DNA from: Glutamicibacter uratoxydans
GTDB lineage: Bacteria; Actinomycetota; Actinomycetes; Actinomycetales; Micrococcaceae
Direction of reading: 5' to 3'
Assembly (NCBI RefSeq): GCF_006539925.1
Contig: NZ_BJNY01000008.1
Location: 124,001-188,000, forward strand
DNA length: 64,000 nucleotides
Positions 1 to 64,000 of the stretch are shown here, in pieces. The notes below the pieces were generated by a model that was given only the letters and a program-made list of their open reading frames with translations, was not told the origin of the DNA and ran no database searches. The first letter of the stretch is position 1, and every line of letters begins with the position of its first letter. The translations under genes and the position numbers were made by a program.

Positions 1-173
1 ACAACCAGCGCCCGCGGATTCCCCTCGGCGGTTTCCTGCAGGGTCGCTTCGGTGCGTCCGGCCAGAACAACATTCCACCCCTTCTGGAGAAGAAGCCGCG
101 CGGTGGCTCGTCCGATACCGGAACCTGCGCCGGTAATAACGATAGTTGCGGGTGCTGAAGATGCCTGGGTCAT
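1..173 (-). CDS. SDR family oxidoreductase, N-terminal part only
   Basis: The first 57 residues of a short-chain dehydrogenase/reductase; the rest lies beyond the left edge. The start ATG (171-173, reverse strand) is followed by ATIVITGAGSGIGRATARLL, which contains the TGxxxGIG dinucleotide-binding motif of the Rossmann fold. Then comes a short helix and the VVLAGRTEATL stretch, where the Arg after the second beta strand usually indicates NADP(H) preference. The catalytic Ser-Tyr-Lys part is outside the window, so substrate cannot be guessed. It is divergent from the AEC transporter that begins at 386. Confidence 0.85.
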   Translation of the reverse strand, partial: MTQASSAPATIVITGAGSGIGRATARLLLQKGWNVVLAGRTEATLQETAEGNPRALV

Positions 174-385
174 CAAATTTCCTTGCGGCTAGTGGGTCAT
201 TGGCGAGGCGTGTCTATCAATCCTAGGAAGCAAAGGGCCGCAACTCCCAGAAGTTGCCGGCATATTGCTCCATTGACGGCGTAGATGACGCATGGTGTTC
301 ATGCGTTCTGCGAACTTCCCCGGAAGCCCGTAGCGTAGAACGGGCCGGTTTGAGACAGCGAACCCGGCCAATCCAAAGGAGTTCC

Positions 386-1414
386 GTGTTTCTCGACGTG
401 TTATTTGGCGTGCTGCCGCTCTTCTTCGTCATGATCGTTGGCTACGCCGCCAGCTACGCACCCAAATTTCCTTCCAGCGTCGAGCCTGCCCTCAACGTTT
501 TCGTGTTCTATGTGGCCCTTCCGGCGCTGCTCTACAAAGTAGTAGCCCAGGCCGATGCCAGCGGCGGAGTTCCCCTGGAATTCCTTGGGGCAGCGGCCGG
601 CGCTGCGCTGGTCTTCGCGCTGTTCAGCTGGGCGGTTTTTCGCTATGTACTGCGCTTGGAGAACTCGCAGTCTTTGGCGGGAATGCTGACAACCTCTTTC
701 GGCAATGTTTCCTACCTCGGCATTCCGGTGATACTCGGCGTCATGGGTCCTCAGGCAGGACTGGCCGCCGGCATGGGCCAGCTGGTCCACAATGTGATCT
801 TTATGGTGGGGTTCCCGATTCTTGCACAGATCATGCTCCCTTCGGCTGGTGGCCGGGGGCATAGGCCCAGCGGGGCGCGGATGATGCGAACTGTCAGAAA
901 CGCTCTGCTCTACAGCCCGGTGACATGGTCGATGCTGATAGGCGGTGCAGTGCTGGTATTTTCGCTTGACGTCCCCAAGCCGCTGGATGACACAGTGGAT
1001 CTGCTCGCCGGCGCGGCGGCGCCCGGTGCGCTGTTCGTCATCGGCATGTCTCTGCGCAGGACGATTGAGCGCAGCATGCGCAGAAAATCCGAGGTTTCAA
1101 AGCCAGCTGTAACGGAGGGCTTGGTGAAATCGAAGGTGCGTGGTTCGAAGACTGCGCTGGGAGTGATGGTTCTTGGCAAGCTTCTGGCCTTGCCGCTGCT
1201 GACGGTGCTGTGCCTTGAGCTTTTTGCGCCGCAGCTTCCCGACATCTGGTTCAACACGGCGGTGCTGATGGCCGCTATGCCAACAAGCGCGACCGCCTAC
1301 ATCATGGCCCAGAACGATACCGGAGACGGCGACCCTACGGCGATGGCAATTGTCATCACCTGCATCTTTTCGCTGGTTGCACTGCCCGTGCTTGCCGCCC
1401 TGGTCCTTCGCTAG
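386..1414 (+). CDS. AEC family (auxin efflux carrier-type) transporter
   Basis: Predicted integral membrane carrier of 342 aa, the usual size for the AEC/membrane transport protein family (PF03547), which moves organic acids or amino acids. The start chosen is GTG at 386 because an AAAGGAG ribosome binding site lies about 6 bases upstream and the protein then begins directly with a membrane segment (VFLDVLFGVLPLFF). About ten hydrophobic segments in two five-helix halves can be seen, separated by a charged loop near residues 150-165 and a longer one near 225-255. An in-frame upstream start at 254 would only add a non-hydrophobic tail. Substrate is unknown; no linked enzyme gives a clue. Confidence 0.85.
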   Translation: MFLDVLFGVLPLFFVMIVGYAASYAPKFPSSVEPALNVFVFYVALPALLYKVVAQADASGGVPLEFLGAAAGAALVFALFSWAVFRYVLRLENSQSLAGMLTTSFGNVSYLGIPVILGVMGPQAGLAAGMGQLVHNVIFMVGFPILAQIMLPSAGGRGHRPSGARMMRTVRNALLYSPVTWSMLIGGAVLVFSLDVPKPLDDTVDLLAGAAAPGALFVIGMSLRRTIERSMRRKSEVSKPAVTEGLVKSKVRGSKTALGVMVLGKLLALPLLTVLCLELFAPQLPDIWFNTAVLMAAMPTSATAYIMAQNDTGDGDPTAMAIVITCIFSLVALPVLAALVLR

Positions 1415-1531
1415 ACGCGGGGCCAGTGCCTTGACCCTGCAGCTAGCTAGCGACATGCTGGTAGTCAGCGCGTCGAAACGGCAGAGGCCGTGAACTACTG
1501 GACGTGAAACGCGGAAGAAGAACGGGGACCC

Positions 1532-1867
1532 ATGAAAAAGTTTTCACTTACCGCTATCGCTCGGGCAGAGCTGCGCGAAGCATCGACCTCCAGCAACGGG
1601 CGCGCGGCTAGGACCGTTTTCGGCGGACATGAGCATACTTTGCGCCAGACAGTGATTGCCCTGGCGGCCGGAACCGAACTGCAGGAACATGAGAACCCAG
1701 GCGAGGCGACGGTTCTGGTGCTGGGCGGGCGAATCAGAATCAGCTCGAATAATGAACAGTGGGAAGGCCGCGACCAGGATCTGCTGATTCTCCCAGAGGG
1801 AAAGACCCAAATCACCGCACTGGAAGAGTCGAGCATACTGCTCAGCGTCGCAAAGCTTGGCAATTAG
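1532..1867 (+). CDS. small cupin-domain protein
   Basis: A 111-residue single-cupin protein. The region around residues 45-100 has the two-motif beta-barrel pattern: a weak motif 1 (IALAAGTELQEHENPGEATV, with H and E as possible metal ligands), a central glycine turn (VLGGRIRI) and motif 2 near LLILPEGKTQI. The second histidine typical of metal-binding cupins is missing, so the site may not be catalytic. Such small proteins often act as sugar or stress-related isomerases or as binding modules; the specific role is unknown. It has its own start with weak spacing to a GGGGACC-type site and ends directly before a very strong hairpin. Confidence 0.7.
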   Translation: MKKFSLTAIARAELREASTSSNGRAARTVFGGHEHTLRQTVIALAAGTELQEHENPGEATVLVLGGRIRISSNNEQWEGRDQDLLILPEGKTQITALEESSILLSVAKLGN

Positions 1868-1872
1868 TAGAC

Positions 1873-1922
1873 AAAGCCAAAGATCGCGTAATGACTTACG
1901 TCATTACGCGATCTTTGGCTTT
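1873..1922 (+). terminator. strong perfect hairpin after the cupin gene
   Basis: Arms 1873-1895 and 1900-1922 are perfectly complementary over 23 bp with a 4-base TTAC loop. The hairpin starts 6 bases after the cupin stop codon. The right arm ends in TTT followed by AAAAG, so it works as an intrinsic terminator on the plus strand; the AAA at the start of the left arm gives a short T run for the opposite strand too. Confidence 0.75.
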
Positions 1923-1928
1923 AAAAGA

Positions 1929-1972
1929 ACGTAGAGATCACGCCCGACGCCTCAGGGGAATGATCTCTACGT
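1929..1972. repeat. second inverted repeat next to the terminator
   Basis: Arms ACGTAGAGATCA (1929-1940) and its exact complement (1961-1972) form a 12-bp stem around a 20-base loop. There is no T run. It lies between two convergent genes and may be a backup terminator or mRNA 3' end stabiliser. Confidence 0.6.
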
Positions 1973-1983
1973 GGTCTATATGG

Positions 1984-1997
1984 TGCACCTAGGTGCA
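1984..1997. repeat. 14-bp perfect palindrome TGCACCTAGGTGCA
   Basis: A perfect 14-bp dyad without spacer, 4 bases from the stop codon of the 61-aa gene at 2002-2187. Being a spacer-free palindrome, it is more like a protein binding site than an RNA hairpin; no role is known. Confidence 0.5.
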
Positions 1998-2001
1998 ATT
2001 C

Positions 2002-2187
2002 TTAGTGCCGTCCGAAGAACTTGCTCCAGATGCTCGGCGTTTCGCCGGTGATGCGAATGCGCGGGGCGATATCAGGGTCCAGGTTCTCAATTGGGTGGAA
2101 GAGGCCTGAGCTCAGAGCTTCGGTGGCCACTACAACGCACTTTCCTTCAGGTGAGCAGTACACGTTTGCTGGATTGATAGCGGTCAT
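2002..2187 (-). CDS. small protein of unknown function (61 aa) beside the urate cluster
   Basis: I do not recognise this protein. It is supported as a real gene by an AAGGAGGG ribosome binding site 4-5 bases before the ATG and by its isolated position between a terminator stack and the shared control region of uraD. It is soluble, with no signal peptide or membrane segment; one Cys pair (YCSPEGKC, Cys11 and Cys17) and a conserved-looking C-terminal WSKFFGRH. It is divergent from uraD, with which it shares 327 bp of upstream sequence, so co-regulation with urate degradation is likely. Confidence 0.65.
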   Translation of the reverse strand: MTAINPANVYCSPEGKCVVVATEALSSGLFHPIENLDPDIAPRIRITGETPSIWSKFFGRH

Positions 2188-2514
2188 TGTGACCCTCCTT
2201 CAAATGATATCCACTTCCGAATCGTGGAAGTTTTCTTTTGCCTTACGAAACTAGTATGTAGTGAGTCACGCTTGGATAGCAAGAGTTTCGCGTAAAAAAA
2301 CTTATCCGCGATGCGAAAATCCCGCATAAGTCGGACTTTTTCAAAATTCTCCGGTTATGACTTGACGCACACCGTGTGAAGTGGCTTACAGTGGAATCAC
2401 AACGTTCCACGGAGTCAACATCTAGTCGAAGCCGATACTCATCGGTGGTAAGGGTGTTCAGCAAGATTCCATGGATTAAGACGCCACTTAGGCACGAAGA
2501 AAGCTGAGCACCCG
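2188..2514. promoter_or_regulatory. divergent control region of the 61-aa gene and uraD
   Basis: This 327-bp gap holds no gene. Three elements are visible: GATGCGAAAATC at 2310-2321, part of the imperfect dyad 2304-2318 that recurs at two other purine loci; a TTGACG -35-like box at 2362-2367 with the palindrome CACACCGTGTG (2368-2378) directly behind it; and GTGGAA/TTCCAC arms at 2391-2396 and 2405-2410, close to the TGGAA...TTCCA half-sites used by IclR-type regulators. An AT-rich tract with a run of seven A (2294-2300) lies upstream. Confidence 0.5.
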
Positions 2515-3009
2515 ATGCATTTGAATGTCTTCAATGAAGTTTCCGAGTCGGAAGCAGCTGAAGTTTTGCGTCCATGCATCGATATTGAGCGCTGGATCAA
2601 CGATCTGGTTTCAGCTCGCCCTTTCTCCACCTTAGAGGAACTGAACGAATCTGCGGCTCGAAGCGCGCAGCCATTCAACCAGGAAGAAATTGCCGCGGCA
2701 TTGGCTCACCATCCACGGATCGGCGAGCGAGCCAGCGGAGACAGCCAGGAGGCAAACCTCTCCCGCGGAGAGCAGTCAACCCTGGACCTGAACGCAGACG
2801 TCTCAGCACGTCTTGCAGTTGCCAACCGGGAATACGAGGAGCGCTTCGATCGCGTCTTCCTCATCCGGGCCGCTGGCCGCAGCAGCGAAGAGATCCTCGC
2901 TGAATGCCAGCGCCGACTAGGCAACACCGATGAGGCTGAACTGGCCGAAGTTGCTGACCAGTTGCGCCAGATCGCCCTGCTTCGCTTGCAGGACGCGGTC
3001 AAAAACTAA
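2515..3009 (+). CDS. uraD: OHCU decarboxylase (2-oxo-4-hydroxy-4-carboxy-5-ureidoimidazoline decarboxylase)
   Basis: Catalyses the third step of urate oxidation, the stereospecific decarboxylation of OHCU to (S)-allantoin in the cytoplasm. At 164 aa it has the family's length and all-helical layout: the catalytic-His motif ALAHHPRIGERA around residues 62-73, the SRGEQSTLD segment with the paired acidic residue, ANREYEERFDRVFLIRAAG, and the C-terminal helix with AECQRRLGN and IALLRLQDAV. It is the first gene of the uraD-uraH-uricase run and is separated from uraH by about 90 bp. A second, more canonical family member sits at 35513-36028. Confidence 0.92.
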   Translation: MHLNVFNEVSESEAAEVLRPCIDIERWINDLVSARPFSTLEELNESAARSAQPFNQEEIAAALAHHPRIGERASGDSQEANLSRGEQSTLDLNADVSARLAVANREYEERFDRVFLIRAAGRSSEEILAECQRRLGNTDEAELAEVADQLRQIALLRLQDAVKN

Positions 3010-3098
3010 CTCCTTGCCTGATTATCTGGCTAGAAGTCTATAGATTTTTGTACCAACTATCCCTCCAACCAATACTCGCAAAGGCAGGAGATGAACAC

Positions 3099-3455
3099 AT
3101 GGCAGATGTAACCGCAGAACGCAGCCACATCACCACCCACATTCTCGACACCGGGACCGGGAGGCCATCCTCCGGTGTCAAGGCCACGCTGGAAGCCAAG
3201 ACGGCATCCGGCTGGCAAGAAATCGGCACAGGGGTCACTGATGCGGACGGCCGCATCAAGAACCTTGGACCGACTCAGGTTGAAGTAGGCCACTACCGAG
3301 TTTCATTCGAAATCGGGGAATACTTCGGGAAGCAGGGAACGGAAAGCTTCTTCCCCGGGGTAACCATCGACTTCTACGTCAATAGCGTCGATGAGCACTA
3401 CCACGTACCTCTTCTTATCAGCCCGTTTGCATATTCCACGTACCGAGGAAGTTAG
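3099..3455 (+). CDS. uraH: 5-hydroxyisourate hydrolase (cytoplasmic)
   Basis: Hydrolyses 5-hydroxyisourate, the uricase product, to OHCU. The 118-aa transthyretin-related protein has all family signatures: the N-terminal HITTHILDTGTGRPSSG with the catalytic His, the Arg of DGRIKNLG, and the C-terminal HYHVPLLISPFAYSTYRGS ending in the diagnostic YRGS tetrapeptide. Start chosen at 3099 because AAGGCAGGAG lies just upstream; an upstream in-frame start would add a non-conserved tail. It precedes the uricase start by only 4 bases after its stop, so the two are translationally coupled. A lipoprotein paralog lies at 32587-33078. Confidence 0.95.
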   Translation: MADVTAERSHITTHILDTGTGRPSSGVKATLEAKTASGWQEIGTGVTDADGRIKNLGPTQVEVGHYRVSFEIGEYFGKQGTESFFPGVTIDFYVNSVDEHYHVPLLISPFAYSTYRGS

Positions 3456-3459
3456 AAAC

Positions 3460-4383
3460 ATGACTACCGAAACCACTGCACCAGCATCCACCAAGATCGT
3501 TCTTGGCGAGAACCAGTACGGCAAGGCCGAAGTTCGCCTGGTCAAGATCACCCGCGACACCGCCCGCCACCAGATCGAGGACCTGAACGTTACCTCCCAG
3601 CTGCACGGTGACTTCACCGAAGCACACCTGGAAGGCGACAACGGCAAGGTTGTTCCAACCGACACCCAGAAGAACACCGTTTACGGCCTGGCCCGTGACG
3701 GCGTCAAGAGCCCAGAAGAGTTCCTGCTTCGCCTGGGCGCTCACTTCACCGGCGAGTTCGAGTGGATCACCGGCGGCCGCTGGGCAGCACAGCAGTACTT
3801 CTGGGATCGCATCAACGATCACGACCACGCATTCTCGAAGAACAAGAGCGAAGTTCGCACCGCTGTTCTGGAGATCGCAGCCGACGGCTCGAAGAGCATC
3901 GTTGCCGGCCTGGAGGACCTCACCGTTCTGAAGTCCACCGGTTCCGAGTTCCACGGCTTCCCAGTTGACAAGTACACCACCCTGAAGGAAACCAGCGATC
4001 GCATCCTGGCAACCGACGTGACCGCTCGCTGGCGCTACACCGAGGAAGCAATCGAAAAGGGTATCGACTTCAACGCAGTTTACGCATCGGTGCGTGAGCA
4101 GCTGTTGACCCTGTTCGCTAACACTCACTCGATGGCTCTGCAGCACACCATGTTCGAAATGGGCAAGGCCGCTCTGGAAGCCAACCCAGAGATCGCAGAG
4201 ATCAAGTTCTCGCTGCCGAACAACCACCACTTCCTGGTTGATCTGGAAGTCTTCGGCCAGGACAACCCGAACGAAGTCTTCTTTGCAGCTGACCGTCCAT
4301 ACGGTCTGATCGAAGCCACTGTCATTCGCGAGGAGACCGAGGCTCGCCACCCAATCTGGACCAACATTCCAGCATTTATCTAA
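3460..4383 (+). CDS. pucL: cofactor-free urate oxidase (uricase)
   Basis: Oxidises urate with O2 to 5-hydroxyisourate and H2O2. The 307-aa protein contains the twin T-fold uricase motifs: ENQYGKAEVRLVKI with the catalytic Lys, PTDTQKNTVYGLA with the catalytic Thr, GGRWAAQQYFWDRINDHDHA, STGSEFHGFPVDKYTTL with the purine-binding Phe/Arg region, and FFAADRPYGLIEATV near the end. It is near collinear with the Arthrobacter globiformis enzyme as I remember it. Start at 3460 is chosen because it follows a GAGGAAG site and matches the family N-terminus. It lacks a peroxisomal signal as expected. Codon use is strongly biased (CGC, CTG, AAG, TTC), suggesting high expression. Confidence 0.97.
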   Translation: MTTETTAPASTKIVLGENQYGKAEVRLVKITRDTARHQIEDLNVTSQLHGDFTEAHLEGDNGKVVPTDTQKNTVYGLARDGVKSPEEFLLRLGAHFTGEFEWITGGRWAAQQYFWDRINDHDHAFSKNKSEVRTAVLEIAADGSKSIVAGLEDLTVLKSTGSEFHGFPVDKYTTLKETSDRILATDVTARWRYTEEAIEKGIDFNAVYASVREQLLTLFANTHSMALQHTMFEMGKAALEANPEIAEIKFSLPNNHHFLVDLEVFGQDNPNEVFFAADRPYGLIEATVIREETEARHPIWTNIPAFI

Positions 4384-4397
4384 TTAGAGCGTTGAGG

Positions 4398-4425
4398 GGG
4401 TGCCGGCGTGTCCGCGCCGGCACCC
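4398..4425 (+). terminator. GC-rich hairpin between uricase and permease
   Basis: Arms GGGTGCCGGCG (4398-4408) and CGCCGGCACCC (4415-4425) form an 11-bp stem with a 6-base loop. There is only CTCTTGG behind it, so termination is probably partial and lets some transcription reach the permease at 4457. Confidence 0.55.
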
Positions 4426-4456
4426 TCTTGGCAGCGACTGACTTAGGAGGTCAGCC

Positions 4457-5992
4457 ATGAGCGCTACACAAGATGAATTTATCAAAGGGACTCGTCCCGA
4501 AGATGCAAAACTGCCCCTAGGTAAATCTTTTGCCTATGGTCTTCAACACGTCTTGACCATGTACGGCGGCATTATCGCACCGCCACTGATCATCGGCAGC
4601 GCAGCCGGTGTATCCCCCGAAGAAATCGGCCTTCTGGTCGCCAGCTGTCTTTTCGTCGGCGGTCTTGCAACCATTCTGCAGACTATCGGCATCCCATTCT
4701 TCGGTGCACAGCTTCCGCTCGTACAGGGAACGTCCTTCGCATCGGTGTCCACCATGGTGGCCATCGTCAACGGCGGTGGCGGTATCCAGGCGGTGTTTGG
4801 CGCAGTCCTTGTAGCAGCACTCATCGGCTTCCTCATCGCGCCGTTCTTCGCGCGAGTCATTAGATTCTTCCCGCCGGTCGTCACCGGCACTGTCATCACC
4901 ATGATCGGCATCTCGCTGACGCCGGTCGCAGCAAACTGGGCCATGGGCGGCAACGCCAAGGCAGAGGATTACGGATCGCTGCAGAACATCGGCCTTGCAG
5001 CCGGCACCCTGCTGGTAGTCCTGCTCCTGTCGAAGGTCGGCAATGCGGCCATTTCCCGCATGTCCATCCTGCTGGCCATCGTGCTTGGCACTGTAGCAGC
5101 AGCCCTGCTGGGCATGGCTGACTTCTCCAAGGTTGGCAACGGCGCAATCTTCGCCTTCCCACAGCCACTTGCCTTCGGCATGCCGGTCTTTGAAATTGGC
5201 GGCATCATCTCGATGACCATCGTTGTTCTCGTAATCCTGACCGAGACCACCGCTGACATCCTGGCCGTAGGCGAAATTGCAGACACCAAGGTCGACTCCA
5301 AGCGCATCGCCAACGGCCTGCGCGCAGACATGGTCTCCTCCGCAGTTGCACCAATCTTCAACACCTTCACCCAGTCTGCCTTCGCACAGAACGTCGGCCT
5401 GGTGGCCATCACCGGCATCACCAGCCGCTTCGTAGTTGCAGCCGGCGGCGGCATCCTGGTTGTCCTGGGCCTGCTGCCAGTATTGGGCCGCGTCGTCGGT
5501 GCCATCCCACCTCCAGTCTTGGGCGGTGCAGGCATCGTACTGTTCGGCACCGTGGCAGCCTCCGGCATCCGCACCCTGTCGAAGATCAAGTACGACGGCA
5601 TGAACCTGGTCATCGTGGCAGCTTCCATCGCCTTCGGCTGCGTGCCGATCGTGAAGCCTGACTTCTACGAGAGCTTCCCAGTATGGTTCCAGACCATCTT
5701 CCACTCGGGCATTTCCTCGGCCGCCATCATGGCTGTGCTGCTGAACCTGCTGTTCAACGAGCTGAAGGCTGGCAACACCAAGGACGCATCGGTGTTCTCC
5801 GCTGCTCCACCTCGCATGGTTCGTGAAGACGAAGTCTGCGGCCTGATCGACGGCGACCACTTCGAAGGCGGCAAGCTGATCGACAAGGACGGCTTCGAGA
5901 TCCCAGTACTGAACTACGAGGAATACGAAAAGGTTCAGACTGGAGCCATCGAGATGCCTGTACCCAGGCTCGCCAAGACCTCAGACCACTGA
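4457..5992 (+). CDS. NCS2/NAT family purine (urate/xanthine) permease
   Basis: A 511-aa cytoplasmic membrane symporter of the nucleobase-cation symporter-2 family with about 14 membrane segments. The NAT signature is seen as QNVGLVAITG near residue 320, i.e. Q-N-x-G-x4-T-G; a leading Gln rather than Glu is typical of xanthine/urate rather than uracil carriers. LVQGTSFAS in the first third is the usual half-helix substrate region. The C-terminal 60 residues are a charged cytoplasmic tail. AGGAGG stands 7 bases before the ATG. Position after uricase makes urate or xanthine import the best inference. Confidence 0.9.
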   Translation: MSATQDEFIKGTRPEDAKLPLGKSFAYGLQHVLTMYGGIIAPPLIIGSAAGVSPEEIGLLVASCLFVGGLATILQTIGIPFFGAQLPLVQGTSFASVSTMVAIVNGGGGIQAVFGAVLVAALIGFLIAPFFARVIRFFPPVVTGTVITMIGISLTPVAANWAMGGNAKAEDYGSLQNIGLAAGTLLVVLLLSKVGNAAISRMSILLAIVLGTVAAALLGMADFSKVGNGAIFAFPQPLAFGMPVFEIGGIISMTIVVLVILTETTADILAVGEIADTKVDSKRIANGLRADMVSSAVAPIFNTFTQSAFAQNVGLVAITGITSRFVVAAGGGILVVLGLLPVLGRVVGAIPPPVLGGAGIVLFGTVAASGIRTLSKIKYDGMNLVIVAASIAFGCVPIVKPDFYESFPVWFQTIFHSGISSAAIMAVLLNLLFNELKAGNTKDASVFSAAPPRMVREDEVCGLIDGDHFEGGKLIDKDGFEIPVLNYEEYEKVQTGAIEMPVPRLAKTSDH

Positions 5993-6076
5993 GGCGGAGC
6001 CGAAAAACAGCACAACTGAAGATGTAAAAAACGACCCGGATGAGAATCTAGACAAAGATCCCTCCTAGTCATCCAC

Positions 6077-6109
6077 GCGGGACCCGCAGGCACAGCCTGC
6101 GGGTCCCGC
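6077..6109 (+). terminator. hairpin after the permease gene
   Basis: Perfect 14-bp arms GCGGGACCCGCAGG (6077-6090) and CCTGCGGGTCCCGC (6096-6109) with a 5-base loop. No T run follows. It ends the urate cluster transcript. Confidence 0.65.
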
Positions 6110-6184
6110 TGGCGTTGCACCGGAAACTACGTAAAGCGCTGACATGTTATTTACCCGCCAGTAACTTGTGGCTAGTGTGGAGCC

Positions 6185-7069
6185 ATGGGCCTATCAACAA
6201 TTCTGGGGAAGAGCGTTCGCATCCTGATCACCGCGAAGGATTCGGTGGCCGCCACGGTCTACGAGCCGGCGGACAGGGCAGTGGGAGTGCTGATCGTGCA
6301 CTCGGCCACGGCAACCCCGCAGGGCTTCTACCGTGGATTTGCCGAATACGCCGCACGCCGCGGCTATGTGGTGCTCACCTACGACTACCGCGGCACCGGG
6401 GCGTCTGGATCGCCGGCGGAGCACCGGGCCATCGGCATGAGCGACTGGATCCGGCAGGACGTTGACGCGGTGGCGGAATGGGCCGGCGAGCAATACCCGC
6501 AGCTGGCGCAGTTCGCGCTGGGCCACAGTGTGGGCGGGCATGCGCTGGTGCTCAACTACGGCACCCAAAGGCTCTCCGGCGCGGTGGTCATTGCCAGCCA
6601 TGTTGCGGCCATCCGCACCATCGAATCGCTGCCCGAGAGGCTGCGCGTGATGCTGATCCTGAACCTGATCGGGCCGGCGGCCAGCCTGATCGCCGGATAT
6701 ATGCCGGGCCGCCGGTTGGGCCTGGGTGAAGATATCCCCACGGCGGCCATGCTTGAATGGAGCCGCTGGACCGCCAAAAAGCACTACTTCTTTGACGACC
6801 CGGGCATGCAGGCCGCCGCCCGCGCGGCCAAGATGACGGTGCCGGTGCTGGCGCTGGGCGCCAGCGACGACCCCTGGGCCTCGCCGGCGCAGATGGACCA
6901 GCTCACCGGGCATCTGACTGCCGCCTCGGTGCAGCGGCGCACCGCCACCCCGCAGGAGCTGGGCGTGCCGAGCATCGGCCACCATGGGCTGATGCGCCGC
7001 GGCGTGGGAGAAAAAGCCTGGGAGCAGATCCTTGAATGGCTCGGGGCCCAGAACCCCGGAGTGAACTAG
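6185..7069 (+). CDS. alpha/beta hydrolase family protein
   Basis: Serine hydrolase-like protein of 294 aa. The nucleophile elbow is GHSVGG (around residue 118), preceded by the oxyanion-region strand GVLIVHSATATPQGFYR and the YDYRGTGAS loop; the acid is likely Asp in LGASDDPWASPAQ (around 228) and the base His in SIGHHGLMR near the C terminus. It resembles the YbdG/alpha-beta hydrolase group annotated as esterases or thioesterases of unknown substrate. It ends convergently with the amidase gene, their coding regions overlapping by 4 bases. Confidence 0.82.
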   Translation: MGLSTILGKSVRILITAKDSVAATVYEPADRAVGVLIVHSATATPQGFYRGFAEYAARRGYVVLTYDYRGTGASGSPAEHRAIGMSDWIRQDVDAVAEWAGEQYPQLAQFALGHSVGGHALVLNYGTQRLSGAVVIASHVAAIRTIESLPERLRVMLILNLIGPAASLIAGYMPGRRLGLGEDIPTAAMLEWSRWTAKKHYFFDDPGMQAAARAAKMTVPVLALGASDDPWASPAQMDQLTGHLTAASVQRRTATPQELGVPSIGHHGLMRRGVGEKAWEQILEWLGAQNPGVN

Positions 7070-7860
7070 AGCTCCACCATATTCTTTAACACCGGCAGCT
7101 TTTCCCTGGCCTGTTCCACCAGGTCCAGGTCCAGGTCGACGATGAGTAGTTCAGGGGCGGCTCCAGCCTGAGCGATGATCCTGCCCAGCGGATCGACTGC
7201 CAGCGAATGGCCCACCCCCAGGGGCGTCGTTCCAGCCGCCTGACGGCCGACGCTTTCGGGATCTGCCTGCCCCACGGCAATCACGAAGGTGGTGGTATCC
7301 AGGGCGCGGGCCTGGGCCAGCGTCGTCCACTGCTCGACTTTGCCTTCGCCGGCGCCCCAGGAAGCGCTGATGATGTTGATTGCGGCCCCGGCCTTGGCGT
7401 TGGCGATAAACAAGTTCGGGAACCGCAGGTCATAGCAGATGCCCAAGCCGATGGTGCTGCCTTCGAGCTCGAACTGCACGGGGGCGTCCCCGGGCGTGAC
7501 AGCATCCGATTCGAGGTAGCCGAAGGCGTCGAAGAGGTGGATCTTGTCGTAGTGGGCGTCGACGCCCTGGCCGGTGGCCAAGAGGGTGTTGCGCACCCGG
7601 CCGTCCTCGCCGGGCGTGAACATGCCGGCCACGATCGTGATGCCCAGGTCCCGGGCCTGCTGCCTGACGATTCCAGCCCAGCGCGCGTTGACCGGTTCGG
7701 CGAACTTGGCCACGGGATTGCCGAAGGCCACCTGCATCGCCTCCGGAAACACCACCAGCGACGCGCCGGCGGCGGCCGCCTGCTTGGCATGGTCGCGGAT
7801 GATGGCAAGATTCCGCTGCGGATCTGCAGTACTGAGCACCTGAGCCAACGCGATTTTCAT
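7066..7860 (-). CDS. carbon-nitrogen hydrolase (nitrilase superfamily amidase)
   Basis: A 264-aa CN-hydrolase domain protein with the full Glu-Lys-Cys triad: Glu in LVVFPEAMQ (about residue 40), Lys in YDKIHLFDAFGY (about 108) and Cys in GLGICYDLRFPNLF (about 141). The family hydrolyses amides or nitriles; the FGYxES pattern and size fit omega-amidase or carbamoyl-putrescine-type relatives and bacterial homologs of deaminated glutathione amidase. No partner gene fixes the substrate. The ribosome binding site is weak. It overlaps the hydrolase gene 3' end by 4 bases. Confidence 0.88.
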   Translation of the reverse strand: MKIALAQVLSTADPQRNLAIIRDHAKQAAAAGASLVVFPEAMQVAFGNPVAKFAEPVNARWAGIVRQQARDLGITIVAGMFTPGEDGRVRNTLLATGQGVDAHYDKIHLFDAFGYLESDAVTPGDAPVQFELEGSTIGLGICYDLRFPNLFIANAKAGAAINIISASWGAGEGKVEQWTTLAQARALDTTTFVIAVGQADPESVGRQAAGTTPLGVGHSLAVDPLGRIIAQAGAAPELLIVDLDLDLVEQAREKLPVLKNMVEL

Positions 7861-8001
7861 AAACTATGCCGTCCCTTCGAAGCCTGCGGCTGGATCCCCT
7901 ACCAGTTTCGACTGTATGGAACAGGGCTGCAAGCCGCCAGCTCACGAGGTACACTTTTTCTGCGCGGCAATCCGCGCAGCGATTTTTGGAGGTGATGCCC
8001 G

Positions 8002-8052
8002 ATGTCTGCAGTACCGACAGCGGGCGCCGCCTACCCGAACCGCGCAGACTAG
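8002..8052 (+). CDS. possible leader peptide upstream of the patatin gene
   Basis: A 16-codon frame (MSAVPTAGAAYPNRAD) has a good GGAGG site at a spacing of about 9 bases and lies about 50 bases before the patatin start. A longer overlapping frame from 7995 ends at 8102 with its TGA overlapping the patatin ATG. Either could couple translation, but this may be chance. Confidence 0.25.
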   Translation: MSAVPTAGAAYPNRAD

Positions 8053-8098
8053 CAGCTGCGCCTCGGCGCCCGAAGATTCTTCATCGAAGGGCAATGCC

Positions 8099-8989
8099 AT
8101 GAACACTTCACTTTTCCCCGTCAACCACCGCGCCCTGGTCCTGGGCGGCGGCGGATCCACCGGCAACGCATGGCTGATCGGCGTCATCGCTGGGCTGGAA
8201 TCTGCCGGCCTGGACGTCAGCCAGTCAGAGCTCACCGTGGGCACTTCCGCAGGCGCCACCGCCGCGGCGCAGCTAGCGGGATCCAGCGCCGAAGAGCTCT
8301 ATGAAGCGGCGATCCAAACTCCTGCTGGAATGCAGGCTCCGCGCAAGCCTGCCGGCGGCGGCCGGACGACGGAGCACCTGGCCAGGATCCAGCGCATCAT
8401 CGACTTCTGCAGCGACATACGGCAGCTGCACCGGGCAATGAGCGCCGCGGCGCTTGAACTCCCCGGGGCCAGAGACCTTGAATTCAGCACGCGCTGGCGT
8501 GGCATCGTGGAGGCGAGGTTCCCCGGGGCGCAGTGGCCCGAACACCGCAAGATCATGCTGGCCGCCGTGGACGCCACCGCGGGGGAGCCGGCGGTCTTCG
8601 GAAACAACAGCGCGGTGGCCCTGGCCGACGCGGTGGCCGCTAGCTGCTCCAGCTCCCTGCCCTACTGGATTGGCGGCAAGGCATACATTGACGGAGGCTA
8701 CCGGTGCAACGAGAATGCGGATCTGGCCAGCGGCTATGTCAGGGTGCTGGTGCTCTCGCCGCTGGGCGGGCGCAGCCTGCACCCCGAATCCTGGGGCACG
8801 GCGCTGACAGCCCAGGTGCGGCGGCTGCGCTCGGAGGGCAGCCAGGTGCAGGTGCTGCTCCCGGATGAAAAGGCCCAGCCGTATATGGGCGCCAAGGCGA
8901 TGGACCTGTCGCTGCGCCCGGCGGCCGCCCGTGAGGGCTTCCGCCAGGGCCGGCAGGCAGCCGCTGGCCTAGCGCAGTTCTGGGGCTGA
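8099..8989 (+). CDS. patatin-like phospholipase family protein
   Basis: A 296-aa predicted lipid acyl hydrolase with the Ser-Asp dyad of the patatin fold. Visible are the glycine-rich oxyanion loop LVLGGGGSTGNAW, the nucleophile motif TVGTSAGATAAA (G-x-S-x-G) and the acid motif IDGGYRCNENADLA (D-G-G). Start at 8099 is chosen because the protein then begins shortly before the glycine loop as in relatives; an upstream frame to 7916 is not conserved-looking. The last 21 bases overlap the convergent aldo/keto reductase gene. Confidence 0.88.
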   Translation: MNTSLFPVNHRALVLGGGGSTGNAWLIGVIAGLESAGLDVSQSELTVGTSAGATAAAQLAGSSAEELYEAAIQTPAGMQAPRKPAGGGRTTEHLARIQRIIDFCSDIRQLHRAMSAAALELPGARDLEFSTRWRGIVEARFPGAQWPEHRKIMLAAVDATAGEPAVFGNNSAVALADAVAASCSSSLPYWIGGKAYIDGGYRCNENADLASGYVRVLVLSPLGGRSLHPESWGTALTAQVRRLRSEGSQVQVLLPDEKAQPYMGAKAMDLSLRPAAAREGFRQGRQAAAGLAQFWG

Positions 8990-10006
8990 TTCCCCAGCCA
9001 GCTGCAGCTCTTCGCGGCCCTTGGACACCGAGTAGATGTCCTGCTGGCGCTCGCCGGACACCTGGCCGGCGAGCGCGTCCAGCTCCTTGACCGACTGCGC
9101 GGAGAGCTCGATGCTGGCGGCCGCGAGATTGTCGTCGACGTGTTCGGCGTAGCGGGTGCCGGGGATCGGGGACACCGCCAGGCCGAAGGCGCGCGCCTTC
9201 TCGTAGACCCAGGCCAGCGATGCCTGGGCGGTGCTGATGCCTTCGGCGGCGGCTACCGCGTCGATCTGCCGGCGCAGCGCGATGTTGGCGGCGACGTGCT
9301 CCGGGGCGAAGCGCGGGAAGTGCCTGCGCAAATCCTCCGGCTCCAGCTGCTCCAGTGAATCAGCCTGGCCGGTGAAGAAGCCGCGGCCCAGCGACGCATA
9401 GGGCACCAGCCCCACGCCGAGCTCCCGGGCGGCGGGCAGCAGGTGGGACTCGATGTCGCGGCTGAAGATCGAGTATTCCATCTGGACTGCGGTGATCGGG
9501 TGCACCGCGGCGGCCCGGCGCAGCTCGCCGCTGGTGACTTCGGAGAGGCCGATGTGCCTGATCTTGCCTGCCTGCACCAGGTCGGCGTAGGCGCCGACGG
9601 TCTCCTCGATGGGCACCCGCGCATCCACCCGGTGGTAGTAGTACAGGTCGATCTCCTCCACGCCCAAACGCTGCAGGCTTTCATCCAGGCAGCGCTTGAT
9701 GAACGCGGGATCTCCGTTGGCGCGCGGTTCATTCGGGTTCTTGGGCCGCACGATCCCCGCCTTGGTGGCAAGGACTACCTCGCGGCGGCGGGTTTTGAGC
9801 ACCTGGGCCAGCAGCGTTTCGTTGTGGCCGTTGCCGTAGACATTCGCGGTGTCCAGGAAGGTGACTCCCGAATCGATGACGTGGTGCAGGGTGCGCAGCG
9901 ACTGCGCATCCTCGGCGGCGCCGTAGGTGCCGCTGAAGGACATGGCGCCGAAGCCCTGGATGGTGGTTTCCAGGCCGCGCCCGAGGTTGATTCTGCGCAC
10001 TGTCAT
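8969..10006 (-). CDS. aldo/keto reductase
   Basis: NADPH-dependent (beta/alpha)8 oxidoreductase of 345 aa. The catalytic tetrad is visible: Asp in FLDTANVYG, Tyr in the same stretch, Lys in LATKAGIV and His in YYYHRVD. The IGLSEV strand and the C-terminal SPIPGTRYAEHVDDN cofactor-binding region are also typical, placing it with the YajO/PerR-type bacterial AKRs that act on varied aldehydes. AAGGA touches the ATG at 10006 with no spacing, so the GTG at 10000 (MTV position 3) may be the real start. Its 3' end overlaps the patatin gene by 21 bases. Confidence 0.9.
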   Translation of the reverse strand: MTVRRINLGRGLETTIQGFGAMSFSGTYGAAEDAQSLRTLHHVIDSGVTFLDTANVYGNGHNETLLAQVLKTRRREVVLATKAGIVRPKNPNEPRANGDPAFIKRCLDESLQRLGVEEIDLYYYHRVDARVPIEETVGAYADLVQAGKIRHIGLSEVTSGELRRAAAVHPITAVQMEYSIFSRDIESHLLPAARELGVGLVPYASLGRGFFTGQADSLEQLEPEDLRRHFPRFAPEHVAANIALRRQIDAVAAAEGISTAQASLAWVYEKARAFGLAVSPIPGTRYAEHVDDNLAAASIELSAQSVKELDALAGQVSGERQQDIYSVSKGREELQLAGESAPELR

Positions 10007-10087
10007 TCCTTGGTCAATTGGCTGCTCCTGCCTCGAAAGCCTATCGGCGCACCGGGGGCTGGCCGCAACATTGTGCCGGCAGATGAC

Positions 10088-11143
10088 CTAGCTTCCGGGC
10101 TGGGCTTCCCGGCCGTAGGCCGCGGCGGTGCGCACAAAGACGATCAGCCAGGAGAACAGGAACCCGGCGGCGACGAATTCCATGCCCGTCAGGTTGTAGT
10201 AGCCGATGGGCACCCACAGCAGCACGGAGACCACGACGGCCGCCACGACGATTCCGGAGAAGATCATGAAGTCCTTGGGGATTCCGGGGACGCGGCGCAT
10301 CAGGAAGTAGGAGAACACGGCGAAGAGCAGCACCATGCCGGAGGCGAAGCCCACGTGCACCGGGGTGTTCTGCGCATCGGGAACCAACCCGACGCCCATC
10401 ATGCACAGCCCGATGCCTGCCAGCAGCCAGCTGAGCAGCGTGACGAGCTTCTTGTCGGCCGCCCCGCGCTGGTCCATCCCCTGGGACAGGTCATGGCCGA
10501 CGTAGTTCGCCAGCGCCGTGACGGCCAGCCCGGTGACCGTCAAGGTGAGGTTGAAGCGTGCGCCGGAGGCTGAATCGCTGTTGCCCAGCGCCGAGAAATG
10601 CCATTCCCACCAGGCCTGGTCCGGTGCGGCGATCATGCTGGCCATGGTGCCGACGAAGGCGGTGGCGATGGCCACCTGGGCAATGGACTGCGAGTTCACC
10701 CGGGACCCGGACTGCACGCCGATGTAGGTCATCGCGGCGGTGGTGCCGGCGGCCAGCACCGCACCGCCGTAGCGGTCCACGTCAAGGCCCACAAAACCGA
10801 TCTGGAACAGATAGGAGACCGCGACGATGAGCAGGTGGCAGAGCATCATGATGGCGGCCGCCAGCGCGACCAAGTCGAGGCAGCGCTTGATCCACGGCAG
10901 CGACTCGCGCCAATGCTGCGGGTTGTGCCTGGATTCCAGATAATAGGAGGCGGCGAAGCCCAGGCCGGTGAACACCGTGGCAAACCAGGCGGCCATCGAG
11001 CCCAGGGACTCGGCTCCTGCCAGCGGCCTGCGCGCCGGCCCGAACAGCGCCGCGACGGCCGCCATGCTGACCGCGAAGGCAATCACTGCCCAGGTGGTGG
11101 ACCGGGATTCGATCCGTTCCGCGGTGCTGCTTGGTTTATTCAC
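10088..11143 (-). CDS. polytopic membrane protein, DUF998-like
   Basis: A 351-aa protein with eight to nine predicted membrane helices and short connecting loops. The arrangement and the WHFSALGNSDSASG and FNLTL stretches remind me of the DUF998/Frag1-like proteins of actinobacteria, for which no activity is established. Starts with GTG at 11143, preceded by AGGAGG at 5 bases. It has no lipobox or enzyme motif. It ends about 80 bp from the aldo/keto reductase, so co-transcription is possible. Function unknown. Confidence 0.7.
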   Translation of the reverse strand: MNKPSSTAERIESRSTTWAVIAFAVSMAAVAALFGPARRPLAGAESLGSMAAWFATVFTGLGFAASYYLESRHNPQHWRESLPWIKRCLDLVALAAAIMMLCHLLIVAVSYLFQIGFVGLDVDRYGGAVLAAGTTAAMTYIGVQSGSRVNSQSIAQVAIATAFVGTMASMIAAPDQAWWEWHFSALGNSDSASGARFNLTLTVTGLAVTALANYVGHDLSQGMDQRGAADKKLVTLLSWLLAGIGLCMMGVGLVPDAQNTPVHVGFASGMVLLFAVFSYFLMRRVPGIPKDFMIFSGIVVAAVVVSVLLWVPIGYYNLTGMEFVAAGFLFSWLIVFVRTAAAYGREAQPGS

Positions 11144-11159
11144 TGGTTCCTCCTGCGGA

Positions 11160-12107
11160 TTATTCTAGGGTGCCCGCCGCCTGCCACAGGTGCATTGCAG
11201 CGTAGGAGCGCCATGGCGCCCAGCGCTGTGCGTACTCTTCCAGCACCCGGTGCCGCTGCGCCGCGCCCAGCTGCCGGTCAATCAGTCCCAGCCTGGCGGC
11301 ACCGGACGCCAGTGCCACGTCTCTTGGCAGCCAGGCATCCGCGTCGCCGAGCACCCGCATCCCGATATAGGCGGCGGTCCATGGGCCGATGCCTGCCGTA
11401 TCCAGCAGCGCCGCCCGCAGCGCGGCAGGATCGGAGCCGAAGCCCACCTGCAGCTCTCCGAGCTCCAGCGCCCGTGCAGTTCCCGCCACCGCCGCAATGG
11501 ACCGGCGCGGCAGGCGCAGCACGCGGTCCGGGTCGAGCGCCTCGTGGGCGTCCGGCACCGGCACGCCGCCGGCAATCTGCCCGGCGTCGGGAAAGAGCCT
11601 GTCCAGCCCGGCAAAGCGCGAAGTGCAGACGGTGGACACCGCGGCGCTGAGCCTGCCAAGGTGTGTGGTGGCGGCCTTGACTGAGATCTGCTGGCCGATG
11701 ATCGCGCGGATCACGATCTCCTGCGGGTCCACGGCGCCGGGCACCCGGATGCCGGGAGTCCGGCGCACCGCGTCGGCCAGCCCAGCCTCGGCCAGCTCAG
11801 CGTCGATCTGCTCGGCCGGCGCGTCAAGGTCCAGCAGCCGGCGGACCAGCCACAGCGCTAGGGCTTCGTCTTCCGCGGCGGCCAGTTCCAGGCGGACCTG
11901 CAGCCTGCTTCCTTCGGGCACCTGCAATGCGGTGATTTCGCAGGCGCTCGGCCCGCCGGGCAGGCGCAGCGTTCTGGCATAGCGCAGCCGGCGCGGATCG
12001 CCCAGCTGGACGCTCTCCACCCCGGGGACGGCGCGGGCCGCGAAAAATGAGAAGATCCCTGCGGCGTCAAAAGGCGCCCGGATGAGCTCGTCCAGCGCCA
12101 GGATCAT
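11160..12107 (-). CDS. DNA-3-methyladenine glycosylase, AlkA type
   Basis: Base-excision repair enzyme that removes alkylated purines. The 315-aa protein has an N-terminal AlkA-type beta domain (residues about 1-110) and a helix-hairpin-helix GPD domain: EIVIRAIIGQQISVKAA, then the hairpin LLDTAGIGPWTAAYIGMR and the catalytic Asp in ADAWLPRDVALA. The start is set at 12107 because ATG overlaps the GNAT stop codon (ATGA); an in-frame upstream start would lie inside the GNAT gene. It is the last gene of a minus-strand run of six and is probably translated by coupling to the GNAT. Confidence 0.88.
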   Translation of the reverse strand: MILALDELIRAPFDAAGIFSFFAARAVPGVESVQLGDPRRLRYARTLRLPGGPSACEITALQVPEGSRLQVRLELAAAEDEALALWLVRRLLDLDAPAEQIDAELAEAGLADAVRRTPGIRVPGAVDPQEIVIRAIIGQQISVKAATTHLGRLSAAVSTVCTSRFAGLDRLFPDAGQIAGGVPVPDAHEALDPDRVLRLPRRSIAAVAGTARALELGELQVGFGSDPAALRAALLDTAGIGPWTAAYIGMRVLGDADAWLPRDVALASGAARLGLIDRQLGAAQRHRVLEEYAQRWAPWRSYAAMHLWQAAGTLE

Positions 12108-12766
12108 GCGCTCGCCGGGTCCTGCGGGCCGAGGAAGAATGGCAGGCACTGCACCAGCCCGTGGATGCTCGCCGCCGGTGCGTCCACCGCGGCAAAGCCG
12201 GCGGCTGCCAGCCGCAGCCGGTCTGAGATGACAGCTTGGCCGTGCAGCACATCACGGCTGATCCCGTCCTTGCGGTATCCGAGCTTTTTCGAGACCGCCT
12301 GCGAGGCCGCGTTGTCGCGGAAGACCTCGGTGAGTGCATATTCGGCGCCCAGGCCGGTGAACGCCAGGTGCAGCAGTGCGCTGCGGGCCTCGGTGCCGTA
12401 GCCTTGGCCTTGGTGTTCCAGCCCTAGCCAGGATTCGGTTTTCACCTCACGTGTGACGGCGAAGTCGGTTGCCTTGAGCACCGCCATGCCCAGTGGCTCG
12501 TCCTGGCGGTACACTGCGAATTCAAGGGCCCACCGCTGAGGGCTCCAGGCGCCCGCCCGGCTCCAGTGCTGCTGCAGGACATGGCGCGCCCGCTGCTCCG
12601 CCGGCAGCTCGGTCCACGGGGTCAGGAACGGATGTTCGCCGGGCCGGTGCACGCCGCGGGCCGCCACCGCGGCGACCTCAAGAAGCTGGGCGCCGGTCGG
12701 AACCAGCAGCGTGAGGCGCTTGGTGCGCAGCTGGAGATCTGCCAGGGGCCAGTAGTCATTGGGCAC
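12104..12766 (-). CDS. GNAT family N-acetyltransferase (RimJ-like)
   Basis: A 220-aa acetyltransferase resembling the RimJ/RimL branch. The acetyl-CoA binding segment is LGLEHQGQGYGTEARSALL (Q-G-x-G-T/S-E around residues 113-131), followed by ALTEVFRDNAASQAVSKKLG, the hallmark N-x-x-S-x-x-V-x-x-K-x-G element, and GYRKDGISRD. Starts at GTG 12766. It overlaps alkA by 4 bases and follows the DHDPS-like gene after 21 bases. Substrate may be a protein N terminus or small amine; unknown. Confidence 0.85.
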   Translation of the reverse strand: MPNDYWPLADLQLRTKRLTLLVPTGAQLLEVAAVAARGVHRPGEHPFLTPWTELPAEQRARHVLQQHWSRAGAWSPQRWALEFAVYRQDEPLGMAVLKATDFAVTREVKTESWLGLEHQGQGYGTEARSALLHLAFTGLGAEYALTEVFRDNAASQAVSKKLGYRKDGISRDVLHGQAVISDRLRLAAAGFAAVDAPAASIHGLVQCLPFFLGPQDPASA

Positions 12767-12787
12767 CTGCCCAGTATTCCACAGCGG

Positions 12788-13687
12788 CTATTCGGCGAGG
12801 CCCAGCTGGGCCACGACCCGTGCAAGCTCCGTCCGCTGGCGTGCATCAAGTCCTTGGACCGGCAGCGGCAGGCAGTTCTCCGGCACCAAGCCCAGCTGTT
12901 CGGCGATCGCCGCCGTGACGCGCAGGCTGCCGAAGCGCGCAAACTGCTCCCACAGCGGGGCAAGGCGCCGCGATTCGGCCAGTGCCGCATCTGCCTGGCC
13001 CGACGTGGCCAGCCGGGCTAGGGACAGTGCCAGCCGCGGCAGGGTTCCGCCGATGACCGAGTACCAGGCCTCGCATCCTGCCAGCAGTCCGGCGGCTCCG
13101 AACTGGTCCCCGGAGACGCCCAGGGTGACCCGAGCAGGCAGCACAGAGCGCAGTCGGCGCACGTGCCCGAGCGCCGCTGCGGGTTCTGCCGGCACTCCGG
13201 GGATCTTGATCGAGGCGATGTTCGGCAACTGGGCAATGCGCGTGTAGAGCTGAGGGGTGAAGGCAAAGTGCGTGGTGCCCGGGTTGTCGTAGAGGATGAT
13301 CGGCAGCTCGCTGTGCGTGCTGGCCGCGGCGAAGAGTTCAAAGACTTCCTGGTCATTGAGCTTTTGGTAGCCCAGCGGGGCAAGCATGATGCCGCTGGCT
13401 CCGGCCGCCTGCGCCCCGTCGATGCGCGCCAGCATTCGCGAGGTGCGCAGTTCGCCCACACCGACGAAGACCGGGATGCCGCCTGCATGCTCGACGGCCA
13501 GCGCCGCGACGCGGTCGCGTTCGGCCCCGTCCAAGTAGGCATAGGAGCCGGTGGAGCCCAGCGCAGTGATCGAATCCACCCCGGCGGCTTGCAGCCGCTG
13601 GACCAGCGCGGCGAACGACCGCTCGTCGATCCGGTCTCGGTTCAGCGGAGTCAGCGGGAAGGCTGACAGCCCGGCGAATAGGCTCAT
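12788..13687 (-). CDS. dihydrodipicolinate synthase family (class I aldolase-type) protein
   Basis: A 299-aa TIM-barrel lyase of the DHDPS/N-acetylneuraminate lyase superfamily. The Schiff-base Lys is in NIASIKIPGVP (about residue 164), the catalytic Tyr in IILYDNPGTTHF (about 136), and the substrate-carboxylate loop reads LGSTGSYAYLD where true DapA has GTTGE. That change and the unusual gene neighbourhood argue against lysine synthesis; a sugar-acid or hydroxyproline-type aldolase is more likely. The start at 13687 overlaps the SDR stop codon (ATGA), so the two are coupled. Confidence 0.85.
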   Translation of the reverse strand: MSLFAGLSAFPLTPLNRDRIDERSFAALVQRLQAAGVDSITALGSTGSYAYLDGAERDRVAALAVEHAGGIPVFVGVGELRTSRMLARIDGAQAAGASGIMLAPLGYQKLNDQEVFELFAAASTHSELPIILYDNPGTTHFAFTPQLYTRIAQLPNIASIKIPGVPAEPAAALGHVRRLRSVLPARVTLGVSGDQFGAAGLLAGCEAWYSVIGGTLPRLALSLARLATSGQADAALAESRRLAPLWEQFARFGSLRVTAAIAEQLGLVPENCLPLPVQGLDARQRTELARVVAQLGLAE

Positions 13688-14373
13688 GGCTTGCGCGGGG
13701 CAGGGTTGATGCTGATGGAATCCAGGTTGGCCGCATCGCCCAGGGTCAGCGCGGTGAGCAGCGTCTGCGCTACCTGTTCGGGGCGCACCCAGGCCTCGGC
13801 GTCGTACTCCTTGTTTTCCCAGGCGTGCAGCTGGGCCTGCATGGCGGTGCCCACCCGGCCCGGGTGGATGGAGGTGACCTTGACTCCGTGTTCGGCTTCT
13901 TCCAGACGCAGCGCGTCGGCGAAGGCCTTCATGGCGAATTTGCTGGCGCTGTAGGGTCCGGAGCCTGCAATGGTGCGCAGCCCCAGCCCGGAGTTGATCA
14001 TGAAGACGTGTCCGCCCGCGGTGCGCAGGGCCGGCAGCAGCGCACGGGTCAGCACCACCGGGGCCAGCACGTTGACTTGGAAGCTTTCCTCCCAGTCGGC
14101 CTGCACGGTCTGCTCCACGCCGCCCATGCGCAGCACCCCGGCGCTGTGCACTAGCACGTCGAGGCGCTCGATCTCCTGGCCCAGCCCGGCAGCGCCGGCC
14201 GGCGAGTTCAAATCCGCCTCCAAGACCTCTGCCTGCGGATATCCTTCGGCCAGCTGGGCCAGCGCTTCTGCATTGCGGCCCAGCAGGTAGAGGCGGTGGG
14301 TGGGGGCGAGGATGTCTGCGATCGCCCTGCCGATGCCTCCGGTGGCTCCGGTGATCAGTGCTGCTGGTGTCAT
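13684..14373 (-). CDS. SDR family oxidoreductase
   Basis: Classical short-chain dehydrogenase of 229 aa. It has the cofactor motif LITGATGGIGRAIA, the VHSAGV strand (NNAG position), the catalytic Ser in VFMINSGLG and the YSASKFAMK Tyr-x3-Lys pair. LLGRNAEAL after the second strand suggests NADP(H). It lies 5 bases behind the EamA exporter and overlaps the aldolase gene by 4 bases, so reduction may be linked to the product of the aldolase or to the exported compound; this is inference. Confidence 0.88.
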   Translation of the reverse strand: MTPAALITGATGGIGRAIADILAPTHRLYLLGRNAEALAQLAEGYPQAEVLEADLNSPAGAAGLGQEIERLDVLVHSAGVLRMGGVEQTVQADWEESFQVNVLAPVVLTRALLPALRTAGGHVFMINSGLGLRTIAGSGPYSASKFAMKAFADALRLEEAEHGVKVTSIHPGRVGTAMQAQLHAWENKEYDAEAWVRPEQVAQTLLTALTLGDAANLDSISINPAPRKP

Positions 14374-14378
14374 GGGGT

Positions 14379-15293
14379 TCAGCCTCTTTCCTGGGTCGGG
14401 TTCTCGGGAATTGGATGCTCAATGATTTCTTCGGGGCCCTGCGGATCGGCGCGTGCGCCGCCGCGCTGGGCGGCGGCCCCGGCAGTGACAACAATAGCGA
14501 TGCCCAGCAGCTGCAGCGCGGCGGGAGACTGGCCGAGCACCAGCAGGCCCATGAGCACGCCGAAAGCAGGTTCGATGGACAGCAGCGTGCCAAAGGCCGT
14601 GTGGTTCATGCGGCGCAGCGCCAGCATTTCAAGGCCGAAGGCGATCACCGGGGTGATCAGCGCAATGCCAGCGGCCGCCAGAAGCACCCACCAGAGGAGG
14701 TTTCCGTGGATGACCTGCGGCAAGCCCACCGGGGCGGTGGCGATGGCGGCGATCGGGATGGTCAGCGACAGCCCGCTGATCCCGGAGAAGCGGTCGCCCA
14801 CCCGCTGGGTGTACACGTTGTACAGCCCCCAGCAGACCCCGGAAAGCAGAGCCAACCCGACGCCGGCCAGATCGATCTTCCCGGCCCAGGGCTCGGTCAG
14901 CAGCACCACGCCGCACAGCGCCAGCCCCGGCCAGAGCAGCGCCGCGCGGTTCTTGCTCATGATGCCTGCCACCGCCAGCGGGCCCAGGAACTCGATGGCC
15001 ACCGCGGTGCCCAGGTCGATGCGCTGCACCGCGCCGAGGAAGAAGGTGGTCATGAATCCGGTGGCCACGCCCAGGATGAGCAGCGCCGGCAGGTCCTTGC
15101 GGCTAATCGAGCTGAACTGAGGCCTGGCGATCATCCACAGGAATGCCGCGCCGAAGCACATGCGCAGCCAGGCGGTGCCTGCCGGGCCGACCTCGCGCAG
15201 CACGCCCACCGAGAGCGCGTTGGCGAATTGGATGGAGAGCATCGCCGCCACCGCAAGGGTCCACGGCGGCAGGCTGGCAATGCGCCGCCTCAC
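14379..15293 (-). CDS. EamA/DMT family exporter (RhtA-like)
   Basis: A 304-aa drug/metabolite transporter with ten membrane segments forming two EamA repeats; the second includes VCWGLYNVYTQRVGDRF and ends IEPAFGVLMGLLVLGQSP, close to the RhtA threonine/homoserine exporter branch. Starts with GTG at 15293, overlapping the XRE regulator stop codon (GTGA). A charged 30-residue cytoplasmic tail follows the last helix. Coupling to an amino-acid or metabolite-sensing XRE-cupin regulator suggests efflux of a small metabolite. Confidence 0.87.
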   Translation of the reverse strand: MRRRIASLPPWTLAVAAMLSIQFANALSVGVLREVGPAGTAWLRMCFGAAFLWMIARPQFSSISRKDLPALLILGVATGFMTTFFLGAVQRIDLGTAVAIEFLGPLAVAGIMSKNRAALLWPGLALCGVVLLTEPWAGKIDLAGVGLALLSGVCWGLYNVYTQRVGDRFSGISGLSLTIPIAAIATAPVGLPQVIHGNLLWWVLLAAAGIALITPVIAFGLEMLALRRMNHTAFGTLLSIEPAFGVLMGLLVLGQSPAALQLLGIAIVVTAGAAAQRGGARADPQGPEEIIEHPIPENPTQERG

Positions 15294-15874
15294 GAGTCCT
15301 CACCCACGCCCGGCTCGTAGACTGCGAGGCTGAAGCGCGCCGGGGCCGCGGAGGCGTTGGCATAGGAATGGAAGATGTCCCCGGCAAAGCACAGGGCGTC
15401 GGATTCGTTCAGCTCATAGGTTTCGGCGCCCACCTGCACCGTGAGCTGGCCGGCGATGACCTGCAGCAGCTCCTCGGTGCCGGCGGAGTGCGGGTCAATG
15501 TGGTGTTCTTCGCCCGGGTTCATTCTCCAGTCCCACAGTTCGACGACGTTGGGGGAGCGGGTGCCGCCCAGCAGCACCCCGGTTCCGCCGTGCTCGCCGC
15601 TCCACAGCGTGGTGCCCCCGCCCTTGCGGGTGAGCTTGGCCGGCTTGCTGCGCGGCGGCTCCACGAGCGCCGGAAGCCCCACGCCCAAAGCGTCGCTCAG
15701 GCGCAGCAGGGTGCCGACGCTGGGGTTGACTGTTCCCTGTTCGACGTTGACGAGCATCCGGCGGCTGAGCTGCGCATTGGCGGCCAGCTGGTCAAGGGTC
15801 CATTGCCTGGCCAGGCGCTCGTGTTTGACGCGCGCGCCGATGGCGCGGGCAAGCAGTTCGGTTGGTGCATCCAC
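15290..15874 (-). CDS. XRE family transcriptional regulator with C-terminal cupin
   Basis: A 194-aa regulator with an N-terminal helix-turn-helix (RQWTLDQLAANAQLSRRMLV and the following recognition-helix region, residues about 20-60) and a C-terminal cupin ligand domain (NPGEEHHIDPHSAGTEELLQ; residues about 110-185). The GTG at 15874 is chosen because no Shine-Dalgarno is seen anywhere and TATTCT stands 6 bases before it, fitting a leaderless mRNA; longer frames to 15991 run through the operator-like repeats. This domain pair usually senses a small metabolite and represses or activates the adjacent exporter and itself. Confidence 0.85.
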   Translation of the reverse strand: MDAPTELLARAIGARVKHERLARQWTLDQLAANAQLSRRMLVNVEQGTVNPSVGTLLRLSDALGVGLPALVEPPRSKPAKLTRKGGGTTLWSGEHGGTGVLLGGTRSPNVVELWDWRMNPGEEHHIDPHSAGTEELLQVIAGQLTVQVGAETYELNESDALCFAGDIFHSYANASAAPARFSLAVYEPGVGEDS

Positions 15875-15877
15875 AAA

Positions 15878-15902
15878 TGCAGAATACTGCACTAATAGTG
15901 CA
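15878..15902 (-). promoter_or_regulatory. operator-like TGCA repeats upstream of the XRE gene
   Basis: Two overlapping dyads share the central TGCA: TGCAGAATACTGCA (15878-15891) and the perfect TGCACTAATAGTGCA (15888-15902). Three TGCA half-sites are thus spaced 10 and 11 bases, i.e. on one face of the helix, and they cover the presumed -10 box of the XRE gene. Probably the autoregulatory operator. Confidence 0.6.
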
Positions 15903-15964
15903 TTCCGATAGCTCGCGGTGCACTGTGACGCCAATGCGGGGCGCTGGAACGTCTGCCAGATCAT

Positions 15965-15997
15965 AATTAAATGCATAGCAACTCTATGCATTTAATT
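15965..15997 (+). promoter_or_regulatory. operator of the MarR-MFS operon
   Basis: Perfect 14-bp arms AATTAAATGCATAG (15965-15978) and CTATGCATTTAATT (15984-15997) with a 5-base spacer, immediately before TGTATAGT (15997-16004), an extended -10 box for the MarR gene at 16011. Size and symmetry fit a MarR dimer binding site. Confidence 0.75.
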
Positions 15998-16010
15998 GTA
16001 TAGTGGAGCT

Positions 16011-16508
16011 ATGGAATACGAGATGCAGGCACAGGTCACCGATGACACGGCGGCCAGCGTCTCGCGCATTTCCGGATCCATCTCCAGATATTTGGGCCGG
16101 ATTGTCGGCCAGGGCCGCTCGGTATCCGCCTGGCGGGTGCTCGGCACGCTGGCAGACCACGGCCCGCGGAGGATCGGCGACCTGGCGGCGGGGGAGCGCA
16201 TCGCCCAGCCGACCATGACCTCCATGGTGCAGCGCCTGGACAACGAAGGGCTCGTCCGCAAGACGGCAGACCCCGCCGACCATCGGGCCTCCCTAGCCGA
16301 ACTCACTGCCCAGGGTCTTGAACAGGTCCACGCCTACCGGCGCCGGGCGGCCGACGCCCTGAACGAGGCCATGGTCCACCTCGACGCGGAACAGCGGAAC
16401 ATGCTGGCCGACGCCGTCAGCGTTCTGGAGCAGGTGGCGCAGCAGCTGCAGGAACACGCATTGAACGAAAATCATCACGCAAGCGCGAAAAAGAGTATTA
16501 CCGAATGA
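16011..16508 (+). CDS. MarR family transcriptional regulator
   Basis: A 165-aa winged-helix repressor. The DNA-binding core spans about residues 45-105: RVLGTLADHGPRRIGDLA, the recognition helix in AQPTMTSMVQRLDNEGLV and the wing DPADHRASLAELTAQG with the conserved D-x-R. Helices at both ends form the dimer interface. Start 16011 is used because GTGGAG lies just upstream and the frame upstream runs into the operator. Its stop overlaps the ATG of the MFS pump, and a perfect 33-bp dyad precedes it, so it probably represses its own pump operon. Confidence 0.9.
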   Translation: MEYEMQAQVTDDTAASVSRISGSISRYLGRIVGQGRSVSAWRVLGTLADHGPRRIGDLAAGERIAQPTMTSMVQRLDNEGLVRKTADPADHRASLAELTAQGLEQVHAYRRRAADALNEAMVHLDAEQRNMLADAVSVLEQVAQQLQEHALNENHHASAKKSITE

Positions 16509-17767
16509 CACAAACTGAAGCCAAACAACCCTCGCTGCTCAAGCAGCCCAGCTCGGTATGGGCCATCGCCTTTGCCTGCATGGTCTCCTTCATGGGCATC
16601 GGCCTGGTGGATCCGATCCTGCCGGCCATTAGCCGCGCACTGGAAGCCACGCAGTCGCAGACCATGCTGCTGTTCACCAGCTACCTGTTCATCACCGGCA
16701 TCGCGATGTTCTTCACCAGCTGGGTCTCCGGCCGCATCGGCGTGAAGAAGACCCTGATCATCGGCCTGGTGCTGATCGTCGCCTTCGCGGCGCTCGCCGG
16801 CGCCAGCTCGAATGTCAACGAGATCCTGGGCTTCCGCGCAGGCTGGGGCCTGGGCAACGCGCTGTTCATCTCCACCGCCCTGGCGGCCATCGTCGGCGCG
16901 GCCAGCGGCGGCAGCGGTCAGGCCATCGTGCTCTATGAAGCTGCCCTGGGCATCGGCATGGCGGTAGGACCGCTGGTCGGCGGCGTGCTGGGCACGCTGT
17001 CCTGGCGCGGCCCATTCTTCGGCACCGCGGTGCTCATGGCCATTGCCCTGGTGGCAATTATCGGATTCCTGAAGCTTCCCAAGGATGCTCCGGCTCCCGC
17101 CAATGTCTCGCTATCTTCCAGCTTCAAGGCCCTGCGCAACCCGGCGCTGCTGGCCCTGTCGGTCACCGCGGTGTTCTACAACTTCGGCTTCTTCATACTG
17201 CTGGCCTACACGCCCTTCCCGCTGGAAGCCGCCGCCAAGGCCGCCGGCCTTGAATTCGGCGCCACCGAACTGGGCTACGTCTTCTTCGGCTGGGGCCTGG
17301 CCCTGGCCCTGACCTCGGTCTTCGCGGCCCCACCGGCAACCCGCAAGTTCGGCCTGCGTCCGGTGCTGTTCACCATGCTCGGCACCCTGACGGTGCTCCT
17401 GGGCCTGATGGCAGTCTTCCACGCACAGCTCACCGTGCTGATCGTGCTGGTTATCGTCGCCGGCCTGGTGCTCGGCGTCATGAACACCGCCCTGACCGAG
17501 GCGGTCATGGAAGCCACCGACCTGCCGCGCAACGTCGCATCCAGCACCTACTCGGGCGTCCGCTTCCTGGGCGGCGCAATCGCCCCGGCAGTTGCCGGTC
17601 CGCTGGCTGCGGCCGCAGGCCCTGCCTCGCCGTACTGGCTGGGCGCGGGCGCAGTGCTTGTCGCCATCGTGGTTCTGCTGCTCGCCGGGCACAAGCTCAG
17701 CCACATCGGCAAGGCCCACGAGAGCCGTGAGGAAATCGCCGAAGACGTGCTGGTGGGCGACGCCTAA
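16505..17767 (+). CDS. MFS drug efflux-type transporter
   Basis: A 420-aa, 12-segment major facilitator. The first helix contains MGIGLVDPILPAISRAL, the D-x-x-x-P motif of the drug:H+ antiporter 1 (ACDE/DHA1) group, and the loop 2-3 signature reads VSGRIGVKKTLIIG. It resembles the actinobacterial pumps of this group that are commonly controlled by a neighbouring MarR. Starts with ATGA overlapping the regulator. Role: efflux of an unknown toxic compound that also induces the MarR protein. Confidence 0.9.
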   Translation: MTQTEAKQPSLLKQPSSVWAIAFACMVSFMGIGLVDPILPAISRALEATQSQTMLLFTSYLFITGIAMFFTSWVSGRIGVKKTLIIGLVLIVAFAALAGASSNVNEILGFRAGWGLGNALFISTALAAIVGAASGGSGQAIVLYEAALGIGMAVGPLVGGVLGTLSWRGPFFGTAVLMAIALVAIIGFLKLPKDAPAPANVSLSSSFKALRNPALLALSVTAVFYNFGFFILLAYTPFPLEAAAKAAGLEFGATELGYVFFGWGLALALTSVFAAPPATRKFGLRPVLFTMLGTLTVLLGLMAVFHAQLTVLIVLVIVAGLVLGVMNTALTEAVMEATDLPRNVASSTYSGVRFLGGAIAPAVAGPLAAAAGPASPYWLGAGAVLVAIVVLLLAGHKLSHIGKAHESREEIAEDVLVGDA

Positions 17768-17782
17768 GCGAAGCACGAGACT

Positions 17783-17834
17783 AAGGGGCCGGTGGCTGCC
17801 TGCGGAACAATCCGCGCGGAGGCCCCGGCCCCTT
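17783..17834 (+). terminator. hairpin between MFS and LtrA genes
   Basis: Arms AAGGGGCCGG (17783-17792) and CCGGCCCCTT (17825-17834) enclose a 32-base loop that itself contains a short CGGA/TCCG stem. No T run beyond TT. Probable end of the MarR-MFS transcript. Confidence 0.5.
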
Positions 17835-17939
17835 GGCTATCCGCCTGTCCTCGGCCTGCCGGCACACTTGAGCCCAAGCGGCGGCCCGGCGCTAGTATTT
17901 TCCAGTACCCCCTGTGTTTTTCAGCGAGTCGAGGAAACC

Positions 17940-19175
17940 GTGCCAAACGAAGAAATCTACGCCTCCCGCAAGCTGCGCGTGAAGCGCATGCGGCCGCGAG
18001 ACCCCGCCGAGGTCTTCCGCTCTTCCAGCCCCCTGGAGCTCTTCTTCGACCTGATCTTTGCGGTCTCGGTGTCGCTGGCTTCGGCCCAGCTGGTGACCGC
18101 CGAAACCCACTCGGATATCGGCGGCGGAATGCTGTCCTATCTGATGGTGTTCTTCGCGGTGTGGTGGGCATGGATGAACTTTACGTGGTTCGCCAGCGCC
18201 TTCGACGCCGACGACTGGCTGTACCGGGTGCTTGCCCTGACGCAGATGGCAGGGGTTGTGGTGCTCGCGGTAGGCACCACCGCGGCCATGACCAGCGGCG
18301 ACTACCGGATCATCATCGCCGGGTATGTGGTCATGAGGCTCGCCCTGGTGGCGCAATGGATCAGGGCTTCGCGAAGCCACCCGGGGCTGAAGCGCACAGC
18401 CCTGCGCTACGCGGTCTGCATCCCCATAGTCCAGGTCTTGTGGATCTGCTATCCGCTGGTGCCAGCGCAGTTCGCCGTGCCGGTGTTCTTCTTCCTGGTG
18501 CTCTGCGAAATTTCGGTCCCGCTGTTCGCCGAGCGGGCCGGGCAGACCCCGTGGCACCCCGAGCACATTGCCGACCGCTACGGCTCCTTCACCCTGATCG
18601 TCCTGGGCGAATCGGTGCTCGCCTCCACCGCCGCCGCGGCCAATGCCTTTGAAAACGCCTCGCAGCTATTGCAGTTCTCGCTGCTGGGCGTGGGCGGATT
18701 CATCCTCGCCGCCGGACTGTGGTGGGTGTACTTCTCCTCGGATGCCAGCGTGTGGCTGCAGAAGCGCAAGGCGCCGATGGTCTTCGGCTATGGACACTAC
18801 TTCGTCTTCGCTGCCGCCGGAGCGTTCTCCGCCGGGGTGAAGGTCCTGCTGGACCACGAAGCCGGGAGCTCCGGGCTGTCCTCCACGGTGGCGGTAGCCA
18901 CGCTGACCATCCCGGTGGCCATCTTCCTGCTTGGCGTATGGTCGCTGATCCTGCGCCACTGCCTGCGCGGAATCTACAAGTGGGCATTTTTGGCGGTCGC
19001 CCTGCTGATCGGAGCCTGCCTGCTGCTGCCCTACTTCACCCCGACCACCAGTTCGGATGTCACCATCGCCGTGGCCTCGGTGCTCAGCGCGGCCGGCCTG
19101 ATGATCGTCTTGGTGGTCCTGATCGAAGCCTCGGGCGTCCGAGACCAGGACAGGCCTGCGCCGGAACTGGCCTGA
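17940..19175 (+). CDS. low temperature requirement protein A (LtrA) family
   Basis: A 411-aa membrane protein with about 11 helices belonging to the LtrA family (PF06772), named from a Listeria cold-growth gene but of unproven activity. Hallmarks are SPLELFFDLIFAVSV near residue 30 and ADRYGSFTLIVLGESVLA near 215. Start is GTG 17940, 4 bases after GAGGAAA; the long in-frame extension upstream runs through the preceding hairpin. It stands alone between two terminators. Confidence 0.87.
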   Translation: MPNEEIYASRKLRVKRMRPRDPAEVFRSSSPLELFFDLIFAVSVSLASAQLVTAETHSDIGGGMLSYLMVFFAVWWAWMNFTWFASAFDADDWLYRVLALTQMAGVVVLAVGTTAAMTSGDYRIIIAGYVVMRLALVAQWIRASRSHPGLKRTALRYAVCIPIVQVLWICYPLVPAQFAVPVFFFLVLCEISVPLFAERAGQTPWHPEHIADRYGSFTLIVLGESVLASTAAAANAFENASQLLQFSLLGVGGFILAAGLWWVYFSSDASVWLQKRKAPMVFGYGHYFVFAAAGAFSAGVKVLLDHEAGSSGLSSTVAVATLTIPVAIFLLGVWSLILRHCLRGIYKWAFLAVALLIGACLLLPYFTPTTSSDVTIAVASVLSAAGLMIVLVVLIEASGVRDQDRPAPELA

Positions 19176-19189
19176 CAGCTCCGGATGCG

Positions 19190-19222
19190 GTGAAAGCCGA
19201 GCCGGACCGGCTCGGCTTTCAC
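19190..19222. terminator. bidirectional terminator between LtrA and the flavoprotein gene
   Basis: Perfect arms starting GTGAAAGCCGAGCC at 19190 and ending at 19222, at least 15 bp with a 3-base GAC loop, placed between the ends of two convergent genes. Confidence 0.75.
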
Positions 19223-19233
19223 TAGGGTGCCGC

Positions 19234-20964
19234 TTAGCTGCTGCGCTGTGCAGTGCTGTGTGCTTGGGCTTTCTGCGCCGCATGGGTTGCGATGATGGTT
19301 CCGTAGACAAGGCCCTGCCCGATTGTGGCGCCGGCGCCCGGGTAGACCTCGCCGAAGATATTCGCCGCCGAGTTGCCCTGTGCGTAGAGGCCCTCGATGA
19401 CATTGCCCGAGGTGTCCAACGCCTGCCCGTGTCCATCGGTCAAGATGCCGCCGCAGGTGCCGAGGTCCGAGAGTACGACCTTGACCGCATAGTAGGCCTT
19501 GCCGTCCAGCGGGCGCAGGTTCGGATTAGGCGTCTGCGTTGGATCCCCGTAGTAGCGGTCATAGGCGGAGGCGCCGCGGCCGAATTGGTCGTCGGTGCCG
19601 GTGCCTGCCGCCTCGTTGAAGGCATGCAGGCTCCGGGCCAGGGCCTCGGCAGGGACTCCCATTCCAGCGGCCAGTTCGCCGATGCTTGCGGCCTTGTGGG
19701 CGATGCCCGCCGCGTACCAGGACTGCGGCAGCGCCATGCGGGGGAACACCTGGCCCGCGAACATGTAGCTGTCGCGATAGGTCTGGTCGAAGACCAGCCA
19801 CATTTCGCCGACCGGGTCGCCGGAAGCTTCGCGGCGCAGCACCTCCTGCCCGAAGCTCATGTAGTCGGTGGATTCGTTGATGAAGCGCCTGCCCGAAGAA
19901 TCAACCATGAATGATCCAGGCAGGGAGCGCTCCGCCAAAAGGATCATCGGCGAGGCCTCGGCTTCCAGCGGCGCCACCGCAGGGAACCACCAGGACTGCT
20001 GCATTCCAGCCAGCTGGGCATTGAGCTTCTGGGCCAGGACAATGGCGTCGCCGCTGTTGCCCGTGGCGCCCAAGCTCAGGTCCTGTTCCAGCGAGGGGCT
20101 TTGGTACTGGCGCCGCATCGGCATGTTGTGGTCGAATCCGCCGGCAGCCAAAACGACGCCGTATTTGGCGCGCACCGCAATGCGTTCGCCATTCTGCTCC
20201 AGCACGGCGGCGGTAATCACGCCATCGCTGGATTCCAGGTCAACCAGCGCCGCTTCGGTCCATACGGGGATTCCCGCCTCAAGAGCTCCGGCGTACATCC
20301 CGGCGGCGATGGCTTGGCCGCCTGCTCCGTAGTCGCGGCCGAGGGCCAGGCCGCCGATTCCCTGGATCACGCGCTTGATCGCACGAGGCAATGCCTTGAC
20401 CGGGGCCTTGGCAATGAGGTTCAACCATTTGTAGTCGGCGCCGGTGACTGGCATGGGCAGGGGTGCGGCCATGGTCGCAGGCTGGAATCTGCCGCGCTGT
20501 TCGCCCAGCTTGTTCAGGTCAAAGGGGCGGGCTTCCACTGAACGGCCCGCGGCGCTGCCGCCTGGTTTTTCGGGATGGTAGTCGGAGTAGCCTTTGGCCC
20601 AGAAGAAGCTCAGCTGCGTCATGCGTTCAAGCATGCGGACCGTTTCATCGCCGAACTCCAAGAAGGCTTTCCAGCGTTCGGCAGGGCTTGTCCCGGCAAC
20701 CACCGCCTCGATGTATTTCTCCCCGCGTTCGGGCGAGTCCACGGCTCCATCGCGCTGCAGCACTGGGTTTGCCGGAATCCAGAACGCGCCGCCGGAACGA
20801 GCGGTCGAACCTCCGACGTACTTGGTCTTCTCGACCACTGCCACGTTGAGCCCCAGTTCCTTAGCCGCCAGGGCGGTGGCCAGTCCTGTGCCCGAACCGA
20901 TGACAAGAAGGTCAACTTCGCTGTGGTTGATTTTTACCGGTGAAAGTACGGATTTTGCTGTCAT
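19234..20964 (-). CDS. FAD-dependent oxidoreductase, 3-ketosteroid delta1-dehydrogenase-like
   Basis: A 576-aa flavoprotein of the fumarate reductase/KstD superfamily. The FAD motif LLVIGSGTGLATALAAKELG is at the N terminus, VVEKTKYVGGSTARSGGAFW follows, and the C-terminal FAD-binding part has YAQGNSAANIFGEVYPGAGA. The YPGAGATIG element is characteristic of KstD enzymes, which introduce a C1-C2 double bond into 3-ketosteroids. Start 20964 follows a CAGGGAG site. A TetR gene is divergent with an operator between them. No other steroid gene is near, so fumarate-reductase-like or another enone activity remains possible. Confidence 0.82.
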   Translation of the reverse strand: MTAKSVLSPVKINHSEVDLLVIGSGTGLATALAAKELGLNVAVVEKTKYVGGSTARSGGAFWIPANPVLQRDGAVDSPERGEKYIEAVVAGTSPAERWKAFLEFGDETVRMLERMTQLSFFWAKGYSDYHPEKPGGSAAGRSVEARPFDLNKLGEQRGRFQPATMAAPLPMPVTGADYKWLNLIAKAPVKALPRAIKRVIQGIGGLALGRDYGAGGQAIAAGMYAGALEAGIPVWTEAALVDLESSDGVITAAVLEQNGERIAVRAKYGVVLAAGGFDHNMPMRRQYQSPSLEQDLSLGATGNSGDAIVLAQKLNAQLAGMQQSWWFPAVAPLEAEASPMILLAERSLPGSFMVDSSGRRFINESTDYMSFGQEVLRREASGDPVGEMWLVFDQTYRDSYMFAGQVFPRMALPQSWYAAGIAHKAASIGELAAGMGVPAEALARSLHAFNEAAGTGTDDQFGRGASAYDRYYGDPTQTPNPNLRPLDGKAYYAVKVVLSDLGTCGGILTDGHGQALDTSGNVIEGLYAQGNSAANIFGEVYPGAGATIGQGLVYGTIIATHAAQKAQAHSTAQRSS

Positions 20965-21016
20965 GAGGAAACTCCCTGAAAGGACGGCTGGACTATAAAT
21001 ACCCCAATTCACCCAT

Positions 21017-21034
21017 ACTAGCCAATCGGCTAGT
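21017..21034. promoter_or_regulatory. TetR operator candidate between flavoprotein and TetR genes
   Basis: ACTAGCC (21017-21023) and GGCTAGT (21028-21034) form a perfect dyad with a 4-base spacer. It lies where the -35 box of the flavoprotein promoter should be (TTGGCT on the minus strand, 17 bases before GTATTT). Confidence 0.65.
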
Positions 21035-21224
21035 TTTGTCTAGGGGCGAGCCGCGGCCGCAGCTGCGACTCAGCGTAAATGGGCAGATGAAGCCCCTGTT
21101 TTTGAAAGCCTTCCAGTTGGCTCCACAACTGTCCTGCGCGTCGGGCAGCCGCCGGCTGGCAGGACTGTTTCTTAGCCCAGCAGCGCGGCTCGGGCTAAGA
21201 TTGAGCTCTGGAAGGATGCAAAGA

Positions 21225-21803
21225 ATGAGCGTAAGGCAGCAGCCCAAAAAACAGCGTTTGGCACCTGGCCGTTCGGGGGTGCTCGACGCGGCGCTGAAGC
21301 TATTTGCCCGCGATGGCATCGATGGCGTGTCGCTGCAGCAGATCGCCAATTCCCTAGGGGTGACCAAGGCCGCGGTTTACCACCATTTTCAGGCCAAGGC
21401 CGATATTGTGCTCGAAGCGCTCAAGCCCGGACTGGCAATCCTGGACAAGGCGGTTCAGCAGGCAGAAAAACTGCCAGCGGGCCCGGGGCAAGCCGAACTG
21501 ATCATCGCAGGGCTTGCCGAATGCATTGCCACGAACTCGCGCTCCTACCAAGTCATCATGGCTGATTCGGCGGCTTCTCGAATCCTTGAAGCCGACCCGC
21601 AGCTGGTGTCGATGTTCAGCCGCATACGTGAAATGCTTGCCGGCGGGCGCACCGATGCCCAGGCGGGCCTGGCGGTCAGCTGTTTTCTCGGTGCCTGCCT
21701 GGGACCGAGCCTGGATCCAGGCTTCGAGGCCTTCACCGCGCAGCAGCTGCACGATGCAGTGATCAGCGCCGGCGAAGCGATCCTTTTGAGCCGCCTGCCA
21801 TGA
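21225..21803 (+). CDS. TetR family transcriptional regulator
   Basis: A 192-aa repressor with the N-terminal TetR helix-turn-helix: VLDAALKLFARDGIDGVSLQ, then IANSLGVTKAAVYHHFQAKA, the conserved Y-x-H-F element at the end of the recognition helix. The C-terminal ligand domain is poorly conserved, as usual. Start 21225 has GGAAGG at 9 bases; an alternative ATG is at 21216. Divergent from the KstD-like gene, which it probably represses until a substrate binds. Confidence 0.9.
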   Translation: MSVRQQPKKQRLAPGRSGVLDAALKLFARDGIDGVSLQQIANSLGVTKAAVYHHFQAKADIVLEALKPGLAILDKAVQQAEKLPAGPGQAELIIAGLAECIATNSRSYQVIMADSAASRILEADPQLVSMFSRIREMLAGGRTDAQAGLAVSCFLGACLGPSLDPGFEAFTAQQLHDAVISAGEAILLSRLP

Positions 21804-21856
21804 TGCTGCTCATCGATCTGGACAACACCCCTAGTTGATCGCAGCGTCTAGCTAGT

Positions 21857-23089
21857 TCAGGCAGTCTCTGCCTTCACGCTGTCTTCCGGGGAACTGAAGA
21901 ACACCTTGTCGATCACGGTGCCCACGCCGATGCCCAGCAGCAGCGGCAGCGCCAGACCGGATTCCAGGACCAGCACCAGCACGAACAGCGCGGCCAGCGG
22001 CCTGCGCCAGCCGACGGCCAGCGTTGCGGCCATGGCCGCCGCCATCGCTGAAGCGGGGTCGAGGCCGGGCAGCATCAGCGCCGTTGCGGCGCCGGCCGCA
22101 GCGCCGACGAAGACCAGAGGGAAGATCTCCCCGCCGCGCCACCCGGCCGCCAGACACAGCACCACCGCAAGGATCTTCGACCCGGCAACGATCCACAGGG
22201 TTCCGGCTTCGCCGCCGGCGAGGGCGTCGGTGATGCCAGCCATTTCGTGGTGTCCGGAGAACATCACCAGGGGAACTGCCGCCGCCAGCCCGGCAAAGAG
22301 CAGGGTGCCTGCCGCCATGGGCGCCCAGGGCCGGGACATCTTGGCAGCGAGGGCTTCGGCGCCGTGGTGGAGCCAGCGGAAGGCGGCTCCCATGCCGACG
22401 CCCACAAGCACCGGGACGATCAGCAGCCAGCTGCTGCCGCTTCCCGGTTCAGGCAGCTCGATGGCGGCCAGGCCGGTGGAGCCGAAGACCGAGCGGGACA
22501 GTCCGGTGAATGCAAGGAATCCTGAAATGCCGGCGACGAAGGACATCAGCCGGCTCGGCGCAAGGCTTTCGCCGTCGCCGGTGATGGCGGCCGCGGCGGG
22601 AGGCGAACCGTAGAGCCCGCCAATGACGCCTGCCGCGCCGGCCTGCGAGATCGCCCGCGCCTGCGCCTCATCGCGGGCGATGAACCCGGAGACGATGACA
22701 GCGCACTGGGCCACCACCGCCAGCAGGCCTGCCTCCGGGCCGATCGCTCCGCCAAAGGCGACGGAGACGATGGCGACCAGCGCGGTGACCAAGATCTTGC
22801 GCCGCGAGCGGCTGCGCGGGTGCTCGGCATCCCGCAGCAGCTGGTCCACGGACTCGGAGGCTTCGATGCGTGCGAGCAGGAGCAGCAGGACGCCGCCCAG
22901 CACGATGGTCAGGAAGATGCGCAGCGGCCCGGCTAAGGAGCCGTCGGCGGCCGGCGCCCACACCAGATGCTGCAGCGCCAGCATCCCCTGATAGGTCAGC
23001 AGCGCGATGGTTCCCGCCGCGGCGCCCGTGATGACGGCAGTCGCCGGAGGTTTGAGCGCAATGGCCAAGGCTTTGCTGAGGGTGCTCAT
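21857..23089 (-). CDS. ClC family chloride channel/antiporter
   Basis: A 410-aa membrane protein of the voltage-gated chloride channel family with about ten to twelve helices. Anion-site motifs are recognisable in altered form: GGAIGPEAGLLA for the G-(K/R)-E-G-P element and GWRGGEIFPLVFVGAAAG for the G-G-x-F-x-P element; the GSGIP element near the N terminus is not evident. Proteins of this shorter branch are poorly studied. Its start overlaps the stop of the K+ channel gene (ATGA), so anion and cation channels are made together. Confidence 0.85.
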   Translation of the reverse strand: MSTLSKALAIALKPPATAVITGAAAGTIALLTYQGMLALQHLVWAPAADGSLAGPLRIFLTIVLGGVLLLLLARIEASESVDQLLRDAEHPRSRSRRKILVTALVAIVSVAFGGAIGPEAGLLAVVAQCAVIVSGFIARDEAQARAISQAGAAGVIGGLYGSPPAAAAITGDGESLAPSRLMSFVAGISGFLAFTGLSRSVFGSTGLAAIELPEPGSGSSWLLIVPVLVGVGMGAAFRWLHHGAEALAAKMSRPWAPMAAGTLLFAGLAAAVPLVMFSGHHEMAGITDALAGGEAGTLWIVAGSKILAVVLCLAAGWRGGEIFPLVFVGAAAGAATALMLPGLDPASAMAAAMAATLAVGWRRPLAALFVLVLVLESGLALPLLLGIGVGTVIDKVFFSSPEDSVKAETA

Positions 23090-23604
23090 TTTTCACTTCC
23101 CGTGGTTTTGCTGCGCAGTTCGGAGGCATGGCGGGAGATCTCGCCGCCGATCAGGCCCAGGAAGACCACGTCGAACACCAGCGCCAGCGAGACCATGACC
23201 TTCCCCAGCTGGCCGGTGGGGTGGATATCCCCGTAACCGGTTGTGGTCATGGTGGTCAGCGTGAAGTAGAGGGCGTCGATGCGGGTGTCAATGCCCTCGA
23301 ACTGTCCTGGCATGTGCACCGAAATGGTGTAGAAGCCAAAGGCGAAGGCGATGACCACGGTCATCAGCAGATTCAACAGCCGGAACAAGCCCGCGCCGCG
23401 CCTGATCAGCCGGAACAGCGCTGTGAGCAGCACCAGTGCGGTGCCCACGATCAGCAGGACCAGCCACCAGGGGCTTGGGTCCAACCTGCTGAGCGGGACG
23501 GTGAGGAAGAGGACTACCAGAGACAGTGCCACGATCAGCGAGCGCAGGACATCGCGCTTCCGGTCCTTGTGCCTGCCCCGCGGGTACATCCGTTCCATGC
23601 TCAT
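23086..23604 (-). CDS. two-helix-pore potassium channel family protein
   Basis: A 172-aa protein with the ion-channel module: membrane helices at about residues 20-38, 43-62, 78-95, a pore helix, the selectivity filter TMTTTGYGDIHP and a last helix (VMVSLALVFDVVFLGLIGG). The TxTTTGYGD filter is that of K+ channels. There is no RCK or voltage-sensor Arg row. Start ATG 23604 has GGGAG at about 9 bases. Translationally coupled to the ClC gene downstream. Confidence 0.87.
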   Translation of the reverse strand: MSMERMYPRGRHKDRKRDVLRSLIVALSLVVLFLTVPLSRLDPSPWWLVLLIVGTALVLLTALFRLIRRGAGLFRLLNLLMTVVIAFAFGFYTISVHMPGQFEGIDTRIDALYFTLTTMTTTGYGDIHPTGQLGKVMVSLALVFDVVFLGLIGGEISRHASELRSKTTGSEK

Positions 23605-23671
23605 GCTGGAATTCTCCCATGAACTGGAAGATCACAGCCCCCGCACAGGTCCTCTCGGCCATCCTGGATTG

Positions 23672-24340
23672 CTAGCCGCGGCGCAGGATCTTGCGCGAGA
23701 GCGCATTGCCGCCGTACTGGGCCAGCTGCACCAGAATGATCAGGAACACGATGATCACCAGCATGACGGTGGAGTCGAAGCGCTGGTAGCCGTAGACCAT
23801 GGCCAGATCGCCCAGCCCTCCGCCGCCCACTAGGCCCGCCACCGCGGTGGCGTCGATCAGCGCGACCATCATGTAGGTCAGCCCCAGGATCAATGCGCCC
23901 AGCCCCTCAGGCACCACAATGGTGAACAGGATCCGCAGCGGGCGGGCGCCCATGGCCCTACCCGCCTCGATGGCCCCGGGATCCACTGCCACCAGGTTGT
24001 TCTCCACGATGCGCGCGATGCTCAGCGACGCAACGATGGTCAGCGCAAAGATCGCGGCGTTCGTGCCGATGGTGGTTCCGATGACAGCTCTGGTCAGCGG
24101 GCCGATGGCGACGATGAAGATGATGAAGGGGATCGGCCGGATCACGTTGATGACGCCGTTGAGCAGGGCGAAAACGAACTTGTTGGCCAGGATGTGCCCG
24201 GGTCGGGTGCTGTAGAGCACCAGCCCCAGCAGCACTCCGAAGATCGATGCCAGCACCATGGCGATGGTGACCATCTGCAGGGTCTGCAGCAGGGCGGTCC
24301 AGATCTTCGGCCAGAGCAGCTCCCAGTTGGTGGTTCCCAT
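23672..24340 (-). CDS. metI: methionine ABC transporter permease
   Basis: A 222-aa ABC permease with five to six membrane helices and the EAA loop AIEAGRAMGARPLRIL with the conserved G. Motifs VINVIRPIPFIIFIVAIGP and YGYQRFDSTVM are typical of MetI. Start 24340 is one base after the metN stop codon, so the genes are coupled. With MetN and the two lipoproteins it forms an importer of methionine (D or L) or a related compound in the cytoplasmic membrane. Confidence 0.93.
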   Translation of the reverse strand: MGTTNWELLWPKIWTALLQTLQMVTIAMVLASIFGVLLGLVLYSTRPGHILANKFVFALLNGVINVIRPIPFIIFIVAIGPLTRAVIGTTIGTNAAIFALTIVASLSIARIVENNLVAVDPGAIEAGRAMGARPLRILFTIVVPEGLGALILGLTYMMVALIDATAVAGLVGGGGLGDLAMVYGYQRFDSTVMLVIIVFLIILVQLAQYGGNALSRKILRRG

Positions 24341-24341
24341 G

Positions 24342-25355
24342 TCAGCCTGCCTTTCGAATCTCGGCGACCTGTGCCAGGTCGTCCAGTGCCAGTTCAATAT
24401 CGGGGCCGCTGCCCAGCAGCTCCACCGTCAGCGAGCCGAAGACCCGCGACTGCAGCTCGTTGACCCCGCCGTAGACGATGTTGAAGTCCACATTGCGTTT
24501 CCGGGCAATGCGCGAGAGGAACGGATCGGAGGATCCTTCGTCCTTGACCTCGATCTGCACCAGCTGGCCGCGGTGGGTTTTGCGAATATGCTCGATGGCC
24601 TCAGTTCCCGGGCGGTGGTCGAGCACCGAGGAGACGAAGCGGCTGGTCACCGGCGCCTGCGGGTCTGAAAACACCTCGTAGACCCCGCCGTGCTCCACCA
24701 CGGTGCCGCCCTCCATGACAGCCACCTTGTTGCAGATCTTGCGGATGACATCCATTTCGTGGGTGATCAGCAGGATCGTGATTCCGTACTCGCGGTTCAC
24801 CTTCTTGAGCAGGTCCAGCACTTCGCCGGTGGTCTGCGGGTCCAGCGCGCTGGTGGCCTCGTCGCAGATGAGCACCGCCGGGCGGTTGGCCAGCGCGCGG
24901 GCGATGCCCACCCGCTGCTTCTGCCCGCCGGACAGCTGCTCCGGGTAGGCCTTGGCCTTGTCGCCCAGGCCCACGAAGTCCAACAGTTCGTAGACGCGCT
25001 TCTTGGTCTCGGCCTTGGAGACGCCGGCAAGGCGCAGCGGGTAGGCGATGTTCTGGAAGATGTTCCGCGAGAGCAGCAGGTTGAACTGCTGGAAGATCAT
25101 GCCGATGTTCTGGCGTGCGGCGCTCAGCTGCTTCCCGTTCAACGCCCCGATGTCGGCTCCGTCCACCAGCACCTTGCCGGTGCTGGGGATTTCCAGCCCA
25201 TTGATGGTGCGCAGCAGTGTGGATTTTCCAGCGCCGGAGTAGCCGACCACGCCGAAGATGTCTCCGCGGGCCACGGACAGGTTCACGTCCTTTAGCGCCT
25301 GCACGCGTTCGCCGCGCGAGTCGAAGATCTTTGAGACGTTCTCGAAGCGGATCAT
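24342..25355 (-). CDS. metN: methionine ABC transporter ATP-binding protein
   Basis: A 337-aa ATPase. Walker A is GYSGAGKST (around residue 38), the signature LSGGQKQRVGIARAL, Walker B VLICDEATSALD and the H-loop LLITHEMD. Residues about 260-335 form the NIL domain that binds methionine and inhibits transport, which supports the methionine assignment. Start at 25355 (MIRFENVSKIF) matches the family N terminus; the longer in-frame GTG start would overlap the preceding lipoprotein gene. Confidence 0.93.
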   Translation of the reverse strand: MIRFENVSKIFDSRGERVQALKDVNLSVARGDIFGVVGYSGAGKSTLLRTINGLEIPSTGKVLVDGADIGALNGKQLSAARQNIGMIFQQFNLLLSRNIFQNIAYPLRLAGVSKAETKKRVYELLDFVGLGDKAKAYPEQLSGGQKQRVGIARALANRPAVLICDEATSALDPQTTGEVLDLLKKVNREYGITILLITHEMDVIRKICNKVAVMEGGTVVEHGGVYEVFSDPQAPVTSRFVSSVLDHRPGTEAIEHIRKTHRGQLVQIEVKDEGSSDPFLSRIARKRNVDFNIVYGGVNELQSRVFGSLTVELLGSGPDIELALDDLAQVAEIRKAG

Positions 25356-25407
25356 CTCATCACGTCCAGCTGCATCATTCAGAGGCTGGACCGGCTGGTC
25401 GAGGACA

Positions 25408-26295
25408 TTACTTTTCGAGGCCACGGGCCACCTCTTCCAATTCTTCAAGCGTGGTGCGCAGCTTTTCTACGGGGACGTCTACCACCACGGTATTGCCCTT
25501 GGAGTCTGCTTCGACAGCGTCCTTGACGCGCTGGTCCTGCCAGGTCTGGGCGAACTGCTTGTAGAGCTGCGAATCTGCGTCTTCACCGCGCACGGCAACG
25601 ATATTCACGTAGGGCCACGCAGATTCCGCATTGGCGTCGTCCAAGGCCAATGCCTGGTCGCGGGGGATGCTCAGCGCCTGGTCGATGGTGGTGGAACCCA
25701 CCACAATCGCGTCGACATCCTTGAAGACCGTCACCAGCTGCTGGGCGACAATCGGCTTGAAGACGATGTTTTTGGGGTTCTCGATGATGTCATCGACGGT
25801 GGGGTAGATGCCCACGTTCTCGGCCAGCTTGAGCAGGCCGGCTTGCTCAAGCATGAACAGGGTGCGCGCCATATGCGAGGCGTTGTTTGACACTGCCACC
25901 GTGGCATTCTGGGGCAGCGATTCCACTGAATCGTACTTATCGGAGTAGAGGCCCATGGTGGTGATGACGGTGGATCCCACGGGCGTGATGTCCTGCTGCT
26001 CAGCGGTGTTGAAGACCGAAAGGAATGCCAGATGCTGGAATGCGTTGACATCCGATTCGCCGTTGGCCAGTGCCTGGTTGGGCAGGGTCCAGTCGGAGAA
26101 CGACTGCCATTCGACCTTGATTCCCTTTTCCTTGGCTACCTGCGCGATGGTGTCTTCCACGGGTCCCAGTTCGCTGGTGCCCACTGTAATCGACTGGAGC
26201 TCGCCGTCGGCGGCTTGGGAACTTGAGGCGCATCCGGTGAACAGCAGCGATCCGGCTGCCAGAAGCGCGAGGGAAGAAAATACAGTGCTTTTCAT
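25408..26295 (-). CDS. MetQ/NlpA family substrate-binding lipoprotein, copy 2
   Basis: A 295-aa exported lipoprotein: signal peptide with lipobox LLFTGC (Cys about 22), then a NlpA/MetQ domain binding methionine or a related ligand outside the membrane. Conserved stretches include VEWQSFSDWTLPNQALA and SDKYDSVESLPQNATVAV. It lies 5 bases after the first copy and shares long identical blocks with it, so the pair arose by tandem duplication; they may differ in ligand. AGGGAC precedes the ATG. Confidence 0.92.
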   Translation of the reverse strand: MKSTVFSSLALLAAGSLLFTGCASSSQAADGELQSITVGTSELGPVEDTIAQVAKEKGIKVEWQSFSDWTLPNQALANGESDVNAFQHLAFLSVFNTAEQQDITPVGSTVITTMGLYSDKYDSVESLPQNATVAVSNNASHMARTLFMLEQAGLLKLAENVGIYPTVDDIIENPKNIVFKPIVAQQLVTVFKDVDAIVVGSTTIDQALSIPRDQALALDDANAESAWPYVNIVAVRGEDADSQLYKQFAQTWQDQRVKDAVEADSKGNTVVVDVPVEKLRTTLEELEEVARGLEK

Positions 26296-26300
26296 TGTCC

Positions 26301-27209
26301 CTACTTCTCCAAGCCGCGAGCGAGGTCTTCAAGTTCGGTCAAGGTTTCGCGCAGCTGTTCTACCGGGATGTCCACCACGATGGAGTTGTCCTTGGACTCT
26401 TCTTTGATGGCTTCAAGCACGCGTGGATCCTTCCACGACTTCGCCAGTTCGCGGTAGACCTCCGAATCGGCGTCTTCACCGCGCACAGCCACCACGTTGA
26501 CGTAGGGGAGGGAAGACTTGGCGTTCGGGTCGTCGATGGCCAGTGCCTTGTCCTTCGTAATGGACAGCGCCTGATCGATGGTGGCGGTGCCCACGACAAT
26601 CGCGTCGACATCCTTGTAGACGTTGACCAGCTGCTGGGCGACGATCGGGGAGAACTTCAGGTTCTTGGAGTTCTGCGTGATGTCGTCCACGGTGGGGTAG
26701 ATGCCCACATCCTTGGCCAGGGTGATCAGCCCGGCCTGCTGCAGCAAGAAGAGCGTGCGGGCGGAATTCGATGGATCATTGGGAATCGCAATGGTTGCGC
26801 CGTCCGGGATCGCATCCACCGAATCGTACTTGTCGGAGAAGATGCCCCAGGTGGTGATCTGGGTGGAGCCTACTGGGGTGAGGTCCTGGTTCTCGGCGAC
26901 GTTATAAGCCGATAAGAACGCAAGATGCTGGAAGGCGTTCACATCCGATTCTCCATGCGCCAAGGCCTGGTTGGGCAGGGTCCAGTCGGAGAACGACTGC
27001 CATTCAACGTTGATGCCGTGTTCCTTGGCTACCTCGGAGATGACGTCGTTGACCGGCGAGAGTTCGCCGGTGCCAACTGTCACATTGTGGATGTCGCCTT
27101 CGGCTGCCTGAGACGTTGGGGCGCAGCCGGTAAACAGCAGTGCGCCGGCGGCCAACAGGGCCAGCGGGGTGCCGCGGCGGATCAGTGGCGAAGCGGAGGA
27201 GAATTTCAT
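26301..27209 (-). CDS. MetQ/NlpA family substrate-binding lipoprotein, copy 1
   Basis: First gene of the minus-strand met operon, 302 aa. Signal peptide with twin Arg near the start (LIRRGTPLALLAAG) and lipobox LLFTGC, then the NlpA domain with VEWQSFSDWTLPNQALA and IVAQQLVNVYKDVDAIVVG. Ligand-lining differences from copy 2 are seen for example in TTWGIFSDK versus TTMGLYSDK and IPNDPSNSART versus VSNNASHMART. AAGGAACCATC precedes the ATG. No S-box (SAM-I) riboswitch core is recognisable upstream. Confidence 0.92.
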   Translation of the reverse strand: MKFSSASPLIRRGTPLALLAAGALLFTGCAPTSQAAEGDIHNVTVGTGELSPVNDVISEVAKEHGINVEWQSFSDWTLPNQALAHGESDVNAFQHLAFLSAYNVAENQDLTPVGSTQITTWGIFSDKYDSVDAIPDGATIAIPNDPSNSARTLFLLQQAGLITLAKDVGIYPTVDDITQNSKNLKFSPIVAQQLVNVYKDVDAIVVGTATIDQALSITKDKALAIDDPNAKSSLPYVNVVAVRGEDADSEVYRELAKSWKDPRVLEAIKEESKDNSIVVDIPVEQLRETLTELEDLARGLEK

Positions 27210-27671
27210 GATGGTTCCTTGTGGGAGAGGCGACGATGTTCCGTTGATGTCGGTGATTCCACGTTAGGAAGACGGGCTGAAGCCGCGCGAGCGTGCTGAC
27301 TTGGTCGTACACGAGGGTTCTTCTCCCGTCTTAAAAGGACGCTTTTCGTCATGCACCAAGAGACACAAAAAGTCTTAATCGGGGGTCATGAAGATTCATG
27401 AAGCTTGCCCACGTCTGTTCCACCACAAATTTTCGAGTTTTGGCCTTCTGGTCTTATAGGCAGTGCTAGCTCGGAAGGTTGCGGGTGTTACGACTTATTC
27501 GTTGCGGGTGGAAATTTTCCGCGTAACAGCCTTGCAATGCGCCCGATTGTGTGATGCCAGTCTCAATGACGCGGATCGGCTGCCCTGTGACGCAAGGCTG
27601 TTAGGGGAAGGGCGTCCGCGGATATGATCTCCCCTAATGAGAAGTGGTCGACCTGAGTTTTAAGGAAACAT
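27210..27671. promoter_or_regulatory. divergent control region of the met operon and the DUF4240 lipoprotein gene
   Basis: 462 bp without a gene. Two inverted repeats are seen: AAGACGGG/CCCGTCTT at 27269-27276 and 27325-27332, and TAACAGCCTTGC/GCAAGGCTGTTA at 27524-27535 and 27592-27603 (perfect 12-bp arms, 56-base loop). The middle is AT-rich (27340-27470). No methionine riboswitch core was recognised. Confidence 0.45.
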
Positions 27672-28361
27672 ATGGGTGGCAGACGCACTATTCCCCAGCT
27701 GAAGGGCGCCATGGCAGCTCTTTTTGCCGCAGTGGCTATCGGACTGGTTTCGTGCGCCGGCGCCTCAGAACCAGCGAGTACTCCAACTCCCGCGGCGGCA
27801 GCTGTCAATACTCCGACGCAGGCGGTTGAAAAAGCTGTGCCGCCGATGAAATCGGAAGACTTTTGGGAGATCATTGAGCGGTCCCGAAGTGCTTCCAAGG
27901 GCGATGTCGAGCAGCAGGCCATGGCATTGGAAGAAATTCTCTCCAAGCTAAGCTTCGAACAGATAGCAGCGTTCCACGACGAGTTCGCCAGGAAGAACCA
28001 GCAACTCTACACCTGTGACTTATGGGGAGCCGCCTATGTGCTCCATGGCGGATGTTCGGATGACTGCTTTGAGTACCTCCGCAGCTGGGCTGTCGCACAG
28101 GGACAAGATTATTTCGAAGCAGTCGCTGATGATCCTCTGGTTCTGGGCGATTCCCTTCTAGCCAGCGTGGGAGACAGCGACAGCGGGGAATGGATGCAGT
28201 ATGCCGCGGCAGATGCGTATGCCTCGGCCAGCGATGGCAGGAGCTTGGACAACGACTATCCGCACATCCTCTCGACCATAGCGATGGACGAACCTCAAGG
28301 GGAGCCGTGGGATGAAGAGGACCTCGACCAGCGTTTTCCTGATTTAGAGCCCTTGAACTGA
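27672..28361 (+). CDS. DUF4240 domain lipoprotein
   Basis: A 229-aa exported protein. The signal peptide (residues 1-28) ends at a lipobox-like GLVSC; a Thr/Pro/Ala-rich linker follows (about 30-55). Residues about 60-185 match the DUF4240 pattern: SEDFWEIIERSR at the start, the DLWGAAYVLHGGCSDDCFEY core and RSWAVAQGQDYF. The domain's function is unknown; it is usually cytoplasmic, so a lipoprotein form is uncommon. TAAGGAAA precedes the ATG. The C terminus is very acidic. Confidence 0.8.
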   Translation: MGGRRTIPQLKGAMAALFAAVAIGLVSCAGASEPASTPTPAAAAVNTPTQAVEKAVPPMKSEDFWEIIERSRSASKGDVEQQAMALEEILSKLSFEQIAAFHDEFARKNQQLYTCDLWGAAYVLHGGCSDDCFEYLRSWAVAQGQDYFEAVADDPLVLGDSLLASVGDSDSGEWMQYAAADAYASASDGRSLDNDYPHILSTIAMDEPQGEPWDEEDLDQRFPDLEPLN

Positions 28362-28488
28362 CCGCCGCCAGATCTTTGGGAAGCAGGGCGGCAAGGGCAT
28401 TGCGGCGGCGCACGGCCGACGCGGAGTCGACCCGCCATCAATGCGATTCAGCCGCCGAGGCTTCTTGGTTCACCTATCAGTTTCTTCA

Positions 28489-28613
28489 CTGAAACTCAGC
28501 AATGCTCGGCGGACTGGAACATGGGTATCTCAAGCAATGCCAGGGAAATAAGCTGAACCTAGCTGGATCAGCTGCCACGCTTGCTGAGAACATGAGCCTA
28601 GCTGAAACTCAGC
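28489..28613. repeat. repeated CTGAAACTCAGC upstream of the ABC exporter gene
   Basis: CTGAAACTCAGC occurs at 28489-28500 and 28602-28613 in the 277-bp gap before the ABC gene. The second copy is preceded by G, making the dyad GCTGA-AAC-TCAGC; the first adjoins a CAGTTTC/GAAACT stem (28478-28496). Could be a regulator's paired site. Confidence 0.35.
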
Positions 28614-28638
28614 CCAGCGAGATCGCGAGAGTACAACA

Positions 28639-30492
28639 ATGAGCATGGAAAGCGCCGCATGGCATTCCCTTTGGAGGCTATCGGGCGACAAGGGGCGCGC
28701 CTACGCCGAGACAACACCCAAAAGGGTGCTCAAGTTTGCCGCAGGCTATAAATCCCGCTTGATCGTCTTCGTCATCTTCTCCATCATCTCCGCGATCCTC
28801 GCGGTCATCACCCCGGTGCTTGCCGGACGCATCGTCGATGAGATCGTGGCCCGCAGCGGCATCCAGGTGATCATCAACCTTGCGCTGATGATTGCGGTAG
28901 TTGCCGTTCTTGATGCAGTGGTTTCGGTGGTGGTCCGCTGGTTCTCCTCCAAGCTGGGAGAAGGGATCATCTACGACCTGCGCACGGCGGTGTTCAACCA
29001 CGTGCAGAAAATGCCGATCGCATTCTTCGCCCGAACGCGCACCGGCGCCTTGGTCAGCCGCCTGAACAACGACGTCATCGGGGCCCAGTCGGCCTTCGCC
29101 GGCACGCTGTCCGGGCTGGTATCGAATACTGTCGCATTGATTCTCACCGCCGCAGTCATGTTCACTACTTCGTGGCAGGTCACCGCACTGGCATTGGTGC
29201 TGCTGCCCATTTTCCTGCTGCCGGCCCGGCACTTCGGCAAGTCGGTGGCGCTGCTGCGCAAGGAATCAGCGGACCTGAATGCGGCCATGGGCACGCAGAT
29301 GACCGAACGCTTCTCCGCCCCCGGAGCGACGCTGATCAAGCTCTTCGGACGCCCCAAGGACGAGGCGGACCAGTTTGCACTGCGCGCCGGCCGCGTCCGC
29401 GACATCGGCGTGAAAATGACCATGCGCCAGTTCTACTTTGTCGCGGCCCTGACGCTTGTTGCAGCGCTGGCTTTGGCCTTGGTCTACGGACTGGGCGGCG
29501 TCTACGCGGTGCGCGGCGACCTCGCTGCCGGCGATGTGGTGGTTCTTGGCATGCTGCTGACGCGCCTGTATGTTCCGCTGACGGCGCTGGCCAACGCAAG
29601 GGTTGAGATTACTAGCGCACTGGTCAGCTTCGACCGCGTTTTTGAGGTCTTGGATCTGGAACCGCTGATTGCCGATGCCCCGGATGCCCACCGGCTGCAG
29701 CCGGGCCCGGTTTCGGTGAAATTCGTCGATGTGAATTTCTCCTACCCCAGCGCAGACAAAGTCTCCCTCGCCTCTTTGGAAGAGGTGGCAGTACTGGACA
29801 CCCGCGGTGGACAAGAGGTGCTGCACGATATCAATTTCGAGGTCCCTGCAGGGAAGACAGTGGCCCTGGTCGGCTCCTCGGGTGCCGGAAAATCCACTAT
29901 CGCATCGCTGCTGGCCCGCCTCTACGATGTGGATTCGGGCAGCGTGCAGCTGGCCGGGGAAGACATTCGCCATATCAAGATGGATTCGCTGCGCGAAGTC
30001 GTCTCCATGGTGACCCAGGATGGACACCTGTTCCACGAATCGATCCGCTCGAACCTTCTTTTGGCCCGCCCCGGAGCCAGCGACGAGCAGCTGTGGGAGG
30101 CCTTGGAACGCGCCCGCCTGCGCCCGGTGATCGAGGAGCTGCCCGATCAGCTGGACACGGTAGTAGGCGAGCGCGGCTACCGGCTTTCGGGTGGCGAACG
30201 CCAGCGGATGACCATCGCGCGGCTGCTGCTGGCGGCTCCACAGGTAGTGATTCTCGACGAGGCGACCGCTGCCTTGGACTCGGCCAATGAGGCGGCGGTA
30301 CAAGCGGCGCTGACCGAGGCATTGGAGAATCGGACGGCGCTAATCATCGCCCACCGGCTTTCAACGATCCGTTCGGCAGACGAGATCCTTGTTGTTGAAG
30401 GCGGAAAGATCATCGAGCGCGGCACCCACAGTGAACTGCTCAGCCTCGGTGGCCGCTACACAACCCTGTATGAAACCCAGTTTGCCCAGTAG
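28639..30492 (+). CDS. ABC exporter, fused membrane and ATPase domains
   Basis: A 617-aa half-transporter of the MsbA/LmrA type that acts as a dimer. Six membrane helices lie in residues about 35-330; the ATPase domain follows with Walker A LVGSSGAGKSTIAS (about 415), Q-loop MVTQDGHLFHESI, signature YRLSGGERQRMTIARLL, Walker B QVVILDEATAALD and H-loop LIIAHRLSTI. All catalytic residues are intact, so it should hydrolyse ATP; drug or lipid export is the family role. A short insert (about residues 375-395) between the first strands of the ATPase domain is unusual. Confidence 0.92.
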   Translation: MSMESAAWHSLWRLSGDKGRAYAETTPKRVLKFAAGYKSRLIVFVIFSIISAILAVITPVLAGRIVDEIVARSGIQVIINLALMIAVVAVLDAVVSVVVRWFSSKLGEGIIYDLRTAVFNHVQKMPIAFFARTRTGALVSRLNNDVIGAQSAFAGTLSGLVSNTVALILTAAVMFTTSWQVTALALVLLPIFLLPARHFGKSVALLRKESADLNAAMGTQMTERFSAPGATLIKLFGRPKDEADQFALRAGRVRDIGVKMTMRQFYFVAALTLVAALALALVYGLGGVYAVRGDLAAGDVVVLGMLLTRLYVPLTALANARVEITSALVSFDRVFEVLDLEPLIADAPDAHRLQPGPVSVKFVDVNFSYPSADKVSLASLEEVAVLDTRGGQEVLHDINFEVPAGKTVALVGSSGAGKSTIASLLARLYDVDSGSVQLAGEDIRHIKMDSLREVVSMVTQDGHLFHESIRSNLLLARPGASDEQLWEALERARLRPVIEELPDQLDTVVGERGYRLSGGERQRMTIARLLLAAPQVVILDEATAALDSANEAAVQAALTEALENRTALIIAHRLSTIRSADEILVVEGGKIIERGTHSELLSLGGRYTTLYETQFAQ

Positions 30493-30524
30493 CCAGGCGG
30501 CAGCCTGCTAGGAGATGATGGGCC

Positions 30525-31091
30525 ATGGCTAAACTCCAGAAGCGGTCGAAGGTCATCTCCCGGTTGAATTGCTCGCAAGACGAGCTGGTGCCGGTGAAGA
30601 TCTATCGAAGCGTGGCACCAGATGAGCACGATGAAGCAATCGTGCTGCAAATTTCTCAAGGTTGGGTGCTGCTGGCGGTTCTTCGAGACGGCGGGTACTT
30701 CAACGGCTACACACTGGTCCGCTTGGGCAATATCTCGAGGGTCGTCTTCTCGCGGACCTTCCTGCCGTTCCTTCGCACGCAGGATTTTTGGCCTCCCGCA
30801 AACCCGTGGAAATCCCTGGACCTTGCTGCAGAACAGGCATTCTTGTCGCGTCTTGCTGAACTGAACTCGGTGCTGTCGATCCATGAAGAAGTGCGCGAGC
30901 CTGACAAACTCTGGATCGGGACGGTGGACCGTTGGAAGAAGAATTCTTTCTGGTTCCACTGCATCGACCCGGACGGAACATGGAGCGAGACCCTGATCAA
31001 GGTGAGGTATGAACATCTGACCCGCGTTGATGTCCATGATGATTATGCACTGGTGGTGAAAGCTGTAGCAGGCCCTCGTCCCGCTGAATGA
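30525..31091 (+). CDS. uncharacterised protein (188 aa)
   Basis: I do not recognise this protein. AGGAGA stands about 8 bases before the ATG, and it follows the ABC exporter by 33 bases, so it may be in the same transcript. It appears soluble and beta-rich: alternating hydrophobic strands (AIVLQISQGWVLLAVLRDGG, GYTLVRLGNISRVVFSR) and a second similar half (KLWIGTVDRWKKNSFWFHCI) suggest two related SH3-like or Sm-like barrels. No catalytic motif. A few similarly shaped proteins are immunity factors, but nothing here shows that. Confidence 0.65.
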   Translation: MAKLQKRSKVISRLNCSQDELVPVKIYRSVAPDEHDEAIVLQISQGWVLLAVLRDGGYFNGYTLVRLGNISRVVFSRTFLPFLRTQDFWPPANPWKSLDLAAEQAFLSRLAELNSVLSIHEEVREPDKLWIGTVDRWKKNSFWFHCIDPDGTWSETLIKVRYEHLTRVDVHDDYALVVKAVAGPRPAE

Positions 31092-31263
31092 TCGTACGCG
31101 TTTTTTAAGGCGGACCGGGGTTTTCTGCGTCGAAGGCAAACACCTGGTGAATGGGGCGTCACGGTTCGATCACAATAATCAAATGGGTGTTGTAAATGTC
31201 GATGGAAGTAAGCAGGATGGCAGTGGATCATCCTTCGGATTTCATTCAGGAAATGAGGCACCC

Positions 31264-32514
31264 ATGGTTGCGTCGGTTCGAATAGTTTCACGTTCTTCGC
31301 TTGTCGTCGGCCTCTGCACACTGAGCTTGGCCCTGGCCTCCTGCTCAACAGCAGCGCCTGATGCGGCTCCCACTGGTGCTGCCAGCTCCTCCGCTGCCCA
31401 GAGCAATGATGCTTCGCCACGCAGCACGACACAACCAGTTGGCGACGTTGATTCTCAAAAGACGACTGCCATCAAGGGGTTGTCCTGGGGTGATGGCAGC
31501 AAGATTGAAGCTGTCGAACTGGCAGTTGATTCAGCCGTCAAACCTGCTGACTCCGAAATTTCGGGGCGTGCGGCGCACACTCTGCCCAAGGGAGAAGACT
31601 TCATCGGCGTGCTGTCTGATGGGCGGCCGGTGGTTGTCCGGGACCAGCTACCGTTTACCGTGGATGCAGAAGGCACGTACACCCTGTACTGGCCGAACGA
31701 AGAAATCGTTGGGGATTCCGATACGACGAGATTCAGCGTTCAGGGCGACCTGGTTCTTGCGGTGACCAGCAAGTCCAAGCACGACAAAAACCTCAGCGAT
31801 GTGGCAGTCTATGCACCCGGCGCTGACAGCCTGAAGAAAATCAGCAATGTCGAGAACGCCGCCGATTTCGTGGTGGCCAAAGACCGCATTTATTGGGCAA
31901 CGAATGAATGGTCCGGCGCTCAGGTGCTCTCGGCCTCATTTGCCGATGGAAAACCGCGGGTAGAAGCCAAGAACGCTGCCGCGGTGTACAACACTCCCCA
32001 GGGGATTGCCATTCTTAAGCTCAGCAAGGAGAAGACAGAGTCTGGGCAGAGCAAGGTTGCGGGTATTGAACTGCTCAACGGCAAGAAGCTGCTGCAGGCT
32101 GGCCAAGACTTTGAACTTGGCGGCTTCAGCGGAGATGGACTGCACAACTGGCCGGCCATGCAGAATGGAACCAGCGTCAGCTTTGACATCGATTCCGGCA
32201 AGGCAGACTACAAGACCGTGGTGCTGAACCTGGATACTCAAAAGGCCTGGCAGCTCGATCTGCCCGCAGATCGGGCCGCGTTCGCCACCAGCACTTCGGG
32301 AAACCGGACCTTCAGCTCGTGGTCGATGGAGAATCCCGAGGAACTCGGACAGTTGGGCAATGAAGCAGTAGTGCTCGATTCGGTTACCGGGAAGCTCTTC
32401 GCCTTTACTCCGAAGAATAACTTTGAAGAAATCTATGCCAACGACAAAGCCGTTGCATGGAGCACTGTTACCAAGGATGGATCGGTCAGTTTCGCGAGCG
32501 AGATCCTGAAGTAG
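31264..32514 (+). CDS. lipoprotein of unknown function, propeller-like
   Basis: A 416-aa exported protein. Residues 1-25 are a lipoprotein signal peptide with lipobox LALASC; a Ser/Ala/Thr-rich linker follows to about residue 60. The rest has repeating beta-strand units with Gly and Trp, for example SDVAVYAPGADSLKKIS, DRIYWATNEWSGAQVLSA and TFSSWSMENPEELGQLG, which look like blades of a WD/TolB-type propeller. Start 31264 has GAGG at 5 bases; longer frames upstream lack a ribosome binding site. Function unknown. Confidence 0.72.
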   Translation: MVASVRIVSRSSLVVGLCTLSLALASCSTAAPDAAPTGAASSSAAQSNDASPRSTTQPVGDVDSQKTTAIKGLSWGDGSKIEAVELAVDSAVKPADSEISGRAAHTLPKGEDFIGVLSDGRPVVVRDQLPFTVDAEGTYTLYWPNEEIVGDSDTTRFSVQGDLVLAVTSKSKHDKNLSDVAVYAPGADSLKKISNVENAADFVVAKDRIYWATNEWSGAQVLSASFADGKPRVEAKNAAAVYNTPQGIAILKLSKEKTESGQSKVAGIELLNGKKLLQAGQDFELGGFSGDGLHNWPAMQNGTSVSFDIDSGKADYKTVVLNLDTQKAWQLDLPADRAAFATSTSGNRTFSSWSMENPEELGQLGNEAVVLDSVTGKLFAFTPKNNFEEIYANDKAVAWSTVTKDGSVSFASEILK

Positions 32515-32534
32515 CTTCAACGTGAAGCGCGACG

Positions 32535-32576
32535 CTGAAAAGGCAGCCGAACCATGTGGCTCGGCTGCCTTTTCAG
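32535..32576. terminator. bidirectional terminator
   Basis: Perfect 16-bp arms 32535-32550 and 32561-32576 with a 10-base loop; AAAA/TTTT in the outer part of the stem. Between the convergent lipoprotein and hydroxyisourate hydrolase genes. Confidence 0.78.
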
Positions 32577-32586
32577 GTCTTGATGG

Positions 32587-33078
32587 CTAGCTGCCGCGAT
32601 AGGTGGAGTAAGCGAAAGGACTCAGCAACAGCGGCACATGGTAGTGCTGGTCTGGGCTGCTGATGTAGAAGTCAATGGGGATGGAGGGGAAGAACGTATC
32701 CTGCTTCAGTTGCTTGAAATACGCTTCTGTCTCGAACGTAATGCGGTAGGCGCCATTCTCTAAGGTTTTCGGGCCAAGACTTTCGATCCGTCCGTCTTCA
32801 TCGGTCGTACCGTTGGCGACTTGCTTCCATTTGTTCTTCACTCGATGCTCTAGAACCACGTCAACGCCTTGGGCCGGCTTTCCCGACACCGTATCGAGGA
32901 TATGCGTACTGAGATGCCCGCGTTCAGATTTGGCTGAAACTGGCTGAACTTGGACATCCTCAGGCAGCGCAGAGGGGCTCGGCGTTGCTGTCGGCGCGGC
33001 AGGTGAACAAGCGGACAACGCAAAAGCCATAGGCAGGGCCAAGAGAGCGGCGGAAATTTTTGTACGGCGAAACGCCAT
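32587..33078 (-). CDS. lipoprotein 5-hydroxyisourate hydrolase (exported paralog)
   Basis: A 163-aa secreted relative of uraH. From the ATG at 33078 (AGGAGC upstream) the protein starts with a twin-Arg-less signal sequence MAFRRTKISAALLALP and lipobox ALSAC, a Pro/Ser/Thr linker to about residue 45, and then the complete transthyretin-related domain: GHLSTHILDTVSGKPAQG with catalytic His, DGRIESLG with Arg, HYHVPLLLSPFAYSTYRGS with the second His and the YRGS end. So 5-hydroxyisourate hydrolysis outside the membrane is predicted. The domain is about as long as cytoplasmic UraH at 3099-3455. Confidence 0.9.
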   Translation of the reverse strand: MAFRRTKISAALLALPMAFALSACSPAAPTATPSPSALPEDVQVQPVSAKSERGHLSTHILDTVSGKPAQGVDVVLEHRVKNKWKQVANGTTDEDGRIESLGPKTLENGAYRITFETEAYFKQLKQDTFFPSIPIDFYISSPDQHYHVPLLLSPFAYSTYRGS

Positions 33079-34142
33079 GGGTGCTCCTAATTTGGGGCAG
33101 AGCCCAAGCCTTGGAGGGGCAAGGGGTCCGGAAATGGGGGAAGAAATCGACAGCTGGCTCGGGATGAAAGCGTGCCAAGTAGTCTTTGCTGCCAAACAAT
33201 TGAAGGGAGGCTAGGCTCGTGCGCGGCGTGGGGTAACACGGTCTACGGACTGAGCGGCGTGCTGAAGACCAAAATTCAGGTAGGTCTTCAACGTGAAACT
33301 ACATGCGCCTTGTTGCAGGCGATGGGCGAGGAGGTAGTCCTTCGCATGGGCACAACAGTAAGTCCACTGCCCAGGGCCTTGTCAACCGTTTGAAAAGACC
33401 AACCTGCCGCGGTTTATAGAATTCGTGGGTCGAAAGCGCAGACCTAGTTGAATCGTCTCAAGGCCGTCTGCGGCTAGTTCGGCAGGGCCGTAGCGCAGCG
33501 GTGTCCGGCTGACGCCTTCTTCTTGGAGAAGCTGGCATAACTAGACTTTGACTAGTCTTTTAGCATCAAGAGACCGGCATCTGGCGGCCGTTCTGGGCCA
33601 GCGTGTTGCGGCATGTGTGAAGCTCTTCGTTAGAAAAGCCTCAGGCGCCGCTAGAGAGGCCACCAATCAAGATGAGCAAACAGGTCGATTAAAATGGTTA
33701 ACCATTTTTTGTGACTTAATATTCATGCGCTTCACATGTCTCTGGCGTGGACGCGTGGTTGCGAGTCGCGGTGTGAAAGTGACGTAAAGATATCGTCTGG
33801 TATCGGATAAACCTGCCATTTTGGAGTGCACAATCCTTTAAATGCAACAGAATTTGCAGTCGCTGGATTTGTTAACTCTGCTAGATCAAAAGTTACTAGC
33901 GTTCGATCAAGTTTCTCTAAAAATATGGATCCGTGAGGAAACTTCGTGTATAAGGCCTTCGTTAATGTCATCTTTTAGGCGAATATTTCATGCAGTTTCC
34001 GTCATTATTGGTCAGATGGTTGACCAAATGCTGTGATGGGTGCCACTATCGAAAAGTCTCATTTTGGAATTTTAATTTTGCAATGCGAAATTTTCCGATG
34101 ATTCGCACCCCTCTTGCATCCCACTCACCCCCGGAGGACTTT
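33079..34142. promoter_or_regulatory. 1-kb AT-rich non-coding region before the MFS gene
   Basis: No convincing gene in 1064 bp. The right half (about 33690-34100) is much richer in A+T than its surroundings. It contains AAAATGGTTAACCATTTT (33691-33708, perfect 18-bp palindrome), TTGGTCA/TGACCAA arms at 34008-34014 and 34021-34027 containing TGGTTGACCA, and TTTTGCAATGCGAAA (34076-34090), a near-perfect 15-bp dyad shared in part with other purine loci. The left half holds only short unsupported frames and a decayed-looking stretch at 33540-33670. Confidence 0.5.
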
Positions 34143-35510
34143 GTGGCAACCCCTGAAGCGTCATTTGACGCAGTACCTCAGGCGCCAGATCGCGTTTATC
34201 GCAAGATCTTTATGCGCCTTATTCCATTCCTGATGCTCTTATGGATCGTTGCGTGGATTGACCGAGTGAACATCGGCTTCGTGAAAATGCGCATGCTCGA
34301 AGAGCTTGGCTGGAGCGAAGCGATCTATGGCCTAGGTGCCGGAATTTTCTTCTTGGGGTACTTCTTCTTTGAGGTGCCGAGCAACCTTCTGCTGCAGAAG
34401 ATTGGGGCTAAGAAGACGATTATGCGTATCACCCTTGGCTGGGGCGTCATCAGTATTCTGATGTTCACCGTGACCACGCCGGTGATGTTCTACATCATGC
34501 GTTTCTTGCTTGGTGTTTTTGAGGCCGGCTTCTACCCGGGCATCATCTTGTACCTGACCTACTGGTTCCCTGCGAACCGACGAGCAAAAGCCTTCGGCAT
34601 GTTCATGTCGGCTTCGGCATTTGCCGGTGTGCTGGGCGGTCCTCTCGCAGGCGTCATCATGTCGAACATGCACGGAGTGTTGGGCCTGAACGACTGGCAG
34701 TGGGTCTTCATTATCGAAGGTATTCCGTCAATCATTCTCGGCTTCGTGACCTGGGTCTACCTCACGGACCGTCCGCACCAGGCGAAGTGGCTGACCACTT
34801 TCGAAAAGAAGATGGTTCAAGAAGAACTGGACGCAGAGAACGCCAAGCTTGAACATCGCGAGCACAGTATGCTTGGAGCCTTGAAGGGCAAAACCATCTG
34901 GCTGTTCATCGTGATCTTCTTCTGCATCATTGCAGCCAACTCCACGCTGACCTTCTACGGACCGTCGCTGGTATCCGAGGTTGGCTTCAAGGATCCAATG
35001 GTTCTTGGCTGGATCATGGCGGCGGTCAACCTCGGCGGCGCTGTGGCAATGATTGCCAACGGATTCATTTCCGACCGTACCGGTGAATCCCGCTGGAATA
35101 CGTCTATCGGCGCACTGGTTGGAGCAGGATCGCTGGTAGCAGCTGGTCTGCTGATCAATGTCAGCCCACTGGGCGCAATCCTTGCTCTGGGATTGGCCAT
35201 CATCGGTACGATGGGTGCCATTCCGGTGTTCTGGCAGATGCCGAACCACTTCTTGACCGGTGCCGCTGCTGCAGGTGGTGTCGCGCTGATCAACTCGATT
35301 GCCAACCTGGCAGGTTTCGGTGCGCCGTACATGCTCGGAGCGCTGAAGGATTCTACCGGCAGCCTGACCCCGGGCCTGATCATCATTGGAATAGTTGAAG
35401 CGTTGGCGGCTGTGCTGATTCTGAGCTTTGTTCCAAAGTTCCGCGAAGCCCGCAAGGGTGCAAAGGGAAATGAAGCGGCAATTCAGCAGGACGTTGAGGT
35501 AGAAGCCTAA
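34143..35510 (+). CDS. MFS transporter, anion:cation symporter type, purine-linked
   Basis: A 455-aa carrier with 12 membrane segments of the ACS group (phthalate/tartrate/allantoate permease-like). Helix 1 contains LLWIVAWIDRVNIGFVKMRM, a classic ACS motif, and GYFFFEVPSNLLLQKIGAKK follows. GTG 34143 has GGAGG 7 bases upstream and yields the standard N terminus; longer frames run through the operator-like dyad. The downstream gene is a uraD homolog 2 bases away, so the substrate is likely a purine breakdown compound such as allantoin, allantoate or urate (inference). Confidence 0.87.
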   Translation: MATPEASFDAVPQAPDRVYRKIFMRLIPFLMLLWIVAWIDRVNIGFVKMRMLEELGWSEAIYGLGAGIFFLGYFFFEVPSNLLLQKIGAKKTIMRITLGWGVISILMFTVTTPVMFYIMRFLLGVFEAGFYPGIILYLTYWFPANRRAKAFGMFMSASAFAGVLGGPLAGVIMSNMHGVLGLNDWQWVFIIEGIPSIILGFVTWVYLTDRPHQAKWLTTFEKKMVQEELDAENAKLEHREHSMLGALKGKTIWLFIVIFFCIIAANSTLTFYGPSLVSEVGFKDPMVLGWIMAAVNLGGAVAMIANGFISDRTGESRWNTSIGALVGAGSLVAAGLLINVSPLGAILALGLAIIGTMGAIPVFWQMPNHFLTGAAAAGGVALINSIANLAGFGAPYMLGALKDSTGSLTPGLIIIGIVEALAAVLILSFVPKFREARKGAKGNEAAIQQDVEVEA

Positions 35511-35512
35511 TT

Positions 35513-36028
35513 ATGAGCAACCTTGATTTGCAAGAGATCAATGCGATGACGCAAGAGCAGTTCGTCAACGACCTTGGCCCAGTTTTCGAGAATTCTCCAT
35601 GGGTGGCCGAAGGCGCCTGGCAAAGGGGGCCTTTCGAGAGCGTTGCAGATTTGCACAGGGCAATGTTCGACGTTGTCAGTTCTTCGCCGCGAGCCCAGTT
35701 GTTGGACTTCCTTAACGCCCATCCTGAGCTGGCTGGAAAAGAAGCTCAAGCGGGGGAGATGACCAACGAGTCTGTGGGCGAGCAGTCAAGTGCTGGGCTT
35801 GATGCGTTGACTGCGCAAGAGCTCGCTCGCATGCAGCAGCTGAACCGTGAATATACCGCGCATCACGGTTTCCCATTTGTGATTGCGGTGCGCGGGCACA
35901 CCAAGGAGTCAATCTTCTCGGAGTTCGAGCGCCGCAAGGGGCAAAGCACCGCTGCTGAGTTCAAAGATGCCTTGGCGCAGATCGCTATCATCTCGCGAGG
36001 GCGTTTAGACAGGCTCGTATCGGAATAA
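35513..36028 (+). CDS. second OHCU decarboxylase family protein
   Basis: A 171-aa UraD-family protein, more canonical than the one at 2515-3009: catalytic His in NAHPELAGKEA (about 62), the S-x-x-E-Q-x-x-A-G-L element as SVGEQSSAGLDAL, and NREYTAHHGFPFVIAVRGHT followed by EFERRKGQ. It starts 2 bases after the MFS stop and is translationally coupled to it. It either duplicates OHCU decarboxylation under other conditions or acts on another intermediate. Shares only scattered motifs with the first copy, so it is not a recent duplicate. Confidence 0.88.
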   Translation: MSNLDLQEINAMTQEQFVNDLGPVFENSPWVAEGAWQRGPFESVADLHRAMFDVVSSSPRAQLLDFLNAHPELAGKEAQAGEMTNESVGEQSSAGLDALTAQELARMQQLNREYTAHHGFPFVIAVRGHTKESIFSEFERRKGQSTAAEFKDALAQIAIISRGRLDRLVSE

Positions 36029-36036
36029 GGAAAAGG

Positions 36037-36077
36037 TGCACCACGAGGCCGCAGCAACGCTGCGGCCTCGTGGTGCA
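36037..36077 (+). terminator. long hairpin after the second uraD
   Basis: Perfect 19-bp arms (36037-36055 and 36059-36077, starting TGCACCACGAGG) with a 3-base AAC loop, 8 bases after the stop codon. Only TCAACTT follows. Confidence 0.75.
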
Positions 36078-36245
36078 TCAACTTGACCGCCGAATTTTCG
36101 GTATACCTAATCGCCCGAACTGTTCGATGTTGATTTTTATGCGTTGAGCATTCTTGTGGTGAATTTCGGGGTGAAATTCCTTGGGCATCCCCGATTTTAC
36201 AGGGATGGATTCACGCTGTGCTAGGTGCTATCGGGCAAAAGGAAA

Positions 36246-36293
36246 TAGCCCCATACCCGGCAGAAATGATCTCCTGCTGGGGGCATGGGGCTA
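36246..36293 (-). terminator. hairpin after the deaminase gene
   Basis: Arms TAGCCCCAT (36246-36254) and ATGGGGCTA (36285-36293), stem extended by CC/GG inside, 14 bases behind the stop of the minus-strand deaminase; TATTTCC follows on the minus strand. Confidence 0.6.
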
Positions 36294-36306
36294 GAGGCCG
36301 TAGCGT

Positions 36307-36756
36307 CTATGCGCTGAAGAAGTTCCAGCGGTCTTCGTGCTCGGCAATGAAATCGCCAACCATGGCAATGCACTCTTCGTTGCCCAAGACCTCTACCTCG
36401 ACGCCTTCGTTGCGCAGAACGTCCAGTCCGCCGGCGAAATGCACATCTTCGCCCACGATGACTTTGCTGATTCCTGACACCAGTGCGGTGCCGCAGCACA
36501 TGATGCAAGGTGCCTCGGTGGCTACCAAGACTGCGCCTGCTTCCTTTGCATAAGGCTTCTTCACATGATCGGTGAGGGCCTTGACCTCGGCATGTGCGAA
36601 GTAGTCGCTGTCTGGGATCTGGCGATTGCGGCCAAGGGATACGATTTCTCCATCCACCACGAGGGCGGCGCCGAAAGGCATTCCGCCTTCGTCTACAGCT
36701 AGCCTCGCTTGGGCGATTGCCTGCGTCAATGCTTCAGCGTAAATGTTGTTGCTCAT
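36307..36756 (-). CDS. zinc-dependent nucleobase deaminase, yeast cytosine deaminase-like
   Basis: A 149-aa CDA-fold deaminase. Zinc ligands and catalytic Glu are in FAHAEVKAL (H-A-E) and APCIMCCGTAL (P-C-x-x-C). GMPFGAALVV is the typical first strand. The C terminus NEECIAMVGDFIAEHEDRWN aligns well with that of yeast FCY1, so cytosine deaminase is the best family match; isocytosine, guanine or a ureide-derived base are alternatives given the purine context. CCCAGGAGA precedes the ATG. Convergent with the MFS-uraD pair. Confidence 0.85.
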   Translation of the reverse strand: MSNNIYAEALTQAIAQARLAVDEGGMPFGAALVVDGEIVSLGRNRQIPDSDYFAHAEVKALTDHVKKPYAKEAGAVLVATEAPCIMCCGTALVSGISKVIVGEDVHFAGGLDVLRNEGVEVEVLGNEECIAMVGDFIAEHEDRWNFFSA

Positions 36757-37154
36757 GTTTTCTCCTGGGAAGATCCGTCGCTTGGCCAGCTAATGAGCGT
36801 GCGGCAGGGAGGGCGCTGCAGCACCCTCTGAATATATGTAAATGCCGGTCAAGCGGATTGAATTGTTCATTCGCCGCGGGGCGCGAACTTCTGAGGCCAA
36901 GTCAAATTAGAAACGCAACAAATCTACGTGCGGAGACTAGCGGCCAAGCATAATATTTGTATACCAAACGCTCATATAACAATCTATCCTCGGCGGGAAT
37001 CTTTTGCAAAGGGGTTACGGGGAAATGTTAAAAATGAGTTTTTGGCTCAAAGCACGAAAGGCTTGCTTCCCGGGCAGCCATGGACAACCTGACGGCGAAA
37101 CAGCGGGTTCGCCACCGAACCCGCTGTTGACCATGATGCATGGAGGAACGCCGG
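36757..37154. other. intergenic region with deaminase promoter and AAA gene terminator
   Basis: 398 bp without a gene. The part near 36940-37020 is AT-rich and has TTTGTATACCAAAC (36957-36970), similar to GGTATACC at 36109-36116 on the other side of the deaminase. At the right end, 37099-37128, lies a terminator for the AAA+ ATPase gene. Nothing else seen. Confidence 0.4.
37099..37128 (-). terminator. terminator of the AAA+ ATPase gene
   Basis: Perfect 13-bp arms AACAGCGGGTTCG (37099-37111) and CGAACCCGCTGTT (37116-37128), 4-base loop; TTTCGCC follows on the minus strand. Confidence 0.7.
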
Positions 37155-38654
37155 CTACTCGTCCTTGAAGCCTAGATCGGTCTCATCCTCTCCCAGGGCC
37201 ATGGGGAAGTAGGAGCCGCTCATCGGGGAGTGGGCAATGTAGCCGAAGCTGGATGCTTCGCCGTCATCGTCGAAATCTTCCTCGTCTGGATTGGACGTGC
37301 CTCCCAGCAGGTTGCGCGTCAGCAGGGCCTGGTCGCTCATGAGCTCGCGGGCGGCGGTCAAGAGATCTTCGTCTTTTGGCGATTGGGCCTTAATGGCTGC
37401 GATGAGCACCGTACGCCGGATCAGTTCTTTGACGAAGGAAGCCGTCGTCCCCTCGATGAGCTGCGCTACCTCAGCCAGGGTTTCTTCGCTGGCGTGCACA
37501 TGCCCGCCATATAGTTTCAGCAAGGCCAGCCGTCCTTCAAGCTCGGGACGCGGAATCTCAACGGCAAGATCGATGCGCCCGGGGCGCTGCACCAGGGCCC
37601 GCTCCAGGGACTCGACGCGGTTGGTGGTCAGCACGAAGGCAACATCGGCATCAGCATCCAGTCCATCCAATGAATCGAGGACTTCGAAGAGCAGCGGCTG
37701 GGGGCCATGGCCGAAATGGCGGTCTTCAGCAATCAAATCGCAGTCTTCCAGGACGACTACGGCGGGCTGCAATGCACGGGCCATGGCGGTCGCCTCGCTG
37801 ACCAGGGGCAGGGTATTTCCGTTGAGCAGGATCACCGTCTGGCCTTCGGCCTCTGAAGTCAGGTACCGCACGGTGTGGGTTTTTCCCGTCCCCGGAGGGC
37901 CGTAGAGCAGCACGCCGCGCTTCAGGTGGACGCCGTGGGAACGAAGAAAATCGCGGTTAAGCCCAATGCCCAGCACCTGCTCAGAGATCCGCTCCCGAAC
38001 TCCCTCGGGAAGGATCAGCTCGTCTTTGCCAAGCTTCGGGCGCTCATGGAAAGCCACCCCAGCGTTGCTGTTTCCATAGTCCGAAGGCTTGAAGGAAATG
38101 ACGTGCCCGCGGAAGACGCTCGTTTCACGCAGCTGCTCGCGGAACCCTGCGACGAATGCATCGCCGGCTTGCGGATCGGCTGCAATGATTTCCAAGGTGC
38201 ACGTCTCGCGTCCAAAACGCGGATCTGCCCGGCGAAGGGCGACGGCAAGAGGCTTGCCAAGGTGCTTGAACAGGTGGATGCCGTAGGCGAGAAATCGGCG
38301 CTGCTGTCCTGGCCCAACAGCTAGGGAGGTGAAGATTGGCTCGGCGATGGACACATGCATCGATCCTGGATCGAGCATGTCTGCCAGATCCATGTGATTG
38401 CGTTCCTGGCCAGCAATGCCGATGATCGTCGCCTCGGGGTCGTGGCTGGCGAATTCTTCGAGCACGATATTGGCATCTGCCAGCCGATGGTTACCGAAGG
38501 TTTCGGTGAGCACCGAAACCGTATGCGGGGCAAAGCCCAAATATTGCTCGAGCACCGGCGCCAGCGGCTCTCCAGAAGGGGCTGGCTGCTGTTCCTGGGC
38601 AAGGCGCGCTAGCGTGGCGAAGGAATTCATAAATGCTGTGAGCGATTCATCCAT
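37155..38654 (-). CDS. AAA+ ATPase with N-terminal DUF5925-like domain
   Basis: A 499-aa ATPase. Residues about 1-210 are a conserved-looking N domain seen in actinobacterial AAA proteins (DUF5925 type, by memory). The AAA module has Walker A LLYGPPGTGKTHTVRYL (about 255), Walker B VVVLEDCDLIAED, where the usual D-E is E-D, sensor 1 FVLTTNRVESLE and the arginine finger RPGRIDLAVE. The C-terminal 50 residues are very acidic. The -10-like GATAAT 8 bases before the ATG and lack of Shine-Dalgarno suggest a leaderless mRNA. Client unknown. Confidence 0.82.
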   Translation of the reverse strand: MDESLTAFMNSFATLARLAQEQQPAPSGEPLAPVLEQYLGFAPHTVSVLTETFGNHRLADANIVLEEFASHDPEATIIGIAGQERNHMDLADMLDPGSMHVSIAEPIFTSLAVGPGQQRRFLAYGIHLFKHLGKPLAVALRRADPRFGRETCTLEIIAADPQAGDAFVAGFREQLRETSVFRGHVISFKPSDYGNSNAGVAFHERPKLGKDELILPEGVRERISEQVLGIGLNRDFLRSHGVHLKRGVLLYGPPGTGKTHTVRYLTSEAEGQTVILLNGNTLPLVSEATAMARALQPAVVVLEDCDLIAEDRHFGHGPQPLLFEVLDSLDGLDADADVAFVLTTNRVESLERALVQRPGRIDLAVEIPRPELEGRLALLKLYGGHVHASEETLAEVAQLIEGTTASFVKELIRRTVLIAAIKAQSPKDEDLLTAARELMSDQALLTRNLLGGTSNPDEEDFDDDGEASSFGYIAHSPMSGSYFPMALGEDETDLGFKDE

Positions 38655-38716
38655 GGGCTGAGATTATCAGTTTTGCCGATTAAATAATTCCCTCCCACAA
38701 TAAAGATTCCAACTCT

Positions 38717-39679
38717 TTATTCAAGGTGGTGCCGTTGGATCAGCTTGCGCTGGACCAGTCTTCCGACCAGCACCATGAGGCCTGCAACAATGAGTGAAAG
38801 GAAAGCCAGGCCAGCGCGCTGGACACTCAGGTAGCCGATGCTTTCATCACTGGTGATCGAGCTAAGCAGGATCACTGTGAGCGTCACTGAACTGACGCCG
38901 ATGGCCGGCTGCCCGGCCAAGGAGCCGGCCACCGTTGCCACAGCGCCGCAGGCAAGAACCGCCAGCGTCAGAACGGGGCTCGAAATCACGCCGACGAGCG
39001 CCGCAAGAACCGCGCCACCGGTGACCGCAGCCAGATAGCCCAGCACTGCCTTGTTGTTCTTCCGCAGCAGCAGGTCGGGCGTGAACATGATGCAGAAGGC
39101 CAACAGCGCCCAGTTGGCCCGATGGATTTCGAAGTAGCGACTCAGCAGCACCAAGGCGAGGCAGCCAATGCCCAGCAAGGCGCTGTGCGCCAAGGCCAGC
39201 CGTGGGGCAATCGGCTTCGGCTTTCCTGCCAAGCCCATCAGCTGAGCCAGGACCAGAAGGTAGGCAGAGCCTGCCAGCGTTGCGAGGCCCACGGTCAGCC
39301 ATTGGGAGTGGTCTGAATTCTGGGCGCTGAGCATCAGCATGGCGGGCAGGATGGCCACTGCCTGCACGCTGTGTCTGGCAAACCAGCCCTGGACGAGGCA
39401 CACCACCACCACTGCCAGCAGCAGCCACCAGCTCTCCGGGCCCAGATAGCTGCCGGCGGCGGCAACTGCGGCGCCGGCTCCGGCGGCAAACCAGCGCTCG
39501 CGCGGGGCCAATGCACGCACTACCGAGGTCATCAGGGCCAGGCCGATGCCCACGCCCAGCACCGCCTGCTGGGAGAACAGAACAGCGGCCAGGAGCACGG
39601 GAACCAGCATCAAGCCCACGAGCACCAGTGACCGCTTGAGCAGCCGGGGGAGATTAGGCCGTGCAGGTATTTCGTTCAC
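38717..39679 (-). CDS. FUSC-like membrane protein, paralog A
   Basis: A 320-aa protein of about ten membrane helices resembling the membrane half of the aromatic acid exporter/fusaric acid resistance (FUSC) family without the large cytoplasmic domain. The segment WALLAFCIMFTPDLLL, then GYLAAVTGGAVLAALVGVI, is characteristic. It is a paralog of the protein at 44161-45147, sharing for example GLVLMTSVVR/LALMTSVVR and the QRAGLAFLSL region. Starts with GTG 39679. Last gene of a minus-strand membrane-protein series; substrate unknown. Confidence 0.72.
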   Translation of the reverse strand: MNEIPARPNLPRLLKRSLVLVGLMLVPVLLAAVLFSQQAVLGVGIGLALMTSVVRALAPRERWFAAGAGAAVAAAGSYLGPESWWLLLAVVVVCLVQGWFARHSVQAVAILPAMLMLSAQNSDHSQWLTVGLATLAGSAYLLVLAQLMGLAGKPKPIAPRLALAHSALLGIGCLALVLLSRYFEIHRANWALLAFCIMFTPDLLLRKNNKAVLGYLAAVTGGAVLAALVGVISSPVLTLAVLACGAVATVAGSLAGQPAIGVSSVTLTVILLSSITSDESIGYLSVQRAGLAFLSLIVAGLMVLVGRLVQRKLIQRHHLE

Positions 39680-39688
39680 GGTGCCAGA

Positions 39689-40711
39689 CTAGTCGACGTC
39701 GGGCCGGGCTAGGCCCGGCTTCTTCATGGAGCGCTTCCACAGCGCACCGGCAACAATTCCTAAAAGCAGCGGGCCGGCAACGTTGAAAATGCGCCAGATG
39801 ATCAATGCCGCGAACACCGGTTCTTGAACCCCGCTGCCCGCCGCTTCGACGCAGGCCACAGCGATGAGCACATCCACTACGCCCATCCCCGACATGGGGA
39901 ACGCGGTGAGCGGAAAGGCAAAGAGGAAAGCCACGGCAATATCCGCCAGGGACAGGGTTTGAGCATCGATCCCGACGAAGCGCAGCGCCAGCAGGAGCAG
40001 CAATCCATCGCAGGCAACCATCCCCAGGGACACGAGGATCGAGCGGGGGAAGGCGAAGCGGAACCTTGATTCGAGTTCCTGCTGGAACATCGTGCATTTT
40101 TCGGCCCACTCGCTCGGGCTGATGCTCTTCTTGAACCGGCAGGCCACTTTTCCGCAGCCTTCACCCAGCCTGCGGGCTGCCACTTCGGACCGGGTCATGA
40201 TCAGCACCGCCGCGACCAGGAACGCCGCGATGCCCAGGCTGATGGCATCCAGCCAGCGCAGGCCCACGGTACGTCCGGTGGCAAAGACCAGCACGAACCC
40301 GAGCAGCGGAGCCGCGAAGCGCACGATGAAAAAAGTCATCGCATTCATCGTCGTCCCGGCAATCGCCACCGGCGTCTTGACGCCCCAGGAGGAGAACATC
40401 GCCACGCGCAGCGCCATGTCGCTGGGCGGCGGGGCGAAGGCGGTGAGCGTGGACGCCGACATGTCATTGAGCGTCGCCCGGTACAGGGACACCCCTTCGA
40501 TGTAGTAGGACAGGGGCGCGGCGTTGGCCACTTGGCGCACCACCAGCACGGCGAGCAGCACCACCGGCTGCCACCACAGCAGGTGTGCCAGGGCTGACCC
40601 CACGGCATCCCAGTCGATGGACCGCATGAGCCGTGCAATGGAGATCGCCGCGAAGGCCGACAGCGCAAAAAGCAGGACGCTGCGGATCCACGGTCTGCTC
40701 CCTGAGCTCAT
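39689..40711 (-). CDS. LPG-synthase-type transmembrane (UPF0104) protein
   Basis: A 340-aa membrane protein like the flippase domain of lysyl-phosphatidylglycerol synthase (MprF), family LPG_synthase_TM, without any aminoacyl-transferase domain. Features: N-terminal helix, VRQVANAAPLSYYIEGVSL, the conserved APPPSDMALRVAMFSSWGV, and AFPLTAFPMSGMGVVDVLI near the end. Such proteins may move lipids or polyprenyl-linked compounds. ATG 40711 has a CAGGTGG site; a longer frame to 40813 is not supported. It precedes the FUSC-like gene by 9 bases. Confidence 0.8.
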   Translation of the reverse strand: MSSGSRPWIRSVLLFALSAFAAISIARLMRSIDWDAVGSALAHLLWWQPVVLLAVLVVRQVANAAPLSYYIEGVSLYRATLNDMSASTLTAFAPPPSDMALRVAMFSSWGVKTPVAIAGTTMNAMTFFIVRFAAPLLGFVLVFATGRTVGLRWLDAISLGIAAFLVAAVLIMTRSEVAARRLGEGCGKVACRFKKSISPSEWAEKCTMFQQELESRFRFAFPRSILVSLGMVACDGLLLLLALRFVGIDAQTLSLADIAVAFLFAFPLTAFPMSGMGVVDVLIAVACVEAAGSGVQEPVFAALIIWRIFNVAGPLLLGIVAGALWKRSMKKPGLARPDVD

Positions 40712-40731
40712 GCGTCCGGCCACCTGGGCCG

Positions 40732-40962
40732 CTACTTCTTCTTGCTCTGGAACCACGGCGTCATGGAGCCGATGACGAACCCGACGACCAGCAGTCCGAA
40801 GAACCAGAGCCACCCGGGCATCGTGATCTTAATGCCGATCAGGTTCAAGGTGGCCATCTGGGTGTTGGAGAAGATGAAGACCAGCGCGATGATGGCCAGA
40901 ATTATGGCAAGCACACGTGAGGTGGTGAAGAATCCTGCGCCGCCAGCGGGCTTTTGCGTCAT
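40732..40962 (-). CDS. LapA-like small two-helix membrane protein
   Basis: A 76-aa protein of the LapA/DUF1049 type: helix 1 VLAIILAIIALVFIFSNTQ, a short loop with the conserved V/I-x-N-T element, helix 2 LWFFGLLVVGFVIGSM and a basic end WFQSKKK. In enterobacteria LapA is tied to lipopolysaccharide assembly, but in Gram-positives its role is unknown. AAGGAGCACCC precedes the ATG; 20 bases separate it from the flippase-like gene. Confidence 0.8.
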   Translation of the reverse strand: MTQKPAGGAGFFTTSRVLAIILAIIALVFIFSNTQMATLNLIGIKITMPGWLWFFGLLVVGFVIGSMTPWFQSKKK

Positions 40963-41014
40963 GGGTGCTCCTTATGCGGTGATGATTAGGGCAGAGTCTA
41001 CCTGCAGGCGCCCG

Positions 41015-42574
41015 CTATTCGGGGATTTCTCCCGGGCGGTACTTCGGCAGCCGCGAGGCGGGGACCGCCGCCGCCAGGCTGAGGCCGGCAAGGACCAGGA
41101 AGCCCAGTTTCAAGGTGCGCAGGCGCTGCTGCTCGTTGATCTCCACCGCCCGGGCGACCTGCTCGTGTGTGGCGGTGGTATTCGCCAGCGCCTCCTTGAG
41201 CGCCTCATTGCTCATGAAGTCCACGTTGTCCAGGTCCACCTGGGCCACCAGCTGCTCGGGCAGCTGCGGATTCTCCTGAACGCTGCTGGTGATGCCGGCG
41301 CTCAGCGTGGTCACCAGCACCGCGCCCATCACCGCTGTGCCCACCGCGGAGGCCAGATTCTGCGTGGTGCCGCGCAGCGAGCCCACATCGCCGGCAAGAT
41401 GCTTCGGCGCGGCTGTGACAAGCACGTTGAAGACCAGGGTGACCAGCGCGCCCTGGCCGATGCCGAAGACCACCAGCCCCAGGATCGTTGGCAGGGTTTC
41501 CCAGTTGTTGGTGACGACGAAGGAAAGCCAGACCAGCGCCGCGGTAGTCAGCGTGAAAGAGAACAGTGCAATGGCGCGCGGAGTGTACTTCTTGTAGAAG
41601 CGCACAATCAGCGTCGCGGTGATGAATACCGTCAGGTTGAACGGCATCATGGCCAACGAGGTGTCGAAGGGGGTGCGTCCCTGGACCACTTGGATGTAGA
41701 GCGGCACGGTGAAGTTCACCGCCGCCTCCATGGCCACGATGATGAACATGGCGTAGACCGCCGCGCGTTCGGCGGCGTGGTCCAGCACGCTCAGATCCAC
41801 CAGCGGCACCTGGCCGCGGCGCATGCGGCCGCGGGTGCGCAGGAAGAACAGCTGCCCGAACACCAATCCCAGCACCACCAATACCGGGGCCGGGGAGAGC
41901 GGGCCCAGCGCGAATGGAGCCGTATCGCTGGCCAGCAGCACACCCCAGCCGTTGAGGTTGTTGAAGCCCAGGGTCAGCAGCACGATCGCCGCGCCCACCA
42001 GCGCGGAGGCCAGCAGGTCGATCTTCACGGCGGGATCAGGCTGGTCGGCGCGCAGCTTGAAGCTCAAGGCAACCACTGCCACTGCCAGGACCAGGGTGAC
42101 GGCGAAGATCGGCCGCCAGCCCACGAAGGTGCCCAGCGAGCCCACCGCGGTCGCCTGCTGCTCGCCCTTGTAGTTCTCGGCAATCAGCGCCACCAGCGCC
42201 GGGACGATGATCGCGGCCGCCGCGCCGGCCAGCACCTGTCCGCCGATGGCCCAGGCGACGGTTGGCCCCAAGAGCATCATCAGTGAGGAGGCGATGAACA
42301 CCAGCAGCGTGCAGCGGAAGATCAGCACCCAGCCCACGCGCTGTCCGAGCTTTGCACCGGTCATCACCAGCGCGGCCACCGACAGGCCGTAGACCACGAT
42401 GGTGGATCCCGCTGTGGTGGGCGGCACCCCGAAGTCCTGAACCATCCCGCCCAGGGAGATCGGCAGCGCAGAGACGTTGAATGACATGAGCACCTGGGCC
42501 AGGAACAGGCCGGCCATGGGCGCCCAGGAGCGTTTTTCAAGCTCCGCGGCCCTGGATTCTGGTGAAGCAGGCAT
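41015..42574 (-). CDS. MFS transporter, DHA2 (14-helix) drug pump type
   Basis: A 519-aa efflux protein with about 14 membrane segments of the EmrB/QacA (DHA2) group. Helix 1 region FLAQVLMSFNVSALPISLGG and the motif-A loop GAKLGQRVGWVLIFRCTLL can be seen, although the usual D in motif D1 is replaced by S/N. A 70-residue periplasmic loop before the last helix (about 420-490) is long. AAAGGATCGACCCAC precedes the ATG. Located between SLC13 and LapA-like genes. Confidence 0.86.
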   Translation of the reverse strand: MPASPESRAAELEKRSWAPMAGLFLAQVLMSFNVSALPISLGGMVQDFGVPPTTAGSTIVVYGLSVAALVMTGAKLGQRVGWVLIFRCTLLVFIASSLMMLLGPTVAWAIGGQVLAGAAAAIIVPALVALIAENYKGEQQATAVGSLGTFVGWRPIFAVTLVLAVAVVALSFKLRADQPDPAVKIDLLASALVGAAIVLLTLGFNNLNGWGVLLASDTAPFALGPLSPAPVLVVLGLVFGQLFFLRTRGRMRRGQVPLVDLSVLDHAAERAAVYAMFIIVAMEAAVNFTVPLYIQVVQGRTPFDTSLAMMPFNLTVFITATLIVRFYKKYTPRAIALFSFTLTTAALVWLSFVVTNNWETLPTILGLVVFGIGQGALVTLVFNVLVTAAPKHLAGDVGSLRGTTQNLASAVGTAVMGAVLVTTLSAGITSSVQENPQLPEQLVAQVDLDNVDFMSNEALKEALANTTATHEQVARAVEINEQQRLRTLKLGFLVLAGLSLAAAVPASRLPKYRPGEIPE

Positions 42575-42604
42575 GTGGGTCGATCCTTTCTTCGGTGCTG
42601 CTGG

Positions 42605-44164
42605 CTAGAACGGCCAGATGATCGGGACGAGCACTACCGCGACGAGGCCGAAGAGCAGCAGGTTCGGCAGCCCGAGCTTCCAGTAGTCCCCGAAGCTGTA
42701 TCCGCCGGGCTCCTGGATCATCAGGTTGCCCGCGGTGGCCACCGGGGTGAGGAATGACGCCGCTCCGGCAACGGTGATCGCCATCATCATGGGCATCGGG
42801 GAGACCCCGGTGCTCTGAGCCACCGCCACGGCGATCGGCGCCACGATCAGCACCGTGGCCAGGTTGCTGATGAACTGGCCCAGCAGCATCACCACGATGA
42901 CAATGCCCAGAAGCATGATGCGCGGGGAGGAGCCGCCGAGGTATTTCATCAGCCCGGCGGCAATCACCTCCGCCGCGCCGCTGGTTTGAATGGCGGTGGA
43001 CAGCGGGATCATGCCGGCGACGATGACCAGCGTCGGCAGGGAGATGGACCGCTGCGCCTGCTCCACGCTCAGGGTGCGCGCCAGCACCAGCACCCCGGCC
43101 GCTGCCAGCACCGTGATCGCCGCGGGGACCAGCCCGGTGGCCAGCACCACGCACATCAGCACCAGCACCGCCGCCGCAACATAGGAGCGCGGCCCGAGCA
43201 CCACTGCCTGGCGGCGGACCTGCTCGGGGCTGTCCACCGGAAGGACCCCGGGATGCGCGGCCTTGGCCTCCACCGCATCCCATCCGCCGCGCAGCACCAG
43301 CACGTCGCCCGCCTGCAGCTTCGCCCTGCCCAGCGCCTCGCCCTGCCGGTGGATGGCGGAGACGACCAGCTGTTTGGACTCGGTGAGCATTCCGGGGAAG
43401 ACGATATCCCCGATGAATTCGGAGCGGGGAGGGATCAGCACCTCGGTGATGCCGTCGGAGTAGGAGACCTTCGAGGAATCCTCGTCCAGGCCGTAGGCCG
43501 CCGCCAGGGTCTGGACGTGGCGGCTCAGGTCCCGCGGGGCGCTGCTGGAAGCATGGGCGGGCAGCAGCTTGGGGCCCAGGAATAGGCAGAGCAGGATGGT
43601 TCCGGTCAGCAGCGGGATGCCGACCAGCGCGAATTCGAAGAAGCCGAAGGGCCGCCCGCCCGCCTGGACCGACAGTTCGGAGACCAGCACGTTGATCGGC
43701 GTGCCGAGCAGGGTGAGCATGGAACCGGCATGGGCGGCGAAGGCCAGCGGGATCAAGACCTTGGACGGCGGCTGCCCGGTGCGCGTGGCAAGCATCGCGG
43801 CCACCGGGACCAGGGCCGCCACGGCCCCGTTCACGCTGATCAGTGCGGTCAGGCCCGCGGAGAGCAGCATCAGGGCGATGACCACCCGGGAACGCTTCTC
43901 GCCCACCTTGCCGGCCAGCTGCGACCCGGCCCAGGCGGTGATGCCGGTGGCTTCCAGGGCATCGCTGACCACGAACAGGCCCGCCAGATACACCACGATG
44001 GGGTCGCCGAACCCGGCAATCGCCTGCTCGAAGCTCACCGCGCCGGCGAAGTAGAGCGCCAGGGCGACCCCGAGCGCCACCAGGGCCGGGGAGACCTTGT
44101 TCCAGATGAAAACGATGATTGACAGGCCGAGCACTGCAAAGGTGCTGATCATGGGGTCGATCAT
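42605..44164 (-). CDS. SLC13/DASS-type permease with regulatory TrkA-C domain
   Basis: A 519-aa transporter with about twelve membrane helices. Two SLC13-type hairpins with the substrate S/N-x-T element occur: NGAVAALVPVAAMLATRTGQ and LLGTPINVLV in the first half, SNLATVLIVAPIAVAVA and TPVATAGNLMIQ in the second. A cytoplasmic TrkA-C (RCK-C) insert spans about residues 210-300 (SYSDGITEVLIPPRSEFIGD and VLVLRGGWDAV). Family substrates are dicarboxylates, citrate or sulfate. It overlaps the FUSC-like gene upstream by 4 bases (ATGA). Confidence 0.87.
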   Translation of the reverse strand: MIDPMISTFAVLGLSIIVFIWNKVSPALVALGVALALYFAGAVSFEQAIAGFGDPIVVYLAGLFVVSDALEATGITAWAGSQLAGKVGEKRSRVVIALMLLSAGLTALISVNGAVAALVPVAAMLATRTGQPPSKVLIPLAFAAHAGSMLTLLGTPINVLVSELSVQAGGRPFGFFEFALVGIPLLTGTILLCLFLGPKLLPAHASSSAPRDLSRHVQTLAAAYGLDEDSSKVSYSDGITEVLIPPRSEFIGDIVFPGMLTESKQLVVSAIHRQGEALGRAKLQAGDVLVLRGGWDAVEAKAAHPGVLPVDSPEQVRRQAVVLGPRSYVAAAVLVLMCVVLATGLVPAAITVLAAAGVLVLARTLSVEQAQRSISLPTLVIVAGMIPLSTAIQTSGAAEVIAAGLMKYLGGSSPRIMLLGIVIVVMLLGQFISNLATVLIVAPIAVAVAQSTGVSPMPMMMAITVAGAASFLTPVATAGNLMIQEPGGYSFGDYWKLGLPNLLLFGLVAVVLVPIIWPF

Positions 44165-45147
44165 TCTCTGGCTCCAGTCTGCCCGCCGGCGGGCTCGGGG
44201 TTGAAAAGTGAAAAGTTTGCGCCGGCCCAGCGGCCGATCCAGAGCAGCGACAGCACCACTGCCAGGGACAGCAGCGCCAGCCCTGCCCGCTGCCCGCCGA
44301 TGGCGCCGACGCTTTCACCGCTGGCCATGGAGTTGAGCAGGATGACGGCCAGGGTCAGCGCACTGGCCGAGAGGATGGGCCGTGCAGCGAGTGTTCCCGC
44401 CACGGTCCCCAGCGCACCGATAACCAAGAAGGCAACGGTGAGGACCTCGACATTCAGCAGGCCGACCGCCGCCGCCAGCACGGTTCCCATCATCACCGCG
44501 GCGATGTAGCCGAAGGCCGAACGCTGCTGGCCGGTCACCAGCGCAGGGGTGAACATCAGGCAGAAGGCCAACAGCGCCCAGTGGCCCCGCTCGACTCCCA
44601 GCCAGTGGCCCAGTAGCACCAGGAGGAGGCAGCCGGCCGCCAGCAGGCAGGCGTGCAGCAGCGCCGGCGCCGCGGCCAGGGGCTTGGGCTCGGCGCTGAT
44701 CTTGGCAAGTCTTGCCGCCAGGATCAGGAACACCGCGCCGACGAACGTGGCGATGCCCATCGCCAGCCACTGCTGCTGCCTTCCGCCCATGGCGTCGAGC
44801 AGCAGGATGGCAGGCAGCACCGCCACCGCCTGGGTGCTGTGCAGGCTGAACCAGCCCTGCACGGCGCAGACCACGGGCACTGCAAGCAGCAGCCACCCGA
44901 GCTGCGGGCCGATGAATGACCCGGCGGCGGCCACCAGCGCGCTGAATCCCGCCGCCAGCCACTGCTCGCGCGGGTTCAGCGTGCGCACCACGGAGGTCAT
45001 CAGCACCAGCCCGATGTACACGCCCTGGGCGATCTGCGCGTCGAAGAGCCAGGCGGCCAGCCCGACTGGCAGCAGCCCGACGCACACCGCGGCGGCCGAC
45101 AGCAGGACCAGCCGCGCCAGCTGCGGCGGGGCGGAAGGCGATGGCAT
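44161..45147 (-). CDS. FUSC-like membrane protein, paralog B
   Basis: A 328-aa paralog of the protein at 38717-39679 with about ten membrane helices. WALLAFCLMFTPALVTG, GYIAAVMMGTVLAAAVGLL and PREQWLAAGFSALVAAAGSF match the corresponding parts of paralog A. No cytoplasmic FUSC domain. Its stop overlaps the SLC13 ATG, and it follows the amidohydrolase stop by 10 bases, so it belongs to the ThrE-amidohydrolase transcript. AGGAAGC precedes the ATG. Confidence 0.72.
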   Translation of the reverse strand: MPSPSAPPQLARLVLLSAAAVCVGLLPVGLAAWLFDAQIAQGVYIGLVLMTSVVRTLNPREQWLAAGFSALVAAAGSFIGPQLGWLLLAVPVVCAVQGWFSLHSTQAVAVLPAILLLDAMGGRQQQWLAMGIATFVGAVFLILAARLAKISAEPKPLAAAPALLHACLLAAGCLLLVLLGHWLGVERGHWALLAFCLMFTPALVTGQQRSAFGYIAAVMMGTVLAAAVGLLNVEVLTVAFLVIGALGTVAGTLAARPILSASALTLAVILLNSMASGESVGAIGGQRAGLALLSLAVVLSLLWIGRWAGANFSLFNPEPAGGQTGARE

Positions 45148-45157
45148 GCGCCGCTTC

Positions 45158-46480
45158 CTAGAAGGAGTCCAGCTTCGCGTCGAGGTCGGCGAAACGCTTG
45201 ACCTTCGGCTGCTGGATCACCTGCCCGCGCGTGGCCACCAGGAACGGGTTCTCAAAGGCGCGGAACCCTGCGGCCAGCGGATTGGCATCAAGCACCACCA
45301 GGTCTGCGTCCTTGCCCGCCTCGATGGAGCCGGTGATCGCATCGATGCCCAGCAGCTGCGCGTTGGCCTGGGTGGCGGCATGCAGCGCATGGGCGCGGGT
45401 CAGCCCGCCATAGCGGTGCACGTAGTCCATCTCGCGCCAGGTGTTGTAGTGGGTGACGTGGGTCAGCGCGGAGTCGGTGCCCATGCCGATCGTGATGCCG
45501 TGCTCCAGCGCATCCCGGATACCTGCCAGCATTTCCTCGTAGATCATTTCGGCGTTGGCGCGCACGATCTCGTTGATGCCGGTGACCTTCGGGTCCAGCT
45601 TCACCAGCGGCAGGCAGGCCTGCAGCGTGGGAATCAGCGCGGAGGAGCCGCGCAGGGAGTTCGGGTTGTCCTTGAACAGGGCGATAATCTCCTCGTTCAT
45701 GCCCGCCCCGTGCTCGATGGTGTCCACCCCGGCGCGCAGCGCCATGGCGATGCCCTCGGCGCTCTGGGCATGGGCGGCGACGATGATGCCCGCCTCGTGT
45801 GCCGTCTCGCAGATGGCGCGCATCTGCTCCTCGGGCATCTCCGGGGTGCCCGCCTGGCCGATCTCCCGGGCGTCGGTGACCCCGCCGGTTGCGGCGATCT
45901 TGATGGCGGTGGTGCCCGCCGCCAGGTTGTCGCGCACCTGCTGGGCCGCCTCGGCAGGGCTGGTGGAGCACAGCGCGATCTGCGGCGCCCCGTGCCCTCC
46001 GGGCATGGCAAGCAGCGGGCCGGAAGGGTAGACGCGCGGGCCCAGGTAGTCCCCGCGCTCGATCGCGTCGCGCACCCGCACCGCCTCATAGCGGGCGTCG
46101 CCCAGCGAGCGGATGGTGGTCACGCCGCTGTTCATCTGCGTGAGTACATTGGTTTTGGTGCGCTTGTTCAGCAGCAGCTCGCCGGGCTTGCTGTGCATGA
46201 ACTTGGCGACCAGGTGCTCCGCCTTCTCGCTGGTCATGAACGCCGGCAGGGGCTTGCCGTCGGAGAACAGGTGGGCGTGCGCGTTGATCAGCCCCGGGGC
46301 GGCAAAGCGGCCGCCGCCGTCGATGTAGCGGCAGCCCGCCGGCTTCTGGATACCGGCCCGCGGGCCCGCTGCGGTGATCTTTCCCGCCGAATCAACGACG
46401 ATCATCGCATCATCGATCGTGCTCCCTTCGCGGTCACCGCTCAGGATCGTGACATGGTCCAGGATGAATGGCGTGCTCAT
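45158..46480 (-). CDS. amidohydrolase family protein (imidazolonepropionase/prolidase-like)
   Basis: A 440-aa metal-dependent hydrolase of the amidohydrolase superfamily. Metal site 1 is GLINAHAHLF (H-x-H, about residue 70); AIKIAATGGVTD holds the likely carboxylated-Lys region; AAHAQSAEG and DTIEHGAGM give two more His; the last ligand is Asp in GMGTDSALTHV. It fits the group annotated as imidazolonepropionase-like or Xaa-Pro dipeptidases such as Sgx9260. Start 46480 overlaps the thrE stop, with AAAGGAATCACC upstream. Linked to an amino-acid exporter, so peptide or N-acyl amino acid hydrolysis is a good guess. Confidence 0.87.
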   Translation of the reverse strand: MSTPFILDHVTILSGDREGSTIDDAMIVVDSAGKITAAGPRAGIQKPAGCRYIDGGGRFAAPGLINAHAHLFSDGKPLPAFMTSEKAEHLVAKFMHSKPGELLLNKRTKTNVLTQMNSGVTTIRSLGDARYEAVRVRDAIERGDYLGPRVYPSGPLLAMPGGHGAPQIALCSTSPAEAAQQVRDNLAAGTTAIKIAATGGVTDAREIGQAGTPEMPEEQMRAICETAHEAGIIVAAHAQSAEGIAMALRAGVDTIEHGAGMNEEIIALFKDNPNSLRGSSALIPTLQACLPLVKLDPKVTGINEIVRANAEMIYEEMLAGIRDALEHGITIGMGTDSALTHVTHYNTWREMDYVHRYGGLTRAHALHAATQANAQLLGIDAITGSIEAGKDADLVVLDANPLAAGFRAFENPFLVATRGQVIQQPKVKRFADLDAKLDSF

Positions 46481-47763
46481 TGGTGATTCCTTTCGGTGGG
46501 ACGTGCAGGTTGACTCAGATCGCTCCAGGTGGAGTCGATGAACAGGGCGCCGATCTTGACTCCCAGGCACAGGCCGACAAAGCCCATGACAGCATCGGCG
46601 GCATCGGCGCCCGAGTGGCCGGCCGCGGCCACCAGGCCTACCGTTCCGGGCACCAGCAGCAGGAACGCCGGCTGGAAGACCGCCGGGGCGCTGAGCGACG
46701 GGTCCGCCCGCTCGCAGAGCCTTGCCGCGATGAACAGCACGATGGCCGCCGCGGCGGTACTCGGCGCAGTGCCCAGCAGCGGACCCAGCAGGCTCAAGAT
46801 CAGGTAGCAGCAGAGCATCATCACCGTGTTGGCGATGCCCAGCCGCCAGGACGCGGCCAAGGCCAGCGAAATTCCCCCGGCCAGCAGCAGGATCCCTGCC
46901 CACGCGAAGGCGGGCGCCGGCAGCGCGCTGAAACCGCTCCCGCCGCCAAATCCCCGGGGAACATCGGTGACCAGCGCCGCTGAACCGGGGTCCAGCTGCA
47001 GCCCGGTCAGCGTCATGCCAGCCATCAGGCCGGCGATCATCAGGCCCATCACCAGAATGCCGTGCATCAGCCGGGAGGCCCCGCTGACCATGTGCCTGGT
47101 GCTCAGCTCCAGCAGCGCATTGGTGATCAGCGCCCCGGGGACAAGAATCGCAATGGGGGCGCAGAGCGCAAACAGCGGCACCTGGGCGATGCCCAGGAGC
47201 TTGGCGCTGAAGCCCACCGCAAGGGTTGACAGCAGCGCGGTGATGAACGGGACGATGGCTGCTGCAGGCTCCAGCCGGCCCATGTACTTGGCGATCGCAC
47301 CGACAGCCGCCCCCAGCAGGGCACTGAGCGCTACGCTGAACCACGGGCAGCTGAAGACCAGCGCCAGCCCGGCGGCGACCAGCGCGCCGCCGGCAGCGAA
47401 GCGCAGCGTCGCGGCGCCTGCGCTCGCCGACCGGATGCCCTCCAGCACCAATGGCGACTGGCGAATGTCGAGCCTGCCGTCGTAGATGCCGCGCACCAGG
47501 CGGCAGACGCGGGCAGCCTGGGCCTGGGACAGCGAATCGGGGGCCGCCGCGGCCATGAGCGTGCGGTCTGCGGTGCCGATGAAGATGGTGTCTGGCAGGA
47601 GCGCGAGTTCAAGGTGCTCTCCGGGGTAGAACCTGTCGGCCAGGCGCCAGCTCCAGGTGTGGGCATCGCTGACGGGCAGGGAGGCGTCCAGCATCGCCGC
47701 AGCAAGCGCCAAAAGGAGTTCGGGGTCTTTGCTGCCTGTTGCCTCGCGGCGGGAACTGGCCAT
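46477..47763 (-). CDS. threonine/serine exporter (ThrE) family protein
   Basis: A 428-aa membrane protein like Corynebacterium ThrE. The N-terminal cytoplasmic domain (residues 1-115, ThrE/DUF1212 type) contains LLALAAAMLDASLPVSDAHT; it is followed by about ten helices in two blocks of five, with YMGRLEPAAAIVPFITALLS and VPGALITNALLELSTRHMVS in the first. The family exports threonine and serine by proton antiport. Overlaps the amidohydrolase gene by 4 bases; AAGGGGC precedes the ATG. Confidence 0.87.
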   Translation of the reverse strand: MASSRREATGSKDPELLLALAAAMLDASLPVSDAHTWSWRLADRFYPGEHLELALLPDTIFIGTADRTLMAAAAPDSLSQAQAARVCRLVRGIYDGRLDIRQSPLVLEGIRSASAGAATLRFAAGGALVAAGLALVFSCPWFSVALSALLGAAVGAIAKYMGRLEPAAAIVPFITALLSTLAVGFSAKLLGIAQVPLFALCAPIAILVPGALITNALLELSTRHMVSGASRLMHGILVMGLMIAGLMAGMTLTGLQLDPGSAALVTDVPRGFGGGSGFSALPAPAFAWAGILLLAGGISLALAASWRLGIANTVMMLCCYLILSLLGPLLGTAPSTAAAAIVLFIAARLCERADPSLSAPAVFQPAFLLLVPGTVGLVAAAGHSGADAADAVMGFVGLCLGVKIGALFIDSTWSDLSQPARPTERNHQ

Positions 47764-47867
47764 CGCTGCCCCTTAATACAGACTTGTCAGTCCTAGATAT
47801 AGCAGTCCAGCCGAGCATTGGCGATGGGGTCCGCGGATCCTTAACCCCGTCCATCACCCCCGCAGGA

Positions 47868-49400
47868 TCACTCGCGCACCAGCCCCAGGCGGGAGCCGGT
47901 GATCACCGCCTCGGGCCGCGAGGTGGCGTTGAGCTTCCGGTAGACCTGGCGGATCTGGGTTTTGAGCGTGTTGGGGGAGATGCCCAGCGTCTCCGCCATC
48001 TGGCTGTGGGAGTTTTCGGTGGCGAGCTGCTGCAGCACCCGCGCCTCCGCCGCTGTCAGCCGCGGCACCTGCGAGATCGGCTTGCGCAGTTCCAGGCCCT
48101 CCAGGACCCGTGTAATTTCTGCGCGTTCACCGCTCGAGGCGGCGTTCTTCAGCTGGTCGTGGAACTGCTGCGGGAATAGCGAGAGCAGCTCCCGATTTTC
48201 CGTGGTGAAGAACGGGGCCACCGAATTCCACGTCCCCTCGCAGACCCGGCCCAGCTGAAGGTACTCGGACCAGGCAGCGAGCAGCTGCAGCTCGACCCGG
48301 TGGTAGGGGCTGAGCTTGATTTCGGCGGCCAGCGCCTTGCTGCGCTCGCGGGCCTTTTTGAACTTTCCCTGGACGACCGCCAGCCAGATCAGGGCCACCC
48401 TGGTGTAGGCCCCTGCGGTTTTGGCTTCCTGGGCGATCTGCTCTGCCTGCTCCACGCTGCCCAGTAGCAGGCAGGCCTCGATCTGTGCCGAAACGGCGGC
48501 GTCGTAGGCCAGCGAATGCGGGTCCAAGGGGTGGGCCGCGGCGGCTATGGATACAGCTTCCAATGCTTGATGCGGCTGGTTCTTCGCCAATGCGCTGCGT
48601 GTGCGGATCAGCAGCAGCGCAGGCCAGACGACATCAACCGCGTCCAGGGGAGCCAGTGCGTCGACCATCGCCGGGAGGTCGGCATCCAGCCGGTGAAGCG
48701 ATATCAGCGCCTTGGCGCAGTCGATGCTCCCGGACGCCGCCTGCCTGAACGCCTCGCTTGGTTCGGGCAGCTCGCGCAGCTGGTCGATGATCTTCTCGGC
48801 TTCGGTGCTGGAGCCGCGCAGCGCGTGGATGAGGGCTTCGCGGGCCATGGAGCTGTAGCGCGCATCAAGCGATTCCAGGCTCTGCCCGATCTGCCGGGCG
48901 GAAGCGAACTCGCCTAGGGCGCCGGCGGTATTGCCCGCCATGAACATCGTGGATCCCACCAGGTGGTGGTAGAACCACAGTGGCGATTCCAGCGCCGAAT
49001 GAGATGCCAGCGGATGCCGTCCCAGCTGTTCCTGGAGGGTCAGTGCGCGGTGGTGTGCCAAGGAGATCTGGCCGTTGATGCGCAGCGAAATGATCTGCAG
49101 GGACAGGGCAAGCAGCGGATCTATGGTTTTTGAACCGCGGTACTTCTGGAACTGCTCCGATTCCATGCGGTGGGTTGTGCGGGCCGCCGAGGGGATCAGC
49201 GGGTGTAGCAGCTGCAGCGCCGGGTAGCTGGCGAGGACGCCGCCGGGCAGCGCGCTGACGGCGGCCACCAGATCCGGGTAGGCGCAGTTGAACAGGGTCC
49301 ACAAGTGGGACTCGGCAAATTCGGCAATGCGTTCGGCGTCTTTTGAGCGCACCAGCTGCAAGAATTCTTCGGCGGCCGCCGCCGCAATTCCATCCGCCAC
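47868..49400 (-). CDS. LuxR family regulator with TPR-like helical region
   Basis: A 510-aa regulator. Only the C-terminal 65 residues are the DNA-binding domain: LTAAEARVLQQLATENSHSQ, then MAETLGISPNTLKTQIRQVY, the LuxR helix-turn-helix. The first 430 residues are helical and Ala-rich, with TPR-like repeats as in the MalT-related regulators but no P-loop ATPase, so it is a shortened LAL-type protein. Starts with GTG 49400 after AAAGGCGG. Probably regulates the ThrE-amidohydrolase operon, whose first gene lies 104 bp downstream. Confidence 0.85.
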   Translation of the reverse strand: MADGIAAAAAEEFLQLVRSKDAERIAEFAESHLWTLFNCAYPDLVAAVSALPGGVLASYPALQLLHPLIPSAARTTHRMESEQFQKYRGSKTIDPLLALSLQIISLRINGQISLAHHRALTLQEQLGRHPLASHSALESPLWFYHHLVGSTMFMAGNTAGALGEFASARQIGQSLESLDARYSSMAREALIHALRGSSTEAEKIIDQLRELPEPSEAFRQAASGSIDCAKALISLHRLDADLPAMVDALAPLDAVDVVWPALLLIRTRSALAKNQPHQALEAVSIAAAAHPLDPHSLAYDAAVSAQIEACLLLGSVEQAEQIAQEAKTAGAYTRVALIWLAVVQGKFKKARERSKALAAEIKLSPYHRVELQLLAAWSEYLQLGRVCEGTWNSVAPFFTTENRELLSLFPQQFHDQLKNAASSGERAEITRVLEGLELRKPISQVPRLTAAEARVLQQLATENSHSQMAETLGISPNTLKTQIRQVYRKLNATSRPEAVITGSRLGLVRE

Positions 49401-49501
49401 CGCGCACCGCCTTTGACTGGGGAATATTTCAATAGCTGGGCTTCAATCCCCAGACTACAGTTTGGCTTCGGCGCTGATCTGGTATTACGCCATTTGACGA
49501 G

Positions 49502-50416
49502 CTAGTCCAGAAACTCGGGTTTGTGGGTTGTTTCAACCAGCAGCCATGGTTCGTAGCCCGCACCTTGCAGCTCATCAAGAATCCTTGTGCGCAGCCTGTC
49601 GAGCCTGTCGACTTGGATGCAGCGCTCGCGGATGACGAAGCCGACCTCGACGTCCATCAGGCGCCCCAAGGTTCCCAGGCGGATCTGCGGCGGCGGCAGC
49701 TCTTCGGCGCGGCAGGCCTCGTGGATCACCTGCGTGATTCTCGCTTCAATCTCGGGTTCGGGGGCAGCGTGCTGCAGATCGCGGATGGATTTTCTGATCA
49801 GCGCAAAGGGCACTGCAATCAGCATCGCCGAGGAGAGCAGCACCAGCCCTGGATCGACGAACGGCGCCAGCCAGGCCAGCGGCCCATTGGCGGTGAGCAG
49901 GACGAACCCGGCGCCCAGCACGATCACCGCAGAAGATGCGGCCGCGGAAAACCAGCCGCTGGCCTCGGCTTCGATGATTCCGCGGTTCGCAGCCACGCGG
50001 CGCAGGTGCAGCCAGGCGGCCAGCGACAGCACCGTGCCGAACACGCCGTAGGCAAACAGCGAGCCGCCGGCCACCGCAGAACCTCCTGCCAGAATGATGC
50101 GCAGCGCTTCGAAAATGGCGTAGACCAGCGTGGCCAGCATTGCCACGCCCTGGAAGATGACGAAGACCGGCACCAGCGACTCGCGCCCGAAGGGATACCG
50201 CTTGGTCGGCCCGCCTGCGACGAGCCGCGTCACATACAGCGCTCCCCAGGTGCCGGCCAGGCTGATGGGCGTGATCAGCGCATCGAGCAGCATGACCTGC
50301 GAGCGGGAGACCAGGCCCCAGACCAGCGCGACGACTGCGAACACGCAGGAAACCGCAATCGAGATCTTGAGGTTCTTGGCCACTGGATCGCTGCCGGCTG
50401 CGCGGATGCTCATCAT
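49502..50416 (-). CDS. cation transporter, CDF-like
   Basis: A 304-aa protein with six membrane helices and a C-terminal cytoplasmic domain (about residues 210-304), as in cation diffusion facilitators. The metal-binding pairs are degenerate: helix 2 reads SQVMLLDALITPISLAG and helix 5 APFVDPGLVLLSS, so the His/Asp tetrad of zinc transporters is not complete. The C-terminal domain has RITQVIHEAC and DVEVGFVIRERCIQVD. Start at ATG 50416 is preferred over a TTG at 50458; no clear ribosome binding site. Substrate unknown. Confidence 0.75.
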   Translation of the reverse strand: MMSIRAAGSDPVAKNLKISIAVSCVFAVVALVWGLVSRSQVMLLDALITPISLAGTWGALYVTRLVAGGPTKRYPFGRESLVPVFVIFQGVAMLATLVYAIFEALRIILAGGSAVAGGSLFAYGVFGTVLSLAAWLHLRRVAANRGIIEAEASGWFSAAASSAVIVLGAGFVLLTANGPLAWLAPFVDPGLVLLSSAMLIAVPFALIRKSIRDLQHAAPEPEIEARITQVIHEACRAEELPPPQIRLGTLGRLMDVEVGFVIRERCIQVDRLDRLRTRILDELQGAGYEPWLLVETTHKPEFLD

Positions 50417-50492
50417 CGAATCATTGCATGCAAGATATGCGCCGTCGAGGGTTATCAACGGCGATTGACCGCTGCGCCCGGCGGCGCGGGGG

Positions 50493-51266
50493 CTAGTCGG
50501 CGGCCGCGACCAGCTGCAGGCCCAGCTCGCGGGCCGCCTGCTGCAGCTCGGGGATGGCGGTCTCGATGAATTTCTGGTCGACGCGGGTGACCGGGCCGGA
50601 GACCGAGATGGCCATCGGGGTGGGGGCGCCTGGAACCGGAACCGCGATGCAGCGCACGCCCAATTCCTGCTCTTCTTCGTCGATGGCGTAGCCGCGTTCG
50701 CGGCTTGCCTCGACGTCGGTGAACAGCTTGCCCAGGGTCGTAATGGTGTTGGCGGTCTTCGGCGGCATGCCTGCCTGGGCCACCAGGCGCTGGACGCGCT
50801 CGTCGTCGAGCACCGAGAGCACTGCCTTGCCCACGCCGGAGTTGTGCAGCATGGCGCGGCGGCCTACTTCGGTGATCATGCGCATGGAGTGCGGGGACTG
50901 CACCTGGGCGATGTAGGTGACCATGTCGCCGTCGAGTACAGCGATGTTCGCGGATTCGCCCAGCTTGCCCACCAGCTCCTTGAGCACGGGGGATGCCAGG
51001 GCGCCGAGCTGGCGGTTGGCCACTTCGCCCAGCCGGATCAGGCGCGGGCCCAGGGAGTAGCGGCGGTTGGGCAGCTGGCGGACGTATCCGACGCCGACCA
51101 GGGTGCGCAGCAGGCGGTGGATCGTGGGCAGCGGCAGGGGAGTATCGGCGGCAAGCTCGCTCAGCGCGGCTTCGCCGCCGGCGCGGGCGATGACTTCCAA
51201 CAGCTCAAAAGCGCGTTCGACGGACTGTACGCCGCCGGTCGTCGATTTGCTGGTTGTCTGCGTCAT
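50493..51266 (-). CDS. IclR family regulator, AllR-like
   Basis: A 257-aa repressor. Winged helix in residues about 12-75: VQSVERAFELLEVIARAGGE, then LPTIHRLLRTLVGVGYV. The C-terminal IclR effector domain spans about 85-255 with ISVSGPVTRVDQ near the end. AAGGAG precedes the ATG by 6 bases. It is divergent from the malate synthase operon and next to ureidoglycine aminohydrolase, which fits the actinobacterial AllR role: repression of allantoin and glyoxylate genes, relieved by glyoxylate or allantoin-derived effectors. The assignment is from context and family. Confidence 0.85.
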   Translation of the reverse strand: MTQTTSKSTTGGVQSVERAFELLEVIARAGGEAALSELAADTPLPLPTIHRLLRTLVGVGYVRQLPNRRYSLGPRLIRLGEVANRQLGALASPVLKELVGKLGESANIAVLDGDMVTYIAQVQSPHSMRMITEVGRRAMLHNSGVGKAVLSVLDDERVQRLVAQAGMPPKTANTITTLGKLFTDVEASRERGYAIDEEEQELGVRCIAVPVPGAPTPMAISVSGPVTRVDQKFIETAIPELQQAARELGLQLVAAAD

Positions 51267-51767
51267 CTTCTGCTCCTTAAAGTACCCACTAGTTTTGGAA
51301 GTCGCCGGCCGTAAACTTCTGCGATGCGAAATCTTTGATCTAACAATAGCCGCAAAATCCCCGAAAGTTCCGGGATGCGAGAAAGTTTATGTCCAAAACT
51401 TGTGTCTTGGTGCACAAAACGGTGTTGCGTTTTCATTTTGAGGATATTAGTATCCACTATACGGAAAAGATTAACAGGAGGCATCGGTGGCCGCAGCAGG
51501 TTCGAGGTATTCCTTGACGGCAGGGGAGCAAATTCCCGCAGTCAAGGTGTGCAGCACGTTTGCAGCAGCCATCGGGTCGACTGGAACCAAACTGCCAGCA
51601 CCTTGAGTCCTGGAAGTCTGTGCAGCGGGCCGACGACGATGTCGCCGCAACCGTCGCACAGGCCGCAGGGCAGTGGCTGGTCGGCTATGTTGTAGGGGGC
51701 TAGTCACCCCTTCCCCGCCATGGGGAAATTCATCACTGGAACAGAGCAAAGAGGTTAAGGAGCAACC
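51267..51767. promoter_or_regulatory. divergent control region of iclR and aceB
   Basis: 501 bp between divergent genes. TTCTGCGATGCGAAA (51317-51331) is 50 bases upstream of iclR and resembles the dyads at 2304-2318 and 34076-34090; GATGCGAGAAA (51374-51384) is a weaker second copy. GGATA/TATCC arms lie at 51442-51446 and 51451-51455, followed by an AT-rich stretch. TTCCCC/GGGGAA arms lie near 51712-51728, just before aceB. The section 51490-51705 is GC-rich, with a startless frame ending at TAG 51705; it may be decayed coding sequence. Confidence 0.5.
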
Positions 51768-53399
51768 ATGAGTATTTCAGTATCCCGCGTTCCGCAGATT
51801 GACGGAGCCGCAGACATCCTCTCCGATGAAGCACTTGCCTTCATCGAGAAGCTGCACCAGAAGTTCGCCGGCACCCGTGACGAGCTGCTGGCAGCCCGCG
51901 CAGTGCGCCGCAAGCAGTACTCCGATGCCAAGCGCATCGACTTTGATCCAGAGACCGCCGAGGTCCGCAACGGCGACTGGAAGGTCGCTCCGGCTCCGGC
52001 TGCGCTGACCGACCGCCGCGTTGAAATCACCGGCCCGGCAACCCCAGCCAAGATGGCTATCAACGCGCTGAACTCCGGCGCCAAGGTCTGGCTGGCCGAC
52101 CTGGAAGACGCTTCCACCCCGAAGTGGGACAACGTCATTGACGCCGTGCTGAACCTGTCGGCCGCCGCCAAGGGCACCCTGTCCTACACCGATGCCAAGA
52201 CCGGCAAGTCCTACGCGCTGCGCACCGACGCCCCGCTGGCAACCATCGTCGTGCGCCCACGCGGCTGGCACATGGTGGAAAACAACGTGATCGTCGACGG
52301 CAAGCCTGCTGTTGGCGCACTGGTCGACTTCGGCCTGCACTTCTTCCACAACGCCAAGGCACTTGCAGCATCGGGCCAGGGTCCGTTCTACTACCTGCCG
52401 AAGATGGAACACTACCTGGAATCCCGCCTGTGGAACGAGGTCTTCACCTTTGCCCAGGCCGAGCTGGGCATCGACTACGGCACCGTGCGCGCCACCATGC
52501 TGATCGAAACCATTCCTGCAGCATTCCAGATGGACGAGTTCCTCTACGAACTGCGCGACCACGCTGCTGGCCTGAACGCCGGCCGCTGGGACTACCTGTT
52601 CTCCGTCATCAAGACCTTCCGCGAGGCCGGCGAGCAGTTCATCGTTCCGGACCGCGCCGATGTCGCGATGACCGCTCCGCTGATGCGCGCCTACACCGAA
52701 CTGCTGGTGAAGACCTGCCACAAGCGTGGCGCCTTCGCCATGGGCGGCATGGCTGCCTTCATCCCTAACCGCCGCGAACCAGATGTCACCGCAGCAGCCT
52801 TCGAGAAGGTCCGCGCCGACAAGACCCGCGAAGCAAACGACGGCTTCGACGGCTCGTGGGTTGCCCACCCAGACCTGGTTTCGACCTGCCGCGAAGTCTT
52901 CGATTCGGTGCTTGGCGACAAGCCAAACCAGATCGACAAGCAGCGCCCAGAGGTCGAGGTCACCGCAGAGCAGCTGCTGGATGTCGCCAGCGCACCGGGC
53001 TCCGTGACCGAGGCAGGCGTCCGCCTGAACCTCTACGTGGCTGTCGCCTACACCGCCGTATGGCTGTCGGGCAACGGCGCCGTGGCAATCCACAACCTGA
53101 TGGAAGATGCAGCCACCGCTGAAATCTCCCGCTCGCAGATCTGGCAGCAGATCCGCAACAAGGTTGTCGCCACCGATACCGGCAACACCATTACCGCTGA
53201 ACTTGTTGCCAACATCCTCGCCGAGGAAGTTGAGCACCTGCGCGGTGAGATCAACGACGAAGCACGCTTCGCAGCCTACTACGAGCCGGCCGCCAAGCTG
53301 ATCGGCACCATGGTTTCCGGCCGCGACGAGGACTTCGCCGACTTCCTCACCACCCCTGCATACGAACTACTGGAAAAGGAATACGTGACCAAGCCATGA
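51768..53399 (+). CDS. aceB: malate synthase A
   Basis: Condenses glyoxylate and acetyl-CoA to malate in the cytoplasm. The 543-aa protein has the form A length and motifs: LADLEDASTPKWDN with the catalytic/metal acidic pair, VVRPRGWHMVE with the catalytic Arg, MLIETIPAAFQMDEFLYELR and GMAAFIPNR; the catalytic Asp lies in NLMEDAATAEISRSQIWQ. AAGGAG precedes the ATG. Strong codon bias (CTG, GGC, AAG, ATC) points to high expression. It heads the operon with DUF6986 and ureidoglycine aminohydrolase, so its main duty here is taking up glyoxylate from purines. Confidence 0.96.
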   Translation: MSISVSRVPQIDGAADILSDEALAFIEKLHQKFAGTRDELLAARAVRRKQYSDAKRIDFDPETAEVRNGDWKVAPAPAALTDRRVEITGPATPAKMAINALNSGAKVWLADLEDASTPKWDNVIDAVLNLSAAAKGTLSYTDAKTGKSYALRTDAPLATIVVRPRGWHMVENNVIVDGKPAVGALVDFGLHFFHNAKALAASGQGPFYYLPKMEHYLESRLWNEVFTFAQAELGIDYGTVRATMLIETIPAAFQMDEFLYELRDHAAGLNAGRWDYLFSVIKTFREAGEQFIVPDRADVAMTAPLMRAYTELLVKTCHKRGAFAMGGMAAFIPNRREPDVTAAAFEKVRADKTREANDGFDGSWVAHPDLVSTCREVFDSVLGDKPNQIDKQRPEVEVTAEQLLDVASAPGSVTEAGVRLNLYVAVAYTAVWLSGNGAVAIHNLMEDAATAEISRSQIWQQIRNKVVATDTGNTITAELVANILAEEVEHLRGEINDEARFAAYYEPAAKLIGTMVSGRDEDFADFLTTPAYELLEKEYVTKP

Positions 53400-54652
53400 G
53401 CAACGTCTTCGATGAGTCAACGCTAGCCAGCGTAGAGGCACAGCTCGCCGCTACCGATCAGCTGCTGGAAAACGCCTACCCAGGCGATACCGGCGCACGC
53501 CAGCCAGTGCACACCGTGTACGTGCCGGGTGACAAGTTCACCGGCGAACTGCCTGCAGCCTGGGGCTCCAACGCTCTGGCCGCCGCCGGCGATTCGGCAG
53601 GCCTTGCCAAGCTCGCTGCAAAGCTGAACTTGGCTGAACCTGAGCGCCTGGGCGAGCTGGTTGCCGCAAAGCTGGTCAGCGAACCCATCGAAGACCTGCG
53701 CTTGGACTTTGAAGACGGCTACGGCAACCGCACGGACGCCGAGGAGGATGCAGCCGCCCTGTCTGCAGCCGACGCGGTCTCCGCTGCCGTAGCCGCCGGT
53801 CAGGCTCCCGCCTACATCGGCATCCGCTTCAAGTGCTTCGAGGCACCGACCCGCGCCCGCGGCATCCGCACCCTTGACCTGTTCGTTTCGCGCCTGGTCG
53901 CCAACGGCGGCCTGCCTGACGGCCTGCGCCTGACCTTGCCGAAGGTCACCACCGTGGCCCAGGTAGAGTCGATGGTCTTCCTAGCCGAGAAGCTGGAAGA
54001 AGCCCACGGCCTGGAAGCCGGACGCATCCGCTTCGAGGTGCAGGTGGAGACCCCGCAGGTGATCATCGCCGCCGATGGCACCCACCCTGTCGCCACCCTG
54101 ATTCATGCAGGCAAGGGCCGCGTGTCCTCGCTGCACTACGGCACCTACGACTACTCGGCATCCCTGGGCGTAGCCGCCGGCTACCAGTCCATGGAGCACC
54201 CGGTGGCAGACTTCGCCAAGGACGTCATGCAGGTTGCCGTTGCCGGCACCGGCGTGGAACTGTCCGACGGCTCCACCAACATCATCCCTGCCGGCGATCC
54301 TGAGAACATCGCGGCAGCCTGGGAACTGCACGCCCGTCTGGTCAACCGCCACCTGACCCGTGGCATCTACCAGGGCTGGGATATGCACGAGAACCAGCTG
54401 GTCACCCGCTATCTGGCAACCTTCGCATTCTTCCGCGAAGGCCTGCAGGCGGCGGCCACCCGACTGCGCAACTACGTGCACAAGATCGAATCGGCCATTA
54501 TGGACGAGCCAGCCACCGCCCGCGCGCTGGCCCGCTACATCCACCGCGGCGTCACCTGCGGAGCCGTGACCTCGCAGGAAGTCACCGATCTTGCCCAGAT
54601 TTCCCTCGACGAATTGGAAGCGATTGCGCTGAATCGCTCCCACGCTAACTAG
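53396..54652 (+). CDS. DUF6986 family protein (HpcH/CitE-like TIM barrel)
   Basis: A 418-aa protein of unproven function whose ATG overlaps the aceB stop (ATGA). It is related to the HpcH/HpaI aldolase and citrate lyase beta families: DLRLDFEDGYGNRTDAEED holds the D-x-E-D Mg2+ region, YIGIRFKCFEAPTRARG a likely CoA or carboxylate site, and RFEVQVETPQVIIAADG the second metal-Glu strand; SLHYGTYDYSASLGVA follows. The barrel is of the same general type as malate synthase. By position it should act on a glyoxylate or ureidoglycolate compound, either forming or splitting a C-C or C-N bond; this is inference. Confidence 0.82.
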   Translation: MSNVFDESTLASVEAQLAATDQLLENAYPGDTGARQPVHTVYVPGDKFTGELPAAWGSNALAAAGDSAGLAKLAAKLNLAEPERLGELVAAKLVSEPIEDLRLDFEDGYGNRTDAEEDAAALSAADAVSAAVAAGQAPAYIGIRFKCFEAPTRARGIRTLDLFVSRLVANGGLPDGLRLTLPKVTTVAQVESMVFLAEKLEEAHGLEAGRIRFEVQVETPQVIIAADGTHPVATLIHAGKGRVSSLHYGTYDYSASLGVAAGYQSMEHPVADFAKDVMQVAVAGTGVELSDGSTNIIPAGDPENIAAAWELHARLVNRHLTRGIYQGWDMHENQLVTRYLATFAFFREGLQAAATRLRNYVHKIESAIMDEPATARALARYIHRGVTCGAVTSQEVTDLAQISLDELEAIALNRSHAN

Positions 54653-54665
54653 GAGAATTTTCCTC

Positions 54666-55499
54666 ATGACTGTTCCAGCACAGGTGAAGAGCCCGTACTA
54701 CAACACCTACGGCGGACACCCGCCTCAGAGCGACCTGCTCACCGACCGCGCAGTGGTCACCGAGGCCTACACCGTCATCCCTAAGGGCGTTCTGCGTGAC
54801 ATCGTCACCAGCGTGTTCCCTGAGTTCACCGGTACCCGCGCCTGGGTTCTGAACCGCCCGGTTGCCGGCGGCCCAACCACCTTCTCGCAGGTGATCGTCG
54901 AGATCTCTGCAGGCGGCGGCGCTGAGAAGCCAGAGCCGCAGGCAGATGTCTCCTCCTTCCTGTTCGTGGTCGGCGGCGAGCTGACCCTGACCCTGGAAGG
55001 CGAAGAGCACGTTCTTGCAGAAGGCGGCTTCGCATTCGTTCCGCCAAACGCCAACTGGTCGTTGAAGAACAACCGCGAAGAGATCACCACCTTCCACTGG
55101 ATCCGCAAGCGCTACGAAGCCCTGGACTACGTTCCGGCTCCGAAGGCTGTTGTGGGCAACGAGAAGGACATTGTTCCAGGCGCAATGCCGGACACCGACA
55201 ACAAGTGGCGCACCACCCGTATGCTCGATCCAGAGGATCTGTCCTACGACTTCGGCGTCAACATCGTGACCTTCGAACCAGGCGCATCGATTCCATTCGC
55301 CGAAACCCACGTCATGGAGCACGGCCTGTACGTGCTTGAAGGCAAGGCAGTCTACCGCCTGAACGACGACTGGGTAGAGGTCGAAGCCGGCGACTACATG
55401 GCGCTGCGCGCGTTCTGCCCGCAGGCTTGCTATGCAGGCGGCCCGGACAACTTCCGCTACCTGCTGTACAAGGATCAGAACCGCCAGATCACCTTGTAA
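54666..55499 (+). CDS. allE: (S)-ureidoglycine aminohydrolase
   Basis: Releases ammonia from (S)-ureidoglycine to give (S)-ureidoglycolate in allantoate degradation. The 277-aa bicupin has both halves: the N-terminal cupin around residues 65-125 (SSFLFVVGGELTLTLEGEEH) and the C-terminal one with the Mn2+ site E-x-H-x3-H in PFAETHVMEHGLYVLEG, plus the Gln of RAFCPQACYAGG. These ligands match those known for plant and E. coli enzymes. RNRQITL-type C terminus is typical. It lies 13 bases after DUF6986; GGAGA precedes the ATG. Confidence 0.93.
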   Translation: MTVPAQVKSPYYNTYGGHPPQSDLLTDRAVVTEAYTVIPKGVLRDIVTSVFPEFTGTRAWVLNRPVAGGPTTFSQVIVEISAGGGAEKPEPQADVSSFLFVVGGELTLTLEGEEHVLAEGGFAFVPPNANWSLKNNREEITTFHWIRKRYEALDYVPAPKAVVGNEKDIVPGAMPDTDNKWRTTRMLDPEDLSYDFGVNIVTFEPGASIPFAETHVMEHGLYVLEGKAVYRLNDDWVEVEAGDYMALRAFCPQACYAGGPDNFRYLLYKDQNRQITL

Positions 55500-55658
55500 G
55501 TCGATGCTGAACTAAGACTGCCAGGGCCAGGACCCAGGTAGACCCGCCAATTGCCGGCGTATCATTTCCACCTCATGTTCCAGTGATGTTTCTTTGCTCG
55601 GAAATGGTGGGCCGGTGTTGGGGTCTATCGGGTTCTGGCCCTGGTTTTTAACAGAAAT

Positions 55659-55691
55659 GAGCTGCTCCCCAGAAATGTTGGGGAGCAGCTC
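55659..55691 (-). terminator. terminator of the secreted propeller-like protein gene
   Basis: Perfect 12-bp arms GAGCTGCTCCCC (55659-55670) and GGGGAGCAGCTC (55680-55691) with a 9-base loop; ATTTCTGTTAAAAA follows on the minus strand. The 160 bp between allE and this hairpin show nothing else. Confidence 0.72.
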
Positions 55692-55724
55692 AAGCTGTCT
55701 TCAGCGCAAGCACTCGCTTCGCTA

Positions 55725-56648
55725 TCAGCCGTTGTAGGAGTTTGTGAAGCCGGTGGAGATCCGAGTGCCGTTGGTGACGGTTGGCAGTGCATCGGGAGTC
55801 GACTTGCTGACGTAGTAGAGCCAGACATCGCCGGCCTTGGTCGTCGCCAGCAGCGGTGCAGTCCTGCTCCTATTCCCGTTAGCGTCGGTGCAGTTGCCTA
55901 CCGAGAAGGAAACGAAGTTCTGCCACGTCGAGGATCTGACCACCTTCGAGGTCCATTTCGTAGGAGTTGCACGAGGAATGGTGTACTCGATCAGACGCCC
56001 ATCTGAGGCGTTGGACAGGAAGATATCTGCCTGGTCGCCATTAGCTAAAGTCTTGGTCATCCAATAGCTGAACCCTTTGAGGGAACCCCAGCCACGAGGG
56101 GATACCTGAACTGTGCCGTACATGTTGGCAACGCCCTGCGACTGGGTATAGCGCATGAGTGCGCCTTGATCAGTGATTGCATAGGTGTAGGTGACACCGG
56201 TGACCGTATCGTATTTATCGGTGACGACCACGTCGGTCATGGTGCGGATGCCGCCCCAAGTGTTGTTGACCGCTGTTGATTTGTAGCCATCAACAACGTA
56301 GAGGGTCCCGGTTGGGCTGGTCGCATAGAGGCGGGAGTCGAAACCGTTTTTCTCCACTAGCGCTTTCGGGTTGAATCCCAGATTCGTGTGGATCACCGGA
56401 TTGGTGTTGACGAACGCGTCGACGCCAGGGCCGCCCGCATTGGAACCTGGCCAGGAGGCATACTGTATGCCATTAAGCGTCCCGGGGGAAACTTGATTTC
56501 CTCGGAGCATATCTGCGTTGCAGGAATAACCTGCCGGGCCTTCTGGCGCCGGCGCGTAGGCGGCGGCCGGGCTCGCCAGTGTTGTGCTGAGCGCACCCGC
56601 GGCCAGCACGCCGAGGGCGGCTTTGATGAATCTGTTGGATTTAATCAT
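55725..56648 (-). CDS. secreted protein, tachylectin/propeller-like
   Basis: A 307-aa exported protein. From ATG 56648 a Sec signal peptide runs to LASPAAAYAP, without lipobox. The mature part has repeated beta units with Tyr/Gly ends: DSRLYATSPTGTLYVVDGYK, YTYAITDQGALMRYTQ, DIFLSNASDGRLIEYTI and DVWLYYVSKST, i.e. four to five blades like the tachylectin-type propellers that bind sugars. Two Cys may pair. TATACT stands 6 bases before the ATG with no Shine-Dalgarno, fitting a leaderless mRNA. Base composition is lower in GC than its neighbours, suggesting transfer. Specific ligand unknown. Confidence 0.72.
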   Translation of the reverse strand: MIKSNRFIKAALGVLAAGALSTTLASPAAAYAPAPEGPAGYSCNADMLRGNQVSPGTLNGIQYASWPGSNAGGPGVDAFVNTNPVIHTNLGFNPKALVEKNGFDSRLYATSPTGTLYVVDGYKSTAVNNTWGGIRTMTDVVVTDKYDTVTGVTYTYAITDQGALMRYTQSQGVANMYGTVQVSPRGWGSLKGFSYWMTKTLANGDQADIFLSNASDGRLIEYTIPRATPTKWTSKVVRSSTWQNFVSFSVGNCTDANGNRSRTAPLLATTKAGDVWLYYVSKSTPDALPTVTNGTRISTGFTNSYNG

Positions 56649-56967
56649 GCGATTAGTATAAACCATGGCGGAACCGGCAAATTAAGGCGGTGACGTTCAC
56701 TGGTCGGCAAGAAATCCCAGACCACTGTTTCAGCTGAATCCTAACCATGGGGTCGGAGGCAATCGCAGCGCACACAACCTTGATGGAGTCCTGTCGCTGC
56801 GGGAGAAGTTTGCCGATGAAGGGGCGATACCAGTAGCACTGCGAGGAGACCTCAACGCGGCAGCGGCGCCAGCCGGCAGCCTCGCGCCACCTGAAGATAC
56901 GGGTGGCTTACGGGCTGCTCGCGAGCGAAACGCCAAGAACCGTAACAGCTTTGCTGCGGCAGGCGGC
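56649..56967. other. intergenic region with possible gene remnant
   Basis: 319 bp. A plus-strand frame without a start codon runs from about 56690 (after TAA) through 56967 with protein-like composition (for example VLSLREKFADEGAIPVALRG), overlapping the next gene antisense. It may be a decayed gene; otherwise only the promoter of the secreted protein is seen. Confidence 0.3.
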
Positions 56968-57408
56968 TCAGAGTTCGGCGCGGCCGAGCAAGGCTGGATA
57001 TTCCACGTTCATCAACAGCCGCAGAGTTGCCTTCTGCATGAAGGACATGACCAGCACGTCGATAATGAGCGCCGCAGACAGCGCAACGACCCAGAGGTTG
57101 TCCATGACCCAGGCGGCCGGATCGAATCCGGAAACCGTGTAGCGCAAGATGATCAGCACGATGACAGCAAGCAGGACTGGCAGAGCTACAACACCGGAAA
57201 GCATGTTGAACATGCGCGAGCGCTTGTAGGTCTTGCGGAACCCCTCTCCACCCACGTGTTCCTCCAGCGCAATGCACTGCTCGTAGAAGTCGTCCCTAAG
57301 CTGAACCGGCAGACCTTTTGCCGGAATGGCAAGGTGCAATTTACGCAGCTCCTCGGCAAGCTGAAGCGTGCCGAGAGTAGTGCTTGCCATGTGGTGCATG
57401 GAGCTCAT
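56968..57408 (-). CDS. small two-helix membrane protein of unknown function
   Basis: A 146-aa protein that I do not recognise. ATG 57408 is chosen because AAAGGA lies about 9 bases upstream; the longer frame to 57597 has no such support. The N-terminal half is soluble and helical (LQLAEELRKLHLAIPAKGLP, CIALEEHVGGEGFRKTYKRS); two membrane helices follow, LSGVVALPVLLAVIVLIIL and LWVVALSAALIIDVLVMSF, and a short end. Single gene between a remnant and the thiol peroxidase. Confidence 0.65.
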   Translation of the reverse strand: MSSMHHMASTTLGTLQLAEELRKLHLAIPAKGLPVQLRDDFYEQCIALEEHVGGEGFRKTYKRSRMFNMLSGVVALPVLLAVIVLIILRYTVSGFDPAAWVMDNLWVVALSAALIIDVLVMSFMQKATLRLLMNVEYPALLGRAEL

Positions 57409-57693
57409 GGTTGACGGGTTCCTTTGCGATGGGTAGCGCGGCATCGGTGGACACCGTAGACAGAATTCTTGCAGTGGTTGCGGTTTAGGGGAAATTGGCT
57501 GCTCATCGGCCTGGAGTGCGCAAGCCCCTCTGACGTCGAAGCCAGCTCCGGGTCCAGAGGGCTGACAAACCTCTGTGCGTACAGGATCGAAGCTCACCTG
57601 CAGAAAGATCGTTGAATCGGAGCTTTGCGGTTTCGAAGGTCATAATTTGAAAAGCGCGATGCCACGCGCGAGAGCGGTGGTAAATACTGGTAT

Positions 57694-58194
57694 ATGACAT
57701 CATTTACAGTCCGAGGCGGAACGGCGCAGACCGTAGGCGAACTCCCGCCAGTAGGCGCCACTGCACCCGCATTCACATTGGCCGCCGCCGACCTCTCCGA
57801 TATTTCCTTGGCCGATTTGGCAGGCCAGCGCATTGTTCTGAATATCTTCCCCTCCGTTGATACCGGCGTCTGCGCGGCGTCGGTGAGGCGGTTCAACGAG
57901 CTGGCGGCTTCGCTTGAAGACACGACCGTCATCTGCGTGTCGAAGGACTTGCCGTTTGCCCTGGGACGGTTCTGCGGAGCTGAAGGCATTGAACGAGTCA
58001 TGGCAGCTTCCGCATTCCGTTCCAGCTTCGGCGAAGACTATGGGATCACTCAAGCCAACGGCCCGCTGGCAGGCCTTTTTGCCCGAGGCATCGTCGTCCT
58101 TGACCGGCAGTCGGTCGTGTTGCATTCCCAAATCAATGAAGACCTGCACACGGAGCCGGACTATGAGGCGGTGCTCGCCGCACTGGCGGATTAG
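57694..58194 (+). CDS. tpx: thiol peroxidase (atypical 2-Cys peroxiredoxin)
   Basis: Reduces H2O2 and lipid hydroperoxides using thioredoxin. The 166-aa protein has the Tpx pattern: peroxidatic Cys in FPSVDTGVCAASVRRFNE (about residue 60), resolving Cys in ALGRFCGAEGI (about 94) and the conserved Arg of the active site in FGEDYGITQANGPLAGL-RG region. No Shine-Dalgarno; TAAATA stands 7 bases before the ATG, so the mRNA is probably leaderless. It may help remove H2O2 produced by uricase, although it is far from it. Confidence 0.93.
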   Translation: MTSFTVRGGTAQTVGELPPVGATAPAFTLAAADLSDISLADLAGQRIVLNIFPSVDTGVCAASVRRFNELAASLEDTTVICVSKDLPFALGRFCGAEGIERVMAASAFRSSFGEDYGITQANGPLAGLFARGIVVLDRQSVVLHSQINEDLHTEPDYEAVLAALAD

Positions 58195-58224
58195 CGGGCC
58201 ACCGCCGATGCCAGCCATCACACT

Positions 58225-58262
58225 GCTGTGCCCTCGCCTCTGCAAAGTGACGAGGGCACAGC
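58225..58262. terminator. bidirectional terminator after tpx
   Basis: Perfect 12-bp arms GCTGTGCCCTCG (58225-58236) and CGAGGGCACAGC (58251-58262), 14-base loop, between convergent tpx and SDR genes. Confidence 0.7.
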
Positions 58263-58277
58263 CAGAGCTTGGCTTCG

Positions 58278-59120
58278 CTAAACCTCGAAGCTCAGCTGCG
58301 GGTTTACCCGGGCGCGGATCATTTCGGCGCGCGGCACAACACCCTGGTCAATTGCCTCCGGCTGCGGCGTGACCCAATAGCGGCCCTCGGCGACCTGTTC
58401 GAAGACCCGGCGCGCGTGCTCCTCGGCGGTAATGCCCATCTCATCGGCGCGCTGCTGCAGCGCATCGTTGAATGCCTGCGCCGCGGGAAGGGTGGCTCCT
58501 TCTTTGGCGCTGGAGAAGATGTCGGACTTCACCGAATCCGGCAGCACCACAGAGACCTGGATCGGCGCTTCCTGCATCTGCAGTTCGTAGTAGAGCGACT
58601 CGGTCAGCGCGAGCGTGCCGAACTTGGTGACGCTGTAGGGCGCCATCAAGGGGCTGGGGAACATGCCTCCGATGGATGAGACCTGCAGGAACCAGCCCTG
58701 GGTCTTCTGCTGGAGCATGCGGGGGATGAACGCGCGCATGACGTTGACATAGCCGCCGATGTTGACGCGCAGCACCGAGTCCCAGCGTTCCGCTGGAACT
58801 TCCCACGAAAAGCCCATGGCCATGATGCCCGCATTGTTGATCACCATGTCGACCTGGCCAAAACGGCCGACCGCTTGGCTGGCCATGGCCTCCACGGACT
58901 GGGGGTCGGAGACGTCGGTGACGACGGCTTCCACCTCGGCTCCGTTCGCGCGCAGCTGAGCGGCGACCGATTCAAGCCGATCCGCGGCGATGTCGGCGAG
59001 GACGAGCTTCATGCCCAGACCTGCGGCGTACCGCGCGAAGCCTTCTCCGATGCCGGCGGATGCCCCGGTGACCACGGCGGTCTTTCCAGCAAATAGGTCC
59101 GATGGTGCCAAAGCGCTCAT
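58278..59120 (-). CDS. SDR family oxidoreductase
   Basis: A 280-aa classical short-chain dehydrogenase: TAVVTGASAGIGEGFARY, Asp after the second strand (LVLADIAADRLE) indicating NAD(H), MVINNAGIMAMG, the catalytic Ser in LQVSSIGG and YSVTKFGTLAL with Tyr and Lys. The C-terminal part (about 210-280) is longer than usual and may form a substrate lid. ATG 59120 has AGAGGATCGCC upstream; the frame further upstream is not conserved-looking. Substrate unknown. Confidence 0.88.
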   Translation of the reverse strand: MSALAPSDLFAGKTAVVTGASAGIGEGFARYAAGLGMKLVLADIAADRLESVAAQLRANGAEVEAVVTDVSDPQSVEAMASQAVGRFGQVDMVINNAGIMAMGFSWEVPAERWDSVLRVNIGGYVNVMRAFIPRMLQQKTQGWFLQVSSIGGMFPSPLMAPYSVTKFGTLALTESLYYELQMQEAPIQVSVVLPDSVKSDIFSSAKEGATLPAAQAFNDALQQRADEMGITAEEHARRVFEQVAEGRYWVTPQPEAIDQGVVPRAEMIRARVNPQLSFEV

Positions 59121-59292
59121 GGCGATCCTCTTTCTACAGCGGTGGGGACTGCCTGGCGCCGCCCCCTGCTGCGAGGCTAACACCGCGGCGGGCATAAGGA
59201 CAGGGTGTTCTTCGGCGGCCAAATTGCTGGACAAGTGCACCCAAAGCGCCTACCCGTGAACCGGGTCGGCGCTCCGGGTGCAGGCTGTCGCC

Positions 59293-60939
59293 CTAGCGGG
59301 AGCTGACCTTTCCGAAGACCCCCGCGATCATGCTGAGCACGATCGGCCGGCAGGCGATCCACGCGCCGGCGATCACCAGCAGGGACAGGGCGAAGAACAG
59401 CAGTCCTGCCCAGTTGTCTGCGTACGCGGCCGGATCGGTGGATCCCTGCGCCGCGTACATGTGGTTCAGGTTGCGCAGCGCTCCGGTGGAGAACACTAGG
59501 ATCACGTGGACGACGATGAACAGCGCGAAGTACAGCATGGTCGGGAAGTGCAGGGCCCGCGCCACCTCGATCGGATACTTCTTGGCCAGCGCCGCGTTCT
59601 TGGGCCAGAAGGCGCTGAGTCTGAAGCCCGTTACCGCCGCCAGCGGGGCGGCGATGAACACCGTGGCGAAGTACGCCAGCTGCTGCAGCGAGTTGTAGTT
59701 GACCCAGCCGTTCTCGGTTGGCCAATCCAAGGTCAGGTACTGCAGCGCCGCCGAAACCGCGTTCGGGAACACCTCCCAGGAAGTCGGCACAATTCTCATC
59801 CAATGCCCGGTGGCGAACAGCAGCACCACGAATACCAGCCCGTTGATGATCCACAGCGCATCAAGGCTCTGGTGCAGCCAGAGGTTGATGCTGACCTTGG
59901 GGCTGCGCTTGGAGGACCAGTAGGCAGGCGGCTTCTTCTGGTGCCGCACCTGCAATCCAGTGCGGATGATCAGCACCATCAGGAAGAAATTGAAGAAGTG
60001 GTTCCAGGCAAGCCAGGCGGGGACGCCCACCGGCGCCGAGTCCGGCAGATGGTACTCGCCCGGGTATTGTGCGATGAATCCGGAGACCGCATCGAAACCG
60101 GCGATCCAGCGCGCCAGCAGAACTACCGCGGTAGCCATGCCCAACGCGCTGAAAGCGCCGAAGATTCCTGCCAGCACCCACTGCTTGGCAGTCAGCGGGC
60201 CGTGGCGCACCGGCTCAGGCTTGGCCGCCGGTGCAGCTGCTGCCTTGGGCTTTTCGGCAGGTTTGGCAGCCGGGGCTGCCACAGAAGCCGCGGGGGCGGC
60301 CTGCTGTGCTGGCGGGGCAGCAGCGGCTGCGGGTTCGGCAGCAACCGAGGCAGCGACAACGGGTTCTTCCAGTGCAGCAGGCGCTGGTGCTGTTTCAATC
60401 ACCGGCTCGACTGCTGGAGTAGGAGCGGAGACCTCTGCAGGGAAGGCATCGAGCGGCGGCCACGGATCGCCGCCCGCCACACGAGGCAGGCCTTGGCGGA
60501 CATCGCCGCGCAGCTCCCCGGTGGGCGCCGGCGCACTTGCTGGCGTGCTGGCTGGTACCGGGAGGACCGGCACGGCGTCCGAAACTGGCTGCTGGACAGC
60601 AGGCTGGACGGATTCTGCCGCCGGTGCCGGTGCAGCAGCGGGCGTGGAGGCCGCCACCTCGGCCGGCGGCCATGGAGCGCCGCCAGGCACGCGGGGCAGG
60701 CCCTGGCGAATACCTGCGGCGGAAGGCGCCGCAGCGGCAGCGGGTTCCGCCGCCGGTGCAGGCTGGGCCGCTGCCGGCGCAACCACCGGCGGTTCGGCAG
60801 CCGGCGCGGCGGCTTGTCCTGCGACGGGTGCTTCTGGCTCTTTTTCGAGCACAGCTGGCTGGGCGATTGCCGGCGGCCAGGGATCGCCCCCGGAAACCCG
60901 GGGCAGGCCCTGCCGAATGGCGCGGGTAGGGGTGCTCAT
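59293..60939 (-). CDS. cytochrome b (FdnI/b561-type) with three-repeat Pro/Ala-rich N-terminal tail
   Basis: A 548-aa membrane protein, third gene of the etf operon (5 bases after etfA). Residues 1-245 are a Pro/Ala-rich tail with the motif RQGLPRVxGGxPWPP at 9-23, 78-92 and 148-162. Residues about 252-545 form a four- to five-helix cytochrome b domain: WNHFFNFFLMVLIIRTGLQ, LHQSLDALWIINGLVF and LHFPTMLYFALFIVVHVILV, whose two His are 14 residues apart as in formate dehydrogenase gamma FdnI, giving heme b ligands. It probably passes ETF electrons to menaquinone; the tail may dock soluble partners. No Fe-S site is present. Confidence 0.83.
   Translation of the reverse strand: MSTPTRAIRQGLPRVSGGDPWPPAIAQPAVLEKEPEAPVAGQAAAPAAEPPVVAPAAAQPAPAAEPAAAAAPSAAGIRQGLPRVPGGAPWPPAEVAASTPAAAPAPAAESVQPAVQQPVSDAVPVLPVPASTPASAPAPTGELRGDVRQGLPRVAGGDPWPPLDAFPAEVSAPTPAVEPVIETAPAPAALEEPVVAASVAAEPAAAAAPPAQQAAPAASVAAPAAKPAEKPKAAAAPAAKPEPVRHGPLTAKQWVLAGIFGAFSALGMATAVVLLARWIAGFDAVSGFIAQYPGEYHLPDSAPVGVPAWLAWNHFFNFFLMVLIIRTGLQVRHQKKPPAYWSSKRSPKVSINLWLHQSLDALWIINGLVFVVLLFATGHWMRIVPTSWEVFPNAVSAALQYLTLDWPTENGWVNYNSLQQLAYFATVFIAAPLAAVTGFRLSAFWPKNAALAKKYPIEVARALHFPTMLYFALFIVVHVILVFSTGALRNLNHMYAAQGSTDPAAYADNWAGLLFFALSLLVIAGAWIACRPIVLSMIAGVFGKVSSR
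60454..60915 (-). repeat. three coding repeats of the RQGLPRVxGGxPWPP motif
   Basis: 45-bp units at 60871-60915, 60664-60708 and 60454-60498 encode nearly identical 15-residue motifs, separated by low-complexity Pro/Ala linkers of about 54 and 55 residues. Conservation of the motif against diverged linkers shows selection on it. Confidence 0.85.
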
Positions 60940-60944
60940 GATGC

Positions 60945-61922
60945 CTACGCCTTGCGTTCTTCCAGCGCCGCGATCAGCTGCGGCACCACCTTGAACACGT
61001 CGCCCACCACGCCGAAGTCCGCGATCTCGAAGATCGGCGCCTCGGCGTCCTTGTTGATGGCCACGATGGTCTTGGCGGTCTGCATGCCTGCCTTGTGCTG
61101 GATGGCGCCGGAGATTCCCAGCGCGACGTAGAGCTGCGGGGACACCGAAACGCCGGTCTGGCCCACCTGGGCGGCATGCGGGACGAATCCTGCATCCACC
61201 GCCGCGCGGGAAGCGCCGATGGCCGCGCCCAGCGCGTCAGCCAGCTGCTCCACCAGCGCGAACTGCTCGGCGCTGCCCAGGCCGCGTCCGCCGGAGACCA
61301 CCTTTGAAGCCGAGCGCAGCTCGGGCCGGGAGGATGCGGATTCGATGCTTTGCAGTTCGGTGACGGTGATTTCCGGCTTGCCGCTGGCCGCCGCCTCAAG
61401 CGCCGCGGCATCCGCCGGCTGGGCTTCGGCCCGCGCCTCGATGCTGCCCACGCGCACGGTAATCACCGGGGCACCGAAGGTCGGCGCGCTGGTGGTGGTG
61501 AAGCTGCCCCCGTACACCGCATGCAGCGCGGTGACGCCGAGCTCGTCGCGCTGTACGCCCACCGCATCCACGCTCAGCGCGCTGCGGGTGCGCACGGCGA
61601 AGCGCGCCGCGACCTCGCGGCTGGTCTCGGTGTGGCCGGCCAGCACCGCCTGCGGCGCAACCAGTGCGGCGGCCGCCTGCAGGGCATCGGCCAGCGGCAC
61701 GACGGGCTTGCCCTCTAGCTCTACGGTGAGCACCCGGATGGCCCCGGCGGCGCTCGCCTGGGCCGCCAGATCCGTTAGCGCGTCGGCAGGGCCTGCCACT
61801 AGCGCCACCGGGGTGCCGACCAGCGACGCGGCGCCGAGCAGCTCGGCATGGTTCTTGGCCAGCACCGGCCCCGGTGCGGTTTCCAGGACAACGAGGATTG
61901 AATCCGCTGCAAAGTTGGACAT
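60945..61922 (-). CDS. etfA: electron transfer flavoprotein subunit alpha
   Basis: A 325-aa FAD-binding ETF subunit (FixB family). The N-terminal Rossmann-like part ([20 protein letters not shown]) pairs with EtfB; the C-terminal FAD domain has [42 protein letters not shown], and [17 protein letters not shown] with the conserved flavin contacts, ending [19 protein letters not shown]. Start 61922 follows GAGGGAAGAG; 11 bases after the etfB stop. Accepts electrons from acyl-CoA or other dehydrogenases. Confidence 0.95.
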
Positions 61923-61933
61923 GTTCTCTTCCC

Positions 61934-62710
61934 TCACACCAGATTGTTCTTGACCAGGAAGTCGGCCAGCGCGCGGCCTGCTTCTCCGTCATCGACCACG
62001 ACGGTTCCCGCCTCACGCGGAGGCTTCTTCGCCACCGTGAGCATGATGGAGCGGGCGGTGTCTGCTGGCAGCGGGTCGACGCCGAGGTCTGCCAGCGTCA
62101 GCACCTCGATGGGCTTCTTCTTGGCGGCCATGATGCCCTTGAAATTCGGGAAGCGGGCATCGGGCAGCGCCTCGGTGATGGAGGCGATGGCCGGCAGCGG
62201 CGTGCTGATTTCGGCGCGGACGCCGTCGAACTCGCGGGTTCCGCTCAGCGCCTCGGCGGAGATCTCGATGGCCGACAGCGAGGTGGCGGCGGGCAGGTTC
62301 AGAAGCTCTGCAAGCATTGCCGGCAGCACGCCGGCCGAGCCGTCGGTGGACATGTTGCCGGCCAGGACCAGATCGTATTCCCCACGGCGCAGCGCGGCGG
62401 CCAGCGCCTCGGCGGTGAGCAGCAGGTCGGCGCCCAGCAGCTGTTCGTCGCTGATGTGGATCGCGGTTCCGGCCCCCATGGCCAGCGCCTTGCGCAGGGT
62501 GCCCTGTGCCGAATCCGGGCCCATGGTCACCGCGGTGATCTCGGTGCCGGCGTTGGCATCGGCATATTTCAGCGCAACTTCCAGCGTGCGCTCGCCGATT
62601 TCATCCAGCACGGCTTCCGAGGCCGAGCGGTCGGCTAAGCCCGTTTCAAGATTCAGCAGGCGGTCTTCACCCGTATCGGGGACCTCCTTGATGAGTACCG
62701 CGATTTTCAT
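61934..62710 (-). CDS. etfB: electron transfer flavoprotein subunit beta
   Basis: A 258-aa ETF subunit (FixA family): N terminus [20 protein letters not shown], the AMP-binding stretch [20 protein letters not shown], and KFP-type recognition loop region [19 protein letters not shown], where the partner dehydrogenase Leu/anchor loop is expected. First gene of etfB-etfA-cytochrome b. AAGGAG stands close upstream of the ATG. The order and the cytochrome partner make it a dehydrogenase-to-quinone route rather than a bifurcating Fix complex, since fixC/fixX are absent. Confidence 0.95.
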
Positions 62711-63094
62711 GTATCTCTCCTTGTTCGAAAGCCGCTTGCCACAGGCAGCCCGGGTGGGGCCTAGATCTCGCCGCCGCGCAGCGTTTGGGTTCTCAAAGCA
62801 GCGCCGCTGTTTCCAGAGTTTGCCGAGCAGGGCGAAAGCACCAGCCTCAACCTCCCGACTTCCGGATAAACCGCGAAAACCTGTGCTCTAGGACACAAGA
62901 GCATCTGTTGCTCATCTTGTCGGATTCGGTCGCTTAGGTCAATGGTGTTTGAGCAGAAAACCGCAAGTGAAGTGGTGGGATTCGGAAAATCCGCCAGTTC
63001 ATGAGGATTAACCGGACGGCGGAAACCCGCCGCGTTCTGCCCGTGCCGGTAGGCTTAAACCCAAGACCACTTCGATCAATCGTGAAGGACGGCC
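62711..63094. promoter_or_regulatory. divergent region between etfB and the right-end gene
   Basis: 384 bp without a gene. The part 62880-62960 before the right-hand gene is less GC-rich and probably holds promoters for both sides. No palindrome of note was seen. Confidence 0.35.
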
Positions 63095-64000
63095 ATGGCC
63101 AGCAAGAAGCGTCAAAGCAAGAAGAATTCGGGACCGGGCAACCCGGCCAAGGCCGCCCCGCGTGGACGCAGCGTGCACCGCATCCAGGCCGAACAGGCTG
63201 TCGACGCGCTGCGCGACCAGTATGTGCGCTGGGTCGCCGCCCAGGTTCCCGGATTCTCCACCGCCGACGCCGCCCAGGCCTCGGAAATCCAGCTGGAAGT
63301 AGTGCAGGCGGTGGTCGGCGACTACGCAGAGGCCGCCCGCAGCTCGCAGATCTTCAAGATCGACGCTGAAATCTTCGGCGAATCACTGGCGCAGTTCCTG
63401 GTGACCCTGCCCGACGAGGTGGCCCCCGAGCCGATCTTCACCACCTGGCTGGACTTCCTCAGCTTCGTCGAGGAACACGAGCTGTGGGAAGGAGACCAGG
63501 AAAGCTTCGAGGAGCTGCGCGAAATGCTGGAGGATGCCCTGGAGGGCTTTGCCGAGGGCGACGCGGAGATCTGCGAGCTGCTGCGCGGCACGGCGCTGTT
63601 CCCCCGGGTCAAGTCCTTTGCGCTGGCGCTGGAAGACGGCATCGACGTGACCGACTTCTCTGAGGCCAGCAATGAGCCGCGCGCCCGCGTGCTGGCGGCC
63701 ATGGGCGTGGAGTCCAGCGACCCGGATGCGCCGGCCCCGCTGGAGTTCAACTACATCTGGAACGCCGCCATGATGTCGGTGGTCGTCAGCGACGGCGACA
63801 AGATCGTGCGCGACGAAGAGGCATTCGCAGCGTTCCTTGAGGGCGAGGACGCGGCCAGCGCCCAGATCCTCTTCGAGATGGCAGTCGGTGCGGTCCAGGG
63901 CCACCTGAACCCAACCATGGACGACACCCTGCGCGACGAGGCCCATTACTTGGTGCTGCGCAACCTGCTGGTCACCGCATCCACCGGCCGCGAGGGCGAC
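63095..64000 (+). CDS. acidic protein of unknown function, cut at the window edge
   Basis: The first 302 codons of a gene that runs off the right end; no stop is met. ATG 63095 follows GAAGGAC at about 5 bases. The N terminus is very basic (MASKKRQSKKNSGPGNPAKA), then an acidic, helical body: SAQILFEMAVGAVQGHL, EEHELWEGDQESFEELREML. No membrane segment or catalytic motif recognised. Strongly biased codon use supports a real, well-expressed gene. Confidence 0.75.
   Translation, partial: MASKKRQSKKNSGPGNPAKAAPRGRSVHRIQAEQAVDALRDQYVRWVAAQVPGFSTADAAQASEIQLEVVQAVVGDYAEAARSSQIFKIDAEIFGESLAQFLVTLPDEVAPEPIFTTWLDFLSFVEEHELWEGDQESFEELREMLEDALEGFAEGDAEICELLRGTALFPRVKSFALALEDGIDVTDFSEASNEPRARVLAAMGVESSDPDAPAPLEFNYIWNAAMMSVVVSDGDKIVRDEEAFAAFLEGEDAASAQILFEMAVGAVQGHLNPTMDDTLRDEAHYLVLRNLLVTASTGREGD

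Follow-up and report, generated by a model that had tools for sequence, protein, structure and literature searches.

The etfB-etfA-cytochrome b locus of Glutamicibacter uratoxydans raises the question of how an ETF, the soluble electron carrier that serves fatty-acid and amino-acid catabolism, delivers its electrons to the quinone pool when the membrane protein encoded beside it is a cytochrome b in which no Fe-S domain was found.

Organization and conservation of the operon

The locus lies in the window (the whole stretch of DNA analysed, 64,000 nucleotides) and consists of three genes on the minus strand, with gaps of 11 bases between etfB and etfA and 5 bases between etfA and the cytochrome gene, and a hairpin that is the probable end of the operon:

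61934..62710, minus strand: etfB, ETF beta subunit, 258 aa (PF01012, 1.1e-34; matches to ETF beta chains in the PDB)
60945..61922, minus strand: etfA, ETF alpha subunit with FAD domain, 325 aa, ATG start (PF00766, 2e-33; PF01012, 1.7e-16)
59293..60939, minus strand: tailed diheme-type cytochrome b, 548 aa, proposed ETF:menaquinone oxidoreductase (PF01292; after etfBA in 76/80 relatives)
59236..59282, minus strand: hairpin 3' of the cytochrome stop codon, without a U tract, probable operon end (folding energy)

The hairpin had a folding energy of -44.9 kcal/mol (interval 59230-59290; z -8.2), and none of 200 shuffled sequences was equally stable; it was absent from the output of a consensus terminator scan, and a promoter scan found no promoter.

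The etfB and etfA genes encode a canonical two-subunit ETF, composed of a beta subunit and an alpha subunit with its FAD domain. The closest PDB chain to EtfB was 6fah_B (1.4e-30), with 1efv_B also matched, and its best matches are subunits of enzymes such as 6fah and 5ol2, which we take to be bifurcating enzymes. The top PDB matches of EtfA were human ETF alpha chains (1t9g_R, 9.4e-53). A second, canonical ETF is present in the G. uratoxydans genome, with no cytochrome linked to it.

Comparison with 80 loci fetched from relatives (59 of them Microbacterium, flanks of 8 kb at most) showed the etfB-etfA-cytochrome arrangement in the same order and strand in 76, and three of the four exceptions were at contig edges. 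Since 76 of the 80 relatives share order and strand, the juxtaposition is not due to chance. The gap between etfA and the cytochrome gene in these 76 loci had a median of 5 bases (range -4 to 289), the largest values coming from cytochrome starts that a script had trimmed to the first motif. The coordinates, the Pfam matches and the relatives thus confirmed the operon, with its gaps of 11 and 5 bases, claimed in the first-pass annotation. In a tree of 23 linked and 21 other ETFs the linked set was monophyletic (support 0.984), and the mirror-tree correlation between ETF and cytochrome was moderate (r 0.67, 23 loci). The cytochrome is very probably the physiological partner of this ETF.

Membrane core of the cytochrome

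59293..60168, minus strand: membrane core, residues 258-548, formed by an extra helix (TM0), a four-helix PF01292 core and a sixth helix

Four invariant histidines were found in the core (His314, His356, His464 and His478), conserved in 24/24 tailed and 9/9 tailless sequences. The full-length protein matched Ni_hydr_CYTB (PF01292) with 6.9e-7 and 29.6 bits, the curated cut-off being 30.1, and the core alone reached 31.3 bits, just above it; all 25 core sequences matched PF01292 (E up to 0.01). This was the sole Pfam domain, and the Pfam search found no Fe-S domain in the cytochrome, in agreement with the earlier claim that it has no Fe-S site.

The description of the protein as an FdnI-type diheme cytochrome b was upheld in part. 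Like FdnI, the cytochrome b of E. coli formate dehydrogenase N, it matches PF01292 and carries four similarly spaced histidines (42/108/14, versus 39/98/14 in E. coli FdnI for the residues that we presume to be its heme ligands). However, it differs from FdnI in having a further helix at the N terminus and a long tail, and also in its orientation, predicted to be the opposite one, and its proposed cytoplasmic donor, and a direct profile comparison of the core with E. coli FdnI (hhalign) gave no match (probability 0.3%). A profile search of solved structures with the core gave nothing significant (best 0.063).

Over 81 sequences, the mean number of K+R was 7.00, 5.02 and 3.37 in the inside loops and 3.28 on the N side, and 0.28, 0.00 and 1.01 in the outside loops. 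The tail is predicted to be cytoplasmic, and the four-helix core to be inverted relative to FdnI, in the orientation that we assume for the latter, with the donor-side heme inward. Because the core is predicted to be upside down, the heme of electron entry would face the cytoplasm and ETF. The outer loop at residues 383-420 was the most conserved region, as judged from column conservation for the linked proteins and from sequence identity for the tailless ones.

The N-terminal tail and its repeated motif

60871..60915, minus strand: tail motif copy 1, RQGLPRVSGGDPWPP, residues 9-23
60664..60708, minus strand: tail motif copy 2, RQGLPRVPGGAPWPP, residues 78-92
60454..60498, minus strand: tail motif copy 3, RQGLPRVAGGDPWPP, residues 148-162

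These three copies of 15 residues, with the consensus R[RQ]GLPRxxGG[ED]PWPP, are conserved in relatives. A total of 267 motif matches were obtained in 1.98 Mb of fetched DNA, which was chosen around these genes and includes some loci twice, so that the count applies to these loci and not genome-wide. A script placed 235 of the matches in the cytochrome frame, and by coordinates the other 32 fell in cytochrome genes with a different core wording or cut by the end of the locus. In the regular expression the PR, second G, W and first P are set in advance and four further positions are restricted, which makes invariance there partly a matter of construction; the motif conservation was the same in the tail alignment, in which the start of about ten rows was set from the first motif.

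Distribution of the tail, ETF and EtfD in the order

The 119 genomes sampled across the order included 22 with a strong cytochrome match, 13 of them tailed and 9 tailless. Twelve of the 13 tailed cytochromes adjoin etfBA, the other one being cut by a contig end, and ETF was present in all 13 genomes; in contrast, none of the 9 tailless cytochromes adjoins ETF (12/12 vs 0/9, Fisher 3.4e-6, a statistic that ignores kinship). This association of the tail with ETF linkage across the sample supports the role of ETF tether suggested for it previously, and binding of ETF by the tail appears fairly likely.

Of the ETF-positive genomes, EtfD was found in 0 of the 19 that carry the cytochrome and in 38 of the 70 that lack it (Fisher 7.7e-6, again ignoring kinship). 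Among the eight genomes listed for genus g11, four had the cytochrome without EtfD and four the reverse (p 0.029). Neither protein was detected in 32 of the 89 ETF-positive genomes; therefore the order has some further route for ETF electrons, which could also operate here.

The search for ETF-QO and EtfD proposed in the first-pass annotation was run on the G. uratoxydans genome and found neither: there was no match to the ETF-QO domains PF05187 and PF21162, nor to EtfD or FixC-type proteins, and the only CCG protein was LutA-like. The tailed form thus has the genetic attributes of an ETF:quinone oxidoreductase, namely ETF linkage, co-occurrence and exclusivity, the last holding sample-wide with respect to EtfD and in the own genome only with respect to ETF-QO. 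The exclusivity with EtfD, the separate ETF lineage and the lack of ETF-QO and EtfD matches in the genome argue for the cytochrome as a direct input from ETF to quinone, as had been suggested, and we consider it quite probable that electrons pass this way.

The characterised relatives considered here place Fe-S between ETF and quinone (EtfD, and EMO, described as diheme/FeS). By analogy, the cytochrome could be only a membrane anchor and quinone module, with an Fe-S or flavin protein, the product of a separate gene, first taking the ETF electrons, like the CCG domains of EtfD. The negative searches for EtfD, ETF-QO and FixC-type proteins in the own genome speak against this arrangement. The clustering of neighbours named no obvious third redox protein, but is less clean as a test because its largest clusters merge spurious frames. 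We regard the arrangement as quite unlikely.

Tailless homologues

Three genomes without an ETF match (G021, G054 and G069) have tailless homologues that share the core and its conserved outer loop, and therefore the core by itself is not specific to ETF. In two of the six tailless genomes with ETF (G005 and G024), the tailless gene and the canonical ETF pair share a contig, some 6.7-6.8 kb apart, so the tailless form may also serve ETF. The tailless homologues, which may be viewed as a second ETF system, were set aside as such, with 0/9 adjoining ETF and no partner common to the eight of nine loci that were read. Shared neighbours were seen only between the close relatives L101 and L104.

The existence of tailless forms without ETF, together with the strong conservation of the outer loop, would also fit a general cytochrome b561 that is reduced by ETF or quinol and passes the electrons to an extracytoplasmic acceptor at this loop. 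However, when the ORFs surrounding 8 of the 9 tailless genes were inspected by eye, no secreted partner was common to them, and the loop could just as well form the quinone site, which makes this reading very unlikely.

Metabolic context

A gene for isobutyryl-CoA dehydrogenase, an enzyme of valine breakdown, precedes the operon in 34 of 53 Microbacterium loci, and many loci of this genus have genes for isobutyryl-CoA dehydrogenase, 3-hydroxyisobutyrate dehydrogenase and a hydratase upstream. Valine genes were beside the operon in none of the 14 loci from Arthrobacter, Glutamicibacter, Agromyces, Microcella and Micrococcaceae with enough upstream sequence. The earlier guess of a link with branched amino acids is therefore borne out in many Microbacterium loci but not in the genus of the window.

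These upstream genes would suit a tail whose ligands, in place of ETF, are acyl-CoA dehydrogenases or further enzymes of the pathway, or one that organizes a membrane metabolon, with ETF still as the electron donor. This is unlikely, since in the sampled families the tail goes with etfBA even where valine genes are not adjacent. Reverse flow, in which menaquinol would reduce ETF to feed a reductase, is highly improbable: these soil actinobacteria are mainly aerobic, and the valine oxidation context in Microbacterium is catabolic. It has a precedent in syntrophs, for which a supply of electrons to enoyl-CoA reduction by EMO and ETF has been proposed (PMC8805022). The near restriction of the valine context to Microbacterium and the unclean neighbour clustering weigh slightly against a direct ETF:menaquinone oxidoreductase and slightly in favour of a third protein between ETF and cytochrome.

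Beyond the window, the contig contains a gene for a dimethylglycine oxidase-like enzyme. A link to glycine betaine, with a role of the ETF in dimethylglycine oxidation, was considered and discarded. The enzyme matches an oxidase far better than the dehydrogenases (1248 bits to 1pj5, N,N-dimethylglycine oxidase, versus 345 bits to 4pab), and in the 80 relatives, within flanks of at most 8 kb, no DMGO match and one distant GbcA match (30%, L016) were found. PurU, FchA, FolD, GbcA/B-like and FdhA-like genes, named from their translations, are also located beyond the window.

Comparison with known systems

EtfD belongs to the Rv0338c/MSMEG_0690 family, with FadF and DgcB called homologues, and the cryo-EM structure shows an Fe-S/heme b protein (PMC13083937); it was thus misplaced among Fe-S flavoproteins in the first-pass annotation. 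Its likeness to the cytochrome is that of an actinobacterial membrane protein transferring electrons from ETF to menaquinone via heme b, as proposed here, with a mycobacterial form whose disordered, repeat-bearing tail is predicted to bind ETF in an AlphaFold3 model (PMC13083937). However, EtfD has two [4Fe-4S] and two CCG domains, whereas the cytochrome has no Fe-S domain and four heme-type histidines; the tail is C-terminal in EtfD and N-terminal in the cytochrome, with unrelated motifs; and no homology was found between the cytochrome core and an EtfD (hhalign, probability 0.2%). If the tail of the cytochrome also fishes for ETF, repeat-bearing tails of this kind would have evolved independently in unrelated actinobacterial ETF dehydrogenases.

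ETF-QO (FixC/FixX) shares the proposed function of passing electrons from ETF to quinone, but it is a flavin and [4Fe-4S] protein, and the cytochrome lacks PF05187 and PF21162. In Gram-positive bacteria, the menaquinone-reducing diheme succinate dehydrogenase uses the membrane potential along an inside-to-outside diheme path; a path shared with the cytochrome would be an analogy, as donor and fold family differ. No description of the cytochrome appeared among the papers listed in an open-access literature search, and one may exist elsewhere.

Proposed mechanism and significance

The operon, its conservation, the linkage of tail and ETF, the EtfD exclusivity in the sample, the four histidines and the charge bias of the loops form the sequence basis of our proposal. 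The cytochrome is probably a dedicated, Fe-S-free diheme ETF:menaquinone oxidoreductase, with tail motifs that recruit ETF, acting as a replacement for EtfD. From sequence we infer that the motif binds ETF and that FAD passes electrons to heme, and we likewise infer the quinone, its site, and coupling to the membrane potential.

Acyl-CoA dehydrogenases, in many Microbacterium the isobutyryl-CoA dehydrogenase of valine breakdown, would reduce the co-encoded ETF, which the repeated motif of the disordered cytoplasmic tail would hold at the inner membrane face. The FAD of ETF would donate electrons to a heme near this face (His356/His464, in a heme geometry predicted from sequence), from which they would cross to the outer-face heme (His314/His478) and reduce menaquinone there. 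Given quinone reduction on the outer side, the membrane potential could drive electron transfer from ETF to menaquinone, which is uphill. We see the outward electrogenic path as an evenly balanced proposal, and there is about an even chance that the cytochrome represents an unrecognised family, in which the ETF flavin reduces heme b without Fe-S through an inverted FdnI-like wire, with use of the membrane potential and a disordered tail that fishes for ETF.

If true, this would be to our knowledge the first ETF dehydrogenase without Fe-S. It would serve as a simple model of electron transfer from flavin to heme, and as a case in which the recruitment of a mobile electron carrier through short repeated motifs can be put to the test. 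It would also hint at what the repeat tails do in mycobacterial EtfD, which has been proposed as a drug target, and would name the ETF-dehydrogenase link to respiration in Microbacterium, Glutamicibacter and other actinobacteria where EtfD was not found.

Conserved operon of ETF and cytochrome b genes

The first-pass annotation described an operon of etfB, etfA and a cytochrome b gene separated by gaps of 11 and 5 bases, and both the gaps and the coordinates were confirmed:

62710-61934, minus strand, etfB (Pfam ETF)
61922-60945, minus strand, etfA (Pfam ETF and ETF_alpha)
60939-59293, minus strand, cytochrome b (Pfam PF01292)
59236-59282 of the window, hairpin 3' of the cytochrome stop codon (-44.9 kcal/mol, z -8.2)

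The hairpin is near-perfect, has 15 bp, lies immediately past the operon and lacks a U tract.

A scan of genome contigs yielded 261 stretches that encode a relative, of which the best 80 were kept; among these, Arthrobacter and Glutamicibacter species were the nearest named relatives. In 76 of these best 80 of 261 stretches, etfB and etfA lie upstream on the same strand, with a median etfA-cytochrome gap of 5 bases (range -4 to 289, n = 76 loci). Three of the four exceptions (L067, L081 and L082) start at a contig edge, and the fourth, L047, is a solitary second copy in a metagenome assembly. The 80 loci are not 80 independent cases, since 59 are Microbacterium by record title. Locus L075 is on a contig labelled Planococcus, yet carries a Microbacterium-like etfBA-cytochrome operon; its assembly is probably contaminated or mislabelled.

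Tail and membrane core of the cytochrome

The N-terminal ~240 residues are rich in alanine and proline and align poorly apart from repeats with the consensus R[RQ]GLPRxxGG[ED]PWPP. Among the best 80 of 261 proteins, 58 have three copies, 15 two, five one, one four and one none, the last being L082, which a contig edge truncates. In the alignment of 77 full proteins, which omits L061, L067, L081 and L082, the repeats occupy columns that are invariant or 90% conserved. The variant tail at L110:6045-7346, next to a diverged ETF (52-53% identity), contains just short RRxGLP repeats, a possible minimal form of the motif.

The annotation's statement that the cytochrome lacks an Fe-S site agrees with the absence of any detected Fe-S domain in it. 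The "FdnI-type" label held in part: each protein is matched by PF01292, starting at much the same point of the profile, and the histidine spacing is similar (42/108/14 here, 39/98/14 for the heme-ligand histidines of FdnI), but direct profile comparison fails. Histidines 314, 356, 464 and 478 occur without exception in 24 tailed and nine tailless sequences, the latter having the same core without the tail (L101, L104, L107, L109, L111, L112, L113, L114 and L115; all four histidines kept in every one).

Mean K+R counts across 81 sequences were 3.28 ahead of the first helix, 0.28, 7.00, 0.00, 5.02 and 1.01 in the loops taken in order, and 3.37 for the C-terminal end, which would place the tail on the inner side. 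In FdnI, both the N terminus and His18 are on the inner side. The cytochrome has an extra helix ahead of the four-helix unit, so that by the positive-inside rule this unit is inverted relative to FdnI; pair 356/464 is predicted to face inward, as the putative equivalent of the FdnI electron-entry heme, and pair 314/478 outward. Of the regions compared, mean conservation is highest in the outer loop that joins helices 2 and 3 (DWPTENGWVNYN region); this loop is mostly kept in tailless forms and was taken as part of a putative outer quinone site.

Distribution of the cytochrome, ETF and EtfD

A sample of 119 genomes of the order gave core matches in 26, of which 22 were strong (E 3e-88 or better) and four weak (G052, G057, G063 and G095, excluded from counts). 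The strong matches comprised 13 tailed and nine tailless proteins. The strict motif pattern misses two proteins that were classed as tailed by reading: G071, whose RRxGLP repeats are degenerate and whose ETF is diverged, and G097, with a single variant motif copy and a cytochrome gene cut by the contig end. The etfBA pair adjoins 12 of the 13 tailed genes, G097 not being judgeable, and none of the nine tailless genes in this sample. In G005 and G024 (L101, L104) the canonical ETF pair lies ~6.7-6.8 kb from the tailless gene; a PspA-like gene is found between them, and in the window genome one also lies close to the canonical ETF (L008). ETF is present in 89/119 genomes, including 13/13 tailed and 6/9 tailless; no ETF match was found in the genomes of the other 3/9 tailless homologues.

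EtfD, the known actinobacterial ETF dehydrogenase with CCG and Fe-S domains, was detected (E below 1e-100) in 38/119 genomes, all ETF-positive, with a query from G072 that matches PDB chain 9ojn_A (1042 residues) at 4e-213; this chain was taken as the M. smegmatis EtfD of PMC13083937. No sampled genome carried both EtfD and the cytochrome (26 core-match genomes less the four weak); the excluded G052 has EtfD. Among ETF genomes, EtfD occurred in 0/19 with the cytochrome versus 38/70 without it (Fisher 7.7e-6, phylogeny ignored), and in 0/13 versus 38/76 for tailed forms only (Fisher 4.4e-4, phylogeny ignored). Weak EtfD-query matches in cytochrome genomes G025, G042, G044 and G099 cover the CCG end only, and the CCG proteins read in such genomes are LutA- or GlpC-like by eye, without the EtfD membrane domain. 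The eight genomes listed for genus g11 split evenly, four carrying the cytochrome and four EtfD. Neither protein was found in 32/89 ETF-positive genomes, which counts against the ETF-dehydrogenase reading.

The annotation had proposed a genome search for ETF-QO or EtfD; in the window genome (3.79 Mb, 49 contigs) no match to PF05187, PF21162 (ETF-QO/FixC-type profiles) or EtfD was found, and 14 control genomes gave matches to PF05187 in 3, PF21162 in 2 and CCG in 12. Its sole CCG protein is LutA-like and, read by eye, adjoins lutB/lutC-like and lactate permease-like genes.

Lineage of the linked ETF and upstream genes

The window genome has a second ETF pair on contig 15, next to a deacetylase-like gene and with no cytochrome. 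A tree was built from 23 linked pairs (12 from this and the sampled genomes, 11 chosen from the 76 genome-contig loci) and 21 others. The linked ETFs formed a single clade in it (support 0.984), outside which this second pair falls; several of the 21 others are partial, and one of them, G025 (374 residues), stands alone on a long branch. In each of the sampled genomes G038, G083, G097 and G111 of genus g33 a single ETF pair was found, linked in three; in G097 the lone pair and the cut cytochrome are on different contigs. In G069, the fifth genome sampled from g33, the gene is tailless and ETF is absent.

Upstream genes were surveyed at the 69 loci where the upstream sequence exceeds 4.5 kb. 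Acyl-CoA dehydrogenase was found on the same strand at 36, enoyl-CoA hydratase at 48 and 3-hydroxyisobutyrate dehydrogenase at 25, and all three were absent at 21. Of the 36 acyl-CoA dehydrogenase loci, 34 are Microbacterium (34/53); the other two are a MAG and the contig with the Planococcus label. This gene was absent upstream at all 14 loci from Arthrobacter, Glutamicibacter, Agromyces, Microcella and Micrococcaceae. The L088 dehydrogenase is nearest to human ACAD8, the isobutyryl-CoA dehydrogenase (1rx0; 4.9e-132 versus 7.3e-91 for the next), and the 3-hydroxyisobutyrate dehydrogenase candidate passes the HIBADH model TIGR01692. Judged from these gene assignments, the pathway at Microbacterium-type loci is valine breakdown, an ETF-dependent pathway; in the window genome these genes do not adjoin the operon. 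Past the window end on contig 8, L010:5235-18766 encodes PurU, dimethylglycine oxidase, FchA, FolD, GbcA/B-like and FdhA-like proteins, a probable glycine-betaine demethylation cluster.

Comparison with known systems

PMC13083937 proposes that M. smegmatis EtfD relays electrons to menaquinone from ETF by way of Fe-S clusters and one heme b, and describes a disordered 30 kDa tail with conserved repeats, ETF-bound in an AlphaFold3 model. In PMC8593149, M. tuberculosis EtfB was recovered with EtfD by co-immunoprecipitation, and PMC8805022 describes Syntrophus EMO as an ETF oxidoreductase of diheme/Fe-S type that works in a reverse redox loop driven by potential. In proposed function and in the layout of its tail the cytochrome is like mycobacterial EtfD, but no homology to an EtfD of this order was detected. 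Among EtfD C-termini of 24 loci, three have long repeat tails and the others extend < 50 residues past the last aligned domain. The repeats are ADPWD-like in G034 (L138) and G080 (L133) and AAPSWE-like in G066 (L160); these tails resemble that of the cytochrome in layout, but their motif sequence is unrelated.

Linkage, exclusivity, lineage and topology support reading this conserved cytochrome as a new type of ETF dehydrogenase that is probably functional. We propose that a PF01292 cytochrome has here been put to use as an ETF dehydrogenase.
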